Origin: Elusimicrobiota bacterium
GTDB taxonomy: Bacteria; Elusimicrobiota; Elusimicrobia; Elusimicrobiales; UBA9959
Assembly (NCBI GenBank): GCA_016209085.1
Contig: JACQWV010000017.1
Span: 1-60,339, forward strand
Length of the DNA: 60,339 nt
Reading direction: 5' to 3'
Below are positions 1 through 60,339 of this stretch, one piece after another. The position numbers and the translations under genes are program-made. The notes beneath the pieces are model-generated. The model made no database searches and had not been told where the DNA came from. It worked only from the letters and a program-made list of their open reading frames with translations. Each line of letters begins with the position of its first letter. The stretch's first letter is position 1.

Positions 1-1
1 A

Positions 2-877
2 AAAAGCGGGGATTATAAGGATTTTCTTTCCCGGCTTGAAGCTGGTTTGGATAAAACCGGAAGCAAATGCCTGGCGTGGTGCCTGATGCCGAATCATTTT
101 CATCTGCTTGTGTTACGCGGAGAAAGACCGCTTGCCGAGTTGATGCGCAGGGTAATGACAGGATATGCGGTAGGTTTTAATATAAGGTATAGAAGAAGCG
201 GCCATTTATTTCAGAATCGTTATAAGGCTGTGTTGTGCGATGCTGATGAATATCTTTTGGAATTGGTCGCATATATTCATCTTAATCCGGCGCGGGCAAA
301 AATAGTTAGAGGTATGGCGGGGCTGAAAAAATATCCGTGGAGCGGGCATAAAGCATTGGTTGGCGAAGGCAAAGCGGGTTTTATAGCCCGCGAGCAGGTG
401 TTGAGGCATTTTGGTTCAAGTCTACGGTCGGCGATGAAAAAATATGAAGAGTTTGTGGAAGAAAGAATCGGCAAATATAAAAGAGGCGAATATTCAGGGG
501 GTGGGTTGATAAGAAGCATAGGCGGGAAGGAAGCAGCTTTAAGTTTAATAAGAGGCGGGGAAAAAGAAGCGTTTGATGAACGGGTGCTTGGGGATGGGGA
601 TTTTGTGGAGAGGATCTTGAAAATGGAGGGACAAACAAGAAGTGAAGTAATGCCGCGTGAAGAGATTATCCGGGAAGTTGAAAGGCGAACCGGCATAAAG
701 TCCGATAAAATTTTCAGCGCCAGCCGAGAGAGGGCGGTATCGGCGGCCAGGGCGCTGTATTGTTGTTTAAGGAAGGAAAAAGGCCGGGCCAGCGGGGTGG
801 AACTGATGAAGGAGTTGAAAATAAGCTGCGGTGGGGTTGCAATGCTGGTGCAGAGGGGAAGAGGGTTTTGGAAATAA
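2..877 (+). CDS. REP-associated tyrosine transposase (Y1_Tnp / IS200-like, RAYT-like), 5' truncated by window edge
   Basis: Reading frame is open to base 2 (KSGDYKDFLSRLEAGLDKTGSKCLAWCLMPNHFHLLV...). Contains HFH (MPNHFHLL), RSGHLFQNRYKAV, and YIHLNPARAKIV motifs typical of REP-associated transposases, plus a C-terminal DnaA/HTH-like region. Confidence 0.9.
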   Translation, partial: KSGDYKDFLSRLEAGLDKTGSKCLAWCLMPNHFHLLVLRGERPLAELMRRVMTGYAVGFNIRYRRSGHLFQNRYKAVLCDADEYLLELVAYIHLNPARAKIVRGMAGLKKYPWSGHKALVGEGKAGFIAREQVLRHFGSSLRSAMKKYEEFVEERIGKYKRGEYSGGGLIRSIGGKEAALSLIRGGEKEAFDERVLGDGDFVERILKMEGQTRSEVMPREEIIREVERRTGIKSDKIFSASRERAVSAARALYCCLRKEKGRASGVELMKELKISCGGVAMLVQRGRGFWK

Positions 878-982
878 CTAAAAAACTAAACAACGTCCCC
901 TATCTCCCTATCTCCAAAAAAGGAGGTTGTGTTGTAAAGCATATCTGTCATTAAGATATGTAATATACAATACAAGGTAACT

Positions 983-1813
983 ATGAATAATAAAAAAATC
1001 GTTTCCTCATTCAACAATCCAGTTCCTATAGACTGGCGATTAACCAATTATTTCCAATTGTCTATAACAATATTGGTTTTTTTAATGTTGGTATGCCTGC
1101 TGTCATTTCAAAAGGTCTGGGCCAATTCTCCGGAAATATCGGCTATGCTGGGAAATCCAATCACACCAAACCGCGATGGCGTGTGCGACACCCTTAAGAT
1201 AATCATTGAAAATCCCAGCGATGATGCTTTTGACGCCCAAATATTCGATATATCTGGGAAGAGCGTTGCTCTTTTATCATCTACGGAGGGATCTGGCATG
1301 ATAACTTGGGATGGGAAGGGTTTGGACGGAATGGTTCTTCCCGCTGATGTGTACTATTTAGTTTTTTCAACAGGCGCTATATGGCACGATGTTCGCTTCC
1401 TTTTTGTCAACCTCGGTCATCCGGGAGAAACTATTTCCCTGTATATTTCAGGAATCCTACCCGGAAGGAAAGAAATTGCTGTAGATGGTTTTTGTTTTCC
1501 AACCCTTGAGGTTCCGGTGGCAACCATTACTTTGGTTGTTCAAGATTTAGCGTCGAATTCTGTATCCGCTATAGGGGGGCGAACAGTTATCATCGCTTTC
1601 AAAACTGCACAACCAGGAATTGCAAACATAATAATCAGTCAACATGGAAATATTTTATGGAAAACCCAGAAGCGAACTGATGGCCGTGTAGTAGAGGTTA
1701 TTATCTGGGATGGAACAGACATAACCGGAACCAAGGTTTCCAATGGGAATTATATCTTTCAAATTGTCGCTCCTGGAATCGATGTCACAAAGACGGTGGA
1801 ATTGGTGAGGTAA
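983..1813 (+). CDS. Exported protein with FlgD-like Ig domain(s)
   Basis: Hydrophobic N-terminal segment; NPITPNRDGVCDTLKI...ITWDGKGLDGMVLPADVYYLVF and IWDGTDITGTKVSNGNYIFQI match the FlgD-Ig pattern WDGxxxxGxxxxxGxY. Confidence 0.7.
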   Translation: MNNKKIVSSFNNPVPIDWRLTNYFQLSITILVFLMLVCLLSFQKVWANSPEISAMLGNPITPNRDGVCDTLKIIIENPSDDAFDAQIFDISGKSVALLSSTEGSGMITWDGKGLDGMVLPADVYYLVFSTGAIWHDVRFLFVNLGHPGETISLYISGILPGRKEIAVDGFCFPTLEVPVATITLVVQDLASNSVSAIGGRTVIIAFKTAQPGIANIIISQHGNILWKTQKRTDGRVVEVIIWDGTDITGTKVSNGNYIFQIVAPGIDVTKTVELVR

Positions 1814-1817
1814 AAAA

Positions 1818-2564
1818 ATGCAAGCACTTAATACATTTGCCAAGTCATCTGTAATTTCCAGTGTAATTGGAATGATGGTTTTTCTGACAGGGGGGGCTTT
1901 TTGTGAAGCCATTTTACTTAATGATGGAACAACAGTTTATGGTACGCTTAAAGGGGCAAGCGGGGGCGTTATTTCGGTAAACACAAGCGATGGTGAGATA
2001 ATTCTAACCAGTGATCAAATTACGACAATTACTTTTACTGATGTTTTGTTTGATTCGCCGAGGAATGTGTATGGTAAAAAGAAATCAGATAAGAAACATT
2101 ATTCAATAGGAATTCAATACGCGGGGAATATGGATAATAAATTTGACGCTGGAGTGGGTTTTTCCTTGTATATTCAACATATATGGGACTCGGGGTTGGG
2201 GATTCAAACTAACTTGGGGTTTTATAGCGCAGAAACTGGTGCAATTAAATCGGGAGAAACTGATATTGAAGTAGGGTATTTATTTCCCATTATTTTGAAA
2301 TACAGATTGAGCAATTCTGCCTCTGTAGAACCGTTTGTGGGTATTGGATTATCTTATGGCAATTATGAATCAAGCAATTATATAGGCTTCATGAACTATG
2401 AGGAAGATTCAGGCAGCGGATTATCTCCTTTATTAAATGCATCTATAGTGTTGGGTGCAAATTCTCCATTTCATCTTGTGTTGGATTTAAAATATTTTAT
2501 CAATTCGCACACATCAAAAGGCAATGCGTTGTTCAGGGGAATTAGCATGGCAATCAGTTGGTAA
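1818..2564 (+). CDS. Predicted outer-membrane beta-barrel protein
   Basis: Signal peptide, then alternating amphipathic strands (YSIGIQYAGNMDNKFDAGVGFSLYIQHIW...VEPFVGIGLSYGNY...HLVLDLKYFINS) ending in an aromatic residue (ISMAISW). Confidence 0.6.
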   Translation: MQALNTFAKSSVISSVIGMMVFLTGGAFCEAILLNDGTTVYGTLKGASGGVISVNTSDGEIILTSDQITTITFTDVLFDSPRNVYGKKKSDKKHYSIGIQYAGNMDNKFDAGVGFSLYIQHIWDSGLGIQTNLGFYSAETGAIKSGETDIEVGYLFPIILKYRLSNSASVEPFVGIGLSYGNYESSNYIGFMNYEEDSGSGLSPLLNASIVLGANSPFHLVLDLKYFINSHTSKGNALFRGISMAISW

Positions 2565-2589
2565 GCAACTAATTTCAGGAGGATTTAAA

Positions 2590-3858
2590 ATGACTAAAAG
2601 TTTATGTAAAGTATTTTTAGTAACGCTTTTTATTTCTGTTTACTTGTTTCAAATAGGGTTTAGTGAAATTGAAGCGGGCACGCAGTCAATAAAGGGTTTG
2701 ATTGACGGCATTATGGCCGCAAGCGGAAAAGAAGAAAAAAATGAATATCTGCGGCTTCTTAAAAAAGATACTCCGCAAACCAAAGAGGAAAAGGATCTGC
2801 TTATAGATTTACTGAAAGAAGAAGACGCAGATGTAAAATGTGTGGCCATGGAATTATTGGGGAAACTTAAAGAGAAAAGAGCGACCAAAAAGATAATTCG
2901 CAATTTAAAAGATAAAAGCGACAAGGTGAAAATAACGGCAGCTACGGTTCTAGGGGAAATAGGGGACGAACGGGCAATAGACGCTTTGTTGGAAGATTCG
3001 GAGCTTATGGTTCTTGAGTTCGGCCAGTGTCCGGTTGCAAAGATGGGTGCAGCGGCTTTGCCCAAGCTTGCCGACCTTGCCGGGCGCAAAAGCATTCTTG
3101 GGCTTTTGCCAAAGCAGGATAAAAAAAGCCGGAGAAGCCGCAAGGCTGCGACCTGTATCGGGCAAATCAGGGATGAAAAAGCGGTGCCAACGCTTATGAA
3201 ATTATTAAAGGAAGACGACGAAGAAGTAAAACTTGGTGCTATTGAGGCATTGGCTTCCATGAAAGTAAAAGAAGCCGAACCAGAATTTGAAAAGATGCTT
3301 AATCAGAAGTATAAAGATGAATTTATACCACGGAGAATTATTAGAACATTAGCTTTTTCCAACAGTGAAAAATATGTACCAAAAATCTATAAAATGATGG
3401 ATAAAGAACCATCTTTAAAATTTGGCATGGCTAGATTATTAGGCGAACTGAAAGAAAAGACTGCTGTTGAAAAATTAGAAAAACTAATTAATGATGAGGA
3501 TGAATTTGTCCGTCATGCAGCAGCAGTAGCATTATGGAGAATAACTGGCAAAGTCTATAAACATAAAAAAGGTTCATTTGAAGAAAGCTGGGACATTGAC
3601 TGGATAAGGCGAATTAATGATGAACTTGAAAGATTCAGGCTTGAATTGAATGATATTGAAAAGCACAGAGCGAGTGGAAGAATGAACGAACAGGTTTATA
3701 AATTTTATAAGGAACATCACACAGAAGAAAAATTTAAGAAATATAACTTAGAAAATTTAAGAAAAGCGGCTCAGAAAGAAGGTGCCTTGTTAGAATACAA
3801 TAATATAGACGAAGTATTGGGTGAAATCAAAAAAAATCCAGGCAAGTATTCCTGGTAA
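2590..3858 (+). CDS. Exported HEAT-repeat protein
   Basis: AGGAGG upstream of ATG at 2590; signal peptide MTKSLCKVFLVTLFISVYLF; repeated helical units such as DVKCVAMELLGKLKEKRATKKIIRNLKDKSDKVKITAATVLGEIGDERAIDALL. Confidence 0.75.
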   Translation: MTKSLCKVFLVTLFISVYLFQIGFSEIEAGTQSIKGLIDGIMAASGKEEKNEYLRLLKKDTPQTKEEKDLLIDLLKEEDADVKCVAMELLGKLKEKRATKKIIRNLKDKSDKVKITAATVLGEIGDERAIDALLEDSELMVLEFGQCPVAKMGAAALPKLADLAGRKSILGLLPKQDKKSRRSRKAATCIGQIRDEKAVPTLMKLLKEDDEEVKLGAIEALASMKVKEAEPEFEKMLNQKYKDEFIPRRIIRTLAFSNSEKYVPKIYKMMDKEPSLKFGMARLLGELKEKTAVEKLEKLINDEDEFVRHAAAVALWRITGKVYKHKKGSFEESWDIDWIRRINDELERFRLELNDIEKHRASGRMNEQVYKFYKEHHTEEKFKKYNLENLRKAAQKEGALLEYNNIDEVLGEIKKNPGKYSW

Positions 3859-3869
3859 CGTATTAAAAT

Positions 3870-6800
3870 ATGATTGGAAATAATATCATGAAATTGACCG
3901 TAAGTATTTTGTTGATAATTTTTCCTAATTTATGCTTTGCCTGGGATAGTTTGTACTGGGAAAATCACAGACATATGACTGATGACGCAATAAAAGACTT
4001 GGGTATAGTTGAATATCCTGATTTAAACATGTACAAAGGGGCGTATTTGATAGGCGATGGTGTTGTTGAAGGTAGCACGGATGAAAGTTCCCATGTAAAT
4101 CCTGCGACAGGCAAAGAATGGGAAGGACCGTACGAGGAATGGAAGCGGCTGGCAAAAGAGAACTATAAGAATTTTAATTTTACAGGTGCGTATGATTATT
4201 TGGGATTTTATATTCACTTAAAACAGGATATAAATGTTCCTGCTCATATAAGAACATGTGCCCACGGAATCTTGTTTCACAAGGGTTCAATTTTTTCAAC
4301 AGATGAGCTTGAAAATTTTGCAAATGACAATCCTCCTGCATTTTATTTTACGCCTGTTTCAACAAAGACTTCATGGAAAAACTTTAACCAGGAAGGTTTT
4401 TATTATTCTTACTGGCTTAATGATGAGATGGATGATGATAATCATGATGAAATCCCTTACGACCCAGATGATGATAAATTACAGGATGGTCCTAATGCGT
4501 ATAATATTACCACAACTTGGGGAACTTATGGTGGTGGGAATCCATATGATAATGATTATCTCCCAGGCAATGATGAAGGTAAGGATTGGTACAATGGCAA
4601 CCTACAGGATTCTTCAATAGCCTATGAGCAGTTATACAATGCTTCTACGGTTACAAAAGTGGAATTGCAAAAATTTTCAAAAGAACTTCCGCCTTTAATC
4701 AGAAATCTTAAAATAGAGCCATCTACCCAACTTATTCCAATTATAGATCCGATTGCCGGCAGCAAAATAACCTTTGAAATGCTTGAAAACAGGAAGCCAA
4801 GGGTTACGCTTTTTATAACAGTAGATTATCCTTATGATAATCCTGCGGCTAAAGGTATAATTGCCCCTGAATACCGCACAGGCAAAATAATTGATTTGCC
4901 TGCCGGAACTGATCTGCCATGGCAGCAAAATTTTGAAGTAACCTGGAACGGGATGATGGAAGATGGCGGATATCTTCTTGAGGGTTTTCACGATTTATAT
5001 GTCACGCTTAAAGATGTGGACGGGAATGTTTTCACTCATGAAAAATACACTTTTGAAATCCGCCTGCCTAAAATTCTAATCCAGCACAAAGAGGTTTTAA
5101 ATTTCCCTGCAAATGTTGAGATTCCGATATTAGCGGCTGTCACCCCTCTTGGCCAAAGAAGCATAAAAAATGTCCAAATTTTTTACCGCAAGGCGCTACT
5201 TGGCGGTTTTTATACGCCAACTCCTATGTCACTGACAGAAGACAATATTTATCAGGGTTTTATTCCTGCAAATGCAGTAACAGCTGATGGTATTGAATAT
5301 TTCATTGCAGCAGAAGATACAGAAGGCAATATAGAAACATATCCTATAAACCTTACTATTCTGCCAAATTCATATATTGGCCAGGCCTTAAAAGTTAGTG
5401 TTATTGAGGCAAGCAACGGTGGGTTGATAGTAAGGGGTGATGCAGATTCCAGTAATGATTCAACAATAATAAGTTTTTACTTAGGCAGGAATATATTTGT
5501 ATATGCGGAATTATACAAGGCTACAAAGGATTGGAAGTCAGCCTCAGGCGATCCGAATATTTTTGAACCTTCTGAAATTATATCTACATTAGGCGCTGCG
5601 TCTGGAATAGGAAAATATTCCGTAAATTATACTCCTTTTCCGCTGACGCCTGCTTCCAATTATGTTGTTGTTTTAAGGAATAGTATTGACCCTTCGGATA
5701 TAGTCGGTTATGGCCGCATCATAGTTTGTGAACCTTATTCAGGGCTTGCCGTTTCCCAGCCTGTTAACAATTGGGTAAGCGCAAGCATATCCGGGGTTCC
5801 ACCGGATTCTGTCAATTTTTTCAAGGACGGGTCGCTTTTTGCCTGGGATCCAGGAACGCTGACAAACAATGTCTTCAATGCTCAGGTAACTGGCGGGGTT
5901 TATACTGCAGCGGCGTATAAGACAATTTCTGGGAATGATATCCCCATGGGGCATTCTGCAGTTCAACCGATTTCTGGTCCAATGATAATTATTTCCCCAG
6001 TGCCTTCGCCTCAATATATCGGAAGAGCAATACCTGTATCTGTTAATGTCTATTCAGATGTTGGCCTGACACAAGTTACATTAACCGGCATTGATGTCAC
6101 AGGCGGATTAATATCTGTTATGCTTCAGAATGCCGGCGGTAGTCTCTATACAGGAGCTATCCCTCCACAACAGTCGCAGGGACAGGTGCAGTATTATTTC
6201 CTGGCTGTTGATTCTGCTGGCCGGCAAACCACAAATCCTATTGATTATGCCTTGAATAAATATTCGTTTAATGTAGTTCCTGATGTTACGCCGGTGCGGA
6301 TAACCAAAACAATCCCTGGAAATGGGGCGGTTGATATTTCGCTTTTAGAACCGGTCAACGTTTTCTTTGACGATGATATATTAACCAACACTTTAAATGA
6401 AAATACAATTTCCGTTATTCAGGAAATAAGCGGGAAAACGGTTGGTGTTAAAGAGATATCGTATTACCATGCTGAGCGGAAGTTGACATTTACTGCTGAT
6501 CTTATGCCAGATACAAAATACAAGGTCTATATTAAATCGGATGTGCGTGATTTAGGCGGGAACGGACTTGTTGATGGAACAGTGCCTAATCCTTGGACAT
6601 TCACCACAACCAAAATTCTGCCGCCTGCTATAACCGGTATTAGGCAAGACCGAAAACATTTTAACGAAAGCACTCAAAACATGATCTTTTCAGCGGATGT
6701 ATCCACGCATTTGCCGATTGCGCAGGGTTTTATCATTTTGAAGAACCCTCAAAGCCAGGCGGAAGTTAAAATAAATGTTCCAATTGAAAAAGAAGCCGGA

Positions 6801-9800
6801 ACTGGGCGGTTTCTATTTAAATGGGACGGCAAAGATAATGAAGGAAATTTTATTCCCGAGGGAGAGTATGTTCCGAGTTTTGAAGTTATTGACGCAAAAT
6901 ACGGCCTAGTAGGAAGTTCGGAATTTCAGACAGTGGAGATTTTGATTAAAACGAAAACTATATTAGAACACGAAAGAACCGAGAACGTGGTGTTTGGACT
7001 TTATGGAGATTACGAGTGGATTGACTTTCCGCAAATGATCCGGGTTGAGGTTGATTATGTACTTGATTTTGGAACAAGTAGAGTGGAGGTAGAGTATAAC
7101 GGAAATACCACAAAAATCGGCAACAAGGACGACAGTTTCTGGGGACGCACAGCTTACAAAAATATATATATACCCTCTGCGACAATGATAAAGATAAATG
7201 GCCCAGACTCATGTGTTTTTGGAATTCCTTGTGATGACGAAACTAAAATTTCCTATAGACATCATGCTTCCAATATTTATCCCAATGAATTTAATCATAA
7301 GATAAATACTTTAAACGATGTTTTCCGCTCTTTAAACATTTTACAGCGCAATGAATCGCTCACAATACCATTTAAAATAGTGCCAGTGCCGAATGAACCG
7401 GGGGGATGGCAGGTAACCCATATAAGCGTGATAATGCCGGCGGAAAATATGGATTTTGACAATAATCCAGAGGTTGTAACGACTGTTCCCGGGTACGTTT
7501 TCGAATCTCAGCCCACTCCCAAGATTGAGACTTCCATAGTAGTCCAGAATGTCAGCCCCCCGATTGAGCCGTTCCTCATGGACAGAACGCCGCCTGCGAT
7601 ATCCTTGGCCGCAAAGTCCCATTTTTCTCCAGTAATGGCAAAGAATCTTGATGTTTCTGCTGTTTTTCAGGATAACTTAAGTTTTCCATTGAAAGATGTG
7701 ACCTTGGAGATAGTGGATGCGGATGACAATCATGTTAAGACACTACTGCAAAAACCATCAAGCGAATACTTTTCACAGACTCTTGTTTGGGATGGACGAG
7801 GAAGCGAGGAATACAATAGTTCACAGATCGTGCCTAATGGGATATACAGAGTACGCGGCAGTGCGAAGGATGAAGCCGGTAACACCACGGTCCAAAGCAT
7901 AAATGTTACTGTGGATTCTGTCGCGCCTGTTGTTCAAAATCCATTATTAGTTGCGCTGCCAGGGATGCATACTAAACCAAAGGTTTTTAATGCAACAGAC
8001 CAGAAACTCAATCTTACACTGGACTTATCTGATAATTTATCAGACCAAGTTGATTTAAAGATAGTGTTTTCCGACGCTGCTCAAATAGTACGTGATATTT
8101 CTTTTAGAGTTACCACTATTCCGCAGCATTTCAGTTTTGAGTTTGACTGGAAGGATATACAAGGAAACTTTTTCCCTGATGGCACTTATGTTGTATCCCT
8201 GCATGTCCTTGACAAAGCAGGAAACGAAGCTGTGTTGTCATTGCCCGATTTCCGCGTTGATCGAACAGCATCTGAAGTTACAGCTAAATTCGTGGATAAC
8301 CTCATTTTTACCCCAGATGATGGGCCATTGGGGTTGGGGGATGGTAACCGGGACAATGTCACACTGAACTTTGAATTGGCGGATACAGCTCTTATAACGA
8401 TTGGCATCGAAGATATTATAGTTAGAACTTTATGGGAGTTTCCGTATAGTCTCAATTTTGTGAAATCAGGCGCGTTTACATGGGATGGCAAGGTCAACGG
8501 CCTGTTTGTCAGCGATGGGAGTTATATTTTTAGAATAAAAACAGTGGATGATGTCGGAAATACGGCATCTGCCGCTCTTCCTGTAATCAAGAATGCTGTT
8601 CCGGCACGCATAGTTTTTCCACCTCGAGCCCAATCGTCTGCCGCAGTAGGAGGTATGGTTGTCATAAAAGGAATAGCTTTAGATCCGGGAATCAATAACA
8701 CTGCTGACTTTAAGAATTACAAGGTGTGGTTCCGGGAAGGAAGTGGGATTGACTTTTCCCTTCCAGAAAACAATCCCACCGATCCAGACAATACCATTTG
8801 GAAGCCGATACCTGTACCTGCCGGGAATCAAAGTGCGATTGACCCTGCCTATCCCAATTCTAATATTTCACTGCGGGCAGTGGCGAATACAACACTGGCA
8901 ATTTGGGATACAAAAGATTTAGCACAAAGTGCATTATTTACCATTCTGCTTGTAACCACTGATGGTTCTGGAGTTTCAAGCTTTGATTTCCGTGAAGTAA
9001 CAATTGACCCAAGCATTGATACGACAGCGCCAGGAGTACACATTACTGCTCCCATAACCCCAGTCCCACCTGTTCAATTCAGCATCGTATCGGAATCATC
9101 AAGGCTTGAAATTGTATGGACTGTGGAACAGGTCCCGGAGAAAAAGGCGGATATCAGCATGGAAATCTTTAAACTCAACGACACTGTCGGACCCAAGGTG
9201 GGAACCATTGTTTTGCGACAGGAATTCATGGGGCAATCTACAGGAAGGACATTTTCCTGGGATGGGCGGAACTATTTGAGGAGGTTTGTGGAAACCGGTC
9301 TTTATAGAATTCGAGTTACTGCGAAAGACGCCGATAATATGGGGGTTACATCAGACGAAGTGGATGTGCAGGTCACCCTTCAGTTAATGGAACCCCTAAA
9401 AGTCACAAAGTTTCAATCTTCCGATTCGGTTATCTCGCCCGGCGGATCCTCCGTTATTACTTACTCTCTGTCAAAAGAGAGCGTTGTTACCATCAATGTC
9501 TTTGATTCAGAGAAAAAGTTAGTGGGAACGCTGGTTAATGGAGTGACGACACCCGGGGTGGCGGAACAGACGGTTGAGTTTAAAAGCCTCCAAGAAGGTT
9601 TGTTCACAATAACTATTGATGCCGTGGCCACCGATGAACAATCCAGTAAAGACTCAGGTTCTCTCTCCATCGCGGTTACTGGTGGACTAGGGGCTGCTGT
9701 TGCAGATATTACCTTTCCCCCCGACGGCTCAATTTTGCACGGTGTTTCCAATTATAATTGGACGGCCACTGGGGTTGGCCGGTTCTTTCCACGAGAACAG

Positions 9801-12800
9801 TTATCTTTGGTGGATACCACACAGCAAGATTTTGATGCTGGAACAAAATTGAATCTTGTCAGCACAGTTAGCGGGGATATTGTTCTTCCCCTTAGGGGAA
9901 AATTACTATCCTCAGCATTTGACTGGAGTCAAGGAACGTTTCAAGAAACAACAATTAGTAACGATTCTGTAAAAATGGTTGACGCTGTGGAAGTTGTCAA
10001 TGAGGCCCTGTATTTTGAGGGGAGTGCGGGGAGTGTGAGTATTATAAAATCAGCGTTGGGGCAGCGGTTTCAGGTAAGGAACACAACTAAAATAACAAAA
10101 GTTGAAGTGAAGATGGCGGGTGGTGGTCTGCCTAATAGATGGAACATACCATTCACAATACGGAAAGATGTAAATGGCCATATTGGGGATGTAATTGCAA
10201 CCATATATGTTCCTGTGGAGACACTCTCATATAGTTGGCAAATGATATCACTTGTTCCTTCGGAGCCGATCCCGGTCCAGCAAGGAGACTATCTCTGGGT
10301 GGTGGCACCACAACCCCCTGGAGACTGGCGGTGGTACGGTCTTGTTCAATGGGCAACGAATTGGCAAAGTGGGCACCCGGTCGCAGATTATCCGCGTGGC
10401 TACGCTTATTTACAGGGGCAGTACGATTCCGCATTTGATTTCCAATTTAGGGTTTTCGAATTGAGTGGCGCTACTGAGGGAACATATGTCAGCGCACCCA
10501 TAGATACTCAGGTAGAAGAACCTCTTTGGGGAAACTTTACTGCCGATTTTCAATCTAACGAGCAAACCCTTAATTTTTTTGCCCAAGTAAGAAAAAATGA
10601 GGCAAGTTCTTGGAGTGAAGAGTTCATTCTAACACCGGGGATATCGATTGAGGGGCTGCGAGAGAGGTTTATCCGACTCGTTGCTCGATTCGCAAGAGAA
10701 AACCTGACAAAATCCGCCTTACTTAATAGCGCCAGCATCAACTGGCGTGTTCCTAAAGGCACCTTTATTTCACAGAAAAGAAGTGTAGACAAACATATCA
10801 TTCAGTGGGATGACTTCCGAGCAACTGATATTCCAATATATCCAGGAAGCATTGCCTATTATTTCAAAAGTGCGCCAACAGAAGCCGAACTTGAATCGGC
10901 GACCTGGACAGGAATTTTACCTGGCTCATTCCTTGACATATCTAATGCCAATCAACATATTCAATGGAAGGCGGACATGATGACATCGAGTTTCTCCGAT
11001 TCACCGGCGATTCAAGATGTAAGTATTTCATATACCAGGAGAGGGGTTGAGCAAGAGGAAATTTGGAAAAGTCAAATGGATCCGGTATTAGAAGATGGAA
11101 GGATCACAAGCTTCAGTAACGAATTCAATAATCGAGATGACCCTACCTTCTTTATTAGAGACTCGCAGCCCCTTATCATTGCCTTGGCCTACCCGGCTTC
11201 AATTCCGCCCATAGATCCAACTTTAAGGGATAAGATGACTTTTTTTAGCACCAACGGGCAAATCACTGACAATCCGTTCGTAGCGGTTGACGCAGATGAA
11301 TTAGGGTTTGGATGGAGTATTAACCTCTATTATCCTGACGGAACCCTTAACCCGGACCTATTTATTGATCGGCTTCTGTCCAAAGAATCTAACACAAATC
11401 ATGACGCAACAGGGATTCCAATTGATACCGATGATGAATTCAGGGTGAGGATTGCTCCTGGAGCCGCACCAAAATCCTTTATAGAATTAAAAGGCAATAC
11501 GTCGACAAATAGCCAAGGGTTCAAAAGCTATTCTCTTTTCTACAAGAAGCTTGGGGATATAACTTCTCGTTCCATACCGGTCCAGAGCCCGAACAAACCT
11601 GTAACCGGCAACGGCACTCTCGGTTTCTGGGATGTTACCGGTCTCAATGGTGAATTTGTGCTTAAGCTTATCGTTTTGGATGCGAATGGGACAACCGAGG
11701 TAATCCGCAACATTACAATTGGGAAGTCCGTACTAGGAGGACAAACCGCAGGACCGCCAATATATGTGAATAGTTCTTGGAACAAGGCCTATTTAGAATT
11801 TCCTAATAACTCTCTGGCGGAATCTACCATTATTACAATCACTCCAGTCCGTATTGAAAATACTGGTATCGCCATCAGTAGTACTATTCCCCAACCAATC
11901 GGAGCCGCCTATGATTTACAACCAAGGGGGATTAAATTTGTTGATCCTGAAAACCGACCTGCATATTTGACTGTTCGGTTTACCAGCGATGAACTGCTGG
12001 GAATTGATCCTGGCCAACTCACTATTTATGAAGTTCTAAGTGACGGGACTGTTCAGCCATTGGATGCGAAAGTAATATTTGATGAAAACGGCAATGGTAA
12101 GTTTGACCCTGAAGAAACTGCTACTATAACAAGTCCTGTTCGCCATTTTTCCTATTACCTCATTATACAAGAGGTCATGCCTCCAGTTTTTGACCCAGTG
12201 CCGAATTTAACCGCCCAGAGCTCTGCTATCCTGAGTGGAAAATCTGAACCCAATTCACTGATTGAAATTTTTTTAAATGGAGCGCTGATTGAAACTGTTC
12301 ATGCCGACAACCAAGGGAAGTATACTGGTGTAAAAGTGAATCTGATTGATGGAAAAAATATTATTAACGCGAAAGCGACAAGGATTTTAAATGAAAATTG
12401 GCGTAGAGCAAGCGCTTTTTCCCCGCCGTTAATCATTGAAAGAGATGCAAATTTGCCTGAAATCAGTATGTTGGCAATGACACAGACTTTTAAACCCCAG
12501 CTTGGAGAAAAGGCAAGATTAGATTATTCAATGACAAAAATTGCAAAAGTTTATAGCTTTGTGGAAACCAGCGATAGTGTCATTATTGCCCATTTGATTG
12601 ATGGAACCACACAATCAGCTGGTAAACAGTATTGTGAATGGAATGGTGTAGTGGATGATGGGCCATTGGCCACTGGCGGGTCTTATTATTTTTCCTTGAC
12701 CGTCGTTGATGCAGCGAGCAACACTGTATCTGCAAAATATGGACCTTTTGAGTTGATAAAAGATACTGTTGGTCCTACAACACTGGCTTTAATAGGAATG

Positions 12801-15800
12801 CCAAAGTATGAGGATGAACATCTATATATATCAACCAACACACAAATTTACTTCTCTGTTCTTGATGATTTGATGGGGTTTGGCGATCATAAGGGTTTCG
12901 GTGTCGCTAAAATTAATTACGCGATAGACGGCAGCTCTTTTATTAATTACCACTCTTCGTTTTCAATCGTGTCTCAGGGAACACATACCATATCGTTTTA
13001 TGCATATGATGTAGTTGGCAATACAGAGGTAGTTCAATCTTTGAATATACTTGTGGACAATTCCGCGCCGATTACAAATTTAATTGCAACCGGCAAACAA
13101 TACATTAGTTCAGAATTGACCCTCTTTGTTTCCAGTAAAACATTATTGGGACTTTTAGCAACAGATCCTCAAATCGGACAATATCATGGTAGTGGAATTT
13201 TGTCAAAGGAATATGGGATGGAACCATTAATAAACAATTTAATAAATTATGTTTCCACATTTTCCATGCAGGACGGACAGTATCTTATCAAATACCGCAG
13301 TATTGATAATGTGCTGAATATGGAAGATATTAAAAAACTTACTGTCTCTGTGGATGATTTGGAACCTCTAATAAATCTCAGTTTTGACAAGGAAATATTG
13401 CGCCTTCCTAATGGCAAATATCTTATAAATTCAGAAAAGGGGATATTAAATATAGAAGTCAATGATCAACCAAGTTTTGGTTGTGGAATTGCAAACATAA
13501 AATTGGGTTTAGATGGAGTTTTTAAAGATATTCCAACAACATTCAGTCAGGAATTAGATCTAGGACCGCACAAAATAAATATAATTGCCGTTGATAATTT
13601 GGGTAATAGGTCTGAAAAAGATATAGAAATTATTATTGGCGATCTTACACCGCCGACCTTGACATATCCACTGGACAATTTCATCACTAACAAATCTTCT
13701 GTAACTTTCCGGTGGAATTACCCCACAACTTATTTCTATTCTTTGTCAGAATGTGAACTCATAATAGAAACGAGTCCAGATTCCAGTACCTCAACTTTTA
13801 CGCATTCTGTGTCATCTCAAATAACGGTCTCAGTGCTATTTAATGACCCTGGAATTTCAGTCCAAGGCCTTGAAATGTATGATGGAGGCCTGCGTCTTAT
13901 AACCGAACGCCTCCCGGACCACTTTGAGGGGACGCTGGAAGGCACACTAACCACGCCAGCAATAACATTGCCATGGACAGTTGTGGGTATAGGTGGTTTT
14001 ATATCGGTTCATGAACTAAACGATGGTGAAATAATTCATGAGTTTAGTTATGACGGGACTAATTATAGACCCGTTTCAGAACTAGGCGCGATACAACCTC
14101 CCCCAGGTGGCTCAATACGATTTAGAAGTAAACTAAAACGTTCAAATCTTGAAGAAATCAGTCCGACACTTAAGGATATACAATTTACTGTCACTTATAT
14201 GTTTCAAGAGCCTAAGACATACTGCTATAGAAAATGTAATTGGTTTAGGTGTTGGTGGGAATGTCATACTGTTTTGGAATGGGTGAGGAAATATGAATCT
14301 AAAAATATTGCTGCAGTTGATTCTAATAATATTCTTGTTGACCTACGAGTAAAAGATACTAACGTTGAACTTATAACGGAATATATAATGAACCAATCAA
14401 CAGGATCAATTATAGGAACATGGCTAAGCCCCCTTTTGAAAATTCCTGATACTGCTTACAGACTTTCAAATTTTAATGCTGATTTTAAATTAAATGAGGG
14501 ATATATTATATTTGAATTTACAACTGATGGGATTCAATTCAAGCCAATTCATTTACTGGGTCCATTGATTTTTTCTGAGAATGACAGTTTTATACAATTT
14601 AGAGCCACTCTTATACGAGATAATCCAAATCACATGAGCCCGATTTTTCATGAAATTTCTTTCAACTTTGTTCTGCCTCCACCTACGGAAACAATATTTT
14701 CATTACCTGAAGAAGGCCAATATTATTGGAAAGTGCGTTCCATTGATTATTTTAACAGAACCAGTAATTTTTCTGAAGAAAGAAGCGTAGTTTATGATAA
14801 AACACCACCAGAAATAATCATTTCTTCACCACGAGTAAATGACAAATATGTTGTAGGTCAATCAAGTATTTCTGTTCTGTTTAATATCCAAGACAATATG
14901 GATCCAATACCTAAGATTTTAGCGATTTTGCGACAGATAACGGACTACGGTGCCCCTCGTGGTGAACGGCAGGATTATCTCTTTGTGTCTTCGGGCATTT
15001 TGTTAAGTCCTATGGATTTGGACGACGGTTTATGGGAATTATTGGTGGAAGCCAGAGATTGGGCTGGGAATATTTCCACAATGACTAGTGGTGGTTTTGA
15101 GGTAATACATGACACAATGGCGCCGAGGAGTGAACTGACAGTAACCAGTGAAGGAATAAGATATGTAACGGCAAAAATCTCATGGACTTTAACGAGCATT
15201 GACGATTTGCTGACAGAAGGGGACGGAATTGGATTAGGAGTGAAGAAGCAGAGGACAGAGGTTAGAGGTGAGGGGATAGAAAAAGAAATAATTTTTAAAA
15301 ATCTATATCCGAAACAGGGAGAAATATTCGTTTCAACATGGACATTAAACTCAATCTCAGCCTTTCAGGATGGAATTTATTATTTAGATTATAATGCAGA
15401 AGATATAATAGGTAATATAGAGCAGATAAAAACATCAACAATAGCGGTTGACAACACAGCGCCGAAAACGAAATTTCAGGTGGAAGGTGTCCGGTTTGAG
15501 GAGTCAGGAAAAATATACATAAACGAAAATTCAAAAATAGTTTTAATATCAACAGACCCGGTTGTAAACGACGTTTCAGTCGGCGTTTCTTCAACAATTT
15601 TTAAAATTGATGAAGGAATTTTCAATGAATATGTTTCAAGTATTAGTTTAACAGAAGGAAAACACAAAATCATTTATTACAGCATTGACAAATTAGGAAA
15701 TCAGGAATTAGAAAAAACCATTGAAATTTATGTAGACGCAACCCCGCCCATAACCTCTATTATTCCGAGCGGAACCGTGAGAACGGACGGTAATTACTAC

Positions 15801-17876
15801 ATTCCCAAATCAGGGGACAACGCAGGCGACCCCTATGCTCCATTGTGGTTCAGCTACAAGCTTTCAGCCTATGACCCTGTTATAAAAGAAGTATCCTCAG
15901 GCCTTTTCTTTTCAGAATACAGAACCATTGAACTTAATTATTTCGGAACAAAGCCTTTAGGGCCAAGCCCGCAGGATTTGGGAAAACAGTTCCTGCCTTT
16001 TAATTATGAAAATTCAAACAGTTCATTCACCTTGATAGAAGGAATTCAGCGCATTGATTACAGAAGCAGGGACAATGTCTTAAATTTAGAACTTGCAAAA
16101 ACAACGACAATATATGTTGACGCAACCTCGCCTGTAAGCCAGATTGTATTTTTGAGCACACCTGCATCTCGTTCAGATGGACTTGTGATAAGTTCCAAAC
16201 TGCCAATGACAATATCTTCTGAAGACCAGATTATCAAAGGCGTAGCATCAGGTGTTGGCGCAAGTTATTTTCTTGAAAACAACACAAAAATTCTTACCTA
16301 CACCCGATACCCTGCCCCCAACACCCTGCCTTATTATATTTCTGCGACAATCCCAGACGGCTATATAGAGATAAAAGGCTATAGCATAGACAATGCGGGC
16401 AACAATGAAACCCCATTCGTAAAACCTGTTGTCCTTGATAACACAGCTCCTGACGCATTTATAATCAGCCCTTCAACCTCTATAAACAATGCCGGACTGT
16501 GCAAACTGCTATACGGGACAAACATAAAAATAATAGGCACAGTAACAGATACCGGCAGCCATGCGGATGGAAAAGAATTTGACCATTTTTCACAATACAT
16601 GCTTGAATACGGCTGGGGTGCAGAACCCTCATCTTACCAGATAATAATAACATCAAATCCTGAAAAAAGCCTCTTAGAGCAGGTTTTAGGAACATGGGAC
16701 ACAACAGGACTTTCAGAAGGCGTTTATACTTTAAGACTAAGAGCAAAAGACTGCGCCGGAAACGAAACCATAACCAGCATACAAGCCATAATATCTGGGC
16801 CGAAACTGATATTAAACTTAGGACAGAAAGGAAACGGCCCGGGCGAATTCAACAGCCCTTCATACATAGCCATAGACCCAATAAATCAGGATTTCTGGGT
16901 ATCAGACACAAACAATGACAGAATACAAAAATTTAATTCATCAGGAACATACATATTAGAAGTTGCAAGTTTCAAGTCACAAGACACAAGTAAAGGGAAA
17001 GAAAAAGGGCAGACAAAAGAAGATAAATTTAACAAGCCGACAGGTGTTGCGGTTGACAGCTCCGGTAATCTATGGGTAGCTGACCGGAATAATGACAGGG
17101 TTTTGAAATTTAGTTCAACCGGCGCATACATAACCACCCTTAATGCGCAATTAAACAAACCGCACGGGTTGGCAATAGATAAATCAGGAAATTTATTCGT
17201 AGCTGACAGAAACAACAATGAAATAAAAAAATTCAATCCTGACGGCCAATTATTGCTTACAATAAATACAGGACTAGAAATAGATTTCAATAAACCACAA
17301 GGCGCCATAGCAGTGGATGAGTTAAACCAGGTTTACATTACAGACAGGAACAATGACAGAGTATTAATTTATGATTCATCAGGAAATTTCATAAGACAAT
17401 TTCCCGCCGCTACCTCTTCAACCCCGCAGGTTGAAGTTCCAACCTACGGGGTTGCAAATCAATTCAATAAACCGGACGGAATATTCACAAATGCTTTGGC
17501 CTATGTCTATGTAGCAGACAGCAATAATTCCAGAATCCAGAAATTTGACCCTTACGGAAACACAGTCCTTGTATTCAATAAAGGTTTGAATGAAACAGAA
17601 AACCTGAATCACCCTTCAGGCGTGGCCATAGATTCAGAAGGAAACCTATTTGTAGTTGATTCAAACAATTCAAAAGTCAAGAAATACGGAGCAGAAGGCG
17701 AATTAATAATAGTGGCGAGTGGCGAGTGGTCAGTGGACGGCGAAAAAAATAAAAACAAAGTCAAGAAATTGATAAAGAAAATAGAAGGCGGAGCTATTCA
17801 TCATGCAAAAGGCATAAAAGCTTGGTCCAGATGGCACAGTTTTTACCAAGCCAATAGAAATATCTTTGCCTTATGA
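3870..17876 (+). CDS. Giant multidomain exoprotein (4668 aa): N-terminal zinc-dependent phospholipase C/P1-nuclease-like domain, FlgD-Ig, Big_5-like, ZU5-like, OmpL47-like repeats, C-terminal NHL beta-propeller
   Basis: Signal peptide ending CFA|WDSLYW; HRHMTDD, DESSHVN, LGFYIHLKQDINVPAH motifs; many WDG(x)nGxY units; DNxAPxT repeats; NHL units (FNKPTGVAVDSSGNLWVADRNNDRVLKF). A probable frameshift near 17820 separates it from its C-terminal domain. Confidence 0.85.
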   Translation: MIGNNIMKLTVSILLIIFPNLCFAWDSLYWENHRHMTDDAIKDLGIVEYPDLNMYKGAYLIGDGVVEGSTDESSHVNPATGKEWEGPYEEWKRLAKENYKNFNFTGAYDYLGFYIHLKQDINVPAHIRTCAHGILFHKGSIFSTDELENFANDNPPAFYFTPVSTKTSWKNFNQEGFYYSYWLNDEMDDDNHDEIPYDPDDDKLQDGPNAYNITTTWGTYGGGNPYDNDYLPGNDEGKDWYNGNLQDSSIAYEQLYNASTVTKVELQKFSKELPPLIRNLKIEPSTQLIPIIDPIAGSKITFEMLENRKPRVTLFITVDYPYDNPAAKGIIAPEYRTGKIIDLPAGTDLPWQQNFEVTWNGMMEDGGYLLEGFHDLYVTLKDVDGNVFTHEKYTFEIRLPKILIQHKEVLNFPANVEIPILAAVTPLGQRSIKNVQIFYRKALLGGFYTPTPMSLTEDNIYQGFIPANAVTADGIEYFIAAEDTEGNIETYPINLTILPNSYIGQALKVSVIEASNGGLIVRGDADSSNDSTIISFYLGRNIFVYAELYKATKDWKSASGDPNIFEPSEIISTLGAASGIGKYSVNYTPFPLTPASNYVVVLRNSIDPSDIVGYGRIIVCEPYSGLAVSQPVNNWVSASISGVPPDSVNFFKDGSLFAWDPGTLTNNVFNAQVTGGVYTAAAYKTISGNDIPMGHSAVQPISGPMIIISPVPSPQYIGRAIPVSVNVYSDVGLTQVTLTGIDVTGGLISVMLQNAGGSLYTGAIPPQQSQGQVQYYFLAVDSAGRQTTNPIDYALNKYSFNVVPDVTPVRITKTIPGNGAVDISLLEPVNVFFDDDILTNTLNENTISVIQEISGKTVGVKEISYYHAERKLTFTADLMPDTKYKVYIKSDVRDLGGNGLVDGTVPNPWTFTTTKILPPAITGIRQDRKHFNESTQNMIFSADVSTHLPIAQGFIILKNPQSQAEVKINVPIEKEAGTGRFLFKWDGKDNEGNFIPEGEYVPSFEVIDAKYGLVGSSEFQTVEILIKTKTILEHERTENVVFGLYGDYEWIDFPQMIRVEVDYVLDFGTSRVEVEYNGNTTKIGNKDDSFWGRTAYKNIYIPSATMIKINGPDSCVFGIPCDDETKISYRHHASNIYPNEFNHKINTLNDVFRSLNILQRNESLTIPFKIVPVPNEPGGWQVTHISVIMPAENMDFDNNPEVVTTVPGYVFESQPTPKIETSIVVQNVSPPIEPFLMDRTPPAISLAAKSHFSPVMAKNLDVSAVFQDNLSFPLKDVTLEIVDADDNHVKTLLQKPSSEYFSQTLVWDGRGSEEYNSSQIVPNGIYRVRGSAKDEAGNTTVQSINVTVDSVAPVVQNPLLVALPGMHTKPKVFNATDQKLNLTLDLSDNLSDQVDLKIVFSDAAQIVRDISFRVTTIPQHFSFEFDWKDIQGNFFPDGTYVVSLHVLDKAGNEAVLSLPDFRVDRTASEVTAKFVDNLIFTPDDGPLGLGDGNRDNVTLNFELADTALITIGIEDIIVRTLWEFPYSLNFVKSGAFTWDGKVNGLFVSDGSYIFRIKTVDDVGNTASAALPVIKNAVPARIVFPPRAQSSAAVGGMVVIKGIALDPGINNTADFKNYKVWFREGSGIDFSLPENNPTDPDNTIWKPIPVPAGNQSAIDPAYPNSNISLRAVANTTLAIWDTKDLAQSALFTILLVTTDGSGVSSFDFREVTIDPSIDTTAPGVHITAPITPVPPVQFSIVSESSRLEIVWTVEQVPEKKADISMEIFKLNDTVGPKVGTIVLRQEFMGQSTGRTFSWDGRNYLRRFVETGLYRIRVTAKDADNMGVTSDEVDVQVTLQLMEPLKVTKFQSSDSVISPGGSSVITYSLSKESVVTINVFDSEKKLVGTLVNGVTTPGVAEQTVEFKSLQEGLFTITIDAVATDEQSSKDSGSLSIAVTGGLGAAVADITFPPDGSILHGVSNYNWTATGVGRFFPREQLSLVDTTQQDFDAGTKLNLVSTVSGDIVLPLRGKLLSSAFDWSQGTFQETTISNDSVKMVDAVEVVNEALYFEGSAGSVSIIKSALGQRFQVRNTTKITKVEVKMAGGGLPNRWNIPFTIRKDVNGHIGDVIATIYVPVETLSYSWQMISLVPSEPIPVQQGDYLWVVAPQPPGDWRWYGLVQWATNWQSGHPVADYPRGYAYLQGQYDSAFDFQFRVFELSGATEGTYVSAPIDTQVEEPLWGNFTADFQSNEQTLNFFAQVRKNEASSWSEEFILTPGISIEGLRERFIRLVARFARENLTKSALLNSASINWRVPKGTFISQKRSVDKHIIQWDDFRATDIPIYPGSIAYYFKSAPTEAELESATWTGILPGSFLDISNANQHIQWKADMMTSSFSDSPAIQDVSISYTRRGVEQEEIWKSQMDPVLEDGRITSFSNEFNNRDDPTFFIRDSQPLIIALAYPASIPPIDPTLRDKMTFFSTNGQITDNPFVAVDADELGFGWSINLYYPDGTLNPDLFIDRLLSKESNTNHDATGIPIDTDDEFRVRIAPGAAPKSFIELKGNTSTNSQGFKSYSLFYKKLGDITSRSIPVQSPNKPVTGNGTLGFWDVTGLNGEFVLKLIVLDANGTTEVIRNITIGKSVLGGQTAGPPIYVNSSWNKAYLEFPNNSLAESTIITITPVRIENTGIAISSTIPQPIGAAYDLQPRGIKFVDPENRPAYLTVRFTSDELLGIDPGQLTIYEVLSDGTVQPLDAKVIFDENGNGKFDPEETATITSPVRHFSYYLIIQEVMPPVFDPVPNLTAQSSAILSGKSEPNSLIEIFLNGALIETVHADNQGKYTGVKVNLIDGKNIINAKATRILNENWRRASAFSPPLIIERDANLPEISMLAMTQTFKPQLGEKARLDYSMTKIAKVYSFVETSDSVIIAHLIDGTTQSAGKQYCEWNGVVDDGPLATGGSYYFSLTVVDAASNTVSAKYGPFELIKDTVGPTTLALIGMPKYEDEHLYISTNTQIYFSVLDDLMGFGDHKGFGVAKINYAIDGSSFINYHSSFSIVSQGTHTISFYAYDVVGNTEVVQSLNILVDNSAPITNLIATGKQYISSELTLFVSSKTLLGLLATDPQIGQYHGSGILSKEYGMEPLINNLINYVSTFSMQDGQYLIKYRSIDNVLNMEDIKKLTVSVDDLEPLINLSFDKEILRLPNGKYLINSEKGILNIEVNDQPSFGCGIANIKLGLDGVFKDIPTTFSQELDLGPHKINIIAVDNLGNRSEKDIEIIIGDLTPPTLTYPLDNFITNKSSVTFRWNYPTTYFYSLSECELIIETSPDSSTSTFTHSVSSQITVSVLFNDPGISVQGLEMYDGGLRLITERLPDHFEGTLEGTLTTPAITLPWTVVGIGGFISVHELNDGEIIHEFSYDGTNYRPVSELGAIQPPPGGSIRFRSKLKRSNLEEISPTLKDIQFTVTYMFQEPKTYCYRKCNWFRCWWECHTVLEWVRKYESKNIAAVDSNNILVDLRVKDTNVELITEYIMNQSTGSIIGTWLSPLLKIPDTAYRLSNFNADFKLNEGYIIFEFTTDGIQFKPIHLLGPLIFSENDSFIQFRATLIRDNPNHMSPIFHEISFNFVLPPPTETIFSLPEEGQYYWKVRSIDYFNRTSNFSEERSVVYDKTPPEIIISSPRVNDKYVVGQSSISVLFNIQDNMDPIPKILAILRQITDYGAPRGERQDYLFVSSGILLSPMDLDDGLWELLVEARDWAGNISTMTSGGFEVIHDTMAPRSELTVTSEGIRYVTAKISWTLTSIDDLLTEGDGIGLGVKKQRTEVRGEGIEKEIIFKNLYPKQGEIFVSTWTLNSISAFQDGIYYLDYNAEDIIGNIEQIKTSTIAVDNTAPKTKFQVEGVRFEESGKIYINENSKIVLISTDPVVNDVSVGVSSTIFKIDEGIFNEYVSSISLTEGKHKIIYYSIDKLGNQELEKTIEIYVDATPPITSIIPSGTVRTDGNYYIPKSGDNAGDPYAPLWFSYKLSAYDPVIKEVSSGLFFSEYRTIELNYFGTKPLGPSPQDLGKQFLPFNYENSNSSFTLIEGIQRIDYRSRDNVLNLELAKTTTIYVDATSPVSQIVFLSTPASRSDGLVISSKLPMTISSEDQIIKGVASGVGASYFLENNTKILTYTRYPAPNTLPYYISATIPDGYIEIKGYSIDNAGNNETPFVKPVVLDNTAPDAFIISPSTSINNAGLCKLLYGTNIKIIGTVTDTGSHADGKEFDHFSQYMLEYGWGAEPSSYQIIITSNPEKSLLEQVLGTWDTTGLSEGVYTLRLRAKDCAGNETITSIQAIISGPKLILNLGQKGNGPGEFNSPSYIAIDPINQDFWVSDTNNDRIQKFNSSGTYILEVASFKSQDTSKGKEKGQTKEDKFNKPTGVAVDSSGNLWVADRNNDRVLKFSSTGAYITTLNAQLNKPHGLAIDKSGNLFVADRNNNEIKKFNPDGQLLLTINTGLEIDFNKPQGAIAVDELNQVYITDRNNDRVLIYDSSGNFIRQFPAATSSTPQVEVPTYGVANQFNKPDGIFTNALAYVYVADSNNSRIQKFDPYGNTVLVFNKGLNETENLNHPSGVAIDSEGNLFVVDSNNSKVKKYGAEGELIIVASGEWSVDGEKNKNKVKKLIKKIEGGAIHHAKGIKAWSRWHSFYQANRNIFAL
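15250..15284 (+). repeat. Period-7 array inside giant ORF (agaggac agaggtt agaggtg aggggat agaaaaa)
   Basis: Five consecutive heptamers beginning ag; encodes QRTEVRGEGIEK. Confidence 0.6.
16960..16994 (+). repeat. Period-7 array inside giant ORF (aagttgc aagtttc aagtcac aagacac aagtaaa)
   Basis: First 24 nt identical to intergenic arrays at ~33473 and ~37261. Confidence 0.9.
17410..17454 (+). repeat. REP-like palindrome inside giant ORF
   Basis: ctacctcttcaaccccgcaggttgaagttccaacctacggggttg; near-identical to the reverse complement of 44090-44135. Confidence 0.85.
17711..17740 (+). repeat. Period-7 array inside giant ORF (agtggcg agtggcg agtggtc agtggac gg)
   Basis: Direct reading; encodes VASGEWSVDGE. 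Confidence 0.85.
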
Positions 17877-18360
17877 CCCTGCAAAATTAGACGGAGCAAA
17901 AGAAGAAGATATAAGAATTGGCTGGTATAATCCGACAACAAACCAATGGGAAGAGATGGAAACCACGGTTGACAAAATTCTGAAACTTGTAAAGGCATGG
18001 ACAAACCATTTTTCAATTTATGTAGTAATGGCTCCTGAAATGCCGGTAGAAGAATTCCAGATGGGCGAAGTTTATGTATTTCCGAACCCTGCAAAAGGCA
18101 GTGAAAACCTCACATTCCACATAGAAACAGGAATTGCTGACAAAGTAAATATTAAAATATACACAGTATCAGGCAGACTGGCGTTAGACCATACAATAAC
18201 GCAAATGCCGCAGACAATAGACGACGGCAACGGATTAAGCTACGCGTATGAATACGCGTGGACAGAGAACATACCCAGCGGAATTTACTATTATTTAATA
18301 GAAACGGAAAAATCTGGACAAAAACTCAAAGCAAAAGGAAAGTTTGCAGTAATCAGATGA
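17866..18360 (+). CDS. Detached C-terminal part of the giant exoprotein: ZU5-like segment plus FlgD/T9SS type A-like C-terminal domain
   Basis: The frame continues upstream as LGPDGTVFTKPIEISLPYDPAKLDG..., offset +1 from the giant ORF; C-terminus VYVFPNPAKGSENLTFHI...YTVSGRL...NIPSGIYYYLIETEKSGQKLKAKGKFAVIR. Confidence 0.75.
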   Translation: MPYDPAKLDGAKEEDIRIGWYNPTTNQWEEMETTVDKILKLVKAWTNHFSIYVVMAPEMPVEEFQMGEVYVFPNPAKGSENLTFHIETGIADKVNIKIYTVSGRLALDHTITQMPQTIDDGNGLSYAYEYAWTENIPSGIYYYLIETEKSGQKLKAKGKFAVIR

Positions 18361-18396
18361 CCCCGTTAAAAAATCTTTAACGGGGATTATTTTTTG
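18361..18396 (+). terminator. Rho-independent terminator
   Basis: Perfect 10-bp stem ccccgttaaa-aaatc-tttaacgggg followed by attatttttt, directly after the TGA at 18358-18360. Confidence 0.9.
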
Positions 18397-18418
18397 GAAG
18401 GAATTCGGACTAATAAAG

Positions 18419-18595
18419 ATGGTTAATTTGTCCAAGACAGGCAGAATTTTTGCGGTTTTTTTCCTGACTCTGGCATTTTTTGTTTCTCCGATTCTGTTTT
18501 TTACCGACTTAACCAGAAATCCGTATTATTTCCAGATAACTGTTTTTTATATTCCTATTTTAATCACGGGTCTTTTTTCAGACCCGCCATGCTGA
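18419..18595 (+). pseudogene. N-terminal fragment (58 aa) of the O-antigen ligase/TPR protein, separated by a palindrome insertion/frameshift
   Basis: ATG at 18419: MVNLSKTGRIFAVFFLTLAFFVSPILFFTDLTRNPYYFQITVFYIPILITGLFSDPPC*. Too short for the supplied ORF track. Its TGA overlaps the next ATG (ATGCTGA). Confidence 0.6.
18567..18586 (+). repeat. Palindrome at split of O-antigen-ligase gene (cgggtc ttttttca gacccg)
   Basis: Perfect 6-bp inverted repeat immediately before ATGCTGAGCGAAGGAATCC. Confidence 0.65.
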
Positions 18596-20931
18596 GCGAA
18601 GGAATCCGGAACGGCCTGTTTCTTCTGATAAACTGCTTTCTGGCGTTCTGGATTTCTACGAGCATTTCTTTCAGGGGGAATTTTCTGGAAACTTCTCCTG
18701 GAAAATGGTTCATTCTTATTTTCGGGTGGGGGGGACTGTGGCTTTTATTCCCTCAGTTGAGGTCACTGGGCGCTCAATCCGCCAATCCCGTCATGGCGAA
18801 ATTCTGGGACCCGTACGGCGGGTTCCTGTGGATTGCAGGAATAATATACGTTTGCCGCTGCGTCAAATCTCTTAAACAGGAGGATTTCCTGCATCTTGCC
18901 ATGGCGTCCGGCGCCCTGGCGGCGTTATACGGAATTCTGCAATATTCTCACGTAGAACTGATATGGCCTAAAATTCTGAATCCTTACGGGAACAGGTCGG
19001 TCTCCACTTTCGGAAACCCGAATTTTATATCCTCCTACATAGTGATTCTCCTGCCCTACACGACGGCTTGCGTCATTTCTTCCGCAACCTTTTCGCAAAA
19101 ATTTTTTTACGGTTTTATTTTTCTCTCCTACGAGGCCATGCTGTTTGCAAGCCTTACCCGCTCCTCATGGCTGGGAGCTTTCTTTTCAATCCTTTTTTTG
19201 TTCTTTTTCAGGGAATACCGGGCGGGCATTATCCAAAACAGGCGTTTCCTGACTTTTTTCGCTTCCCTCGCGCTTTTGCTTGCCGTTTTGTGGCCGGCGC
19301 AAAACCTTAAACCCTTCAGTTTCGGCGTTTTTGACAGAGTTTCAGAAGGAAGATCCAACCTCCATGAACGAGCCTCTCTCTCTCTTGATGTGAAACAAAA
19401 CAAAGTGTATTCTTCTGTGCACCAGAGACTTTTGATATGGAGTTCAGCGTGGCAGATGGGTCTTGAAAATCCCATGTTCGGCAAGGGGTTGGGGGTTTTT
19501 GAGCTTTTTTATCCTTTTTACCAGGGGCCCCTTATCGCCGAATACGAAGCAATGAGGCCTCTCAGAACGCATGCAAACAACGCGCATAACGAAATTCTTG
19601 AGACCTGGGCGCAGACAGGGATACTGGGAACGGGCGTTTATGCATGGTTTTTTGCGGTTCTTTTGACCGCTTTTTACAGATATCGTGCCAATGCCGCTCC
19701 TGAAAAAAAGTTCTGGGCGGTTCCGTTCATCGCCGGAATCGCCGGCATGTTTGCGGACAATATTTTCAATGTCTCTCTTCATTTTGCGGTTCCGGGCTTC
19801 ATGTTCTGGTGGATGATCGGTTCTGCGTCCGTTTTGACGGCAAATAGCCTGTCGCCGGCCGTGAAGTTCTATCAGTGGACCCGGAAAAAACTCAATCTTG
19901 CGCTTGCCTGCGCTCTCGTTATTTTATCACTCGCGGGAATATACTACTGGCGGAACCAGTTCATGAGAGAAATATATTATTTCAGGGGATTTAAATTCAT
20001 GAGAAAAAACGAGTTTGCTTCGGCCGCCAGAGAGCTTCACAGAGCCTGGCAATATCATTCAAGGGAAGTCAACAACAATTATGAACTCGCGAACGCCTAC
20101 GTAAGAACCGGAGATTATACGCAGGCCCGCTGGGGATATATTGAAGCCCTCAAGTCAAACTGCGGCTACGACGAGATATTTTTTAATTTAGCCATAGTCA
20201 ATAAAAAACTTGAAGATTTTGAAAACGCTCTCAAGAATCTCAGGGTTTCTCTGGCGATAAATCCCCTGAATTCTTCGGCTTATGCCGCCATAACCGAGAT
20301 TTTTCTGAAGGATCCCGCAAAACATAGCCGGGAGGGATCGGAATTGCTGGAAAAAGCCTCAAAAATACTTCCTGACGACCCCAATATAACCGGCGCTCTC
20401 GCTTATTTCTATTCTCTGGACGGGAATCATTCGGCAGCCGCGAAGGTTTACGGCGAGGCCGTTAAAAAAGATCCTTCCAACCAGGCTCTTCTGGCGCATC
20501 TTCAGGCCGCTACGGCGAAAGCCGCCTCCGGAGACGGTTATCTGGCCTGGGTCAGGGATTTCAAACGGCTTGAGGAAGGCGTGAATAAAGGAGACTTTTC
20601 AAAACAGAACCTTAACCTTGCGGATAATCTGCTTAAAACTTCCCCCGACAATCCGAACGTTCTGTTTCTGAAATCAAAGATTCTTTACAGGGACGGCAAT
20701 CTGCCGGCTGCCAGGCAATGTTTGTTGAAATTGCTGGAAATACGGCCGGATGACAATACGGCCAGATACGGACTGGCAGTGATTCTTGAAAAAGAAGGAA
20801 ACTATAAAGAGGCGGAAAAGGAATTTAAAATTATTCTTGGCTCTGATCCTATCAACGCGGGAGCGGCTGAACATCTGAAAATACTCAAGAGCAAAACAAC
20901 AGTAACAGAAGGTGATAAGATGATAAGATGA
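18589..20931 (+). CDS. O-antigen ligase/polymerase (Wzy_C-like) membrane protein with C-terminal TPR domain
   Basis: Multiple TM helices, RTHANNAHNEILETWAQTGILG motif typical of Wzy/WaaL-like ligases, then TPRs (ANAYVRTGDYTQARWGYIEALKSN, LAIVNKKLEDFENALKNLRVSLAINP). Confidence 0.85.
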   Translation: MLSEGIRNGLFLLINCFLAFWISTSISFRGNFLETSPGKWFILIFGWGGLWLLFPQLRSLGAQSANPVMAKFWDPYGGFLWIAGIIYVCRCVKSLKQEDFLHLAMASGALAALYGILQYSHVELIWPKILNPYGNRSVSTFGNPNFISSYIVILLPYTTACVISSATFSQKFFYGFIFLSYEAMLFASLTRSSWLGAFFSILFLFFFREYRAGIIQNRRFLTFFASLALLLAVLWPAQNLKPFSFGVFDRVSEGRSNLHERASLSLDVKQNKVYSSVHQRLLIWSSAWQMGLENPMFGKGLGVFELFYPFYQGPLIAEYEAMRPLRTHANNAHNEILETWAQTGILGTGVYAWFFAVLLTAFYRYRANAAPEKKFWAVPFIAGIAGMFADNIFNVSLHFAVPGFMFWWMIGSASVLTANSLSPAVKFYQWTRKKLNLALACALVILSLAGIYYWRNQFMREIYYFRGFKFMRKNEFASAARELHRAWQYHSREVNNNYELANAYVRTGDYTQARWGYIEALKSNCGYDEIFFNLAIVNKKLEDFENALKNLRVSLAINPLNSSAYAAITEIFLKDPAKHSREGSELLEKASKILPDDPNITGALAYFYSLDGNHSAAAKVYGEAVKKDPSNQALLAHLQAATAKAASGDGYLAWVRDFKRLEEGVNKGDFSKQNLNLADNLLKTSPDNPNVLFLKSKILYRDGNLPAARQCLLKLLEIRPDDNTARYGLAVILEKEGNYKEAEKEFKIILGSDPINAGAAEHLKILKSKTTVTEGDKMIR

Positions 20932-20935
20932 TAAG
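20912..20935 (+). repeat. Period-8 array (gtgataag atgataag atgataag)
   Basis: Encodes the C-terminus EGDKMIR* of the upstream ORF. Confidence 0.75.
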
Positions 20936-21004
20936 TAAGACAAAGGCAGGAAACAGCAAAAATTTAAAAAATTGCAGTTGAAGTAACGGCGGCATAATGT
21001 ACCA

Positions 21005-21021
21005 GCAGAGCGAAGCTCTGC
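21005..21021. repeat. REP-like palindrome gcagagcgaagctctgc
   Basis: Identical 17-mer also at 44032-44048. Confidence 0.8.
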
Positions 21022-21082
21022 GTAAGGGACATATTTGCGTAACAATGTTGTAATATTTAAGAAAATCTAAAAATGTTAAATA

Positions 21083-21166
21083 AAGTTTGAGAGTTTAGAG
21101 TTGGGAAATTTCTAAGAAATTACCTTAAGAACTTCTATAACTCTTGAACTCTAAAACTCTATAACT
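21083..21166. repeat. Inverted phased array (left aagtttgagagtttagagttgg; right ctataact cttgaact ctaaaact ctataact)
   Basis: Period-8 right arm, complementary to left arm. Confidence 0.75.
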
Positions 21167-21187
21167 TTTTAATTTTGGAGCCATAAA

Positions 21188-22987
21188 ATGAAAATAATTT
21201 TTGCGAAAAAAAGTTCCCTGTTCATTTTTTTATGGTTTATACTGATGTTTTTTTACGGGGATATCATCAGCAGCCAGACCGGTTCGCGCGGGGGACCCCG
21301 CTTGAGCCGTTCCATGGAGCAGGCCATACAGCTTTATAATGAGGGGGAGGATAATGACGCCATGAACAGGTTCATGGATATCCTGGTAAAAGGCAGTCCT
21401 GCTGAAAAAGCCCTTGCAAACGAATATATCAATAAAATAACGCTCAGAATGAACACGGGTCTGATTCCGGTAAAAGACGCGGCTGATGCTGTTCCTATTC
21501 AGGCAGTCAAACAGGAAACAAGAAAATCCGGCGCCGATATCTATGAAGAGGCGGCAAAGCCGCAGTATGAGCCGGAAACCAGAGACAAAAAAGAACTGGC
21601 GGCGGAGAAAATTACGGCCGGCATTAAAGAAATCCGGAGAAATCTTCTTCTGGAACTGCAAAAATACAACGGGATAAAAATCTTCGTGCCGACCGGAGAG
21701 GATATGCCGAACGCGGTTTCCATTAATTCTGATTATATTTTCGCAATAGAGCCCGGAAAAGAGACCGTTTTCAGGACCGGAGCCGGAAAAATGCTTTCCG
21801 GCCTGAGCGGACTGATTTTCACTCTCGGGAATGCAAGCTGTCTGATAATTCCGGAAGGTTCCGTAGGAGGAGACATAAAAATAGCGGACATCAGGAGGGC
21901 CATAGCCCTCAGTTCGTATCTTACGGGCAGAGGCATCTCTAATGCAAGAATAGACGTTCATCTCATGGGTTCCGACTTGAGACTTCCCAAAGAATTGACG
22001 GTGGTCGGCGGAATCATACTGCTTTTTGACTATAAAAAGGAATTGAGGCTTACTCAAACCGAGGATACCCGCGCAAAAGGGCCTAAAGTGTCTCTGGGAG
22101 TATTTCCTACGGCGATATCCGTTTATAACAATGAAGGAGCAATCATTGAATTTTCGGTTTTTGAATCGCCGGATAAAGAGCCTCCGACCTGGAGATTCCA
22201 GATTTTTAATCTCCAGCCGGATAATACCCTGCTTCTCATTCAGGAAATCAACGGCAACGGGCATCAGTATCACCAGAGCTTCTGGAACGGAAGAAAAGAT
22301 TTTTTCGGGGCGGCTTATGAAAACGGGAAGTACCTGTTTTCCATTACCGCTTCGGATGTCAGAGGCAATGAATCTTCAATGAGAAAAATGCTTCTTCTGA
22401 AGTCCCAGTCCGGACAGGAAACAGAGACGTCTTCAAAAGAGAAGGCAGGCGCGCCGAAAAAGAAAGAAATCGGCAAGGTTCTTTCGGGGAAAACGGAAAA
22501 AGAAGCGTCCCCTGCGGAAAAAGGGACGAGAAAGTCCGTAAAACTTGCGCCGTCTAAATCCGGCGCGCTGAAAACAGCGAAAAAAACTCCGGTTTCCAAG
22601 CCGTCCGCTCCTGTTTCCTCAAAACCAGAGCCCACGCAGGATGAAACCGCTCCGGTTTCAGACGCGGACCAGACCGAGTTCAGCGGCCAGGTAATCTATA
22701 AAATATATTTCAGAGACGGTTCCAGCAGCATCACTCCGAACAGCGAGAGAAAACTTTCGCAAGTTGCCGACAATATGAATCTCTATCCCATGGCAAAGGT
22801 CAAGTTGACCGGATACGCGTACTCGGGAGAGCCGAATTCGGAAACGGTGGCGCAGAACAGGGCTAATTTCGTGGCCGGAGTTCTATCAAACAAGTACGGC
22901 ATAACAAAACAGAGGATTGAGATACATACCAGAATTTCGGAAACTCCGAAAAGCATAGTGGAAATTAAAATGCTGGGAAAAGAGTAA
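21188..22987 (+). CDS. Exported protein with FlgD-like Ig segment and C-terminal OmpA-like domain
   Basis: FWNGRKDFFGAAYENGKYLFSITASD (FlgD-Ig-like); YKIYFRDGSSSITPNSERKLSQVADNMNLYPMAKVKLTGYAYSGEPNSETVAQNRANFVAGVLSNKYGI (OmpA-like). Confidence 0.75.
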   Translation: MKIIFAKKSSLFIFLWFILMFFYGDIISSQTGSRGGPRLSRSMEQAIQLYNEGEDNDAMNRFMDILVKGSPAEKALANEYINKITLRMNTGLIPVKDAADAVPIQAVKQETRKSGADIYEEAAKPQYEPETRDKKELAAEKITAGIKEIRRNLLLELQKYNGIKIFVPTGEDMPNAVSINSDYIFAIEPGKETVFRTGAGKMLSGLSGLIFTLGNASCLIIPEGSVGGDIKIADIRRAIALSSYLTGRGISNARIDVHLMGSDLRLPKELTVVGGIILLFDYKKELRLTQTEDTRAKGPKVSLGVFPTAISVYNNEGAIIEFSVFESPDKEPPTWRFQIFNLQPDNTLLLIQEINGNGHQYHQSFWNGRKDFFGAAYENGKYLFSITASDVRGNESSMRKMLLLKSQSGQETETSSKEKAGAPKKKEIGKVLSGKTEKEASPAEKGTRKSVKLAPSKSGALKTAKKTPVSKPSAPVSSKPEPTQDETAPVSDADQTEFSGQVIYKIYFRDGSSSITPNSERKLSQVADNMNLYPMAKVKLTGYAYSGEPNSETVAQNRANFVAGVLSNKYGITKQRIEIHTRISETPKSIVEIKMLGKE

Positions 22988-22991
22988 ACGG

Positions 22992-23056
22992 CAGTAACCA
23001 GTGGCCAGTAACCAAGTAACCAGTAACGGCAACTGCAAACGGCAGTAACCGGTAAC
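22992..23056. repeat. Period-7 array, cagtaac word
   Basis: cagtaac cagtggc cagtaac caagtaac cagtaac ... cagtaac cggtaac. Confidence 0.9.
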
Positions 23057-23060
23057 GAGT

Positions 23061-24647
23061 ATGGAGATATTTAAAAAACAGAAAGGGACTGAAAATTTCC
23101 TCGGGGTGTACATAGGCCCCAAAGAAATCTGCTTTTCGCAGGTAAAAGTGACGGATTCCCTGAAAATAGAGGTGGAACACCTCGTCAGAGTCCCTACCGG
23201 GTTTGAGGTAAAAGAAAAAATTTTGAGACCGCTTGCTTTAAACAGCGTCTTTTTTAACGAAAAAGCGGCATGGGTGACGCCCCTGAAACAGGCTGTCAAG
23301 AAAATCGGCTGGAACACGAATAAAGCGATAATCACGCTTTCTTCGCAGTTCAGCATATTGAGATATTTTGTAATGCCGCACATTGACAGGCGCTTCTGGA
23401 GCAAATCAATCCCGCTTGAATCAAAAAAATACATTCCGGTGTCTTTTGAGGAAGTCATTTACGATTTCATAGTTTACCCTGTTTCCCCCGCTTTAGCGGG
23501 GCAGAAAGGAGGGGAATCCGGCAGGAAGCTGGGCGTTTTATTCGGTCTGACCCAGAGAAAAACGGTTGAATTCCTGACAAATCTTTTCAAAGAAATGAAT
23601 CTTGAAATATCCGCAATAGAAATAAACGCCTGTTCTTTTGAGAGGATTATCGGTTTCCTGAACGCAAAGAATCACGCGGGCAAAGGATATATCCATTTTT
23701 ACGGAAATGCAAATTACATGCTTTTTTCAAGCGAAGGATATCCGGTGTTGTTCAGGGAAACCGAACAGGACTCTTCGTCAACCATGTCTGAGCGAAGAAG
23801 GCTTGACATCAAAGGGTCGGTGCAGTTTATAGACAGGTACGTGGGCGGACGCTCATACAACCAGATTATCATCAGCGGAGACAATCTGGAAGTCTGGCAG
23901 CAACTGGCGGCCCAGGAATCCCAGATGGAAGTCTCCACATGGGACCCTGCCAAGCTTCTGAATTTAAAAACTCATGAACCATACCAGTTTTTCTCCATAG
24001 GAGCGGCTGCAAGGGGACGGATAAGGGATAATTTAATTCTTGATATCTCAGGCGCTACCAGGAGCAAAATTCTTGAAAAACAGGTTCAGTCTTACGTGTG
24101 GGGTTTTGCATTTCTTGTAAGCGGATTTCTTCTCTTCCTCACTCTTCTGGCGCAGACAAAACTGATTATGCTCAACAGCAGGATATCAAAGATTTCCAGG
24201 GCCGTGCCGAATATATCCGAATTCCAGGGGCAGAGCCCGGACGCTCTGAAAAGTAAAATAGAAAAAATGCAGTCCAACGTGCAGACCATATACAAACTGC
24301 TGTCCGACGTGGAATTTCTTGCGCCCAAACTGCAGGCCATTGCGGATGCCATACCGTCTGATTTTTGGCTTATAGGAATGTCTTACGCCAATCCGTTCTC
24401 CGCTTCAGACTTCGGCGCCGCAAAGGAACTTCGCCTGACAGGCGAGACATATCTCCAGGGGGACGTTAAACTGGCTGAAATCGGAAATTTCACAAAAGCC
24501 GTCAAGACGTCCAGGGAATTCAGGACTTTCGCGGAGAAGGGAAGCATTGAATATGATTTGATGGGCAAGGGAGTTCTTGACGAACTTGACCAGGAGGCTC
24601 AAAAAAGTTCGGGGTTTACTATAACCTGCAGTCTGAAGAAGAAGTAA
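23061..24647 (+). CDS. pilM: PilM-like ATPase fused to a PilN/GspL-like membrane segment
   Basis: FLGVYIGPKEICFSQVKV start; actin-like fold motifs; TM segment YVWGFAFLVSGFLLFLTLLAQ followed by a coiled/PilN-like periplasmic part; position upstream of PilO, PilP and secretin. Confidence 0.7.
   Translation: MEIFKKQKGTENFLGVYIGPKEICFSQVKVTDSLKIEVEHLVRVPTGFEVKEKILRPLALNSVFFNEKAAWVTPLKQAVKKIGWNTNKAIITLSSQFSILRYFVMPHIDRRFWSKSIPLESKKYIPVSFEEVIYDFIVYPVSPALAGQKGGESGRKLGVLFGLTQRKTVEFLTNLFKEMNLEISAIEINACSFERIIGFLNAKNHAGKGYIHFYGNANYMLFSSEGYPVLFRETEQDSSSTMSERRRLDIKGSVQFIDRYVGGRSYNQIIISGDNLEVWQQLAAQESQMEVSTWDPAKLLNLKTHEPYQFFSIGAAARGRIRDNLILDISGATRSKILEKQVQSYVWGFAFLVSGFLLFLTLLAQTKLIMLNSRISKISRAVPNISEFQGQSPDALKSKIEKMQSNVQTIYKLLSDVEFLAPKLQAIADAIPSDFWLIGMSYANPFSASDFGAAKELRLTGETYLQGDVKLAEIGNFTKAVKTSREFRTFAEKGSIEYDLMGKGVLDELDQEAQKSSGFTITCSLKKK
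23485..23515. repeat. Palindrome inside pilM (ccccgctttagcgggg...ggagggg)
   Basis: In-frame; encodes SPALAGQKGG. Confidence 0.6.
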
Positions 24648-24683
24648 TAAAGAGAGATTATAAGGTGACAAGATGATAAGTAG

Positions 24684-25331
24684 TTGAAAATCATGGAAGC
24701 CTTGTTTAATAAGATAAATGGTATATTAAAAGACGCGGTTGAAAATATCCGCATTATTTATTTTGAAAAAGGCGCGGGTCCCTTCAAAAAGCCTTTAATG
24801 TTCGCGGTTTCAGCCGTTCTTATCCTTTATTTGGCGCTTTATTCTCCGCTATCTTCAAAGGTCGCAAGAAAAAAATCCGAGGTTTACAATCTTGAAGCCA
24901 TAGCGGCGCATTATAATGATTACGAAAATGTCAGGACGAGGTTCATGGATTATCAAAAAAGGCTTCCCTCAATAAAAGACAAAGACGAATGGCTGAGCTA
25001 CATTCTCACTTCCCTGGCGCGCAAACACGGGATAGTCTTTGAAACTTTTTCCAGCCAGACTGAAGTCGAAATGGATAATCTGCTGATAGTCTCAAGAGAA
25101 GCAACCATGACGACTTCCTATTCCAAGTTAGGCAAATGGCTCAGTGAAATGGAAAATTCCAAGATTTTTATAAAAGTTACCGAGTTTAATCTTAAGAAAG
25201 ACGAGAATTTAATAGGAGCCGTAAAAGTCAGTCTTACTGTTTCCACCATATTCATGAAATACGCGGCTCAGGCCGGTTCCGCCGCCGGGGTTCCGGGTCC
25301 GGCAGACTCCGGCATGCCGGCTAATCCATAG
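24684..25331 (+). CDS. PilO-like pilus assembly protein
   Basis: Single TM then coiled periplasmic domain (PLSSKVARKKSEVYNLEAIAAHYNDYENVRTRFMDYQKRLPS); position in the pil cluster. Confidence 0.6.
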   Translation: MKIMEALFNKINGILKDAVENIRIIYFEKGAGPFKKPLMFAVSAVLILYLALYSPLSSKVARKKSEVYNLEAIAAHYNDYENVRTRFMDYQKRLPSIKDKDEWLSYILTSLARKHGIVFETFSSQTEVEMDNLLIVSREATMTTSYSKLGKWLSEMENSKIFIKVTEFNLKKDENLIGAVKVSLTVSTIFMKYAAQAGSAAGVPGPADSGMPANP

Positions 25332-25354
25332 TTAGCGGAATTGCGCGAAGCGAT

Positions 25355-26161
25355 ATGACGAAAAACCTGACAAGCATTATAGGATGGGCGATTTTGGCCG
25401 CCGTTCTGGCTGTCCCCGCATTTTTATTTTATAATTGGTGGTCAAAAGGCAGGTCGGAGAGGATGATTGATTCTGCGGCCGGCCAGATGCCTGTTGGCAG
25501 CGTATTTTCAAAGAACGAACAGCAGACGACCGCCGCCCCACTGTACGGCGGCGGGCCCGCCGTAGCAACAGATAAATTCGCGTCAGCGGACACGGCACAG
25601 CCGGTTACGCAGAATCCCGGCAAACCCAGTGGTTTGCGACCGACTGAAATAAAACAGAAAATATCAGGCGCGGTTTCAACAACTGCTGCGACAGGTTATT
25701 TGCAAACACAGTCAACGGCTGCGCCGTCCGATACGAGTCACAAGTCACAAGTCGCAGGTCACAAGTCAGAAGCAGACTCTGGCGGACAAGCTGCGTATTC
25801 TGCCGAAACATCTTCGGCTGCAAAATCCGGGCAGGACAGCCAAAATCTTGGTTCATATTTTTTTCCCAAAACCGAGAGGGACCCTACTCTTTCGCCCCAT
25901 GATTATGCGAAATTGAAAGAGGAAGAAGAAAGAAAGATAGAGCTGGAACGCCAAAGAAGACTCATGCAGATGAGGAAGAAAAAACAGGAGAGTCCTGTAA
26001 GCAGGTTGAGTCTTCAGGGAATCGTGGGCAGCGATGTGATTATCAACGGGGAAATGTACCGGTTAGGCGGCGCTGTGGGAGGCGCCAAAATAATTAAGAT
26101 AGGCGCAAACTATGTGGTTCTTGATTACAAGGGAAAATCTTTTAAATTGTTTTTGCAATAA
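25355..26161 (+). CDS. PilP/GspC-like protein with long low-complexity linker
   Basis: N-terminal TM, linker, C-terminal LSLQGIVGSDVIINGEMYRLGGAVGGAKIIKIGANYVVLDYKGKSFKLFLQ; directly upstream of secretin. Confidence 0.6.
   Translation: MTKNLTSIIGWAILAAVLAVPAFLFYNWWSKGRSERMIDSAAGQMPVGSVFSKNEQQTTAAPLYGGGPAVATDKFASADTAQPVTQNPGKPSGLRPTEIKQKISGAVSTTAATGYLQTQSTAAPSDTSHKSQVAGHKSEADSGGQAAYSAETSSAAKSGQDSQNLGSYFFPKTERDPTLSPHDYAKLKEEEERKIELERQRRLMQMRKKKQESPVSRLSLQGIVGSDVIINGEMYRLGGAVGGAKIIKIGANYVVLDYKGKSFKLFLQ
25736..25777. repeat. Period-7 array inside pilP-like ORF (agtcaca agtcaca agtcgca ggtcaca agtcaga agcagac)
   Basis: Direct reading; encodes SHKSQVAGHKSEAD. Confidence 0.9.
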
Positions 26162-26170
26162 ACTATAATA

Positions 26171-26220
26171 GGCGAATAGGCGAAAAGGTGAAAAGGCGAA
26201 TAGGCGAAAAGGCGAGTAGG
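26171..26220. repeat. Period-8 array (ggcgaata ggcgaaaa ggtgaaaa ggcgaata ggcgaaaa ggcgagta gg)
   Basis: Direct reading; between pilP-like gene and secretin. Confidence 0.95.
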
Positions 26221-26227
26221 AGGCAAT

Positions 26228-27940
26228 ATGAAAAAATTAAGAATTCTGATTGTTTCAATATTTATGTTCCAGCAGGCCGTTGCTCCGGTTGTTTTTGCGC
26301 AGGCCGATAAACAATTTCAGGACGAACTTCAGGGACCTGTTGACGAAGGCGGCCCCATACTGGACGAGCCGGGCCAGGCAGCCGAGCCCGCCGCTCCGGA
26401 AATTCCCAAAGCCCAGCCTCCGGGCACTCCGATACAGTCGGTGCAGATAGGGGGACAGCAAAAAGAAGCCCCACTTTACGAAGAGGCAGAAACAGTTTCT
26501 CCGCTGGACAGAAAAATAGGCCCTATCAGACTCAAGGGAGCTCCTCTTTCCACTTTTCTGGACATAGTCTCTGCCCAGTCAAAAGTAAATTTCATTCTGA
26601 CAGAAGGCATAGAAGCAAAAACAATAACCGTATTCCTGCGAAAGACAACAGTAAGAGAAGCGCTTGAACTTCTTCTCAGAATCAAAGGGCTGACCTACCA
26701 GAGAATCGGCAAAAGCAACACCTATGTGGTGATGAAGAGATCAGCGGACCAGCCCAATCTGATTACCAAAATTTATACTTTGAATTACATCCCGCTGATT
26801 CAGATATCCTCGGTTAAAGAAGAACAAGCGGATATAGTTGCCGGGGATACGGGCAGTTCAATGGGTCCGCAGGGGGGAGGGGCTACAGGAGGAGTTATAG
26901 ATCTGCCTCCGGGAGTCGAGTCTCGGCAGGCGGAACCTGATGATGAGAAAGGCATAGCTCTGCTCAGGGTAATAAGGAGCGTCCAGTCGCGAAAATACGG
27001 GAAATTAGCCCTGGATACAAGGACCAACAGCGTAATAGTTACCGACATTCCCGAGGTCTTTCCGCAAATTGAACAGATCATAGCGGAGCTTGACAAAAAA
27101 GCTCCGCAAATACTGATAGAGGCCCAGATAGTTGAAATCAATACTGACAGGCTCAATGAACTCGGAATAGAATGGGGAGGCTCAAGAGGCGAGATGGCTT
27201 ATTTTGCAGGCCCCGCCCGTCTTACAGATTATGGCGTGAGACCAGGGTTTTTAAGCGGCAACGCATGGAAGTATTTTTATCCAGCGGCTGATAAATTTAT
27301 TCAGGGTCCCAGTGAAGACCAAGCCGGAGGAGAATTAGATCCGATTTTTTCCACAAAAATATCCGGCGAGAGAGGTCTGTATTACGGCATTTTCAGCCTG
27401 GCCCAGCTCCAGGCAATATTCAGGGCATTGATTTCAAAGGGAGAAGGCAGGTACTTAGGCAAACCCAAAGTGGTTGCAATGAATAATAAAACTTCTCTGA
27501 TACAAATTACAAGAGATGCCGCAATCGGAACCGGCAGCGTAGTAGCTTCGGCAGGCGGGAGCGCGGGCACGTCCTCGTCTTCTATTGAGAGAAAAAGAAT
27601 CGGGCTTAAACTCCGGGTTACTCCCCAGGTCAACAAAGAAGGATACGTTACCCTGATGGTCATTCCTTCATATTCCGACATTATTGCTTCGGCTATAAGC
27701 AGTCAGGGGCAGACGATAATGGACCCTGTGTCAAGAGGCGCTTCAACCATGGTGCGTGTCAAAAACGGACAGACAGTCGTGATAGGAGGCATGCTTTCGT
27801 CCACTGAAAGCAAGGCCGTTAAAAAAGTTCCTCTGCTGGGCTACATTCCGATAATAGGCTGGCTTTTCACGAGCGTGACCGCAAAGAGAACGAACACGGA
27901 CCTGGTTATTTTCATAACGCCCACAATTTTGGTAGACTAA
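26228..27940 (+). CDS. Type IV pilus / type II secretion secretin (PilQ/GspD-like)
   Basis: IGPIRLKGAPLSTFLDIVSAQSKVNFIL domain, ILIEAQIVEINTDRLNELGIEWG, C-terminal VRVKNGQTVVIGGMLSSTESKAVKKVPLLGYIPIIGWLF secretin signature. Confidence 0.92.
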   Translation: MKKLRILIVSIFMFQQAVAPVVFAQADKQFQDELQGPVDEGGPILDEPGQAAEPAAPEIPKAQPPGTPIQSVQIGGQQKEAPLYEEAETVSPLDRKIGPIRLKGAPLSTFLDIVSAQSKVNFILTEGIEAKTITVFLRKTTVREALELLLRIKGLTYQRIGKSNTYVVMKRSADQPNLITKIYTLNYIPLIQISSVKEEQADIVAGDTGSSMGPQGGGATGGVIDLPPGVESRQAEPDDEKGIALLRVIRSVQSRKYGKLALDTRTNSVIVTDIPEVFPQIEQIIAELDKKAPQILIEAQIVEINTDRLNELGIEWGGSRGEMAYFAGPARLTDYGVRPGFLSGNAWKYFYPAADKFIQGPSEDQAGGELDPIFSTKISGERGLYYGIFSLAQLQAIFRALISKGEGRYLGKPKVVAMNNKTSLIQITRDAAIGTGSVVASAGGSAGTSSSSIERKRIGLKLRVTPQVNKEGYVTLMVIPSYSDIIASAISSQGQTIMDPVSRGASTMVRVKNGQTVVIGGMLSSTESKAVKKVPLLGYIPIIGWLFTSVTAKRTNTDLVIFITPTILVD

Positions 27941-27948
27941 ATAAAGCA

Positions 27949-28093
27949 GGTTAAGGTTCAGATTGAGGTTAAGAACAGCAGATTAAGGTTGAGAACTACA
28001 AACAAAATGTAGCAGGCGAATTACTATTTGCCATTTTTTGCGGCATAGTAATGCCGCCGCTACAAACTCTTAACCTTAATCTCAATCTGCTGT
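27949..28093. repeat. Inverted hexamer-phased arms (ggttaa/gattga words) with a dual-hairpin REP in the loop
   Basis: aggttaaggttcagattgaggttaag... and ...cttaaccttaatctcaatctgctg; loop holds tgtagcaggcgaattactatttgccattttttgcggcatagtaatgccgccgctaca. Confidence 0.85.
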
Positions 28094-28099
28094 GTATTT

Positions 28100-29842
28100 A
28101 TGGCGAGAAAGAAATTAGGCGAAATTTTAATGCAGATGGGGGTTATTAATGAGGAACAGGTCAATAAAGCTCTAAAATTTCAGCAGCAGCAGGGGGGGCT
28201 TTTCGGAGAGGCGCTCCTGAAACTGCATTATGCGAGCGAAGAACAGGTTGATACCGCGCTTTCAAAACAATTAGGCATTCCGTACGCTTCCAGGGAAAAC
28301 CAGATTTTAAATCCTGAAAAAGGCCAGAACCTTGAAAAAATGCTGCCTGAAAAATTCGCCAGGGAGAATTTTGCCGTTCCGCTTTTCGTAGACGGAAATA
28401 TTCTGGCCGTTGCGGTTTCCGACCCGACAAACATGCTTTTGCTTGACAACATAAAACTTGTAAGCGGAATGGACATCCAGCCGTTCATTTCAACCAAAGC
28501 CCAGATTCTGAGAGTGATAGACGCGTTTTATTCGGGCCAGGGCGATTTGATAGACAAAGTAATGGAGAAAGGCGACGAGAAAAAGGACGAGGCTGACCTG
28601 GACGTAATCACGGCTGACGGAAAGCTTGATTTGGATAAAGTAATAATGGGCGAGTCAAAGGGAGCCCAGTCAATACGGCTCGTGAACGCCATATTGAAGC
28701 AGGCCATAACCGAAAGAGCGAGCGACATACACCTGGAAAAATTTGACGAAAAGGTTTCTCTCAGGTTCAGGATAGACGGCGTACTTCACGAAAGAAGCTC
28801 TCCGGTCGGAGCGATAGTTGATACGCTCATATCCAGATACAAGATCCTCTCCAAACTTGACGTAGCCGAGCGGCGTCTTCCTCAGGACGGAAGCTTCAGC
28901 ATAAAATATCAGAACAGAACCATTGAAGTCCGCGTCGCGATATGCCCCACGGTATTCGGCGAAAAGGTGGTTCTGCGTTTGCTTGACAAAGGAGCGGTTG
29001 AATTGAACGTTGACAAATTGGGATTTGAACCGAGACAAAAAGAAGATTTTCTGAAAGCCGCCGAGGCTCCGCACGGCCTGATTTTTCTTACGGGACCGAC
29101 CGGAAGCGGAAAAACCACTACGCTGAACGCGGTATTAAACACCATAAAGACGCCGGAAATGAATTTCATGACTCTTGAGGACCCGGTGGAAATAAAGCTT
29201 GAAGGAATAAGCCAGGTTCAGATGAAAGCCCAGATAGGCCTTACTTTCTCGGCAGGTTTGCGCTCCTTCCTGCGCATGGACCCGGACGTTATACTTGTGG
29301 GCGAGGTCAGGGACAATGAGACAGCGGAATCCTGCCTGAAAGCGGCTATGACGGGCCATCTGGTTCTCTCAACCCTGCATACGAACAGCGCTCTTGAGGC
29401 CATTCCAAGGCTCATTGACATGGATATAGAGCCGTATCTTCTTGCAAGCACTCTTCTGCTTGTGGCTGCGCAGAGATTAGTCAGGGTCCTGTGTCCGGAC
29501 TGTAAAACGCCTTACAGGCCGTCTCAGGATGAATTGGACCAGTTCGTCAAAGAATCCCGCATGAATCCCATGCCGGACCTTTCAAAGATAATGTTTTACA
29601 AGGCAAGGGGCTGTCCTAAATGCTCAGGAGCTGGATACAAGGGGAGAAAGGCGATTTACGAGGTTTATTTCATAACCGAAGAGATGAAGAAGATAATTTA
29701 CAAAGACTGCGACGTGATAAAACTCAGGGAAGTCGTATTGCAAAGCGGAGCGTGGGATTTGAGGGCGAGCGGCTGGAGAAAAGTTCTTGCAGGAGTTACT
29801 TCCGCAGACGACATGCTGTCAATCACCATCAAAGAACGTTAA
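28100..29842 (+). CDS. pilB: PilB/GspE-type assembly ATPase
   Basis: MshEN-like N-terminus; Walker A GPTGSGKTTTLNAVL; LEDPVEIKLEGISQVQ; RSFLRMDPDVILVGEVRDNETAE; zinc motif CPDCKTPY...CPKCSGAGYKGR. Confidence 0.93.
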   Translation: MARKKLGEILMQMGVINEEQVNKALKFQQQQGGLFGEALLKLHYASEEQVDTALSKQLGIPYASRENQILNPEKGQNLEKMLPEKFARENFAVPLFVDGNILAVAVSDPTNMLLLDNIKLVSGMDIQPFISTKAQILRVIDAFYSGQGDLIDKVMEKGDEKKDEADLDVITADGKLDLDKVIMGESKGAQSIRLVNAILKQAITERASDIHLEKFDEKVSLRFRIDGVLHERSSPVGAIVDTLISRYKILSKLDVAERRLPQDGSFSIKYQNRTIEVRVAICPTVFGEKVVLRLLDKGAVELNVDKLGFEPRQKEDFLKAAEAPHGLIFLTGPTGSGKTTTLNAVLNTIKTPEMNFMTLEDPVEIKLEGISQVQMKAQIGLTFSAGLRSFLRMDPDVILVGEVRDNETAESCLKAAMTGHLVLSTLHTNSALEAIPRLIDMDIEPYLLASTLLLVAAQRLVRVLCPDCKTPYRPSQDELDQFVKESRMNPMPDLSKIMFYKARGCPKCSGAGYKGRKAIYEVYFITEEMKKIIYKDCDVIKLREVVLQSGAWDLRASGWRKVLAGVTSADDMLSITIKER

Positions 29843-29890
29843 GACGCCCCCTTGATTTTCTGACATATTTCTATTAAACTTATTATATAG

Positions 29891-30065
29891 AGTTATTGAG
29901 AAATTAAGTGATTAGGTTTTTACTTCTTAACTTAATCACTGCTTGCTTAATCGTAAATCCTCACTGAACACCGTTATGTCAGGCAAAAATGTAGGGGCTC
30001 AATTCATTGAGCCCGAAAAATATGCGGGTCGGATGAATCCGCCCCTGTTCCACGCTTAATCACTC
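29891..30065. repeat. Phased array (cttaatca-type words) flanking a dual-hairpin REP (gtaggggctcaattcattgagccc...cggatgaatccgcccct)
   Basis: gggctcaat-tc-attgagccc is a perfect 9-bp stem; flanks are ttaagtgatt...cttaatcac. Confidence 0.8.
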
Positions 30066-30082
30066 TGTTGACTGGAGTTGTT

Positions 30083-31309
30083 ATGCCGAGATTCATTTAT
30101 ACTATTCAAGATGCGCAGGGGACCGTTACCACGGGCAATCTGGATGCGGAAGACGAGGACAGGGCTGTTGCGGCTCTTCAAAACAAAGGATTATTCATTC
30201 TCTCCATACAGTCCGAAACAGCGCAGACAAAAGGCCTGTTAAGCCTGCAGAGATTCAAAAGAGGGAGGATTTCCGGCAGGGAGCTTGTTTTTCTCGGAGA
30301 GCAGTTGTCAACGCTTCTCGGAGGCGGCGTTCCGCTTGTCAGGGCTCTCTCTCTTCTTTCCGAACACTCTGAAAACAAAAACCTGGGGAGCGTGCTCTCT
30401 ATGGTGACGAAAGAAGTGACGGCCGGGGGCGCTTTGAACAAAGCCCTTGAAAAACATCCGAAGGTTTTCAATGAAATATGGATTTCCCTGGTTCAGGCCG
30501 GAGAAGTGTCCGGACAGCTTCCTACAGTTCTGAGGCAGGTCACCTCTTACATGGAGGCGCAGGAGAACATAAAAGCCAAAATCATTACCGCCCTGGCCTA
30601 CCCCTCGGTTCTTGCGGTCATGTCCGTGGGGGTTCTGATGTATTTTATAATATACATAGTCCCGGTTTTTGCGCAGATATTCAAAGACTTCAACCTGAAG
30701 CTTCCGATACTTACCCAGATTATAGTTTCTATTTCAAACCTGGTGGCTGATTATTTTGTCATGCTTCTTGTCGTATTCATCGGTTCCATACTTGCGCTCA
30801 GGGCCTACATAGCTACCACTCCGGGCAGATTAGTCTGGAATCATTTTATCTTCGGCATTCCTTTTTTCGGAAAATTCATCCAGAACATACTTATAGAGAG
30901 ACTTTTGACGACCATGGCCACTCTCATAAGAAGCGGCGTGAGCATATTGAACGCGGTATCAGTGCTGGAAGGGGCTTTTAAAAAGAACCTTATTTTCCAG
31001 AACGCTTTGAAAAAGGCCAAAAACGACATAGCGAGCGGACGCTCCATATCGGAGTCGTTCAGAAAGACCCTGATTTTTCCGGGCATGGTCACTGAAATGA
31101 TGTGGATGGGGGAAGAATCCGGCAAACTGCCCGACATCATAGAAACGCTTTCAAAATTTTATCAGGAGCAGATAGACCAGTTCATAAGGCGCTTTTCGTC
31201 AATGATAGACCCGATACTCGTGGTCGGGATAGGCGGAATAGTGGGGGTCATAGTGATGTCAATATTCATGCCGATATTCCAGCTGTCCCAGATCGGCGGA
31301 GCAATGTAA
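30083..31309 (+). CDS. pilC: PilC/GspF-type inner-membrane protein
   Basis: MPRFIYTIQDAQGTVTTGNLDAEDEDRAVAALQNKGLFI; GRELVFLGEQLSTLLGGGVPLVRAL; two GspF domains with TM helices. Confidence 0.92.
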   Translation: MPRFIYTIQDAQGTVTTGNLDAEDEDRAVAALQNKGLFILSIQSETAQTKGLLSLQRFKRGRISGRELVFLGEQLSTLLGGGVPLVRALSLLSEHSENKNLGSVLSMVTKEVTAGGALNKALEKHPKVFNEIWISLVQAGEVSGQLPTVLRQVTSYMEAQENIKAKIITALAYPSVLAVMSVGVLMYFIIYIVPVFAQIFKDFNLKLPILTQIIVSISNLVADYFVMLLVVFIGSILALRAYIATTPGRLVWNHFIFGIPFFGKFIQNILIERLLTTMATLIRSGVSILNAVSVLEGAFKKNLIFQNALKKAKNDIASGRSISESFRKTLIFPGMVTEMMWMGEESGKLPDIIETLSKFYQEQIDQFIRRFSSMIDPILVVGIGGIVGVIVMSIFMPIFQLSQIGGAM

Positions 31310-31330
31310 ATAAAATAGATACAGGATACA

Positions 31331-31431
31331 AGTGATTAGTGGCGAGCAGTTAACTACAATAGCGAGTGGCAAGTTGTTAGTGGTGAGTAAAAAAACTAAT
31401 CACTATTCACTAATCACTAACCACTGTTGTT
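31331..31431. repeat. Inverted period-7 array (agtggNN arm; ctaatca ctattca ctaatca ctaacca arm)
   Basis: Direct reading; between pilC and the major pilin gene. Confidence 0.9.
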
Positions 31432-31447
31432 AAGAGAGGGGTGAATT

Positions 31448-31954
31448 ATGAAAAAAGGATTCACTTTGGTAGAATTGGTAGTCGTCGTCGTAATACTCGG
31501 AATTCTTGCCAGCATTGCGATTCCGCAATATAATAAAGTCATTGAAAGTTCAAAGGCCACAAATTCTCTCGCTATAGCGGGCCTTGTGGGAAACGCCAAC
31601 AGGATGTACCTCCTGGACCACCCGTCAACTTCTGAATATATAAGGGGCCGGTTGATAGGCTCCCTGGGTCCATGCGACACGGGCGCCTGTACTCCGACCA
31701 ACAACAGGGCATGCAATCTTGTATGGTGCAATTATCTGGCAAACGAGGACTGGGGTTCCAATAACATAGCGTACGAGTATTATGTATGCGACCCGAACGG
31801 CTCAGGAGGGGGGTGCTGTTCCGGAGGGTACGTATCCTGCACCAGGAGAAAGTCGGGCGCAAGTTCGCCGTACAATACATGGGGATACAGATTTACAAAT
31901 GACGGGCGATGCAGGGAATTCGGGACAGACACTCCCGCATGCCCTACGTTTTAA
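31448..31954 (+). CDS. Major (pseudo)pilin, cysteine-rich
   Basis: KKGFTLVELVVVVVILGILASIAIPQYNK class III prepilin signal; ten Cys in the globular domain. Confidence 0.92.
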   Translation: MKKGFTLVELVVVVVILGILASIAIPQYNKVIESSKATNSLAIAGLVGNANRMYLLDHPSTSEYIRGRLIGSLGPCDTGACTPTNNRACNLVWCNYLANEDWGSNNIAYEYYVCDPNGSGGGCCSGGYVSCTRRKSGASSPYNTWGYRFTNDGRCREFGTDTPACPTF

Positions 31955-31956
31955 AA

Positions 31957-32409
31957 ATGAATAAAAAACGCAAAGGAGTCTTCCTGGTTGAATTGGTGGT
32001 GGCCGTGCTCGTTGCGGCCTCAACTTCCATGGCTATATTTTCAGTGATTTTATCCTCTTCTGTTTCGCAGAAAAGGGCTGAGAAAAAACAGAGAGCAGCC
32101 ATGGTCTTTAAAAGGGCGCAGGAGAGTCTTAAAAGTTACGTGACTGTTGAAACAGGCGGTACTTTTTTCACAACGACTCCCGGACAGGGGTGGCGGCTGC
32201 CAGGGGATTCCCTATCATGGGGTTTGACAGCCGGCGTTCACGACATAACTTCATGGATAAGCAGCGATGTGGTCTTATGCCCCCAAGGAGGGAGTCCCTC
32301 GTGCAGATTTACTTATACTGTTACAAACGAAGGCTCCTGCAGTCCGTTTGGAATCGCTGATAATTTAGCCTGCAAAAGAGTGCGTTTTGATTTGAGATAT
32401 TCAGATTAG
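31957..32409 (+). CDS. Minor pilin-like protein
   Basis: ATG at 31957, RKGVFLVELVVAVLVAASTSMAIFSVIL prepilin-like N-terminus; globular Cys residues. Confidence 0.8.
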   Translation: MNKKRKGVFLVELVVAVLVAASTSMAIFSVILSSSVSQKRAEKKQRAAMVFKRAQESLKSYVTVETGGTFFTTTPGQGWRLPGDSLSWGLTAGVHDITSWISSDVVLCPQGGSPSCRFTYTVTNEGSCSPFGIADNLACKRVRFDLRYSD

Positions 32410-32411
32410 AT

Positions 32412-32446
32412 AGAGGACAGGGGATAGCGGTCAGGGGACAGCGAAG
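32412..32446. repeat. Period-7 array (agaggac aggggat agcggtc aggggac agcgaag)
   Basis: Direct reading; shares agcggtcaggggacag with 41571-41586. Confidence 0.85.
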
Positions 32447-32451
32447 GAATT

Positions 32452-33129
32452 ATGAAACATCAACGAGCATTTACTCTTGTGGAACTTATCATAGCCACTG
32501 CGATTTTTTCATTTGTGTTGATTCCCTCCCTGGTCGCGATTTATTCCACTGCCAGCAAACATATGTTCCAGAATTACAGGCAAAACCAGATGCACAACAC
32601 GCTTTTGGTTTCAATGAAGGCCATTCAGAACGCCCTTGCAGGAGCCACAAGGGTAGACAGCCCCGCAATCAACACAAACAGCGATAGATTGGCTTTTGCC
32701 GAAAATGTGGATTCAGTGACAGGATGCTATCCCATAGACTCCAACTCCCCGGTCTACTGGCATTATTTTTGCATAAGCGGCACCAGATTCTATTACCATC
32801 GCAGCAATCCAATCGGGGGCGGCGGAGGTTGTCCCCAGGGCGGAGCATTTGGAAATCCGTATCCTTCCTGCGGAGCATCCACTCCCGTAAGGATGGAACT
32901 GGCGAATGACTGGACTCTGCCTACTCTTTCAGTCCAGTTCACAAGGCGTTCCGGCATGTTTGACCCTGATATCGGCCTGGTAGTGACCGAGCCTGACCTG
33001 GTTGAAATAAGATTAGGCGTTAACTGGCAGCCAACCGGCGGATATCGGGCTACTGCCCGACCAGTAGTGACGACTCTTGTTTCAAAAGTGCGGGTCAACC
33101 TGTCGTGCACCAGGCTAAATTGTCAATAG
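32452..33129 (+). CDS. Minor pilin-like protein
   Basis: MKHQRAFTLVELIIATAIFSFVLIPSLVAIYS prepilin-like N-terminus (Ala rather than Gly at -1). Confidence 0.82.
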   Translation: MKHQRAFTLVELIIATAIFSFVLIPSLVAIYSTASKHMFQNYRQNQMHNTLLVSMKAIQNALAGATRVDSPAINTNSDRLAFAENVDSVTGCYPIDSNSPVYWHYFCISGTRFYYHRSNPIGGGGGCPQGGAFGNPYPSCGASTPVRMELANDWTLPTLSVQFTRRSGMFDPDIGLVVTEPDLVEIRLGVNWQPTGGYRATARPVVTTLVSKVRVNLSCTRLNCQ

Positions 33130-33141
33130 TAATCAGATATT

Positions 33142-33444
33142 ATGAAGATGAAATCAAGGAAAGGGGCGATTTTATTGCAGACAACTGTTACATGCATACT
33201 TGTCGCCATTATAGGAGTCATGATTTTGAAATGGGCATTATTGAGATATTTCCTTGCAGGAAAGGCGTACCAGAACGTCGGCGCCAGGGCCCGCGCTGAA
33301 GGCTATTTGATGAACAGGGTGTCTTACTGGAACTATCAGGTTGCGCCCTCTGCCGCATCAGAACTGTTTGACAATCAATATACTGTCAGCGTCAGATTAA
33401 CTCCTCCTCCGGCAAATGAAATAACCGTAGAACACAATCCATAA
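33142..33444 (+). CDS. Small atypical pilin-like protein (Gln at predicted +5)
   Basis: MKMKSRKGAILLQTTVTCILVAIIGVMILKWALLRYFL; adjacent to the pilin genes. Confidence 0.6.
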   Translation: MKMKSRKGAILLQTTVTCILVAIIGVMILKWALLRYFLAGKAYQNVGARARAEGYLMNRVSYWNYQVAPSAASELFDNQYTVSVRLTPPPANEITVEHNP

Positions 33445-33464
33445 GAGTCAGGAATCCAATAAAA

Positions 33465-33527
33465 CCAGTGACAAGTTGCAAGTTTCAAGTCACAAGTGAA
33501 AACCTGTAACTTGTGACCTGTGACCTC
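33465..33527. repeat. Inverted period-7 array (aagtcac-type arms)
   Basis: aagttgc aagtttc aagtcac aagtgaa / taacttg tgacctg tgacctc. Confidence 0.9.
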
Positions 33528-33555
33528 AAACTCTTTAGTATGATATACTTTTCTT

Positions 33556-34416
33556 ATGCCGCAATTTTTAGGCGCAGTTTGCATTTTTCTTGCTTTTTTG
33601 AATTTTTCGCTGCAAGCTGGAACCTGGCAGGTCAAGAAAACCCCTCATTTTGAGATTTATCACGAATCCGACTGGACCCCCCATTCCATTGCCATTGAAC
33701 TTGAGAGAATATATGGCCAGCTGCGCATGAACCTTTCCATGTTTGCGCCGTGGATGGTGACTGAAAAAACCAGAATATACATTCACCGGAACAAGAATTC
33801 CTACCTGAACGGCGAATTCAATCCTCCTGCCTGGTCAAAGGGTCTTGCTTTTTTTGATAAAAAGGCGGTTGTGGTCTATGATTCCGGCGATCTGGTGAAA
33901 CTCAGAGCCGTCATAACCCATGAATTGACTCACCTTTACTTTGAAAGTTTCTATGCCGAAAGTCTTAAATTTCCTCCCCAATGGCTTAACGAGGGTCTGG
34001 CAGTGCTCATGGAGGACGCTTCCTATTCCCGCGGCAAAGGCCCGTGGAGCGCGGCTCTCAAATACGCTCCTGAGGAAAGATTTGAAAATTTTGAGGTTTT
34101 TTCCAGAGTTGATTTGCGGAACATGAGAAACGAATCAGTCCAGAAAATCGGGGACTGGTACCTTCACGCATTCGGCATTGCCGGCTTTCTATACGGCCGA
34201 ACAAAGAGAATCCAGTTTAAAAATTTCTGCGTTATGAACAGGAAAGGGGAGACTCTTGAAAAATCCCTGTGGGAAGCCTACAGGTACAAAAATCCGAGGC
34301 ATTTTGAAGATGAATGGCGCAAATGGCTCAGAACCTACGGGGCAAAAGAGACGGACAAATTTTCAAGCGGTTTCTCTTCAGCGAGTTTTGAATTTATCCC
34401 CTTCAAAAGCAAATGA
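33556..34416 (+). CDS. Exported HExxH metallopeptidase (peptidase MA/gluzincin-like)
   Basis: Signal peptide; VITHELTHLYFES...PPQWLNEGLAVLMED zinc-binding pattern HExxH...NEG. Confidence 0.75.
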   Translation: MPQFLGAVCIFLAFLNFSLQAGTWQVKKTPHFEIYHESDWTPHSIAIELERIYGQLRMNLSMFAPWMVTEKTRIYIHRNKNSYLNGEFNPPAWSKGLAFFDKKAVVVYDSGDLVKLRAVITHELTHLYFESFYAESLKFPPQWLNEGLAVLMEDASYSRGKGPWSAALKYAPEERFENFEVFSRVDLRNMRNESVQKIGDWYLHAFGIAGFLYGRTKRIQFKNFCVMNRKGETLEKSLWEAYRYKNPRHFEDEWRKWLRTYGAKETDKFSSGFSSASFEFIPFKSK

Positions 34417-37248
34417 CAAAAACGGTCCCGTGCTGGTTTGAGACGATTTCATTATGTCCGGAGCATGCCCTGAAAAAGTCAGATACCCGCCCTTATCGCC
34501 TCCTTCGGGCCCGAGTTCAATAATCCAGTCGGAGGAGCCTATTACATCCAGATTGTGTTCAATTACGACTACCGTATTTCCCCTGTCAACTAATGTGTGA
34601 AGAACTTTAAGAAGTTTTTCCACGTCCGCGAAATGCAGGCCGGTCGTGGGCTCGTCAAGCAGGTATAATGTCCTGCCCGCGCTTTTTTTTGCAAGCTGGT
34701 CCGCTAATTTAAGTCTCTGCGCTTCTCCGCCTGAAAGGGTGGTTCCGCTCTGTCCGAGTTTTATGTAGTCAAGCCCCACTTCCAGCATGGTCTTGAGGAT
34801 TTTTAATATGTGAGGCATGTCCCTGAAAAGTCCGGCGGCTTCCGCCGCGGACATGTCAAGAATTTCCGCTATGTTTTTGCCTTTGAATTTTATTTCAAGA
34901 GTGTCTTCGTTAAACCGCCTGCCGCGGCACGCTTCGCACGTGACATAGACGTCCGGCAGGAACTGCATCTGTATTTTTATGTTGCCGTCTCCCTGGCAGG
35001 ATTCGCACCTGCCTCCTTTGACGTTGAAAGAAAATCTTCCCGGTTTGTAGCCCCTGCGTTTTGACTCGGGCAGCATTGAAAAGAGCTGCCGTATGTGAGT
35101 AAATACGCCGGTATAAGTGGCGGGATTTGACCTCGGAGTTCTTCCTATGGGCGATTGGTCCGCTATTATCACCTTGTCTATGTAATCCGTTCCTGTCACG
35201 GAGCGGAATCTGCCGGGCTGCTCTTTTGAGTTATGCAGTTTCCGGGCAAGGCCTTTGTAAATGATTTCGTAAAGAAGAGTGGATTTTCCCGAACCTGAAA
35301 CGCCGCAAAGAGCGGTGAAAAGTCCTATGGGTATTTTAACGTCAAGGTTTTTCAGATTAAACTGGGACGCTTTTTTAAATTCAATGAATTTTTTTGGGGA
35401 GGCTTTTGAGCCGGGTTTAAACCGAGGATTTGGACTTTTTAAAAATTTTCCGGTCAGAGAACGCTCGTTTTTGATTATTGCGTCAAGCGGACCCTGCGCA
35501 ACCACTTCTCCGCCGTTCAATCCGGCTCCGGGCCCCAGGTCTATGATATAATCAGAGTTCCTGATGACCGCTTCGTCATGCTCAACGACTATCAGGGTAT
35601 TTCCAATATCCCTGAGCGCCTTTAAAGTATTTATGAGTCTTGCATTGTCTTTCTGATGAAGCCCCATCGTGGGCTCGTCCAGAACGTATAAAACGCCGGT
35701 CAATCCGGAACCTATCTGCGTGGCAAGATGTATTCTCTGCGCCTCTCCTCCTGAAAGCGTTTCTGATTTTCTGTCCAGGGCAATGTACGACAAACCTACG
35801 TCAACCAGAAATTTCAGCCTTGAATTTATTTCTTTAAGAATCAGTTTCGCTATTTGCCTTTCCTTCTCGTCAATGTCCATCCCGGCTGCGAATTCCATTA
35901 TGCCGGATATCGGCATTGAGGAGATTTCTACGATGTTTTTCCCGCATACAAAAACGCTCAATCCCTCCTTTTTAAGTCTTTTTCCCCGGCAGGCCGGACA
36001 GGTCCTTTCCCTGATAAAACGCCTGTAAATTTCTTCTTTTACGTATGAGGATTCGGTTTCCCTGTATCTTCTTTCCATGTTTTTTATAACACCCTCAAAT
36101 CCGCTCGCCGGATCTCCGTAAAGCAGGAAGTCTCTTTTTTCTTTGGGGATGTCTTTCCATGGAGACTCTATGGAAATTGAATGCCCGGCGCATACGTTTT
36201 TAATCATGCCCGCATAATATCCTGACCATGAATTTTTCCATCTGTGGGTTCTCGTGGTAATGGGGTCTGCCCATGCTTTAATTGCGCCTTCTGAGATGGT
36301 CGTTGACGGGTCCGGAACCACAAGTTCCTCGTCTATTTCCATTTTGATTCCGAGCCCGCCGCACTCTGCGCACGCGCCGTAAGGAGAATTAAACGAAAAC
36401 AGTCTCGGCTCAAGTTCTGGAAAGCCCCTGCCGCAGCCCGGACACGCGGTTTTTTCGCTGTATGCCAGCCTGCGGGCGGCCGGAACAGGGCGGCATTGTC
36501 CGCAATTGGTGCCGCGAGCGCTGCGAGCGGCCTTTTCCTGGATTTCAAGCAAAAGCCGGCCGTCTGATTTGCCTAACGCCAGTTCAACAGAATCCGTCAG
36601 CCGTTCTTTCTGGGTCTCTGATGCCGTTAACTCGTCCACGAAGAGGTCTATGTCGTGCTTGACGTAGCGTTTTAAAGCCGGGACAGAATCCATTCCATGC
36701 AGTTTCCCGTCCACCCGGACTTTTACAAACCCGCTTTTTTTGAGCCGGGTGAACAATTCTTCATAAGTTCCGGTTCTTCCGCTTACCAGGGGGGAGAATA
36801 TTTTTATTTTTTTGTTCTTGTGTCTGGAAATCATGTCTGAGACAATCTGCTGAACCGACCATGATTTGACCGGAAGCCGGCATTCAGGGCAGGCGGGCAT
36901 GCCTATTCTGGCAAAGAGAAGACGCAGGTAGTCGTAAATTTCGGTAACCGTCCCGACGGTGGAGCGGGGGTTTCTGGAAGGAGCGTGCTGTTGTATGGCT
37001 ATGGAGGGAGACAGGCCCTCAATATAATCCACATCCGGCTTATCCATCTGTTCAAGAAACTGCCTGGCGTAAGCCGAAAGGCTTTCCACGTATCTTCTCT
37101 GGCCTTCCGCGTAAATAGTGTCAAAGGCGAGGCTGGATTTTCCCGAACCGGACAAGCCCGTTATCACAACCAGTTTGTTTTTCGGGATTTCAAGGTTTAT
37201 GTTTTTGAGATTATGCTGTCTCGCCCCGGCGATTTTAATAGTATCCAT
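34378..37248 (-). CDS. uvrA: UvrABC system protein A
   Basis: [110 protein letters not shown]. The ORF-track start (37269) extends into an intergenic repeat; 37248 is preferred. Confidence 0.97.
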
Positions 37249-37253
37249 AGAAC

Positions 37254-37340
37254 CAGTCACAAGTTGCAAGTTTCAAGTCACAAGTTCTTTCTCTTCAGTT
37301 TCCGTTACTTGTGACATGCGACCTGTGACTTGTGACCTGC
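37254..37340. repeat. Inverted period-7 array (aagtcac-type arms)
   Basis: Contains the 27-mer acaagttgcaagtttcaagtcacaagt, identical to 33471-33497. Confidence 0.92.
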
Positions 37341-37341
37341 T

Positions 37342-38934
37342 TTATGAGTATCTGTCCACGACAGTGTTCTTCGCGTATTCAGGCGAAGAGTCAGGGTAAT
37401 TTATGTTGAAATGCAGCGCCCTGGATTCCTTTCTGGACTGAGCGGATTTTATTATCTGTTCGGCCAGGCAAGCGATGTTTCTTAATTCCAGTATGTCCCT
37501 CGTAAGGTAAAAATCCCAGTAATACTTTAATATTTCTTCGGATATGATTTTCATTCTTCTCTCAGCGCGTTCAAGCCGCTTGTCGCTCCGTACTATTCCC
37601 ACGTAATTCCACATGAGAGCGCGTATTTCATCCCAGTTGTGGCTGATTATAACCGCTTCGTCGCCGGATTTTGCATTGCCCGTGTTCCATATCTCGGTTT
37701 TTTTATGTTCTTTTATCGCTGATGTATCTTGTTTGATTGCAAGATAAGCCCTGTGGCTGAATACGCAGCATTCCAGCAGGGAGTTGGAGGCTAAACGGTT
37801 GGCGCCGTGAAGCCCGGTATGAGCTGCTTCTCCAACTGCATAAAGCCCGTTCATGGCTGTCCGGGACCATTCATCTGCTTCCACGCCTCCGCAGAAAAAA
37901 TGAGCGGCCGGCACTACCGGGATCGGATCTATGGTTATGTCTATTCCCATAGAAGAGCATTTCTGATGGATATTCGGGAATCTTTTTCTTATAAAGCCGG
38001 GATTTAAACGGGTTATGTCCAGATAAACGCACTCATCTCCGGTCTTTTTAAGTTCAAAGTCAATTGCCCGGGCCACAATGTCTCTTGGCGCAAGTTCTTT
38101 CTCTACCGAGTATTTGCGCATGAAAGGGGTTCCGTCCGCAAGCCGCAGAACAGCTCCTTCGCCTCTCAGCGCCTCTGATATGAGAAAAGACTTTGCTTTG
38201 TGATGGTAAAGACATGTGGGATGGAACTGGACGAATTCCATGTTTACAAGCCTCAAACCGGCCCTGTACGCCATTGCCATGCCGTCGCCGGTCGCAGTAT
38301 CCGGGTTTGAAGTGTAAAGGTAAACTTTTCCGGCCCCTCCGGAGGCAAGTACGGTTTTGCCCGCCATGAAACTGTGAATTTCGCCTGTTTTTTCATCAAG
38401 AACATAACAGCCGGAACAAGCGTTGTTTTCCGGTCTTGTCTGAGACGGATGAAAGCCGCAAATCAGGTCAACGGCAATATGGCGCTCAAAAATTTTTATT
38501 TTCGGATTGCTCCCGCAGGCTTTGATAAGAGCGGATTCAATCTCCCGGCCCGTGAAATCCCCGGCGTGCATGATGCGTCTTTTTGAATGTCCGCCTTCAA
38601 GACCCAAATCAAAAGAATTTCCATTTCTGGTGAAATTTACTCCAAGTTCAATAAGTTCTTTTATCCTTTCATGTCCTTCCTGCACCGTTATCCGGACTAT
38701 GTCCGGATCGGAAAGTCCGCTTCCCGTGTTGATGGTGTCTTCTATATGATTCTCAAAAGAGTCAGACGGATCTATTACCGAAGCTATACCGCCCTGGGCA
38801 AGCTCGGTGTTTGAGGAGCCGATGTCTCTCTTGGTAACTATGTTTACGGTTCCGATAGAGGCCAGTTTATGCGCCGTAAACAGGCCTGAAAGCCCGCTCC
38901 CTATTACCAGAAAGTCAGAAGTATATATGGACAT
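37342..38934 (-). CDS. nadB: L-aspartate oxidase
   Basis: [21 protein letters not shown] motif; [69 protein letters not shown]. Confidence 0.94.
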
Positions 38935-38942
38935 ATGGAAAA

Positions 38943-38971
38943 GCAGATTGAGATTAAGGTTAAGATTAAGA
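38943..38971. repeat. Hexamer-phased array (gattga gattaa ggttaa gattaa)
   Basis: Near-match to the reverse complement of 28073-28093. Confidence 0.75.
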
Positions 38972-39059
38972 AAAAATCAATTTGGCAAAAACTTTTCTAT
39001 TACTTTATTGTGTAACGCTATAATATAATATTACAATATTTATCAATGGAATTTTTAAA

Positions 39060-40130
39060 ATGAAATCAAAACTTTTTGTGGTCCTGCCTGCGGCTTTATC
39101 TGTCGCCATACTTATATGGCTCATATATCCCAGAGCGCACGCGTTACTGGACGTTCTTAAAAACGCGGACCTGTTTTTTCTCGGATTTTGCATGGTATTT
39201 GCGGTTTCCAGTTATTCCTTCATGGGCCTTACCCTGTGGGAGGTTCTTAAACTTCTGCATTACAGACTTCCCTTCTGGGAAACCGGCGGCATAGCTCTCG
39301 TATCAACGGCCGCTAATTATTTTTTTTCCTCAGGCGGGATAAGCGGATTCGCTCTCAGGGCGCACCTTTTGAGCAAACGGCGCATACCTTACGGAATATG
39401 CGTCACCACATCCGTGGTAATCAGCGTTTTCATTTACCTGGTCCTCTCCATCCTGATTCTTCAGGGAATGATTCTCCAGCTGTTGAAAACCCATGAATTC
39501 GGTTTGAGATTTTTTGAGAGTCTGCTGGGAATTATCTTTCTTCTCGGATTCGCTTTTTTTCTTGTTTTGCTGTTCTTCCGCCATGAGATGCGTTCAAAAT
39601 GGAGCAAGAAATTATATCACGGAGTAAACCATATCATTTATTTCTTTTCAAAAAAGGAAATACCCAGGGAAACCTTCAACCAGTTTGAACACCAGCTGAA
39701 CAGGGGCATTCACACGATACACTCAAGAAAATACGAGCTTCCAAAGGTCATAGGCTACGTATGCATGGACTGGATATCCACGCTTTTAATCCTGTATTTT
39801 GCGTTCATGGCGGTCGGAATCAACATGGGAACCAGCAAACTTATCATAGGTTTTTCTTTCGGCATGGCCATGACCGTGATTCCGGTCCTTCCCGGAGGGC
39901 TCGGAGCCATGGAAGCTGCCATGACGGCCGTTTTTTTCCAGATGGGAATAAGCTGGGAAAAAGCCCTTGCCGCAAGCCTCATCTACAGATTTTTTTATTA
40001 CCTTCTGCCGGCTTTTTTTGCGATTTTTATATACTGGGGATTAAAAATATCCGAGCCTGAATATTTCTGCAAAGCTCAGTATTACAAAACGCAAGGCAGA
40101 GAAGGGGTGAAGGATAAGTGGGAAGGATAA
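39060..40130 (+). CDS. Lysylphosphatidylglycerol synthase TM-region/UPF0104 (YbhN-like) membrane protein
   Basis: About eight TM helices, SSGGISGFALRAHLLSKRRIPYG, VIPVLPGGLGAMEAAMTAVFFQMGI motifs. Confidence 0.75.
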   Translation: MKSKLFVVLPAALSVAILIWLIYPRAHALLDVLKNADLFFLGFCMVFAVSSYSFMGLTLWEVLKLLHYRLPFWETGGIALVSTAANYFFSSGGISGFALRAHLLSKRRIPYGICVTTSVVISVFIYLVLSILILQGMILQLLKTHEFGLRFFESLLGIIFLLGFAFFLVLLFFRHEMRSKWSKKLYHGVNHIIYFFSKKEIPRETFNQFEHQLNRGIHTIHSRKYELPKVIGYVCMDWISTLLILYFAFMAVGINMGTSKLIIGFSFGMAMTVIPVLPGGLGAMEAAMTAVFFQMGISWEKALAASLIYRFFYYLLPAFFAIFIYWGLKISEPEYFCKAQYYKTQGREGVKDKWEG

Positions 40131-40145
40131 AGGATAAGCGGAAAG
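40111..40145. repeat. Short phased array (ggataag/aggataa words)
   Basis: Overlaps the stop codon of the YbhN-like gene. Confidence 0.55.
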
Positions 40146-40175
40146 GAAAAGAGAAATGAGCAAACAGGGAACAAT

Positions 40176-40559
40176 ATGGCTGAAATAAAAAAGAAAATAC
40201 TCATTGTTGAAGACAGCAGGAGCATTACGGGCGTTCTTAAAGAGGTTCTGGAACAGGAAGGATATACGGTTTTTGTGACACACGACGGGATAGACGGCAT
40301 AAGAATCGCAAAAAGGGAGAAACCGGATATTGTGCTTCTGGATTTGCTTTTGCCTAAAATAAGCGGATACGAAATATTAGATATGATTAAAAAAGACAAT
40401 TCCACGCGGCACGTGCCGGTTCTCATCATTTCCACTCTGGACACCCCTGAAAGCGTTGAAAAATCCAAATTATGCGGCGCAAAGAATTTCATAAAAAAAC
40501 CTTACAATCTGGACGACCTTCTGGCAGAGATAAAAAATACTCTCCGGCAGGGTTCCTGA
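40176..40559 (+). CDS. CheY-like response regulator receiver
   Basis: KKILIVEDSRSITGVLKEVLEQEGY...PDIVLLDLLLPKISGYEIL...VPVLIISTLDTPE...GAKNFIKKPYNLDDL. Confidence 0.9.
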   Translation: MAEIKKKILIVEDSRSITGVLKEVLEQEGYTVFVTHDGIDGIRIAKREKPDIVLLDLLLPKISGYEILDMIKKDNSTRHVPVLIISTLDTPESVEKSKLCGAKNFIKKPYNLDDLLAEIKNTLRQGS

Positions 40560-41389
40560 AATCAGTCTACTCTATTCTGATAGCCGGTTTCGGACCCCAG
40601 GGCTGGTGGCCTTTGTCGCACCCTTCCCTAGGGTTCCAGTCACCGCTTTCAGCGGGATTCCGCAGAATGAGGAACAAGTCTGCAAAGTCAGGGCGGAATA
40701 ACCGCCCAGCCTCTCAAGGTCATCCTGGGAGAAAATCAGGGCTTTCAGAATCTGAAAGATTTGAAATCTGCGTCGGCGCCATACTCACCCAGAACACTTC
40801 GTGGAAAAATGTTGAAAAAGCCATTGAATCCCTTAACAGAAACAGGATGATGGAGCCGCGGAAACTCTATTCAGCGCCTTTGATTAGGCTTTCTTCTTTA
40901 ATAAAGTCATCGGGTTTTTTCAGGCAAAAAGCCGTCAAAATAAAGCGGTTTTCAGAATACCTTTTAAAAAAACATCCTGAAGGCATTTCTGAATGGTTTA
41001 AAAACAGCAATCCGGAGGAATTGAGGGATGAACTGTTTGCCATGTACGGCATAGGTCCCGAGACCGCTGATTCAATCGTTCTCTATGCGGCTGAAAAACC
41101 GAAATTCGTGATAGACGCTTATACTTTGAGAATTTTTGCAAGAATAGGGATATTTAATTCCCCTTTGACAAAAGGGGTGGTCCGCCTTAGGCGGAACGGG
41201 GTATTTAAGAACTATCATGAGGCGCAGAAATGCTTTGAAGAAAATCTGCCGAAAGATACGCTCATGTATCAGGAATACCATGCCCTTCTTGTGAAATTAG
41301 GAAAAGATTTTTGTAAGAAAAAGAATCCTCTATGCGTCGGGTGCCCCATAGAAGTTTTATGCAAGAAAAAAATTCAGGACAAAAAATAG
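40472..41389 (+). CDS. HhH-GPD endonuclease III-related DNA glycosylase; start uncertain
   Basis: FGPQGWWP...RFEICVGAILTQNTSWKNVEKAI; LRDELFAMYGIGPETADSIVLYAAEKPKFVIDAYT; Cys cluster CKKKNPLCVGCPIEVLC. The first part of the listed ORF overlaps the receiver gene. Confidence 0.85.
   Translation: MRRKEFHKKTLQSGRPSGRDKKYSPAGFLKSVYSILIAGFGPQGWWPLSHPSLGFQSPLSAGFRRMRNKSAKSGRNNRPASQGHPGRKSGLSESERFEICVGAILTQNTSWKNVEKAIESLNRNRMMEPRKLYSAPLIRLSSLIKSSGFFRQKAVKIKRFSEYLLKKHPEGISEWFKNSNPEELRDELFAMYGIGPETADSIVLYAAEKPKFVIDAYTLRIFARIGIFNSPLTKGVVRLRRNGVFKNYHEAQKCFEENLPKDTLMYQEYHALLVKLGKDFCKKKNPLCVGCPIEVLCKKKIQDKK
41160..41197. repeat. Two palindromes inside HhH-GPD ORF (cccctttgacaaaagggg; gtccgccttaggcggaac)
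   Basis: Direct reading; encodes SPLTKGVVRLRRN. Confidence 0.75.
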
Positions 41390-42462
41390 AAGCTTTAATT
41401 GATAAAGGAAATTTTAAAAAAGCCTTATTAATTCTGAAGGCGTGCCGCCTCTCCCACAAGGGGAGAGGGGAGGGTGAGGAGTTAATACTTGCTGAATCAG
41501 AGTATTATTTCCTGCTTGCCGAGTGTTACAGGGGACTTGGATTTTTTGACACGGCAATAAAGCATTATTCAGCGGTCAGGGGACAGAGTACAGGGGTCAG
41601 CCCAGAGCGTTCAATTCAAACTCTGCTGCGTCTTGCGGCTTGTCACAGGGCGCTCGGAAATTCCCGGAAAGCCCTGTTTTTTGCAGAAAAAGCGTTTTCT
41701 GAATCGCTTGAATCAAGGCTCATAGTTTCAGATGCAAGACTTGAACTTGCGCTTGCATACAGATTAAAAGGAGATTTTAAAAAAGCAGAAAAAGAATTAA
41801 AAACTCTTTTAAAAATATATTCAAAAGAAAAAGATTTATCTGCCTTATCTTTTGTTTTATGGGCTCTTGGAGGGGTTTACAGACTTGAGGGCAGGCACAA
41901 GGAGTCAATCGCTGCTTTTAAAACTTCCATAAAACACGGGCTTAAGACAGGAGATAAAATTTCCTCGGGTTATTCCATGTTCGGCCTTGCGGGAGTTATG
42001 CGGATAGCGGGATTTATTGATAAATCGGAATATTATTACAGAAAAGCCAGAGACATATTTTCAAAGACCCAGGACATCTTCGGCAAAGCTTATTCTGAAT
42101 GCGGGCTTGCCAATGCTTTGAGACAGAAAGGACTCCTGCAGGAAGCGTTAAAACGCTACGCAAAAGCTCATCGTTTGTATTCCCTGATACGCGACCGGGC
42201 TGATCTGGGCTTTGTTGAATGGGGAACCGGAGAGATATTAAAAAAACAGGGAAAACTCAGAGAGGCATTAAAGCATTTCATAAAAGCGTTGAATCTTTTC
42301 AAAAACAAGTCTGAAATCAGGGGGGAAATACTTGCTGAAATTTCAATCGCCCAGATTTTGTATCTGCTCGGAAATCCCCGGCAAGCCGATGGAGTTTACT
42401 TTAAAGCAGTCAAAAAAGCCCGGAAACGCAAATTACGCGCATATATTGAAACTTTTACTTAG
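41332..42462 (+). CDS. TPR-repeat protein
   Basis: Repeated helical pairs, e.g. LALAYRLKGDFKKAEKELKTLLKIY, WALGGVYRLEGRHKESIAAFKTSIKHG, ANALRQKGLLQEALKRYAKAHRLY. Confidence 0.85.
   Translation: MRRVPHRSFMQEKNSGQKIEALIDKGNFKKALLILKACRLSHKGRGEGEELILAESEYYFLLAECYRGLGFFDTAIKHYSAVRGQSTGVSPERSIQTLLRLAACHRALGNSRKALFFAEKAFSESLESRLIVSDARLELALAYRLKGDFKKAEKELKTLLKIYSKEKDLSALSFVLWALGGVYRLEGRHKESIAAFKTSIKHGLKTGDKISSGYSMFGLAGVMRIAGFIDKSEYYYRKARDIFSKTQDIFGKAYSECGLANALRQKGLLQEALKRYAKAHRLYSLIRDRADLGFVEWGTGEILKKQGKLREALKHFIKALNLFKNKSEIRGEILAEISIAQILYLLGNPRQADGVYFKAVKKARKRKLRAYIETFT
41448..41468. repeat. Palindrome inside TPR ORF (cctctcccacaaggggagagg)
   Basis: 8-bp stem; encodes RLSHKGRGE. Confidence 0.75.
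41571..41605. repeat. Period-7 array inside TPR ORF (agcggtc aggggac agagtac aggggtc agcccag)
   Basis: Direct reading; encodes SAVRGQSTGVSPE. Confidence 0.9.
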
Positions 42463-42484
42463 CTTCGCTTTCAGAATTAAGTCA

Positions 42485-42519
42485 CTTAATTCTTACTGCT
42501 TACTACTTAATCCTTATTT
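42485..42519. repeat. Period-7 array (cttaatt cttactg cttacta cttaatc cttattt) in convergent TPR/lptB junction
   Basis: Direct reading. Confidence 0.88.
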
Positions 42520-42520
42520 T

Positions 42521-43240
42521 CTACATTTCAAAATCCCAGCCTAAATAGAGCTCTCTGGCTTTTTCGTCGTTGAGCAGCTTGTCAGCAGCGCCTTCAATCA
42601 ATATCCTTCCCTGGTATATGAGATAAGAACGGTCCGTGACCGAGAGGGTTTCTCTCACATTGTGGTCCGTTATCAGGATTCCTATGGCTTTGTCTTTCAG
42701 CATTCTTATTATTTTTTTGAGATCGCTTACTGTTATGGGGTCTATGCCTGCGAAAGGTTCGTCAAGAAGTATTATTCTGGGTTCGTTTATCATTACCCTG
42801 GCCGCTTCAAGCCTTCTCTTTTCTCCGCCTGAAAGGGTCCATGCCTTTTGTTCGCGCAGGTTCCACAGCCCGAATTCCTCAAGAAGACTTCTGGTCTTTT
42901 CCTGAATGGCGTTCCTGTCTTTCAGGATTCTTTCAAGTATGGCTATAAGGTTTTCTTCCACGGTTAAACCGGTAAAAACAGTCGGCTCCTGCGCGAGATA
43001 ACCTATGCCCATTCTCGCGCGCTTATACATCTGTGTTTTTGAAATATCCTGTCCGTCAAGGAAAACCCTGCCTGAATCCGGGGAGATGAAACCCATCAGC
43101 ATGTGGAATGTGGTCGTTTTTCCGGCTCCGTTGGGGCCTAAAAGACCGCAGATTTCGCCGGATGCGATTTCAAGGGAAATCCCGTCCACTACTCTCTTCC
43201 TGCCGTAATTTTTTATCAATGATTCAGAATGGAGTTTCAT
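42521..43240 (-). CDS. lptB: LPS export ABC transporter ATP-binding protein LptB
   Basis: GLLGPNGAGKTTTFHMLMGFISPDSG...MGIGYLAQEPTVFTGLTVEENL...LSGGEKRRLEAARVMINEPRIILLDEPFAGIDPITV. Confidence 0.95.
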   Translation of the reverse strand: MKLHSESLIKNYGRKRVVDGISLEIASGEICGLLGPNGAGKTTTFHMLMGFISPDSGRVFLDGQDISKTQMYKRARMGIGYLAQEPTVFTGLTVEENLIAILERILKDRNAIQEKTRSLLEEFGLWNLREQKAWTLSGGEKRRLEAARVMINEPRIILLDEPFAGIDPITVSDLKKIIRMLKDKAIGILITDHNVRETLSVTDRSYLIYQGRILIEGAADKLLNDEKARELYLGWDFEM

Positions 43241-44208
43241 GGTTTAACCGAATGAATCCAGCCGCGCACGTTGCCGGATACGCTTAAGTTTCCCGTATTT
43301 CTGAAAAATTTTATTTGTTCTGCGATGATGGTAAAATCATAACCTTCTTTTATTCCGGTCACTGACGGAGTTGAGCCGTAGAGAAGAAATGAGGAATCGG
43401 CGTTCTGGTAAAAGGCATTTTCGGATGCGGCTATTATCCTGTCGTTTTCAAGAGAGAAATTTCCCATGAAATTTATTTCGGATTTAATCCCGTCCGCTTC
43501 TATTTTCCCGCATTTTGTGCGCAGCGTCTGGCCGTCGGCATAGCCTTCGGCGCCTGGGGCGGCGGTGGCGATGTTCCGGTCGGGCGACATAGCGCCCGAC
43601 ACTTGCCTGCCCCCATGCTTTGTTTCTGCAAGAAACTGTGGGGGATGAGCCGGAGGCTCGTTGTTCCGGCCGTCCTTTGAAGCGTAAGAAAGAAGAAGAA
43701 GCCTTTGTTCCTGCGGCAGGAGAACTGCCTTCTTTGATTCTTCAAAATAGTTTCCGCTGTCGGCCTGTTTTATTTCCATGGTTGAACCGTCGTCAAAAAA
43801 ACGCAGGCAGTAAATATTTTTCTGGAAATTCCATTCTTTTTTTGCCTTGTCGTAAACTGCAAAATCCGCTTTGAGATTGTAGTAAGGGTTTTTGAAAGAA
43901 ACGTCGCCGTCAAATATTTCAAGACGGTTTATCCTGTCTATTTTCCAGTTTCTGCTTCTTACCACCGAGCCCATTAAAAAATCATCGGATGTTTGGGCAT
44001 ATAAAGGAAACAGAAAACATAAAATGTAGCTGCAGAGCGAAGCTCTGCCATAAAGATAAGGAAGTAGTAAACAGAATACCCGCCGCCCCAACCCCGCGGG
44101 TTGGAACTTCAACCCGCGGGGTTGAAGAGGTAGTAGCTGCAGAACTTGCTTTGCCATAATGTTGCTATTTTGTGGCGGATATTTTTGTTTCCTGATTTTG
44201 TATCTCAA
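43237..44208 (-). CDS. lptA: LptA/OstA-like LPS export protein, N-terminus and one internal segment repeat-derived
   Basis: Overlaps lptB by 4 nt and precedes it; beta-jellyroll-like segments (RLEIFDGDVSFKNPYYNLKADFAVYDKAKKEWNFQKNIYCLRFFDDGSTMEIKQADSG). Confidence 0.65.
   Translation of the reverse strand: MRYKIRKQKYPPQNSNIMAKQVLQLLPLQPRGLKFQPAGLGRRVFCLLLPYLYGRASLCSYILCFLFPLYAQTSDDFLMGSVVRSRNWKIDRINRLEIFDGDVSFKNPYYNLKADFAVYDKAKKEWNFQKNIYCLRFFDDGSTMEIKQADSGNYFEESKKAVLLPQEQRLLLLSYASKDGRNNEPPAHPPQFLAETKHGGRQVSGAMSPDRNIATAAPGAEGYADGQTLRTKCGKIEADGIKSEINFMGNFSLENDRIIAASENAFYQNADSSFLLYGSTPSVTGIKEGYDFTIIAEQIKFFRNTGNLSVSGNVRGWIHSVKP
43530..43672. repeat. Composite REP-like insertion inside lptA
   Basis: gtcggcatagcc..., gtcgggcgacatagcgcccgacacttg, gccggaggctcgttgttccggcc; shared words with 52199-52346. 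Confidence 0.75.
44032..44140. repeat. REP-like palindromes at lptA N-terminus (gcagagcgaagctctgc; caaccccgcgggttggaacttcaacccgcggggttg)
   Basis: Strong inverted repeats; first copy also at 21005, second matches 17410 (reverse complement). Confidence 0.9.
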
Positions 44209-44716
44209 TCTGCGTAAGGTCGGGGTTGGCCATGAATCCCCTTCCTTTTGTCACGGTTTCTCCCTTGTAAATGGTTATTTCTTCGTCGGTCCAGATTTTA
44301 TTTTCAGCTGACTTAAACAGGATTGTCTTTGTGCCGAGCCGCATATTTTCGGTTCTGGACACGATTGACACGTTTCCGCTCAGTTCAGCGTCTTTGGTTG
44401 AAAGATTCAAAAATCCGGAATCGGAGCTCATTTCGGAAGTTATTGCCCCTGCCGCGTAAAGTTTCAGTTTAGGATGCGCAAGCCTGATTTTGCCGTCTTT
44501 TTCGTTTAAGTTCGCTCCTGCGGAAACAAGGCTCCATTGGTCCTTATTGTCTTTTGATTTAAACAATTCAAGGTCTTTTATTAAATTCACCGGTTCCTGC
44601 GACTCCTTGTTCCGTGAGCTCTGCGAACTGCCGGAACATGAAACCAATAAAAGAAGAAAACAAGTTACAAGACACAAGTTACAAGTCACAAGTGAAAATT
44701 TAGAGAAGCCCTTCAT
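44165..44716 (-). CDS. lptC: LptC-like lipoprotein
   Basis: Lipobox LVSC; SLVSAGANLNEKDGKIRLAHPKLKLYAAGAITSEMSSDSGFLNLSTKDAELSGNVSI; position next to lptA/lptB. Confidence 0.7.
   Translation of the reverse strand: MKGFSKFSLVTCNLCLVTCFLLLLVSCSGSSQSSRNKESQEPVNLIKDLELFKSKDNKDQWSLVSAGANLNEKDGKIRLAHPKLKLYAAGAITSEMSSDSGFLNLSTKDAELSGNVSIVSRTENMRLGTKTILFKSAENKIWTDEEITIYKGETVTKGRGFMANPDLTQIEIQNQETKISATK
44662..44696. repeat. Period-7 array encoding LptC-like signal peptide core
   Basis: aagttac aagacac aagttac aagtcac aagtgaa (plus strand); minus strand reads FSLVTCNLCLVTC. Confidence 0.92.
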
Positions 44717-45692
44717 TAAGCAGGTCTCTTTCGTCTATTATGCCGACCGGTTTTTTTGTTTCAGGGTCAATTACAGGGATATTGTCTATTTTCATCCTGG
44801 ACATTATTCTGGCCGCTTCTGCGGCCATGGTATCGGGATGGACCGTTATCGGGTTCCGGGTCATTACGGAAGTTATTTTCTTGTTGAGGCTGGTTTCGCC
44901 CTTTTGCAGATACCTGCGCAGGTCTCCGTCGGTAAAGAAGCCTATCAGCCTGCCTCTGCCGTCTGTCACCGAAGCGGCGCCGAGTCTGGTCTTTGTCATC
45001 ACATACAGCGCGTCTTTAATCAGGCAGGAATTTTTTATCACCGGATTTTCTTTGCCCTTGTGCATCAGGTCTTTCACTTTCGTGTTAAGCAGTTTTCCAA
45101 GGGAGCCGCCCGGATGAAGCCGGGCTAATTCGGCTTTGTCAAAATTTTTTATTTTCATCAGGGTAATCGCAATGGCGTCTCCCAGAGAGAGCATCGCGGC
45201 GGTTGAAGAAGTGGGCACGATATTGAAAGGACATGCTTCCTTGCGGACATTGAGATTGAGGGTTATGTCCGAATGTTTCGCTAATTTTGAATTGAGGTTG
45301 TTCGTGATTGAAATTATCCTGTGTCCTCTGGATTTGAAATACTGAAGGAGCAGGGCGGTTTCATGCGTTTCTCCGGAGTAGGAAAGAGCCAGCGCCACGT
45401 CTTTACGGCCGACCATCCCCATGTCTCCATGAAGGCATTCAACGGGATGGAGATAAATGCTCGGAGTTCCGGTTGAAGAAAGGGTTGCCGCTATCTTTCT
45501 GCCTATGATTCCGGATTTTCCGATGCCTACCACCACGACTCTGCCTGTAGAGTCCAGAATCATTTTTACGGCATTGGCGAAATTCCTGTTCAGACCTTTT
45601 GACAGGCTTGCGAGCGCCGCCATCTCCCTGTTGATGACTTCTTTGCCGCATCTGATTAACAAATGTTTTGAATTATCCCTTTTGTTTTTCAT
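44700..45692 (-). CDS. kdsD: Arabinose-5-phosphate isomerase (KdsD/KpsF), SIS + 2 CBS
   Basis: VVVVGIGKSGIIGRKIAATLSSTGTPSIYLHPVECLHGDMGMV; SGETHETALLLQYFKSRG; RLHPGGSLGKLLN; CBS repeats. Confidence 0.95.
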   Translation of the reverse strand: MKNKRDNSKHLLIRCGKEVINREMAALASLSKGLNRNFANAVKMILDSTGRVVVVGIGKSGIIGRKIAATLSSTGTPSIYLHPVECLHGDMGMVGRKDVALALSYSGETHETALLLQYFKSRGHRIISITNNLNSKLAKHSDITLNLNVRKEACPFNIVPTSSTAAMLSLGDAIAITLMKIKNFDKAELARLHPGGSLGKLLNTKVKDLMHKGKENPVIKNSCLIKDALYVMTKTRLGAASVTDGRGRLIGFFTDGDLRRYLQKGETSLNKKITSVMTRNPITVHPDTMAAEAARIMSRMKIDNIPVIDPETKKPVGIIDERDLLNEGLL

Positions 45693-45952
45693 GGCGGAGG
45701 AACTTTATGCGGGTGGAGCCAGGGCGTCATTTCATCCGGGATTTTCCTGATGTGATACGGGGGGGGGAGCTTGCGCAGGAAATAGCTCGCAATGAAGAAA
45801 ACCGCAATCAGAATTAAATATATCCAGGAAAGGGTTTTTAAATGCCATTTCCAGGTCGGGAACCACGCGGGCGGAAGGGTCAGGTCGTTTCCGCATTTTT
45901 TGCAGAATTTAAAGTTGGCTCTGTTTTCGTATCCGCAATTAGGACATTTCAT
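45689..45952 (-). CDS. Small zinc-ribbon membrane protein
   Basis: MKCPNCGYENRANFKFCKKCGNDL plus one TM helix. Confidence 0.75.
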   Translation of the reverse strand: MKCPNCGYENRANFKFCKKCGNDLTLPPAWFPTWKWHLKTLSWIYLILIAVFFIASYFLRKLPPPYHIRKIPDEMTPWLHPHKVPPP

Positions 45953-45958
45953 AAAATC

Positions 45959-46034
45959 AGTGATTAGTGGTCAGTGTATAGTGGTTAGTTCTTTTCCATC
46001 ACTTGTCACTCGCCACTAACCACTTGCCACTGTC
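45959..46034. repeat. Inverted period-7 array overlapping kdsA 3' end
   Basis: agtgatt agtggtc agtgtat agtggtt / ccatcac ttgtcac tcgccac taaccac ttgccac. Confidence 0.92.
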
Positions 46035-46853
46035 CTTTGCCAGCGTATCTATATGATTTAGCATATTGACTGCGTCGCATACAAGACTGAGTTTCAGGGA
46101 ATTGGGGCCGTCTGACAATGCTTTTGAGGGATCCGGATGGGTTTCAAAGAAAATGCCGGCTATTTTCAGGATGCAGGCGGCTTTGGCAAGAGGAAGGGCA
46201 AATTTTACGTCTCCTCCGGTAATATTGCCGAGTCCCGCCGGTCTTTGAACAGAGTGGGTGCAGTCAAAAATTACGGGATATCCGGTCTCTTTCATTATTT
46301 CTATGGAGCGCATGTCAACGACAAGATTGTTGTACCCGAAACACGTGCCTCTTTCAGTCAGGAGTATTGACCGGTTGCCTCTGGATTCTATCTTCTTCAC
46401 CGCATTTTGAATTTCCCATGGCGACATGAACTGGCCCTTTTTTATGTTTACTGTTTTGCCCGTATCCGCGGCTGCTGCCAGAAGGTCAGTCTGTCTTGAG
46501 AGAAAAGCAGGTATCTGGATGATATCCGCGCATTTGGAAACCATCGGCGCCTGCCATGTTTCATGCACGTCAATAAGAACGGGGATTGCGAGTTTTCTTT
46601 TAATCTGCGCAGCGATGTCCAGGCTTTTTTTCATCCCTATTCCCCTGAAGGATTTGTGGGAAGTCCTGTTGGCTTTGTCAAAAGAAGCCTTCAGCGCAAA
46701 GGGGGTTTTAAGCCTTGAAAAAACGGTCTTAAGTTTTGAGGCAATGGCCGTAAATCCCTTTTCGGATTCAATCACGCACGGGCCAGCTATGTAGACGAGT
46801 CTGGAGTCGTTGGAAAACGTGATGCCGCCGGCTTTTACTTTTTTTGGGGTCAT
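45999..46853 (-). CDS. kdsA: 3-deoxy-8-phosphooctulonate synthase
   Basis: [105 protein letters not shown]. Confidence 0.97.
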
Positions 46854-48451
46854 AATGTCCCGTTTTTATATTTAAGGCTTGCGGAAATAAATTCCCTGAA
46901 AAGAGGATGCGGATTAAGCGGCGTTGATTTGAATTCAGGATGAAACTGGACTCCCATGAACCACTGCCGGCTTTTAAGTTCTATTATTTCAGGCAGGTTT
47001 TTTTCTTTATATATTCCGCTGACGACAAGGCCGCGTTTGGAGCAGGCTTTCGCGTATTTGGGATTGAATTCATATCTATGCCTGTGCCTTTCGGATATAA
47101 GACCTAAGGAGTAAATGTCTTTCGCCAGGGAATTGGGTTTTATGCGGCACGGATAGGAGCCCAGCCTCATGGTCCCGCCCTTGTGTTTTATTTTTTTCTG
47201 TTCCGGCATTATGTCCACCACGGGATGAGGAGTATTGGGCTTGAATTCCACGGAATGAGCGTTTTTGAGCCCGGCAACGTTCCTGGCAAATTCTATCGCC
47301 GCGCACTGCATTCCAAGACATATCCCGAGAAAAGGAACGCGGTTTTCCCTGGCAAATTTTACGGTTTCTATTTTTCCTTCAATGCCTCTTTCGCCGAACC
47401 CTCCCGGCACTATTATGCCGTGCATCGTTGAAAGAGTCTCCTTGAATCCGCCGTCTTCCACGTCCAGAAAATTTATTTCAGCGTGCGTGTTATTCGCAAC
47501 GGCTCCATGGTTTATCGCTTCCACCAGAGACTTGTAAGAGTCCTTCAGTTTGGTGTATTTTCCGGCAATGGCTATTTTGACCGGTTCGGTTTTCATGCAG
47601 TTCTTGAGTTTTTCAACGTAATTTATCCACTCCTCAAAATCCCATCTCTTGCTTCTCAGACGCAGGAGCATCATGATTTGTTCGTCAATTCCCTGTCTTT
47701 TGAGAATATTCGGCACGTTGTATATTGAAAACGTGTCCGGGGATTCAATCACGGCTTCCTGCGGCACGCTGCAAAAAAGAGCTATCTTGTTTTTCATCTC
47801 CCTGCTCAGGGGTTTTTCCGTTCTGCAGATTATTATGTCCGGGTCTATGCCTATTTCCCTGAGTTTATGAACCGAATGCTGGGTCGGTTTTGTTTTGAGC
47901 TCGTCGCTGGAAGAAAGATAAGGAACCAGGGTTACGTGAATGTAAATCACGTCGCTGCGGGTTTTATCCGGCTTCATTTGTCTGGCGGCTTCAAGAAAAG
48001 GCAGGCTTTCTATGTCGCCCACGGTGCCGCCTATCTCTATTATCACTATGTCAAAATCTTTTCCCGTCTCTAAAAACCTCCGTTTTATTTCGTCGGTTAC
48101 ATGAGGGATTACCTGCACCGTCTGACCGAGATATTCGCCCTGTCGTTCTTTGGATATTACGCTCTGATAAATTTTCCCCGCGGTGACATTATTGTCCCTG
48201 GTGGTGCTGATTTCCAGAAATCGTTCGTAATATCCGAGGTCAAGGTCGGTTTCCGCTCCGTCATCAGTGACAAAGACCTCGCCGTGCTGGAAAGGAGCCA
48301 TGGTGCCTGCGTCCACATTTATGTAGGGGTCGCATTTTATGATTGTGACGGAGAGGCCGTGCGCCTTGAGAAGCCTTCCTATGGATGCGGCGCAGATTCC
48401 CTTTCCGAGGGAGCTTACGACGCCGCCGGTGATAAAAATATATTTGGGCAT
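46850..48451 (-). CDS. pyrG: CTP synthase
   Basis: [107 protein letters not shown]. Confidence 0.98.
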
Positions 48452-48468
48452 AATAAACAGCAATGAAT

Positions 48469-48557
48469 AGTGATTAAGTAAATAATTATTAAGTGATTAA
48501 GTAACAGCGATTTAAGGAACTTAATCGCTAAATCACTTAATCTCTTAATCACTGTTG
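48469..48557. repeat. Inverted period-8 array overlapping kdsB 3' end
   Basis: agtgattaagta...aagtgattaag / cttaatcg ctaaatca cttaatct cttaatca ctgttg. Confidence 0.92.
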
Positions 48558-49298
48558 TATATATTTTATTAAATATTGCTCCGCTTTCTTAATATCCTGC
48601 CTGACGTCTATTGCCGGGCCGAGTCTTGGGACTTTTACAGCCCCGATGCAGAGTCCCGCTTCAAGAGCGCGCAGCTGTTCAAGTCTTTCAAGAGATTCAA
48701 GAACGCTTTCAGGCAAAGAAACGAATTTCTTAAGAGCGTCGTACCTGTAAACGTAAAATCCGCAGTGTTTATACCAGGGAATTTTCATGGAAACAGCCGA
48801 TAAGGGATGATGAAAGGGAATCGGGATTCTGGAGAAATAAACGGCCCTGGAGTTTTTTCCCAGAGCCACTTTTACCGTATTGGGATTAATGAGGTCTTTT
48901 TTATCATAGATAGGGCTGCACGCTGTAGTTATGTGAAATTGCGGATTTTTTTTCAGCAGTTCAAACGCTTTGATGAGCGTACCGGGCTCCATAAAAGGTT
49001 CGTCAGCCTGGTAGTTGATTATGAATTCTCTTTTGTTTCTGAGCGCGGTTTCAAAAACCCTGTCCGTGCCTGATTTGCATTTTGGGCTTGTCAGGCAGGT
49101 CTCGGCGCCTATTGTTTTTGCAAAATGCAGGACTTTTTCATGTTCGGTCGCTATTATTACCCGCCCCAGTCCGGCGCGGAGAGCGGATTCGTAACACCAT
49201 TGCAGAACGGGTTTCCCGTTCAATTTATGAAGGACTTTTCCCGGGAACCTTTCCGAAGCGTACCTGGCAGGGATTACGATTAAACAGTTGCTTTGCAT
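48549..49298 (-). CDS. kdsB: 3-deoxy-manno-octulosonate cytidylyltransferase
   Basis: VIPARYASERFPGKVLHKLNGKPVLQWCYESA; NYQADEPFMEP; YFSRIPIPFH; KHCGFYVYRYDALKKFVSLPESVLESLERLEQLRALEAG. Confidence 0.96.
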   Translation of the reverse strand: MQSNCLIVIPARYASERFPGKVLHKLNGKPVLQWCYESALRAGLGRVIIATEHEKVLHFAKTIGAETCLTSPKCKSGTDRVFETALRNKREFIINYQADEPFMEPGTLIKAFELLKKNPQFHITTACSPIYDKKDLINPNTVKVALGKNSRAVYFSRIPIPFHHPLSAVSMKIPWYKHCGFYVYRYDALKKFVSLPESVLESLERLEQLRALEAGLCIGAVKVPRLGPAIDVRQDIKKAEQYLIKYIQQ

Positions 49299-50296
49299 GA
49301 TTTTATGGCTTCAAGCAGTTCGGTCCTGGTAACCGAGGCGGTTCCGAGTTTGCCAACAACAATGCCGGCCGCTAAATTTGAAAGTACTGCAGATTCAAGG
49401 ATTGAAGCGCCTGAAGCTAAAGAAAGCGTGAAGACAGATATGACCGTGTCTCCCGCGCCGGTAACGTCAAACACTTCCTTTGCGTTGGTGGGGATGTGGG
49501 TGATTTTTGCGCATGGACATGATTTATCAAGAAGAGTCATGCCGTGTTCCCCGCGGGTAATAAGCAGGGATCTGCATTTGAGAGCCGCAAGTATCCTGCG
49601 GCCGGTTTTTTCAATATCCTCGTCTCCTGTTTTTTCAATCATGCCCATCCCCTGATGCGCTTCAGCCGCGTTCGGGGTCATACATGTCGCGTGTTTGTAT
49701 TTTTTAAAATGCTCGGGTTTCGGATCCACGCAGACCGGGATTTTCATTTTAACGCAGAGTCTTATCGCAGAATCTATGACGGCAGGAGTGAGAGTCCCCT
49801 TGCCGTAATCGGATAAAATCAATGCCCGGCAGCCCATGGAAAGTTTCTGTTTGAGATTATTTATGAGTTTCAGTTCAAATTTACTGCCCGCATTAATGTC
49901 GGGCTCTCTGTCGAATCTCACAATCTGCTGGTGTTCCGCTATGATTCTGGTTTTTTCAATGGCGGTTATTTCAGGGGTTGATATTATTCCTGAAACATCC
50001 GTTCCTGTTTCAACCAGTAAACCGAGGAGCCGTTTGGAGGTCTCGTTTACGCCTGTCAGGGATATGACCGAGGCCTTGGCGTCCAGAGACAGAAGATTGC
50101 GGGCCACGTTCCCGCAGCCGCCCGGCGAGAGCGTTTCCTCTTTCACTTTTACCACAGGAACCGGCGCTTCCGGAGAAATTCTTTTGACAGAGCCTCTGAT
50201 ATATCTATCCAGCATAAGGTCGCCCAGTACCGCTATAGCGGTACTGGAAAATTTCTCCGTTATTTCCGCCAGCCGCATGATATTTATTTTATTCAT
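49280..50296 (-). CDS. rfaE1: Heptose-7-phosphate kinase (RfaE domain I / HldE N-domain)
   Basis: AVLGDLMLDRYIRGSVKRISPEAPVPVVKVKEETLSPGGCGNVARNL; EVFDVTGAGDTVISVFTLSLASG. Confidence 0.93.
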   Translation of the reverse strand: MNKINIMRLAEITEKFSSTAIAVLGDLMLDRYIRGSVKRISPEAPVPVVKVKEETLSPGGCGNVARNLLSLDAKASVISLTGVNETSKRLLGLLVETGTDVSGIISTPEITAIEKTRIIAEHQQIVRFDREPDINAGSKFELKLINNLKQKLSMGCRALILSDYGKGTLTPAVIDSAIRLCVKMKIPVCVDPKPEHFKKYKHATCMTPNAAEAHQGMGMIEKTGDEDIEKTGRRILAALKCRSLLITRGEHGMTLLDKSCPCAKITHIPTNAKEVFDVTGAGDTVISVFTLSLASGASILESAVLSNLAAGIVVGKLGTASVTRTELLEAIKSCKATV

Positions 50297-50311
50297 AGAG
50301 ATTATTATATA

Positions 50312-51148
50312 TTATTGAAAACTTCGTTTTGCCAGTTTTGCCGTTACAGAGCCGATGAATATTTCGGCTTTGATCATCACCGGGATTTTTGCCTCGTCGT
50401 CAGTCAGCCAGACGTACAACTTGGCATTTTTCTTGGAGATAAAAATCCCTTCCTCAAGAATCCGCGGTTCTATCAGAACGCATCTGACTTTGCCTGCCGG
50501 TGTTTTTATCTTTTCCCTTTTGTGGACCTTGACGATAAGAGTCCAGTTCTTTTTCGTGTTTACCGGCATGGAAAACTCGGAGCCTTCGTCAAGGTTCTTT
50601 GTCCTTACTGCATAGAGGCTTGTAAGCACGTCGTTGACGGGTCCGGGGATAAGACCGGAGCTTTCGGTTATCTCGCCGTCTTTGTTTTTTCTTTGCGCCG
50701 TGAAAGAAGAAGAGGATATGTCATATAAAACCCATTCCGCATAAATATACTTTCCTTCTTTTATGTTTTTATAATACCCGTATGAATACAGGGTTTCCGA
50801 GTCCATCCATGCCTCGTTTAAATCCCTGACTTGATAGAAATTGTCTATAAACGAAGAAGAACGGGCCTCTGAAATAAAATGATAAGCGGGTCTTGTGCCT
50901 GCCAAAACAATCCTGTCGGAATAGAGATAAGACTGGCCGACATTTATGAAACCCCAGTATATTTCATAATCAAGCTTTTCTTTGTGCCACGGTTTTGTGG
51001 AAAAATTAATTTCCCCAGTAATTTCCGGAAAAGAGGATAAAGGACAGGAAAACGCAGAATTTAAATTTTCGGCATAAACGGAAGAAGAAATTAAAAATGA
51101 GAAAATAAAACTGATTACCGATTTCTGATTTATGATTTCTAATTTCAT
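50312..51148 (-). CDS. Exported DUF3108-like protein
   Basis: EKLDYEIYWGFINVGQSYLYSDRIVLAGTRPAYHFISEARSSSFIDNFYQVRDLNEAWMDSETL...VKTPAGKVRCVLIEPR...LYVWLTDDEAKIPVMIKAEIFIGSVTAKL. Confidence 0.75.
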   Translation of the reverse strand: MKLEIINQKSVISFIFSFLISSSVYAENLNSAFSCPLSSFPEITGEINFSTKPWHKEKLDYEIYWGFINVGQSYLYSDRIVLAGTRPAYHFISEARSSSFIDNFYQVRDLNEAWMDSETLYSYGYYKNIKEGKYIYAEWVLYDISSSSFTAQRKNKDGEITESSGLIPGPVNDVLTSLYAVRTKNLDEGSEFSMPVNTKKNWTLIVKVHKREKIKTPAGKVRCVLIEPRILEEGIFISKKNAKLYVWLTDDEAKIPVMIKAEIFIGSVTAKLAKRSFQ

Positions 51149-51183
51149 TTAATTTCTAATTACTGGTTACTGATTACTGCTGT
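51113..51183. repeat. Period-7 array spanning DUF3108 gene N-terminus and gmhB stop
   Basis: gattacc gatttct gatttat gatttct aatttca ... ctaatta ctggtta ctgatta ctgctgt. Confidence 0.88.
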
Positions 51184-51752
51184 TTTATTATCCATCTTGC
51201 CGCCTGCAGCAGCGTGTCTGCAACGTGAGCCGCAAGATTCTTTGCGGCTTTAATTTCATGAGAGCCGTGCCCGGTTAACAAGAGTATTGATTTTAAGTTG
51301 AATTTCCGCGCCAGTATCATATCAGTCGTCTTATCTCCTACCAGATAAGAACTCTTTATGTCAAGATTATGGTTTTTAAGCGCCTCTTTGACCAGGCCCG
51401 GTTCGGGCTTTCTGCACCGGCATCCGTCCCGCGGTCCGTGCGGACACATATAAATACCGTCTATTTTCACGCCTTTTTTTTCCAGATAATCCAGTATTTT
51501 AAGATTAACCAGTATTGCTTTTTTCAACGTCATCAATTTTCTTGCCACGGCCGATTGATTGGTAAGTATTATGAGCTGGAAACCGGATTCCTGCAGTTTT
51601 ATGAGAGCGTCCGGCGCGGTTTTGTAGATTCTGATGCCGCTTGTTTTTGTAAGATAACGGCCTTTCCTGTCAAGGTTGATTGTGCCGTCCCTGTCTAAAA
51701 AAACAGCCGGTTTTTTTGTTTTATTATCCGATTTCCTCGAATAAACAAGCAT
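51174..51752 (-). CDS. gmhB: D-glycero-D-manno-heptose 1,7-bisphosphate phosphatase (HAD)
   Basis: AVFLDRDGTINLD; LIILTNQSAVAR; CPHGPRDGCRCRKPEPGLVKEA; YLVGDKTTDMILA. Confidence 0.9.
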   Translation of the reverse strand: MLVYSRKSDNKTKKPAVFLDRDGTINLDRKGRYLTKTSGIRIYKTAPDALIKLQESGFQLIILTNQSAVARKLMTLKKAILVNLKILDYLEKKGVKIDGIYMCPHGPRDGCRCRKPEPGLVKEALKNHNLDIKSSYLVGDKTTDMILARKFNLKSILLLTGHGSHEIKAAKNLAAHVADTLLQAARWIIKQQ

Positions 51753-51784
51753 TTTTATTCGCTGTCTATATGCACTGCGGTCTC

Positions 51785-53059
51785 TTATTTCTTGTTGTTC
51801 GCTATTTGCTCTGTTATTGCATTCATCAGAATTCTGTAGCCATCTAACAGGAATTGAATCTTCGCTGAAAATATGTAAACTTCGGTTTTAAAAATCTCGC
51901 GCCAATTTTCCGGGAATCTGACAAAATCTTTGTGCGTGGTTATCAGCGGCAGATAATGTCTTGCGGTTTCTATCGCCGTCATTTCTTCTACGGTGAAGAA
52001 GTGATGGTCAGGATAACGCCAGGCCTGCCTGAGGCTGATTTTTAGGGATTTGAGGTTTTCTTCAAAAGACCCTGGGTCTCCTATGCCGGAAATGACTGCG
52101 GCTTCCTTTTTGAATTCCGCCGGGTGCATGCCTTTCATGGTAAACGCGTCTATGAAGCATTCAGGCGAATATACGGTTTCAAGAATCGGCGCGTTTTGGT
52201 CGTCGGCATAGCCTCCGACACCTGTGGGTCGGGTGGCATAGCGCCCGACACTTGATGAGGTCGTCGGCATAGCCTCCGACACCTGTGGCCGCAGTGCGGC
52301 TGTTCCGCCAGAGGCTCGTTGTTCCGCCGCAGTGCGGCTGTTCCGGTTGAATTTCACGATTTCCTGTTTAAGGGTATCCAGATTCTTTTGGCTGGTTCTT
52401 TCTACATGCGTCAATATTATGATGTCGGCCGTTTTCAGCCTGTATTTCGGCTCCCTCAGGTTTCCCATGGGGAGGAGTTTTTCATTTTCAAACGGCATGC
52501 CGGCGTTTATGAGAATTATTTTTAGGTCTTTTTTTATGGAAAAATTCTGAAATCCGTCGTCAAGCAGAAGCACGTCGCTTTTAAAGAGATTCAGGGCAAG
52601 TTTTCCTGTTTTGATTCTGTCCGGTCCGACTATTACCGGTATGGAATGCGGATTGAGGAGATTGTACAGCATCATGGCTTCATCGCCGGTGTCCCTGATG
52701 CTGAACGGGCCCGGCCCGCACAGCGCGACGGGAGACGCGGAACTTCGGGTTCTTTTATATCCCCTGATGAGGACCGCAGGGTTATGGCCGGATTTTTTCA
52801 GTTCTATGGCTGTCAGAATTGCCATAGATGTTTTTCCTGTTCCGCCGGTTGAGATATTTCCGAAACAGATTACCGGAACCCCAGAAGAGGCTGGTTTTAA
52901 AAATTCATTGTCATAGAGAAAATATCTGCATTTGAGAGCGAGCAGATACAAAAAAGAGAGAAACTGAAGAAGAAGTCTTCCGTATTTGCATTCCTTAAGT
53001 TCGTTTCTGAGTTTTTCAAGAGACATTGGTAACGTGTTTTTCCAATTCTTCAAATACAT
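51785..53059 (-). CDS. lpxK: Tetraacyldisaccharide 4'-kinase with internal repeat insertion
   Basis: PVICFGNISTGGTGKTSMAILTAIELKKSG; GDEAMMLYN; DVLLLDDGFQNFSIKKDLKIILINA; GNLREP; TTHKDFVRFP. Confidence 0.94.
   Translation of the reverse strand: MYLKNWKNTLPMSLEKLRNELKECKYGRLLLQFLSFLYLLALKCRYFLYDNEFLKPASSGVPVICFGNISTGGTGKTSMAILTAIELKKSGHNPAVLIRGYKRTRSSASPVALCGPGPFSIRDTGDEAMMLYNLLNPHSIPVIVGPDRIKTGKLALNLFKSDVLLLDDGFQNFSIKKDLKIILINAGMPFENEKLLPMGNLREPKYRLKTADIIILTHVERTSQKNLDTLKQEIVKFNRNSRTAAEQRASGGTAALRPQVSEAMPTTSSSVGRYATRPTGVGGYADDQNAPILETVYSPECFIDAFTMKGMHPAEFKKEAAVISGIGDPGSFEENLKSLKISLRQAWRYPDHHFFTVEEMTAIETARHYLPLITTHKDFVRFPENWREIFKTEVYIFSAKIQFLLDGYRILMNAITEQIANNKK
52199..52346. repeat. Composite REP-like insertion inside lpxK
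   Basis: gtcgtcggcatagcctccgacacctgtgg occurs twice (52199 and 52260); gccgcagtgcggctgttccg occurs twice; plus gtcgggtggcatagcgcccgacacttg. Confidence 0.9.
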
Positions 53060-53945
53060 GAATTGCCGAGAGTTTATTCAAATCGCCCTGTATGTATTGA
53101 TGAATTTTATCCGGGGGTCCCCATGATTGGGGAGATTCTATGTGGTTGTAAATAGTAAACGTGGGAGTATTCTGGCTTACTGCAATGTGCATGGGCCCTG
53201 AAGTCCCTCCGACATGCAATCCGGAATTATGCATAAGAGCGGCCAGATCAAGGATGTCAAAATCGGGAGTGATTATGTGATTTTTACGGCAAAGAGCCAT
53301 GACATTCTCCACGTAGGAAAATTCTCCCGGCCCCCGCAGGAATATGACTTTAGCCCGGTGTTCGGCGGAGAGCAGATCGGCCAGTTCCGCAAATTTAGGC
53401 CCTGACCACCTCCGTTCCGGCGTCGAAGAAGTCAAGTGAAACGTAACGATAAAATCTTTTCCGGGATCAAGTCCGTTTTTTTCAAAGAAAGAGGAAACTT
53501 TAGCGGCGTTCTCGCTGCCGTATTTAAGGTCAATGGATATCCCGTCGTAATTTATCCCCAGGGGATCCAGCAGCTGGAGCCGGTCGTAGATAGTATAACC
53601 CTTTTTCTTGAATCTCGGCATAAGATTGTAAAAGAGAAAACCGTGAGGCCTCCAGAAAGCGAGTCTCTTTTGCGCTCCTGAGAAACGCGCGTATAAGCCG
53701 GATACGGAGGAGAGCATGTAGTCTATCACCAGGTCAAATTTTCTGCGTCTTATTTCCCAGAAAGCGGTTTCGCCTCTTATCAGGATTCCCGAAAGATATG
53801 GATTGTATTTGAGCGCTTTTTCACAGCGCTTTTTGGTAAAAAAGTAGATTTCAACGTCTACGCGGTTTTTTTTGATGGCACGCACTAGGGGGGTGGTCAG
53901 CAGCACGTCTCCGATGCCTTTAAAAACTATAATCAGTATTTTCAT
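53016..53945 (-). CDS. Glycosyltransferase family 9 (heptosyltransferase-like)
   Basis: KILIIVFKGIGDVLLTTPLVRAIKK; ERRWSGPKFAELADLL; HVGGTSGPMHIAVSQNTPTFTIY. Confidence 0.9.
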   Translation of the reverse strand: MKILIIVFKGIGDVLLTTPLVRAIKKNRVDVEIYFFTKKRCEKALKYNPYLSGILIRGETAFWEIRRRKFDLVIDYMLSSVSGLYARFSGAQKRLAFWRPHGFLFYNLMPRFKKKGYTIYDRLQLLDPLGINYDGISIDLKYGSENAAKVSSFFEKNGLDPGKDFIVTFHLTSSTPERRWSGPKFAELADLLSAEHRAKVIFLRGPGEFSYVENVMALCRKNHIITPDFDILDLAALMHNSGLHVGGTSGPMHIAVSQNTPTFTIYNHIESPQSWGPPDKIHQYIQGDLNKLSAIHVFEELEKHVTNVS

Positions 53946-53952
53946 AATTAAA

Positions 53953-54078
53953 AAGTAATTAAGTTATTGAGAAATTAAGAGATTAAGTTTGGAAAGCAAT
54001 TAAATTTTCAACACATTACTTATTTTCCATGTTCTTCTTTTACTTAATTACTCAATCACTTAACCTCTTAATCGCTAA
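53953..54078. repeat. Inverted period-8 array
   Basis: aagtaatt aagttatt gagaaatt aagagatt / cttaatta ctcaatca cttaacct cttaatcg. Confidence 0.9.
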
Positions 54079-54084
54079 TTTTAT

Positions 54085-54351
54085 TTACTGTATTCTGTAT
54101 TTAGGGTCATTGTACATCTTGAACTGCCTGTATATTTTGAGTTTTGCCAGACCTGCGCCGTATTTTTCCAGCAATTCATCTATTTCCGCTTCCAGGTCGC
54201 TCTTTTGCATTTGCAATATCTTTATTTTCCGGAGAGATTCTTCAACGTGGGTTTTATCCACGTCTTTGCGCCGCGTTTGTTCGGCCATGTGATATATTTT
54301 CAGCGTCAATATGCTGATTTTATCCGTGAGACTTCCGAGCGTTTCCGCCAT
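54085..54351 (-). pseudogene. DUF4254-like protein, C-terminal fragment
   Basis: [28 protein letters not shown]...KYGAGLAKLKIYRQFKMYNDPKYRIQ. Confidence 0.6.
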
Positions 54352-54547
54352 GATTTAACGCCTCCGATACTTTTTCGTCAATCTTTTCTATCAAGTCGTT
54401 GCGAAGCTGGTTTAATCTGTCTATCTGCCTTTTGGCGCGGGCAACGGTCAGATTATCCGGCAACCGCGCTTTGTCTTCCTCATGCCACAACAGGACATTG
54501 GTCATGGCGAGTTCGCTTATCAACCTGCCTATTTCTTTTTTTGACAT
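54320..54547 (-). pseudogene. DUF4254-like protein, N-terminal fragment
   Basis: [52 protein letters not shown]; overlaps the downstream fragment in another frame. Confidence 0.6.
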
Positions 54548-54557
54548 ATTATTTCAC

Positions 54558-54589
54558 TCCTCCAATCCTCTAATCCTCCAGCCCTCTAA
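54558..54589. repeat. Period-8 array (tcctccaa tcctctaa tcctccag ccctctaa)
   Basis: Direct reading. Confidence 0.85.
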
Positions 54590-55401
54590 ACCAATCTTGA
54601 CATGCCTCTTGTCAAATGAAGATGCATGTCCAGATTGTTTTCATCTCCCCTTATGAATAATCTGTCAATGGGGCGTTTTTCCGGCTTCCAGGGCCATGGG
54701 GTCTTTCCCTGTTTAAAACTGAAATCAAAAACATAGCCTGCATTAAAAACCATGTTCCGTATGAGAGGCGTATATGCGCCGGCGCCGTAAGGATACGCAA
54801 AAGCCGCGATTTCACAGCCTAATTTCGCTTCAAGCTGTTTTTTGGACTCTATCAATTCCCATTTGACCTGTTCAGGGGGTATTCTGGTTAAATCCGGATG
54901 ATTCATGGTATGCGAGCCGAATTCCATGAATTTGCTTTCTTTCATTTCAAAAATCTGCTCCCATGTGAGCATGTTTATCCACGGCTCTGTTTCAGGATTA
55001 TGCCATAAGTTTATCTTGCCTATTGTGTTATAAGCAAGGAATATGTTGCCTTTTGCGTTCAAATCCTTTAATATTTTATAAGCATGTTCATAATTGTTCT
55101 GGTAGCCGTCGTCAAAGGTTACAATCGCTGATTTTGAGGGCAAATCAGATTCGCTTTTAGCGGCTTTTAAAAGCTCCGAAAAGACCAAGGTCTGGTAACC
55201 CTGCCGCAGAAGAAAAGTCATTTGTTTTCGGAAATTTTCAGGAGAGACCCACAGACTCTTGAGTTTTGAATTTTTAGGCGGATGGCCGATTTTATGATAT
55301 ACCAGAACCGGCAGGCCTGCCGTCTTCTGTTTCCACCATGTCCACCTCGCGCTTAAGCCCAGACCCAGAAGCCCGGAAAAAATTATTATCAACGATTCCA
55401 T
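54586..55401 (-). CDS. Polysaccharide deacetylase (NodB-like)
   Basis: LPVLVYHKIG...SAIVTFDDGYQNNYEHAYKIL...EFGSHTMNHPDLTRIP...AFAYPYGAG. Confidence 0.92.
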   Translation of the reverse strand: MESLIIIFSGLLGLGLSARWTWWKQKTAGLPVLVYHKIGHPPKNSKLKSLWVSPENFRKQMTFLLRQGYQTLVFSELLKAAKSESDLPSKSAIVTFDDGYQNNYEHAYKILKDLNAKGNIFLAYNTIGKINLWHNPETEPWINMLTWEQIFEMKESKFMEFGSHTMNHPDLTRIPPEQVKWELIESKKQLEAKLGCEIAAFAYPYGAGAYTPLIRNMVFNAGYVFDFSFKQGKTPWPWKPEKRPIDRLFIRGDENNLDMHLHLTRGMSRLV

Positions 55402-55434
55402 AGATATATATTATAGAACTTCTTTAAATTTTAT

Positions 55435-56961
55435 CTAACAGACTGCTAAGCCTTTCAGCATTTCAACGGCCGCATTAAAGACCATATCCGTAGTAATCAG
55501 CCGCATACACAGGAAATGCCGTTTAGGGCATCTGCGGGAGCCATGTAAAGCGCATGGCCTGCATTTGAGCGGCGTTTCTATTACCTTGTGGATGTCGCCG
55601 TATGGGAAGAATCCCAGTTCTTTTGTCGTGGGTCCGAATATGGCTATGGTCGGCACGTTTAAGGCGGTTGCTATGTGCATGGGACCGGAGTCGTTTGTGA
55701 TGAAAAGTTTCAATTTTTTTATTACTGCCATTAACTCCGGTATGTTTGTCTTGCCTGTGATGTTTATGCATGAATCCGGCCCGGCCTCTTTTTCAATATC
55801 GGAGTTCCATGCCGTTTCATTTTTGCCGCCGATTATCAGGACTTTTGTTTTGAATCTCCCGTTCAGTTTCTTTATCAGTTCGGCGTATCTTTGAGGCAGC
55901 CATCTTTTTGTATCCCAGACTGAACCGGGGCTGATTCCTATATGAATATTTCCGCCAAAACCGAATTCTCGCGCGTTCGGGAGTTTCAATTCCGGAAAAT
56001 CAGAGGATAGATTTCCGGAAAACGGCAGGAGAAGACTCATATTCCTTTCAACATCGTGAAGGAGCCATGTAAAGGGTATTTTTTTCGTAAAAAGGAAACT
56101 TCCTGCGCTTGAATCAAATCCGATCCTTACCGGAATTCCCGCAAAGTAGGCCAGAAGGGCGCTTCTCAGTGACCTGTGCGGAATAACCGCCACATCAAAT
56201 TTGCGCGATTTCAGGATTCTCAGAATCCTTAGAAATTCCGGGAAGAAGAATTTTGATTTTTTTTTCTCATCCGCTATTATTTCGTCCGCCTGTCCGGAAT
56301 TTCTGAAAACTTCAGCCATTTCCGGTCTTGCGAGCACGGTTATTTTGGGATTCTTGAGAAGGGATTTCATTGCCTTTAAAAGAGGGAGGGTCAGAACGCA
56401 GTCGCCGAGAAAAGCAGTTTGAATCACGCATGCTTTTGTAAAGCCGCGGCTGTTTTTATTGTCAGACAAATTGAATTTCCAGTCGTCAATCTGCGGAAAC
56501 TTATGAACTACAGGCACGTTTAATTTGTCAAGAACGCTCAAATATCTGTCAAGAACGTGCTTTTCTAGAGCCGGGCTTGGAACCCTGAAATTTACGAATA
56601 ATCTTCTGGCAACGGAGTCTTTCCTGTAGCGAAGTGCGCCGGAAACGCCGGACAACAGACAGATAAGATGCGTTCTGAAAGTGGAATGCAGGTCAATGAT
56701 ATGCGTGAATTTTCTTTTCCTGATTTCACGCGCCGCCTGCAGGACGTTTTTGAAAGGAAGTACGTCCGCCACCTGCGGGTTTCTGAGCAATGGCGCCGCA
56801 AATTGCGGTTTCACAAGAACCGAAATACTGGCATGGTGCCATTTGTCTTTGAGATTCCTGAAAACCGGGGCAGTCAGGATGACGTCGCCGAGAGACGAGA
56901 GCCTGATTACCAGTATTTTCGGCGCGGCCTGCCCGCCGTCGTTTTCCATAGGTCGCAACAT
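55435..56961 (-). CDS. Glycosyltransferase family 9 protein with an extra N-terminal GT9 half-domain
   Basis: Two GT9 starts (KILVIRLSSLGDVILTAPVFRNLKD and ACVIQTAFLGDCVLTLPLLKAMKSL) but only one donor-binding half (GISPGSVWDTKRWLPQRYAELIKKL...FITNDSGPMHIATALNVPTIAIFGPT). Confidence 0.88.
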   Translation of the reverse strand: MLRPMENDGGQAAPKILVIRLSSLGDVILTAPVFRNLKDKWHHASISVLVKPQFAAPLLRNPQVADVLPFKNVLQAAREIRKRKFTHIIDLHSTFRTHLICLLSGVSGALRYRKDSVARRLFVNFRVPSPALEKHVLDRYLSVLDKLNVPVVHKFPQIDDWKFNLSDNKNSRGFTKACVIQTAFLGDCVLTLPLLKAMKSLLKNPKITVLARPEMAEVFRNSGQADEIIADEKKKSKFFFPEFLRILRILKSRKFDVAVIPHRSLRSALLAYFAGIPVRIGFDSSAGSFLFTKKIPFTWLLHDVERNMSLLLPFSGNLSSDFPELKLPNAREFGFGGNIHIGISPGSVWDTKRWLPQRYAELIKKLNGRFKTKVLIIGGKNETAWNSDIEKEAGPDSCINITGKTNIPELMAVIKKLKLFITNDSGPMHIATALNVPTIAIFGPTTKELGFFPYGDIHKVIETPLKCRPCALHGSRRCPKRHFLCMRLITTDMVFNAAVEMLKGLAVC

Positions 56962-57006
56962 AAATGCAATATCAAAATATTATAATATTATTGGAGGTCG
57001 GGTAAC

Positions 57007-57534
57007 ATGAGATATAAGTATATTTCAACGCTGCTTACCGCAGCCGCTTTTTTGTTTTGCGTTAAAGCCTATGGATTTTTGCTGTCAAAATTTTACAGGA
57101 TAGCCCTGCTGGAGCAGGCATCTGCCGCCATAGGGGACTTAAAGACAGGGGGGGGTTACAGTCTCTTCGGAACTACCGGAAATTTTAATTTAAGTTCTGT
57201 TTCAAGCTCAAGATTCGTCATAAACCGCGGGGTTTTGACGTCCTGGCGGCCGCCTGAGTTGAATCTGAACAAAGCGCACGTATATCCTAATCCCTGCAAT
57301 CTCAAATATGGCTGCAATGCAGTGACTTTTACAAGATTGACTTTCAAGGCAAACATAAAAATATATACGGTTTCGGGGGAACTTGTTAAAATCATACGCA
57401 GGGAAGACAGTACGGACAGCCAGGCATGGGATTTAAAAAACGAATACGGCAGGCAGTTATCAAGCGGGCTCTACATCTATTTTATTGAAGGCGAGGGACA
57501 CACCAAAGAGGGAAAATTAGTGATAGTAAGATAA
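57007..57534 (+). CDS. Small exported protein with FlgD/T9SS type A-like C-terminal domain
   Basis: Signal peptide; HVYPNPCNLKYGCNAVTFTRLTFKANIKIYTVSGELVKIIRR...SSGLYIYFIEGEGHTKEGKLVIVR. Confidence 0.75.
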   Translation: MRYKYISTLLTAAAFLFCVKAYGFLLSKFYRIALLEQASAAIGDLKTGGGYSLFGTTGNFNLSSVSSSRFVINRGVLTSWRPPELNLNKAHVYPNPCNLKYGCNAVTFTRLTFKANIKIYTVSGELVKIIRREDSTDSQAWDLKNEYGRQLSSGLYIYFIEGEGHTKEGKLVIVR

Positions 57535-57540
57535 ATACAG

Positions 57541-57602
57541 CAGTAACCAGTAACCGGTGGCATAGCAAGAAGCAAAATATCCAGTAACCAGTAACTGATT
57601 GG
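57541..57602. repeat. Period-7 array (cagtaac words)
   Basis: cagtaac cagtaac cggtggc ... cagtaac cagtaac tgattgg. Confidence 0.88.
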
Positions 57603-57636
57603 TGGGATTGGTTATAGGAACTCGCGGAGGCAATTT

Positions 57637-60339
57637 ATGGAAGCAATTAAAAAAACTTTCTCAAAAAAGATTTACAAATTTTTATACAGTTTTTCTGCCA
57701 AATATTTGAAATTTGCTGTTTTCTGTTCACTGGTTACCGGTTACTGGTCACTGGTTACTGTCGTTCAGGCAGGCGACATAACCGTCGGAGCGGTTCCGGG
57801 TTCAATAAATTACCAGGGCAGGATAGAAAAGGATAATGCTCCCTACACGGGAATTCTCCATTTGAAATTCAGGTTTTACGACGCGTTGACCGCCGGTAAT
57901 CTGGAATGGGAGAGCCCTGAGTTGGTCGTGAACGCTGTGCAGGGAATATTCAGCGCCGCCATAACCCCGCCCTGGAGCGTTTTTGCGAGTCAGGAGGTCA
58001 GATACCTTGAAATACAGGTTGAAAGCGACGTGCTTTCCCCTAGGGAAAACATGAACAGCGTGGTTTATTCTCTGATAGCCAAACGGCTTGAAGACGGTTC
58101 AGACCTTTCAGTTTCCACGCTCACCGCCAGTTATAATGTTTTTCTCGCAACTGCCGCGGGGAACGTCGGGATAGGAACCAATGCTCCGAATAAAAGGCTT
58201 GTGGTAAACGGAGGCATAAGGCTGCTTGCAGACGGCATATATTTTGCGGACAACAGTTACATGTCTGCTGCAGGGGTCGGTTCTGCCGGCGCGGTCTCAG
58301 CCAATATAAACGCAGTTATGGTTTCGGACGCGGACGATAACGGAACAGGGGATATTATTTTCCAGAGCGCGAGCACGGAAAAGATGAGGATGATTAATAA
58401 CGGAAATATGGGCATAGGCACGACAAATCCTCTGGGAAAACTGGATGTGAACGGTTCTCTTTATGTCAGCAATTCAGGCATATACGACAGGGACGACGGG
58501 GAAATAAACATAAAAGAAGATTTAATCGTTGAAGGGGGAAAAATCACCGGCATGAATTCGGAATCAGTTTCAATAGGAGAAACGGACGATGTCATTTATT
58601 TTTTCTCAGGCGGTTCCGAGAGAATGAGAATCCATTCCAACGGGAATATGGGCGTGGGCATAGCGGCTCCCTCGCAGAACCTGCATGTGAGCGGGAATGC
58701 TTACGCCACTTCCGGAATCCGCGGGGGAGACGTGTCAATCGGCTCGTATTCCGGCGCCGCTTCAAACGAACTGCGCTCCCAAACCGGAAATCTCCTGATC
58801 CAGCAGACGGGTTTTAACGTGGGCATTGCTACTGACACTCCCAAAGAGAAACTCCATGTCGGCGGCACCATAAGGGCGGAAAAGGGAATAACCGCAAGCA
58901 CTGCTGTTTTTTCAGGCGCCGTAAATATCCAGGGCAATTTTACGGCCAATTCAGGCATGGGGAACAGCGTATATCTCTCTTCCACGGTGATATACGGCAC
59001 GCTTCAGGTCACGGGTTCTGTGGGGAGCGACCAGGGTTATCCTGCGTATCTCAGTGCGAATAATACTTTTTCCGGTCAGAACGTTTTTTCCAATCTTACA
59101 ACCTTTTCCAACAACGCTCTTGTATCAGGCCGCATCGGAGTCGGAACAGTGGACTTTAATTTCCCTTCTGCGAGATATCTGCAGGTGGGCGACGACGTGC
59201 CGGCATACGCCAACGACGACGCTCTGGCTTATCTGGTTTCCGGCGCCAACGCCAATCCAAAACTTTATTTCTACAGGAGTTCAAACGAGATAGCAAGGCT
59301 GGAAACCCAGGGAACCGGCGCTGACAAAAAATTCGGCATTGTGATGGACAATAAAACAAAACTTCTTATTGATTCAAATTATTACGGGATATATAACACG
59401 GCGGTATGGATTTCAACGGATGTCGGGACCACCCCGGGAATATACGTCAGCCCCACCATGGGCAATGTGGGAATGGGGACCACCATACTTGACCCGAACT
59501 GGAAGCTGACTGTTGAAGGAAACATCAGGATTTCCACCACTTCCTCGCCCGGCAAAAGCTACGGACTGATTTTTGCTGACGGAACCCTCATGACCAGCGC
59601 CGGAGTCGGTTCTACGAACATGGTTTCAAACAACGGCGACGCTCTTGTGCAGTCTGATCTGGATTCAAACGGCGCCGGAGACGTCATTCTGAGGGCAGGC
59701 AGTCTTGACGGAATCATCGTAAAAAGCGGCGGCAGCATCGGCATAGGGACTCCGAGTCCTGTTTCAAAACTCAATGTCAGGGGGGGAGACCTTGTTCTCG
59801 GAAATCCTTACAACCCCTATGCGTCAAACGGAGTTGAGGACCTTATAGTGGCGGGAAGTCTTATTATTGACGGAGGCGTGGTTCAGAGGTCAGCCTCGCC
59901 TGTAGAATTGTCCGCTCTTACGGTTTCCGGAAACGTGTATCTTTCCACAAGCCCTGCGGCAAGAACCGGAATAGGCAACAACAGTCCTTCCTTTCGCCTG
60001 GACGTGACCGACGACATCAATGCCGGCGGTTCCATACGAACCGCTGGAACCGTGCGCATTTCCAATACAGGGGTTATAGGCAGCGGCGGCGGCCAAGCTA
60101 CATGGGACGGGCTTGTAATCAACGTGGATCGCGGGGGCACGGGCGCGGCTACTTTCACGGCCGGCGGGATTTTATACGGAAACGGGACAGGAGCCATACA
60201 AGCTTTTGGCGTGATGACGGACGGTCAGCTGCTTATAGGCGACGGTTCCGGGGCTCCGACCCTGGCTACGCTTACCCCTACGGCCAATCAGGTAAACGTG
60301 ACAAACGGACCCGGAACCATAACTCTTTCTCTGCCTCAG
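57637..60339 (+). CDS. Large surface/tail-fibre-like protein with repeated VGIGT...KLxVxG motifs, 3' truncated by window edge
   Basis: ATG at 57637, frame read codon by codon to the window end with no stop; MEAIKKTFSKKIYKFLYSFSAKYLKFAVFCSLVTGYWSLVTVVQAGD...; motifs NVGIGTNAPNKRLVVNG, MGIGTTNPLGKLDVNG, VGMGTTILDPNWKLTVEG, IGIGTPSPVSKLNVRG; ending INVDRGGTGAATFTAGGILYGNGTGAIQAFG. Not in the supplied ORF track. Confidence 0.85.
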   Translation, partial: MEAIKKTFSKKIYKFLYSFSAKYLKFAVFCSLVTGYWSLVTVVQAGDITVGAVPGSINYQGRIEKDNAPYTGILHLKFRFYDALTAGNLEWESPELVVNAVQGIFSAAITPPWSVFASQEVRYLEIQVESDVLSPRENMNSVVYSLIAKRLEDGSDLSVSTLTASYNVFLATAAGNVGIGTNAPNKRLVVNGGIRLLADGIYFADNSYMSAAGVGSAGAVSANINAVMVSDADDNGTGDIIFQSASTEKMRMINNGNMGIGTTNPLGKLDVNGSLYVSNSGIYDRDDGEINIKEDLIVEGGKITGMNSESVSIGETDDVIYFFSGGSERMRIHSNGNMGVGIAAPSQNLHVSGNAYATSGIRGGDVSIGSYSGAASNELRSQTGNLLIQQTGFNVGIATDTPKEKLHVGGTIRAEKGITASTAVFSGAVNIQGNFTANSGMGNSVYLSSTVIYGTLQVTGSVGSDQGYPAYLSANNTFSGQNVFSNLTTFSNNALVSGRIGVGTVDFNFPSARYLQVGDDVPAYANDDALAYLVSGANANPKLYFYRSSNEIARLETQGTGADKKFGIVMDNKTKLLIDSNYYGIYNTAVWISTDVGTTPGIYVSPTMGNVGMGTTILDPNWKLTVEGNIRISTTSSPGKSYGLIFADGTLMTSAGVGSTNMVSNNGDALVQSDLDSNGAGDVILRAGSLDGIIVKSGGSIGIGTPSPVSKLNVRGGDLVLGNPYNPYASNGVEDLIVAGSLIIDGGVVQRSASPVELSALTVSGNVYLSTSPAARTGIGNNSPSFRLDVTDDINAGGSIRTAGTVRISNTGVIGSGGGQATWDGLVINVDRGGTGAATFTAGGILYGNGTGAIQAFGVMTDGQLLIGDGSGAPTLATLTPTANQVNVTNGPGTITLSLPQ
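57727..57761. repeat. Period-7 array encoding signal peptide core of the VGIGT surface protein
   Basis: tcactgg ttaccgg ttactgg tcactgg ttactgt; reads SLVTGYWSLVTV; reverse-complement family of the cagtaac word. Confidence 0.92.

Follow-up and report, generated by a model that had tools for sequence, protein, structure and literature searches.

The Elusimicrobiota genome studied here carries a degenerate, dispersed heptamer repeat (ACAAGTC/GACTTGT), one copy of which, at the kdsD-lptC junction, is probably translated as the middle of the signal peptide of the LptC lipoprotein, as judged from the DNA and its predicted reading frames. In the window, i.e., the whole stretch of 60,339 nucleotides that was analysed, five degenerate ACTTGTR copies, all in one direction, follow each other at 44662..44696 on the minus strand (ttcacttgtgacttgtaacttgtgtcttgtaactt). 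They are read in frame as codons 7-19 of lptC, giving MKGFSK-FSLVTCNLCLVTC-FLLLLVSC and then SGSS (the translation of the open reading frame at 44165-44716 runs MKGFSKFSLVTCNLCLVTCFLLLLVSCSGSSQ..., the N-terminus of the product being MKGFSKFSLVTCNLCLVTCFLLLLVSCSGSS), and this array with its translation ahead of FLLLLVSC is exactly the one given by an earlier, sequence-only reading. Tandem Repeats Finder placed the array at 44660-44693, with a period of 7 or, with 95% match, of 14. Hydrophobic cores are of low complexity, and in the related genus g5, too, a Cys precedes the lipobox Cys by eight residues, as might be expected if this were an ordinary Leu/Val/Cys-rich core whose codons look repetitive by chance. 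But the lag-7 identity of the array (23/30 over 37 nt) exceeds the highest value from 40 simulated 60-kb Markov sequences (21), and identical words recur at dozens of other sites in the genome with almost none in a reversed control, which already contradicts a chance origin and leaves it barely credible. Most likely, the array is real, translated and repeat-derived signal-peptide DNA, given its in-frame position in lptC, the identity and neighbourhood of this single-copy gene, the unrelated signal peptides of its orthologs and the downstream start with heptamers in g5.

The gene itself (44165..44716, minus strand) encodes an LptC-like lipoprotein of 183 aa that matches the Pfam profile LptC (PF06835) at 1.2e-17 and 64.5 bits (cut-off 21). 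It is the sole match in its own genome, and 57 of the 59 family genomes have one match. Its neighbourhood on the minus strand reads kdsA-kdsD-lptC-lptB, with a kdsA-like KDO-8-phosphate synthase (45999..46853, Pfam DAHP_synth_1), a kdsD/kpsF-like arabinose-5-phosphate isomerase directly upstream of lptC (44700..45692, SIS plus two CBS) and an lptB-like ABC ATPase downstream (42521..43240, Pfam ABC_tran). The open reading frame in the lptA position (window 43237-44208) lacked a Pfam match at the 0.001 level, and the TTG start listed for it is probably too far upstream. The genome is a metagenome-derived draft of 140 contigs and repeats are prone to misassembly, but the lptC frame is intact throughout and is the only lptC match of a 98% complete genome, the array is much shorter than a read, and the junction in g5 carries repeat-like DNA as well; an assembly error or a decayed gene is thus very improbable.

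The n-region is encoded by the codons for MKGFSK (44699..44716, minus strand), the ATG lying in a 17-nt overlap with the 3' end of kdsD, while the end of the hydrophobic region and the lipobox, FLLLLVSC (44636..44659, minus strand), place the predicted lipidated Cys at residue 27. A motif test (not SignalP) found LVSC with Cys27 and two Lys among residues 1-7. Between charged start and lipobox lie the 12 repeat-encoded residues, which are hydrophobic (the Kyte-Doolittle mean is 1.8 for the repeat-coded residues, 2.29 for the full core and -1.24 for the opposite strand). The ATG at 44716, upstream of the array, is the sole in-frame start with a positively charged n-region, and from this motif we infer it to be the start of lptC; the Shine-Dalgarno ahead of it is weak by eye. 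Were the gene to start further downstream, the array would be left untranslated, and a GTG at +10 and a TTG at +22 are indeed in frame, such codons being used as lptC starts by many genera. Both lie inside the array, however, and would yield signal peptides without Lys or Arg and hence without positive charge, and a start at the TTG at +52 would remove the hydrophobic core with no Lys/Arg ahead of the hydrophobic stretch. A normal n-region is obtained solely from ATG 44716, and a downstream start is improbable.

Across the 2.35-Mb genome, the pattern ACTTGTNACTTGT has 29 matches vs 1 for its reversed control, and CAAGTNNCAAGTNNC occurs 98 times vs 2 for the reversed pattern. The units in this genome are CAAGTCA, CAAGTCT, CAAGTTG and CAAGTTA, in arrays of 15-80 nt without fixed ends. 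We surveyed sampled stretches around pattern matches, with open reading frames called by a codon score trained on the window: 16 of the 42 sampled sites are intergenic, 3 just touch the end of an ORF and 23 are inside ORFs or at their C-terminal end. The claim that this word family is intergenic elsewhere did not hold up against these counts, and the wider proposal, that a spreading non-coding repeat became part of the export signal of LptC, survives for the in-frame array in a real lptC gene but not for the non-coding nature of the family, more than half of whose sampled copies are in called genes. The host ORFs include IspD-IspF, an Mfd-like TRCF protein, a leucyl-tRNA-synthetase-like protein, a MobA-like transferase, a histidine kinase and an RHS protein, and the gene-internal copies usually form hydrophilic TSHKSQV linkers from the ACAAGTC strand. 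Some of the N-terminal sites (L156, L157, L163) may be miscalled starts. In IspD-IspF (L170:2030-2109; G000:C68:15629-15708) the array fills the linker exactly, where nine orthologs are 22-24 residues shorter; this is a clean in-frame insertion and suggests that the family tolerates translation outside lptC.

Further arrangements were seen along the way. At 33472-33496 and 37260-37281 in the window and at L182:2043-2067, a common composite ACCAGTSACAAGTTGCAAGTTTCAAGTCACAAGT is followed by heptamers in opposite orientation, two of the three adjoining gene starts, which suggests that a longer, partly palindromic unit was copied. A second, short palindromic word (GTAGCTGCAGAGCGAAGCTCTGCC and variants) lies beside heptamer arrays at 44025-44052 and 44130-44160 of the window and near arrays in L041 and L050. 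The first residues of MNTTKSQVSSLKSQVTGCMLLITICYLPFTA at L173:2090-2120 (G000:C83) come from an array and may be the n-region of a further signal peptide.

By sense strand, the 23 ORF sites divide into 22 with ACAAGT and a single one, lptC, with ACTTGT (one-sided binomial 2.9e-6 vs equal orientation, for sites that are partly dependent, the two RHS copies being paralogs). The bias can be explained by the repeat itself, since ACAAGTC arrays are stop-free in all frames (peptide TSHKSQV) and ACTTGTR arrays are closed in all, with a stop each 21 nt and the heptad LVTC(D/N)L before it; because seven is a multiple of three plus one, every frame of the ACTTGTR strand gives the identical heptapeptide. 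The lptC array is open through one variant base, GTGTCTT for GTGACTT, by which the TGA of the regular repeat is TGT (Cys15; 44672..44674, minus strand). CAAGACA units make up 3 of the 137 units in the sample (about 2%), so an ACTTGTR-sense array of the lptC length would usually be closed. We considered the TGA-to-TGT change as a sign of selection in lptC and withdrew this, since the variant unit ACAAGACACAAGT, rare as it is, is present at 4 sites in this genome and in 9 other family genomes and is thus no proof of selection; it may rather be standing variation that predated the recruitment and enabled it. Among the 59 family genomes, none of 18 inspected loci was a convincing further ACTTGTR-sense signal peptide with a lipobox; open LVTCDLCLVTC stretches are present in family genomes, e.g., in G025, G001 and G013.

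The kdsD-lptC junction was compared in 29 relatives, all comparisons being between genera, with our own genus represented by one genome. Related genera have homologous LptC bodies with unrelated signal peptides, and in many of them the lptC start is a TTG or GTG that overlaps the stop of kdsD. Compared with genus g5 (L006, L008), 70/170 residues of the LptC body are identical and the N-termini do not align. The kdsD 3' end of g5 (cttaatgaagggcttctctaa) differs little from ours and shares the out-of-frame ATG, which there reaches a stop; lptC begins 154-184 nt past kdsD with the N-terminus MNKYLLFFIC(M/L)(P/T)FL(M/I)(S/V)SC. The spacer between the two genes contains heptamer-like degenerate DNA (lag-7 peaks at 0.62 and 0.76 in 28-nt windows, and lag-14 reaches 0.79). 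Unrelated signal peptides or a downstream lptC start had been predicted for the relatives from the window alone, and both were found. A repeat-coded segment in lptC was not found among the other 58 family genomes, nor did their lptC genes reveal the segment LVTCNLCLVTC, named beforehand as evidence against a repeat origin should repeat-free orthologs share it. The array end LVTC aligns without a gap to FFIC of g5, and in each the Cys stands eight residues ahead of the lipobox Cys, so this resemblance may in part go back to older sequence. The KdsD tree, with its open forks, does not firmly resolve the sister genus of ours; g5 is close and not proven to be the sister, and a search of genome contigs with KdsD yielded no closer relative. 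Two side observations concern the same junction. In g5 (L006:2460-2510, L008:2460-2505) a long inverted repeat extends over the stop codon of kdsD (in L008, CTCTAAGAGAAGGG...CCCTTCTCTTAGAG), and one genome of genus g3 has a different 8-base repeat between kdsD and lptC (L010:2463-2600, lag-8 0.85). Since a different repeat occurs there, the junction seems prone to repeat gain.

Two histories can be read from this comparison. The gene could already have begun at ATG 44716 as MKGFSKFFLLLLVSC, with a 36-nt piece of array (12 codons) added later as a translated passenger and not as the source of the signal. Without the 12 codons, MKGFSKFFLLLLVSC keeps two Lys and a valid lipobox along with a short hydrophobic core and thus looks like a normal lipoprotein signal, and clean in-frame insertions of the family are found elsewhere, in IspD-IspF and as TSHKSQV in other genes. 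However, no examined ortholog has its lptC start at -17 from the kdsD stop, and in g5 the ATG in the kdsD end leads to a stop, with the lptC start downstream; we regard such an insertion as possible but the less probable course. Replacement of an older signal is favoured on account of the g5 arrangement. On that history, repeat DNA would have built up in the interval from kdsD to lptC, the former lptC start would have been lost or bypassed, and the out-of-frame ATG pre-existing in the kdsD end would have become the new start, the stop in the array being removed by the one variant base that gives TGT in place of TGA. A 5-bp target duplication (TTTTC flanking the array) was dropped as a candidate, by eye, as a 38-nt insertion leaves no usable start before it and the flank is too short. 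Sec export, lipidation of the Cys and removal of the residues preceding it are general lipoprotein processing expected with a lipobox. The preprotein is accordingly predicted to pass through Sec, receive its lipid at Cys27 and be cleaved, whereby the repeat-encoded residues would be discarded and mature LptC would remain unchanged.

The lptC case thus provides a readable example of how repeat DNA may turn into the sorting signal of a conserved protein, signal peptides tolerating replacement because they are cut off from the mature protein. Since the seven-base unit encodes the same heptapeptide in every frame, orientation alone decides whether an array gives a linker or a hydrophobic, stop-prone stretch. 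It is tempting to speculate, with considerable doubt, that the frame-independent heptamer acts as a two-sided supplier of protein parts, giving hydrophilic TSHKSQV linkers one way and hydrophobic export-signal cores the other way after a stop mutation, and that spreading repeats repeatedly rebuild signal peptides in this group. In any case, housekeeping proteins of one bacterial family carry heptamer insertions in frame, which amount to many natural insertion experiments.

An earlier report of these repeats in Elusimicrobia was not found in the literature searched. Heptameric repeats are over-represented and little studied (PMC4692102). Those of Xanthomonas and Nostoc share with the family described here the dispersed heptamer arrays and the sequence variation between copies, but are G-rich and favour intergenic regions, where they are over-represented, over the coding strand of ORFs, where they are under-represented (PMC4692102). 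Also related in organisation are the TAACTGA direct repeats of Beggiatoaceae, Cyanobacteria and Bacteroidetes (MacGregor, 2015, PMC4679880), with one strand carrying stops in all frames and the other open, and with some, mostly peripheral copies in ORFs (PMC4679880). The seven-base unit, the closed strand opposite one open in all three frames and the presence of some copies in ORFs are the same here; the unit, however, is not TAACTGA, and whereas the TAACTGA repeats are mostly intergenic and related heptamers are rare, our family is degenerate and more than half of its sampled sites fall in called ORFs. Rickettsia palindromic elements, as outlined in a review, are 105-146 bp long, have inverted repeats and are found in frame in conserved housekeeping genes (Ogata et al., 2000, reviewed in PMC2229807). 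In-frame insertion into conserved protein genes and absence from orthologs recur here (the IspD-IspF linker, nine orthologs), but as 7-bp tandem arrays without the fixed length and terminal inverted repeats of the elements so outlined. A parallel to lptC is YPO1552 of Yersinia, in which, according to the same review, a YPAL/RU-2 repeat is fused in frame and forms part of the predicted signal peptide (Delihas, 2007, reviewed in PMC2229807). In both cases a dispersed repeat contributes to a predicted signal peptide through an in-frame fusion; in Yersinia, on that account, the repeat is MITE-like and the protein a new one of putative export, whereas here the repeat is a heptamer array and the gene a conserved, single-copy one for LPS transport. 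The absorption of repeat DNA into LptC appears, then, to be a clear but not an unprecedented case, which extends known repeat behaviour to such a conserved single-copy gene and to this heptamer family.
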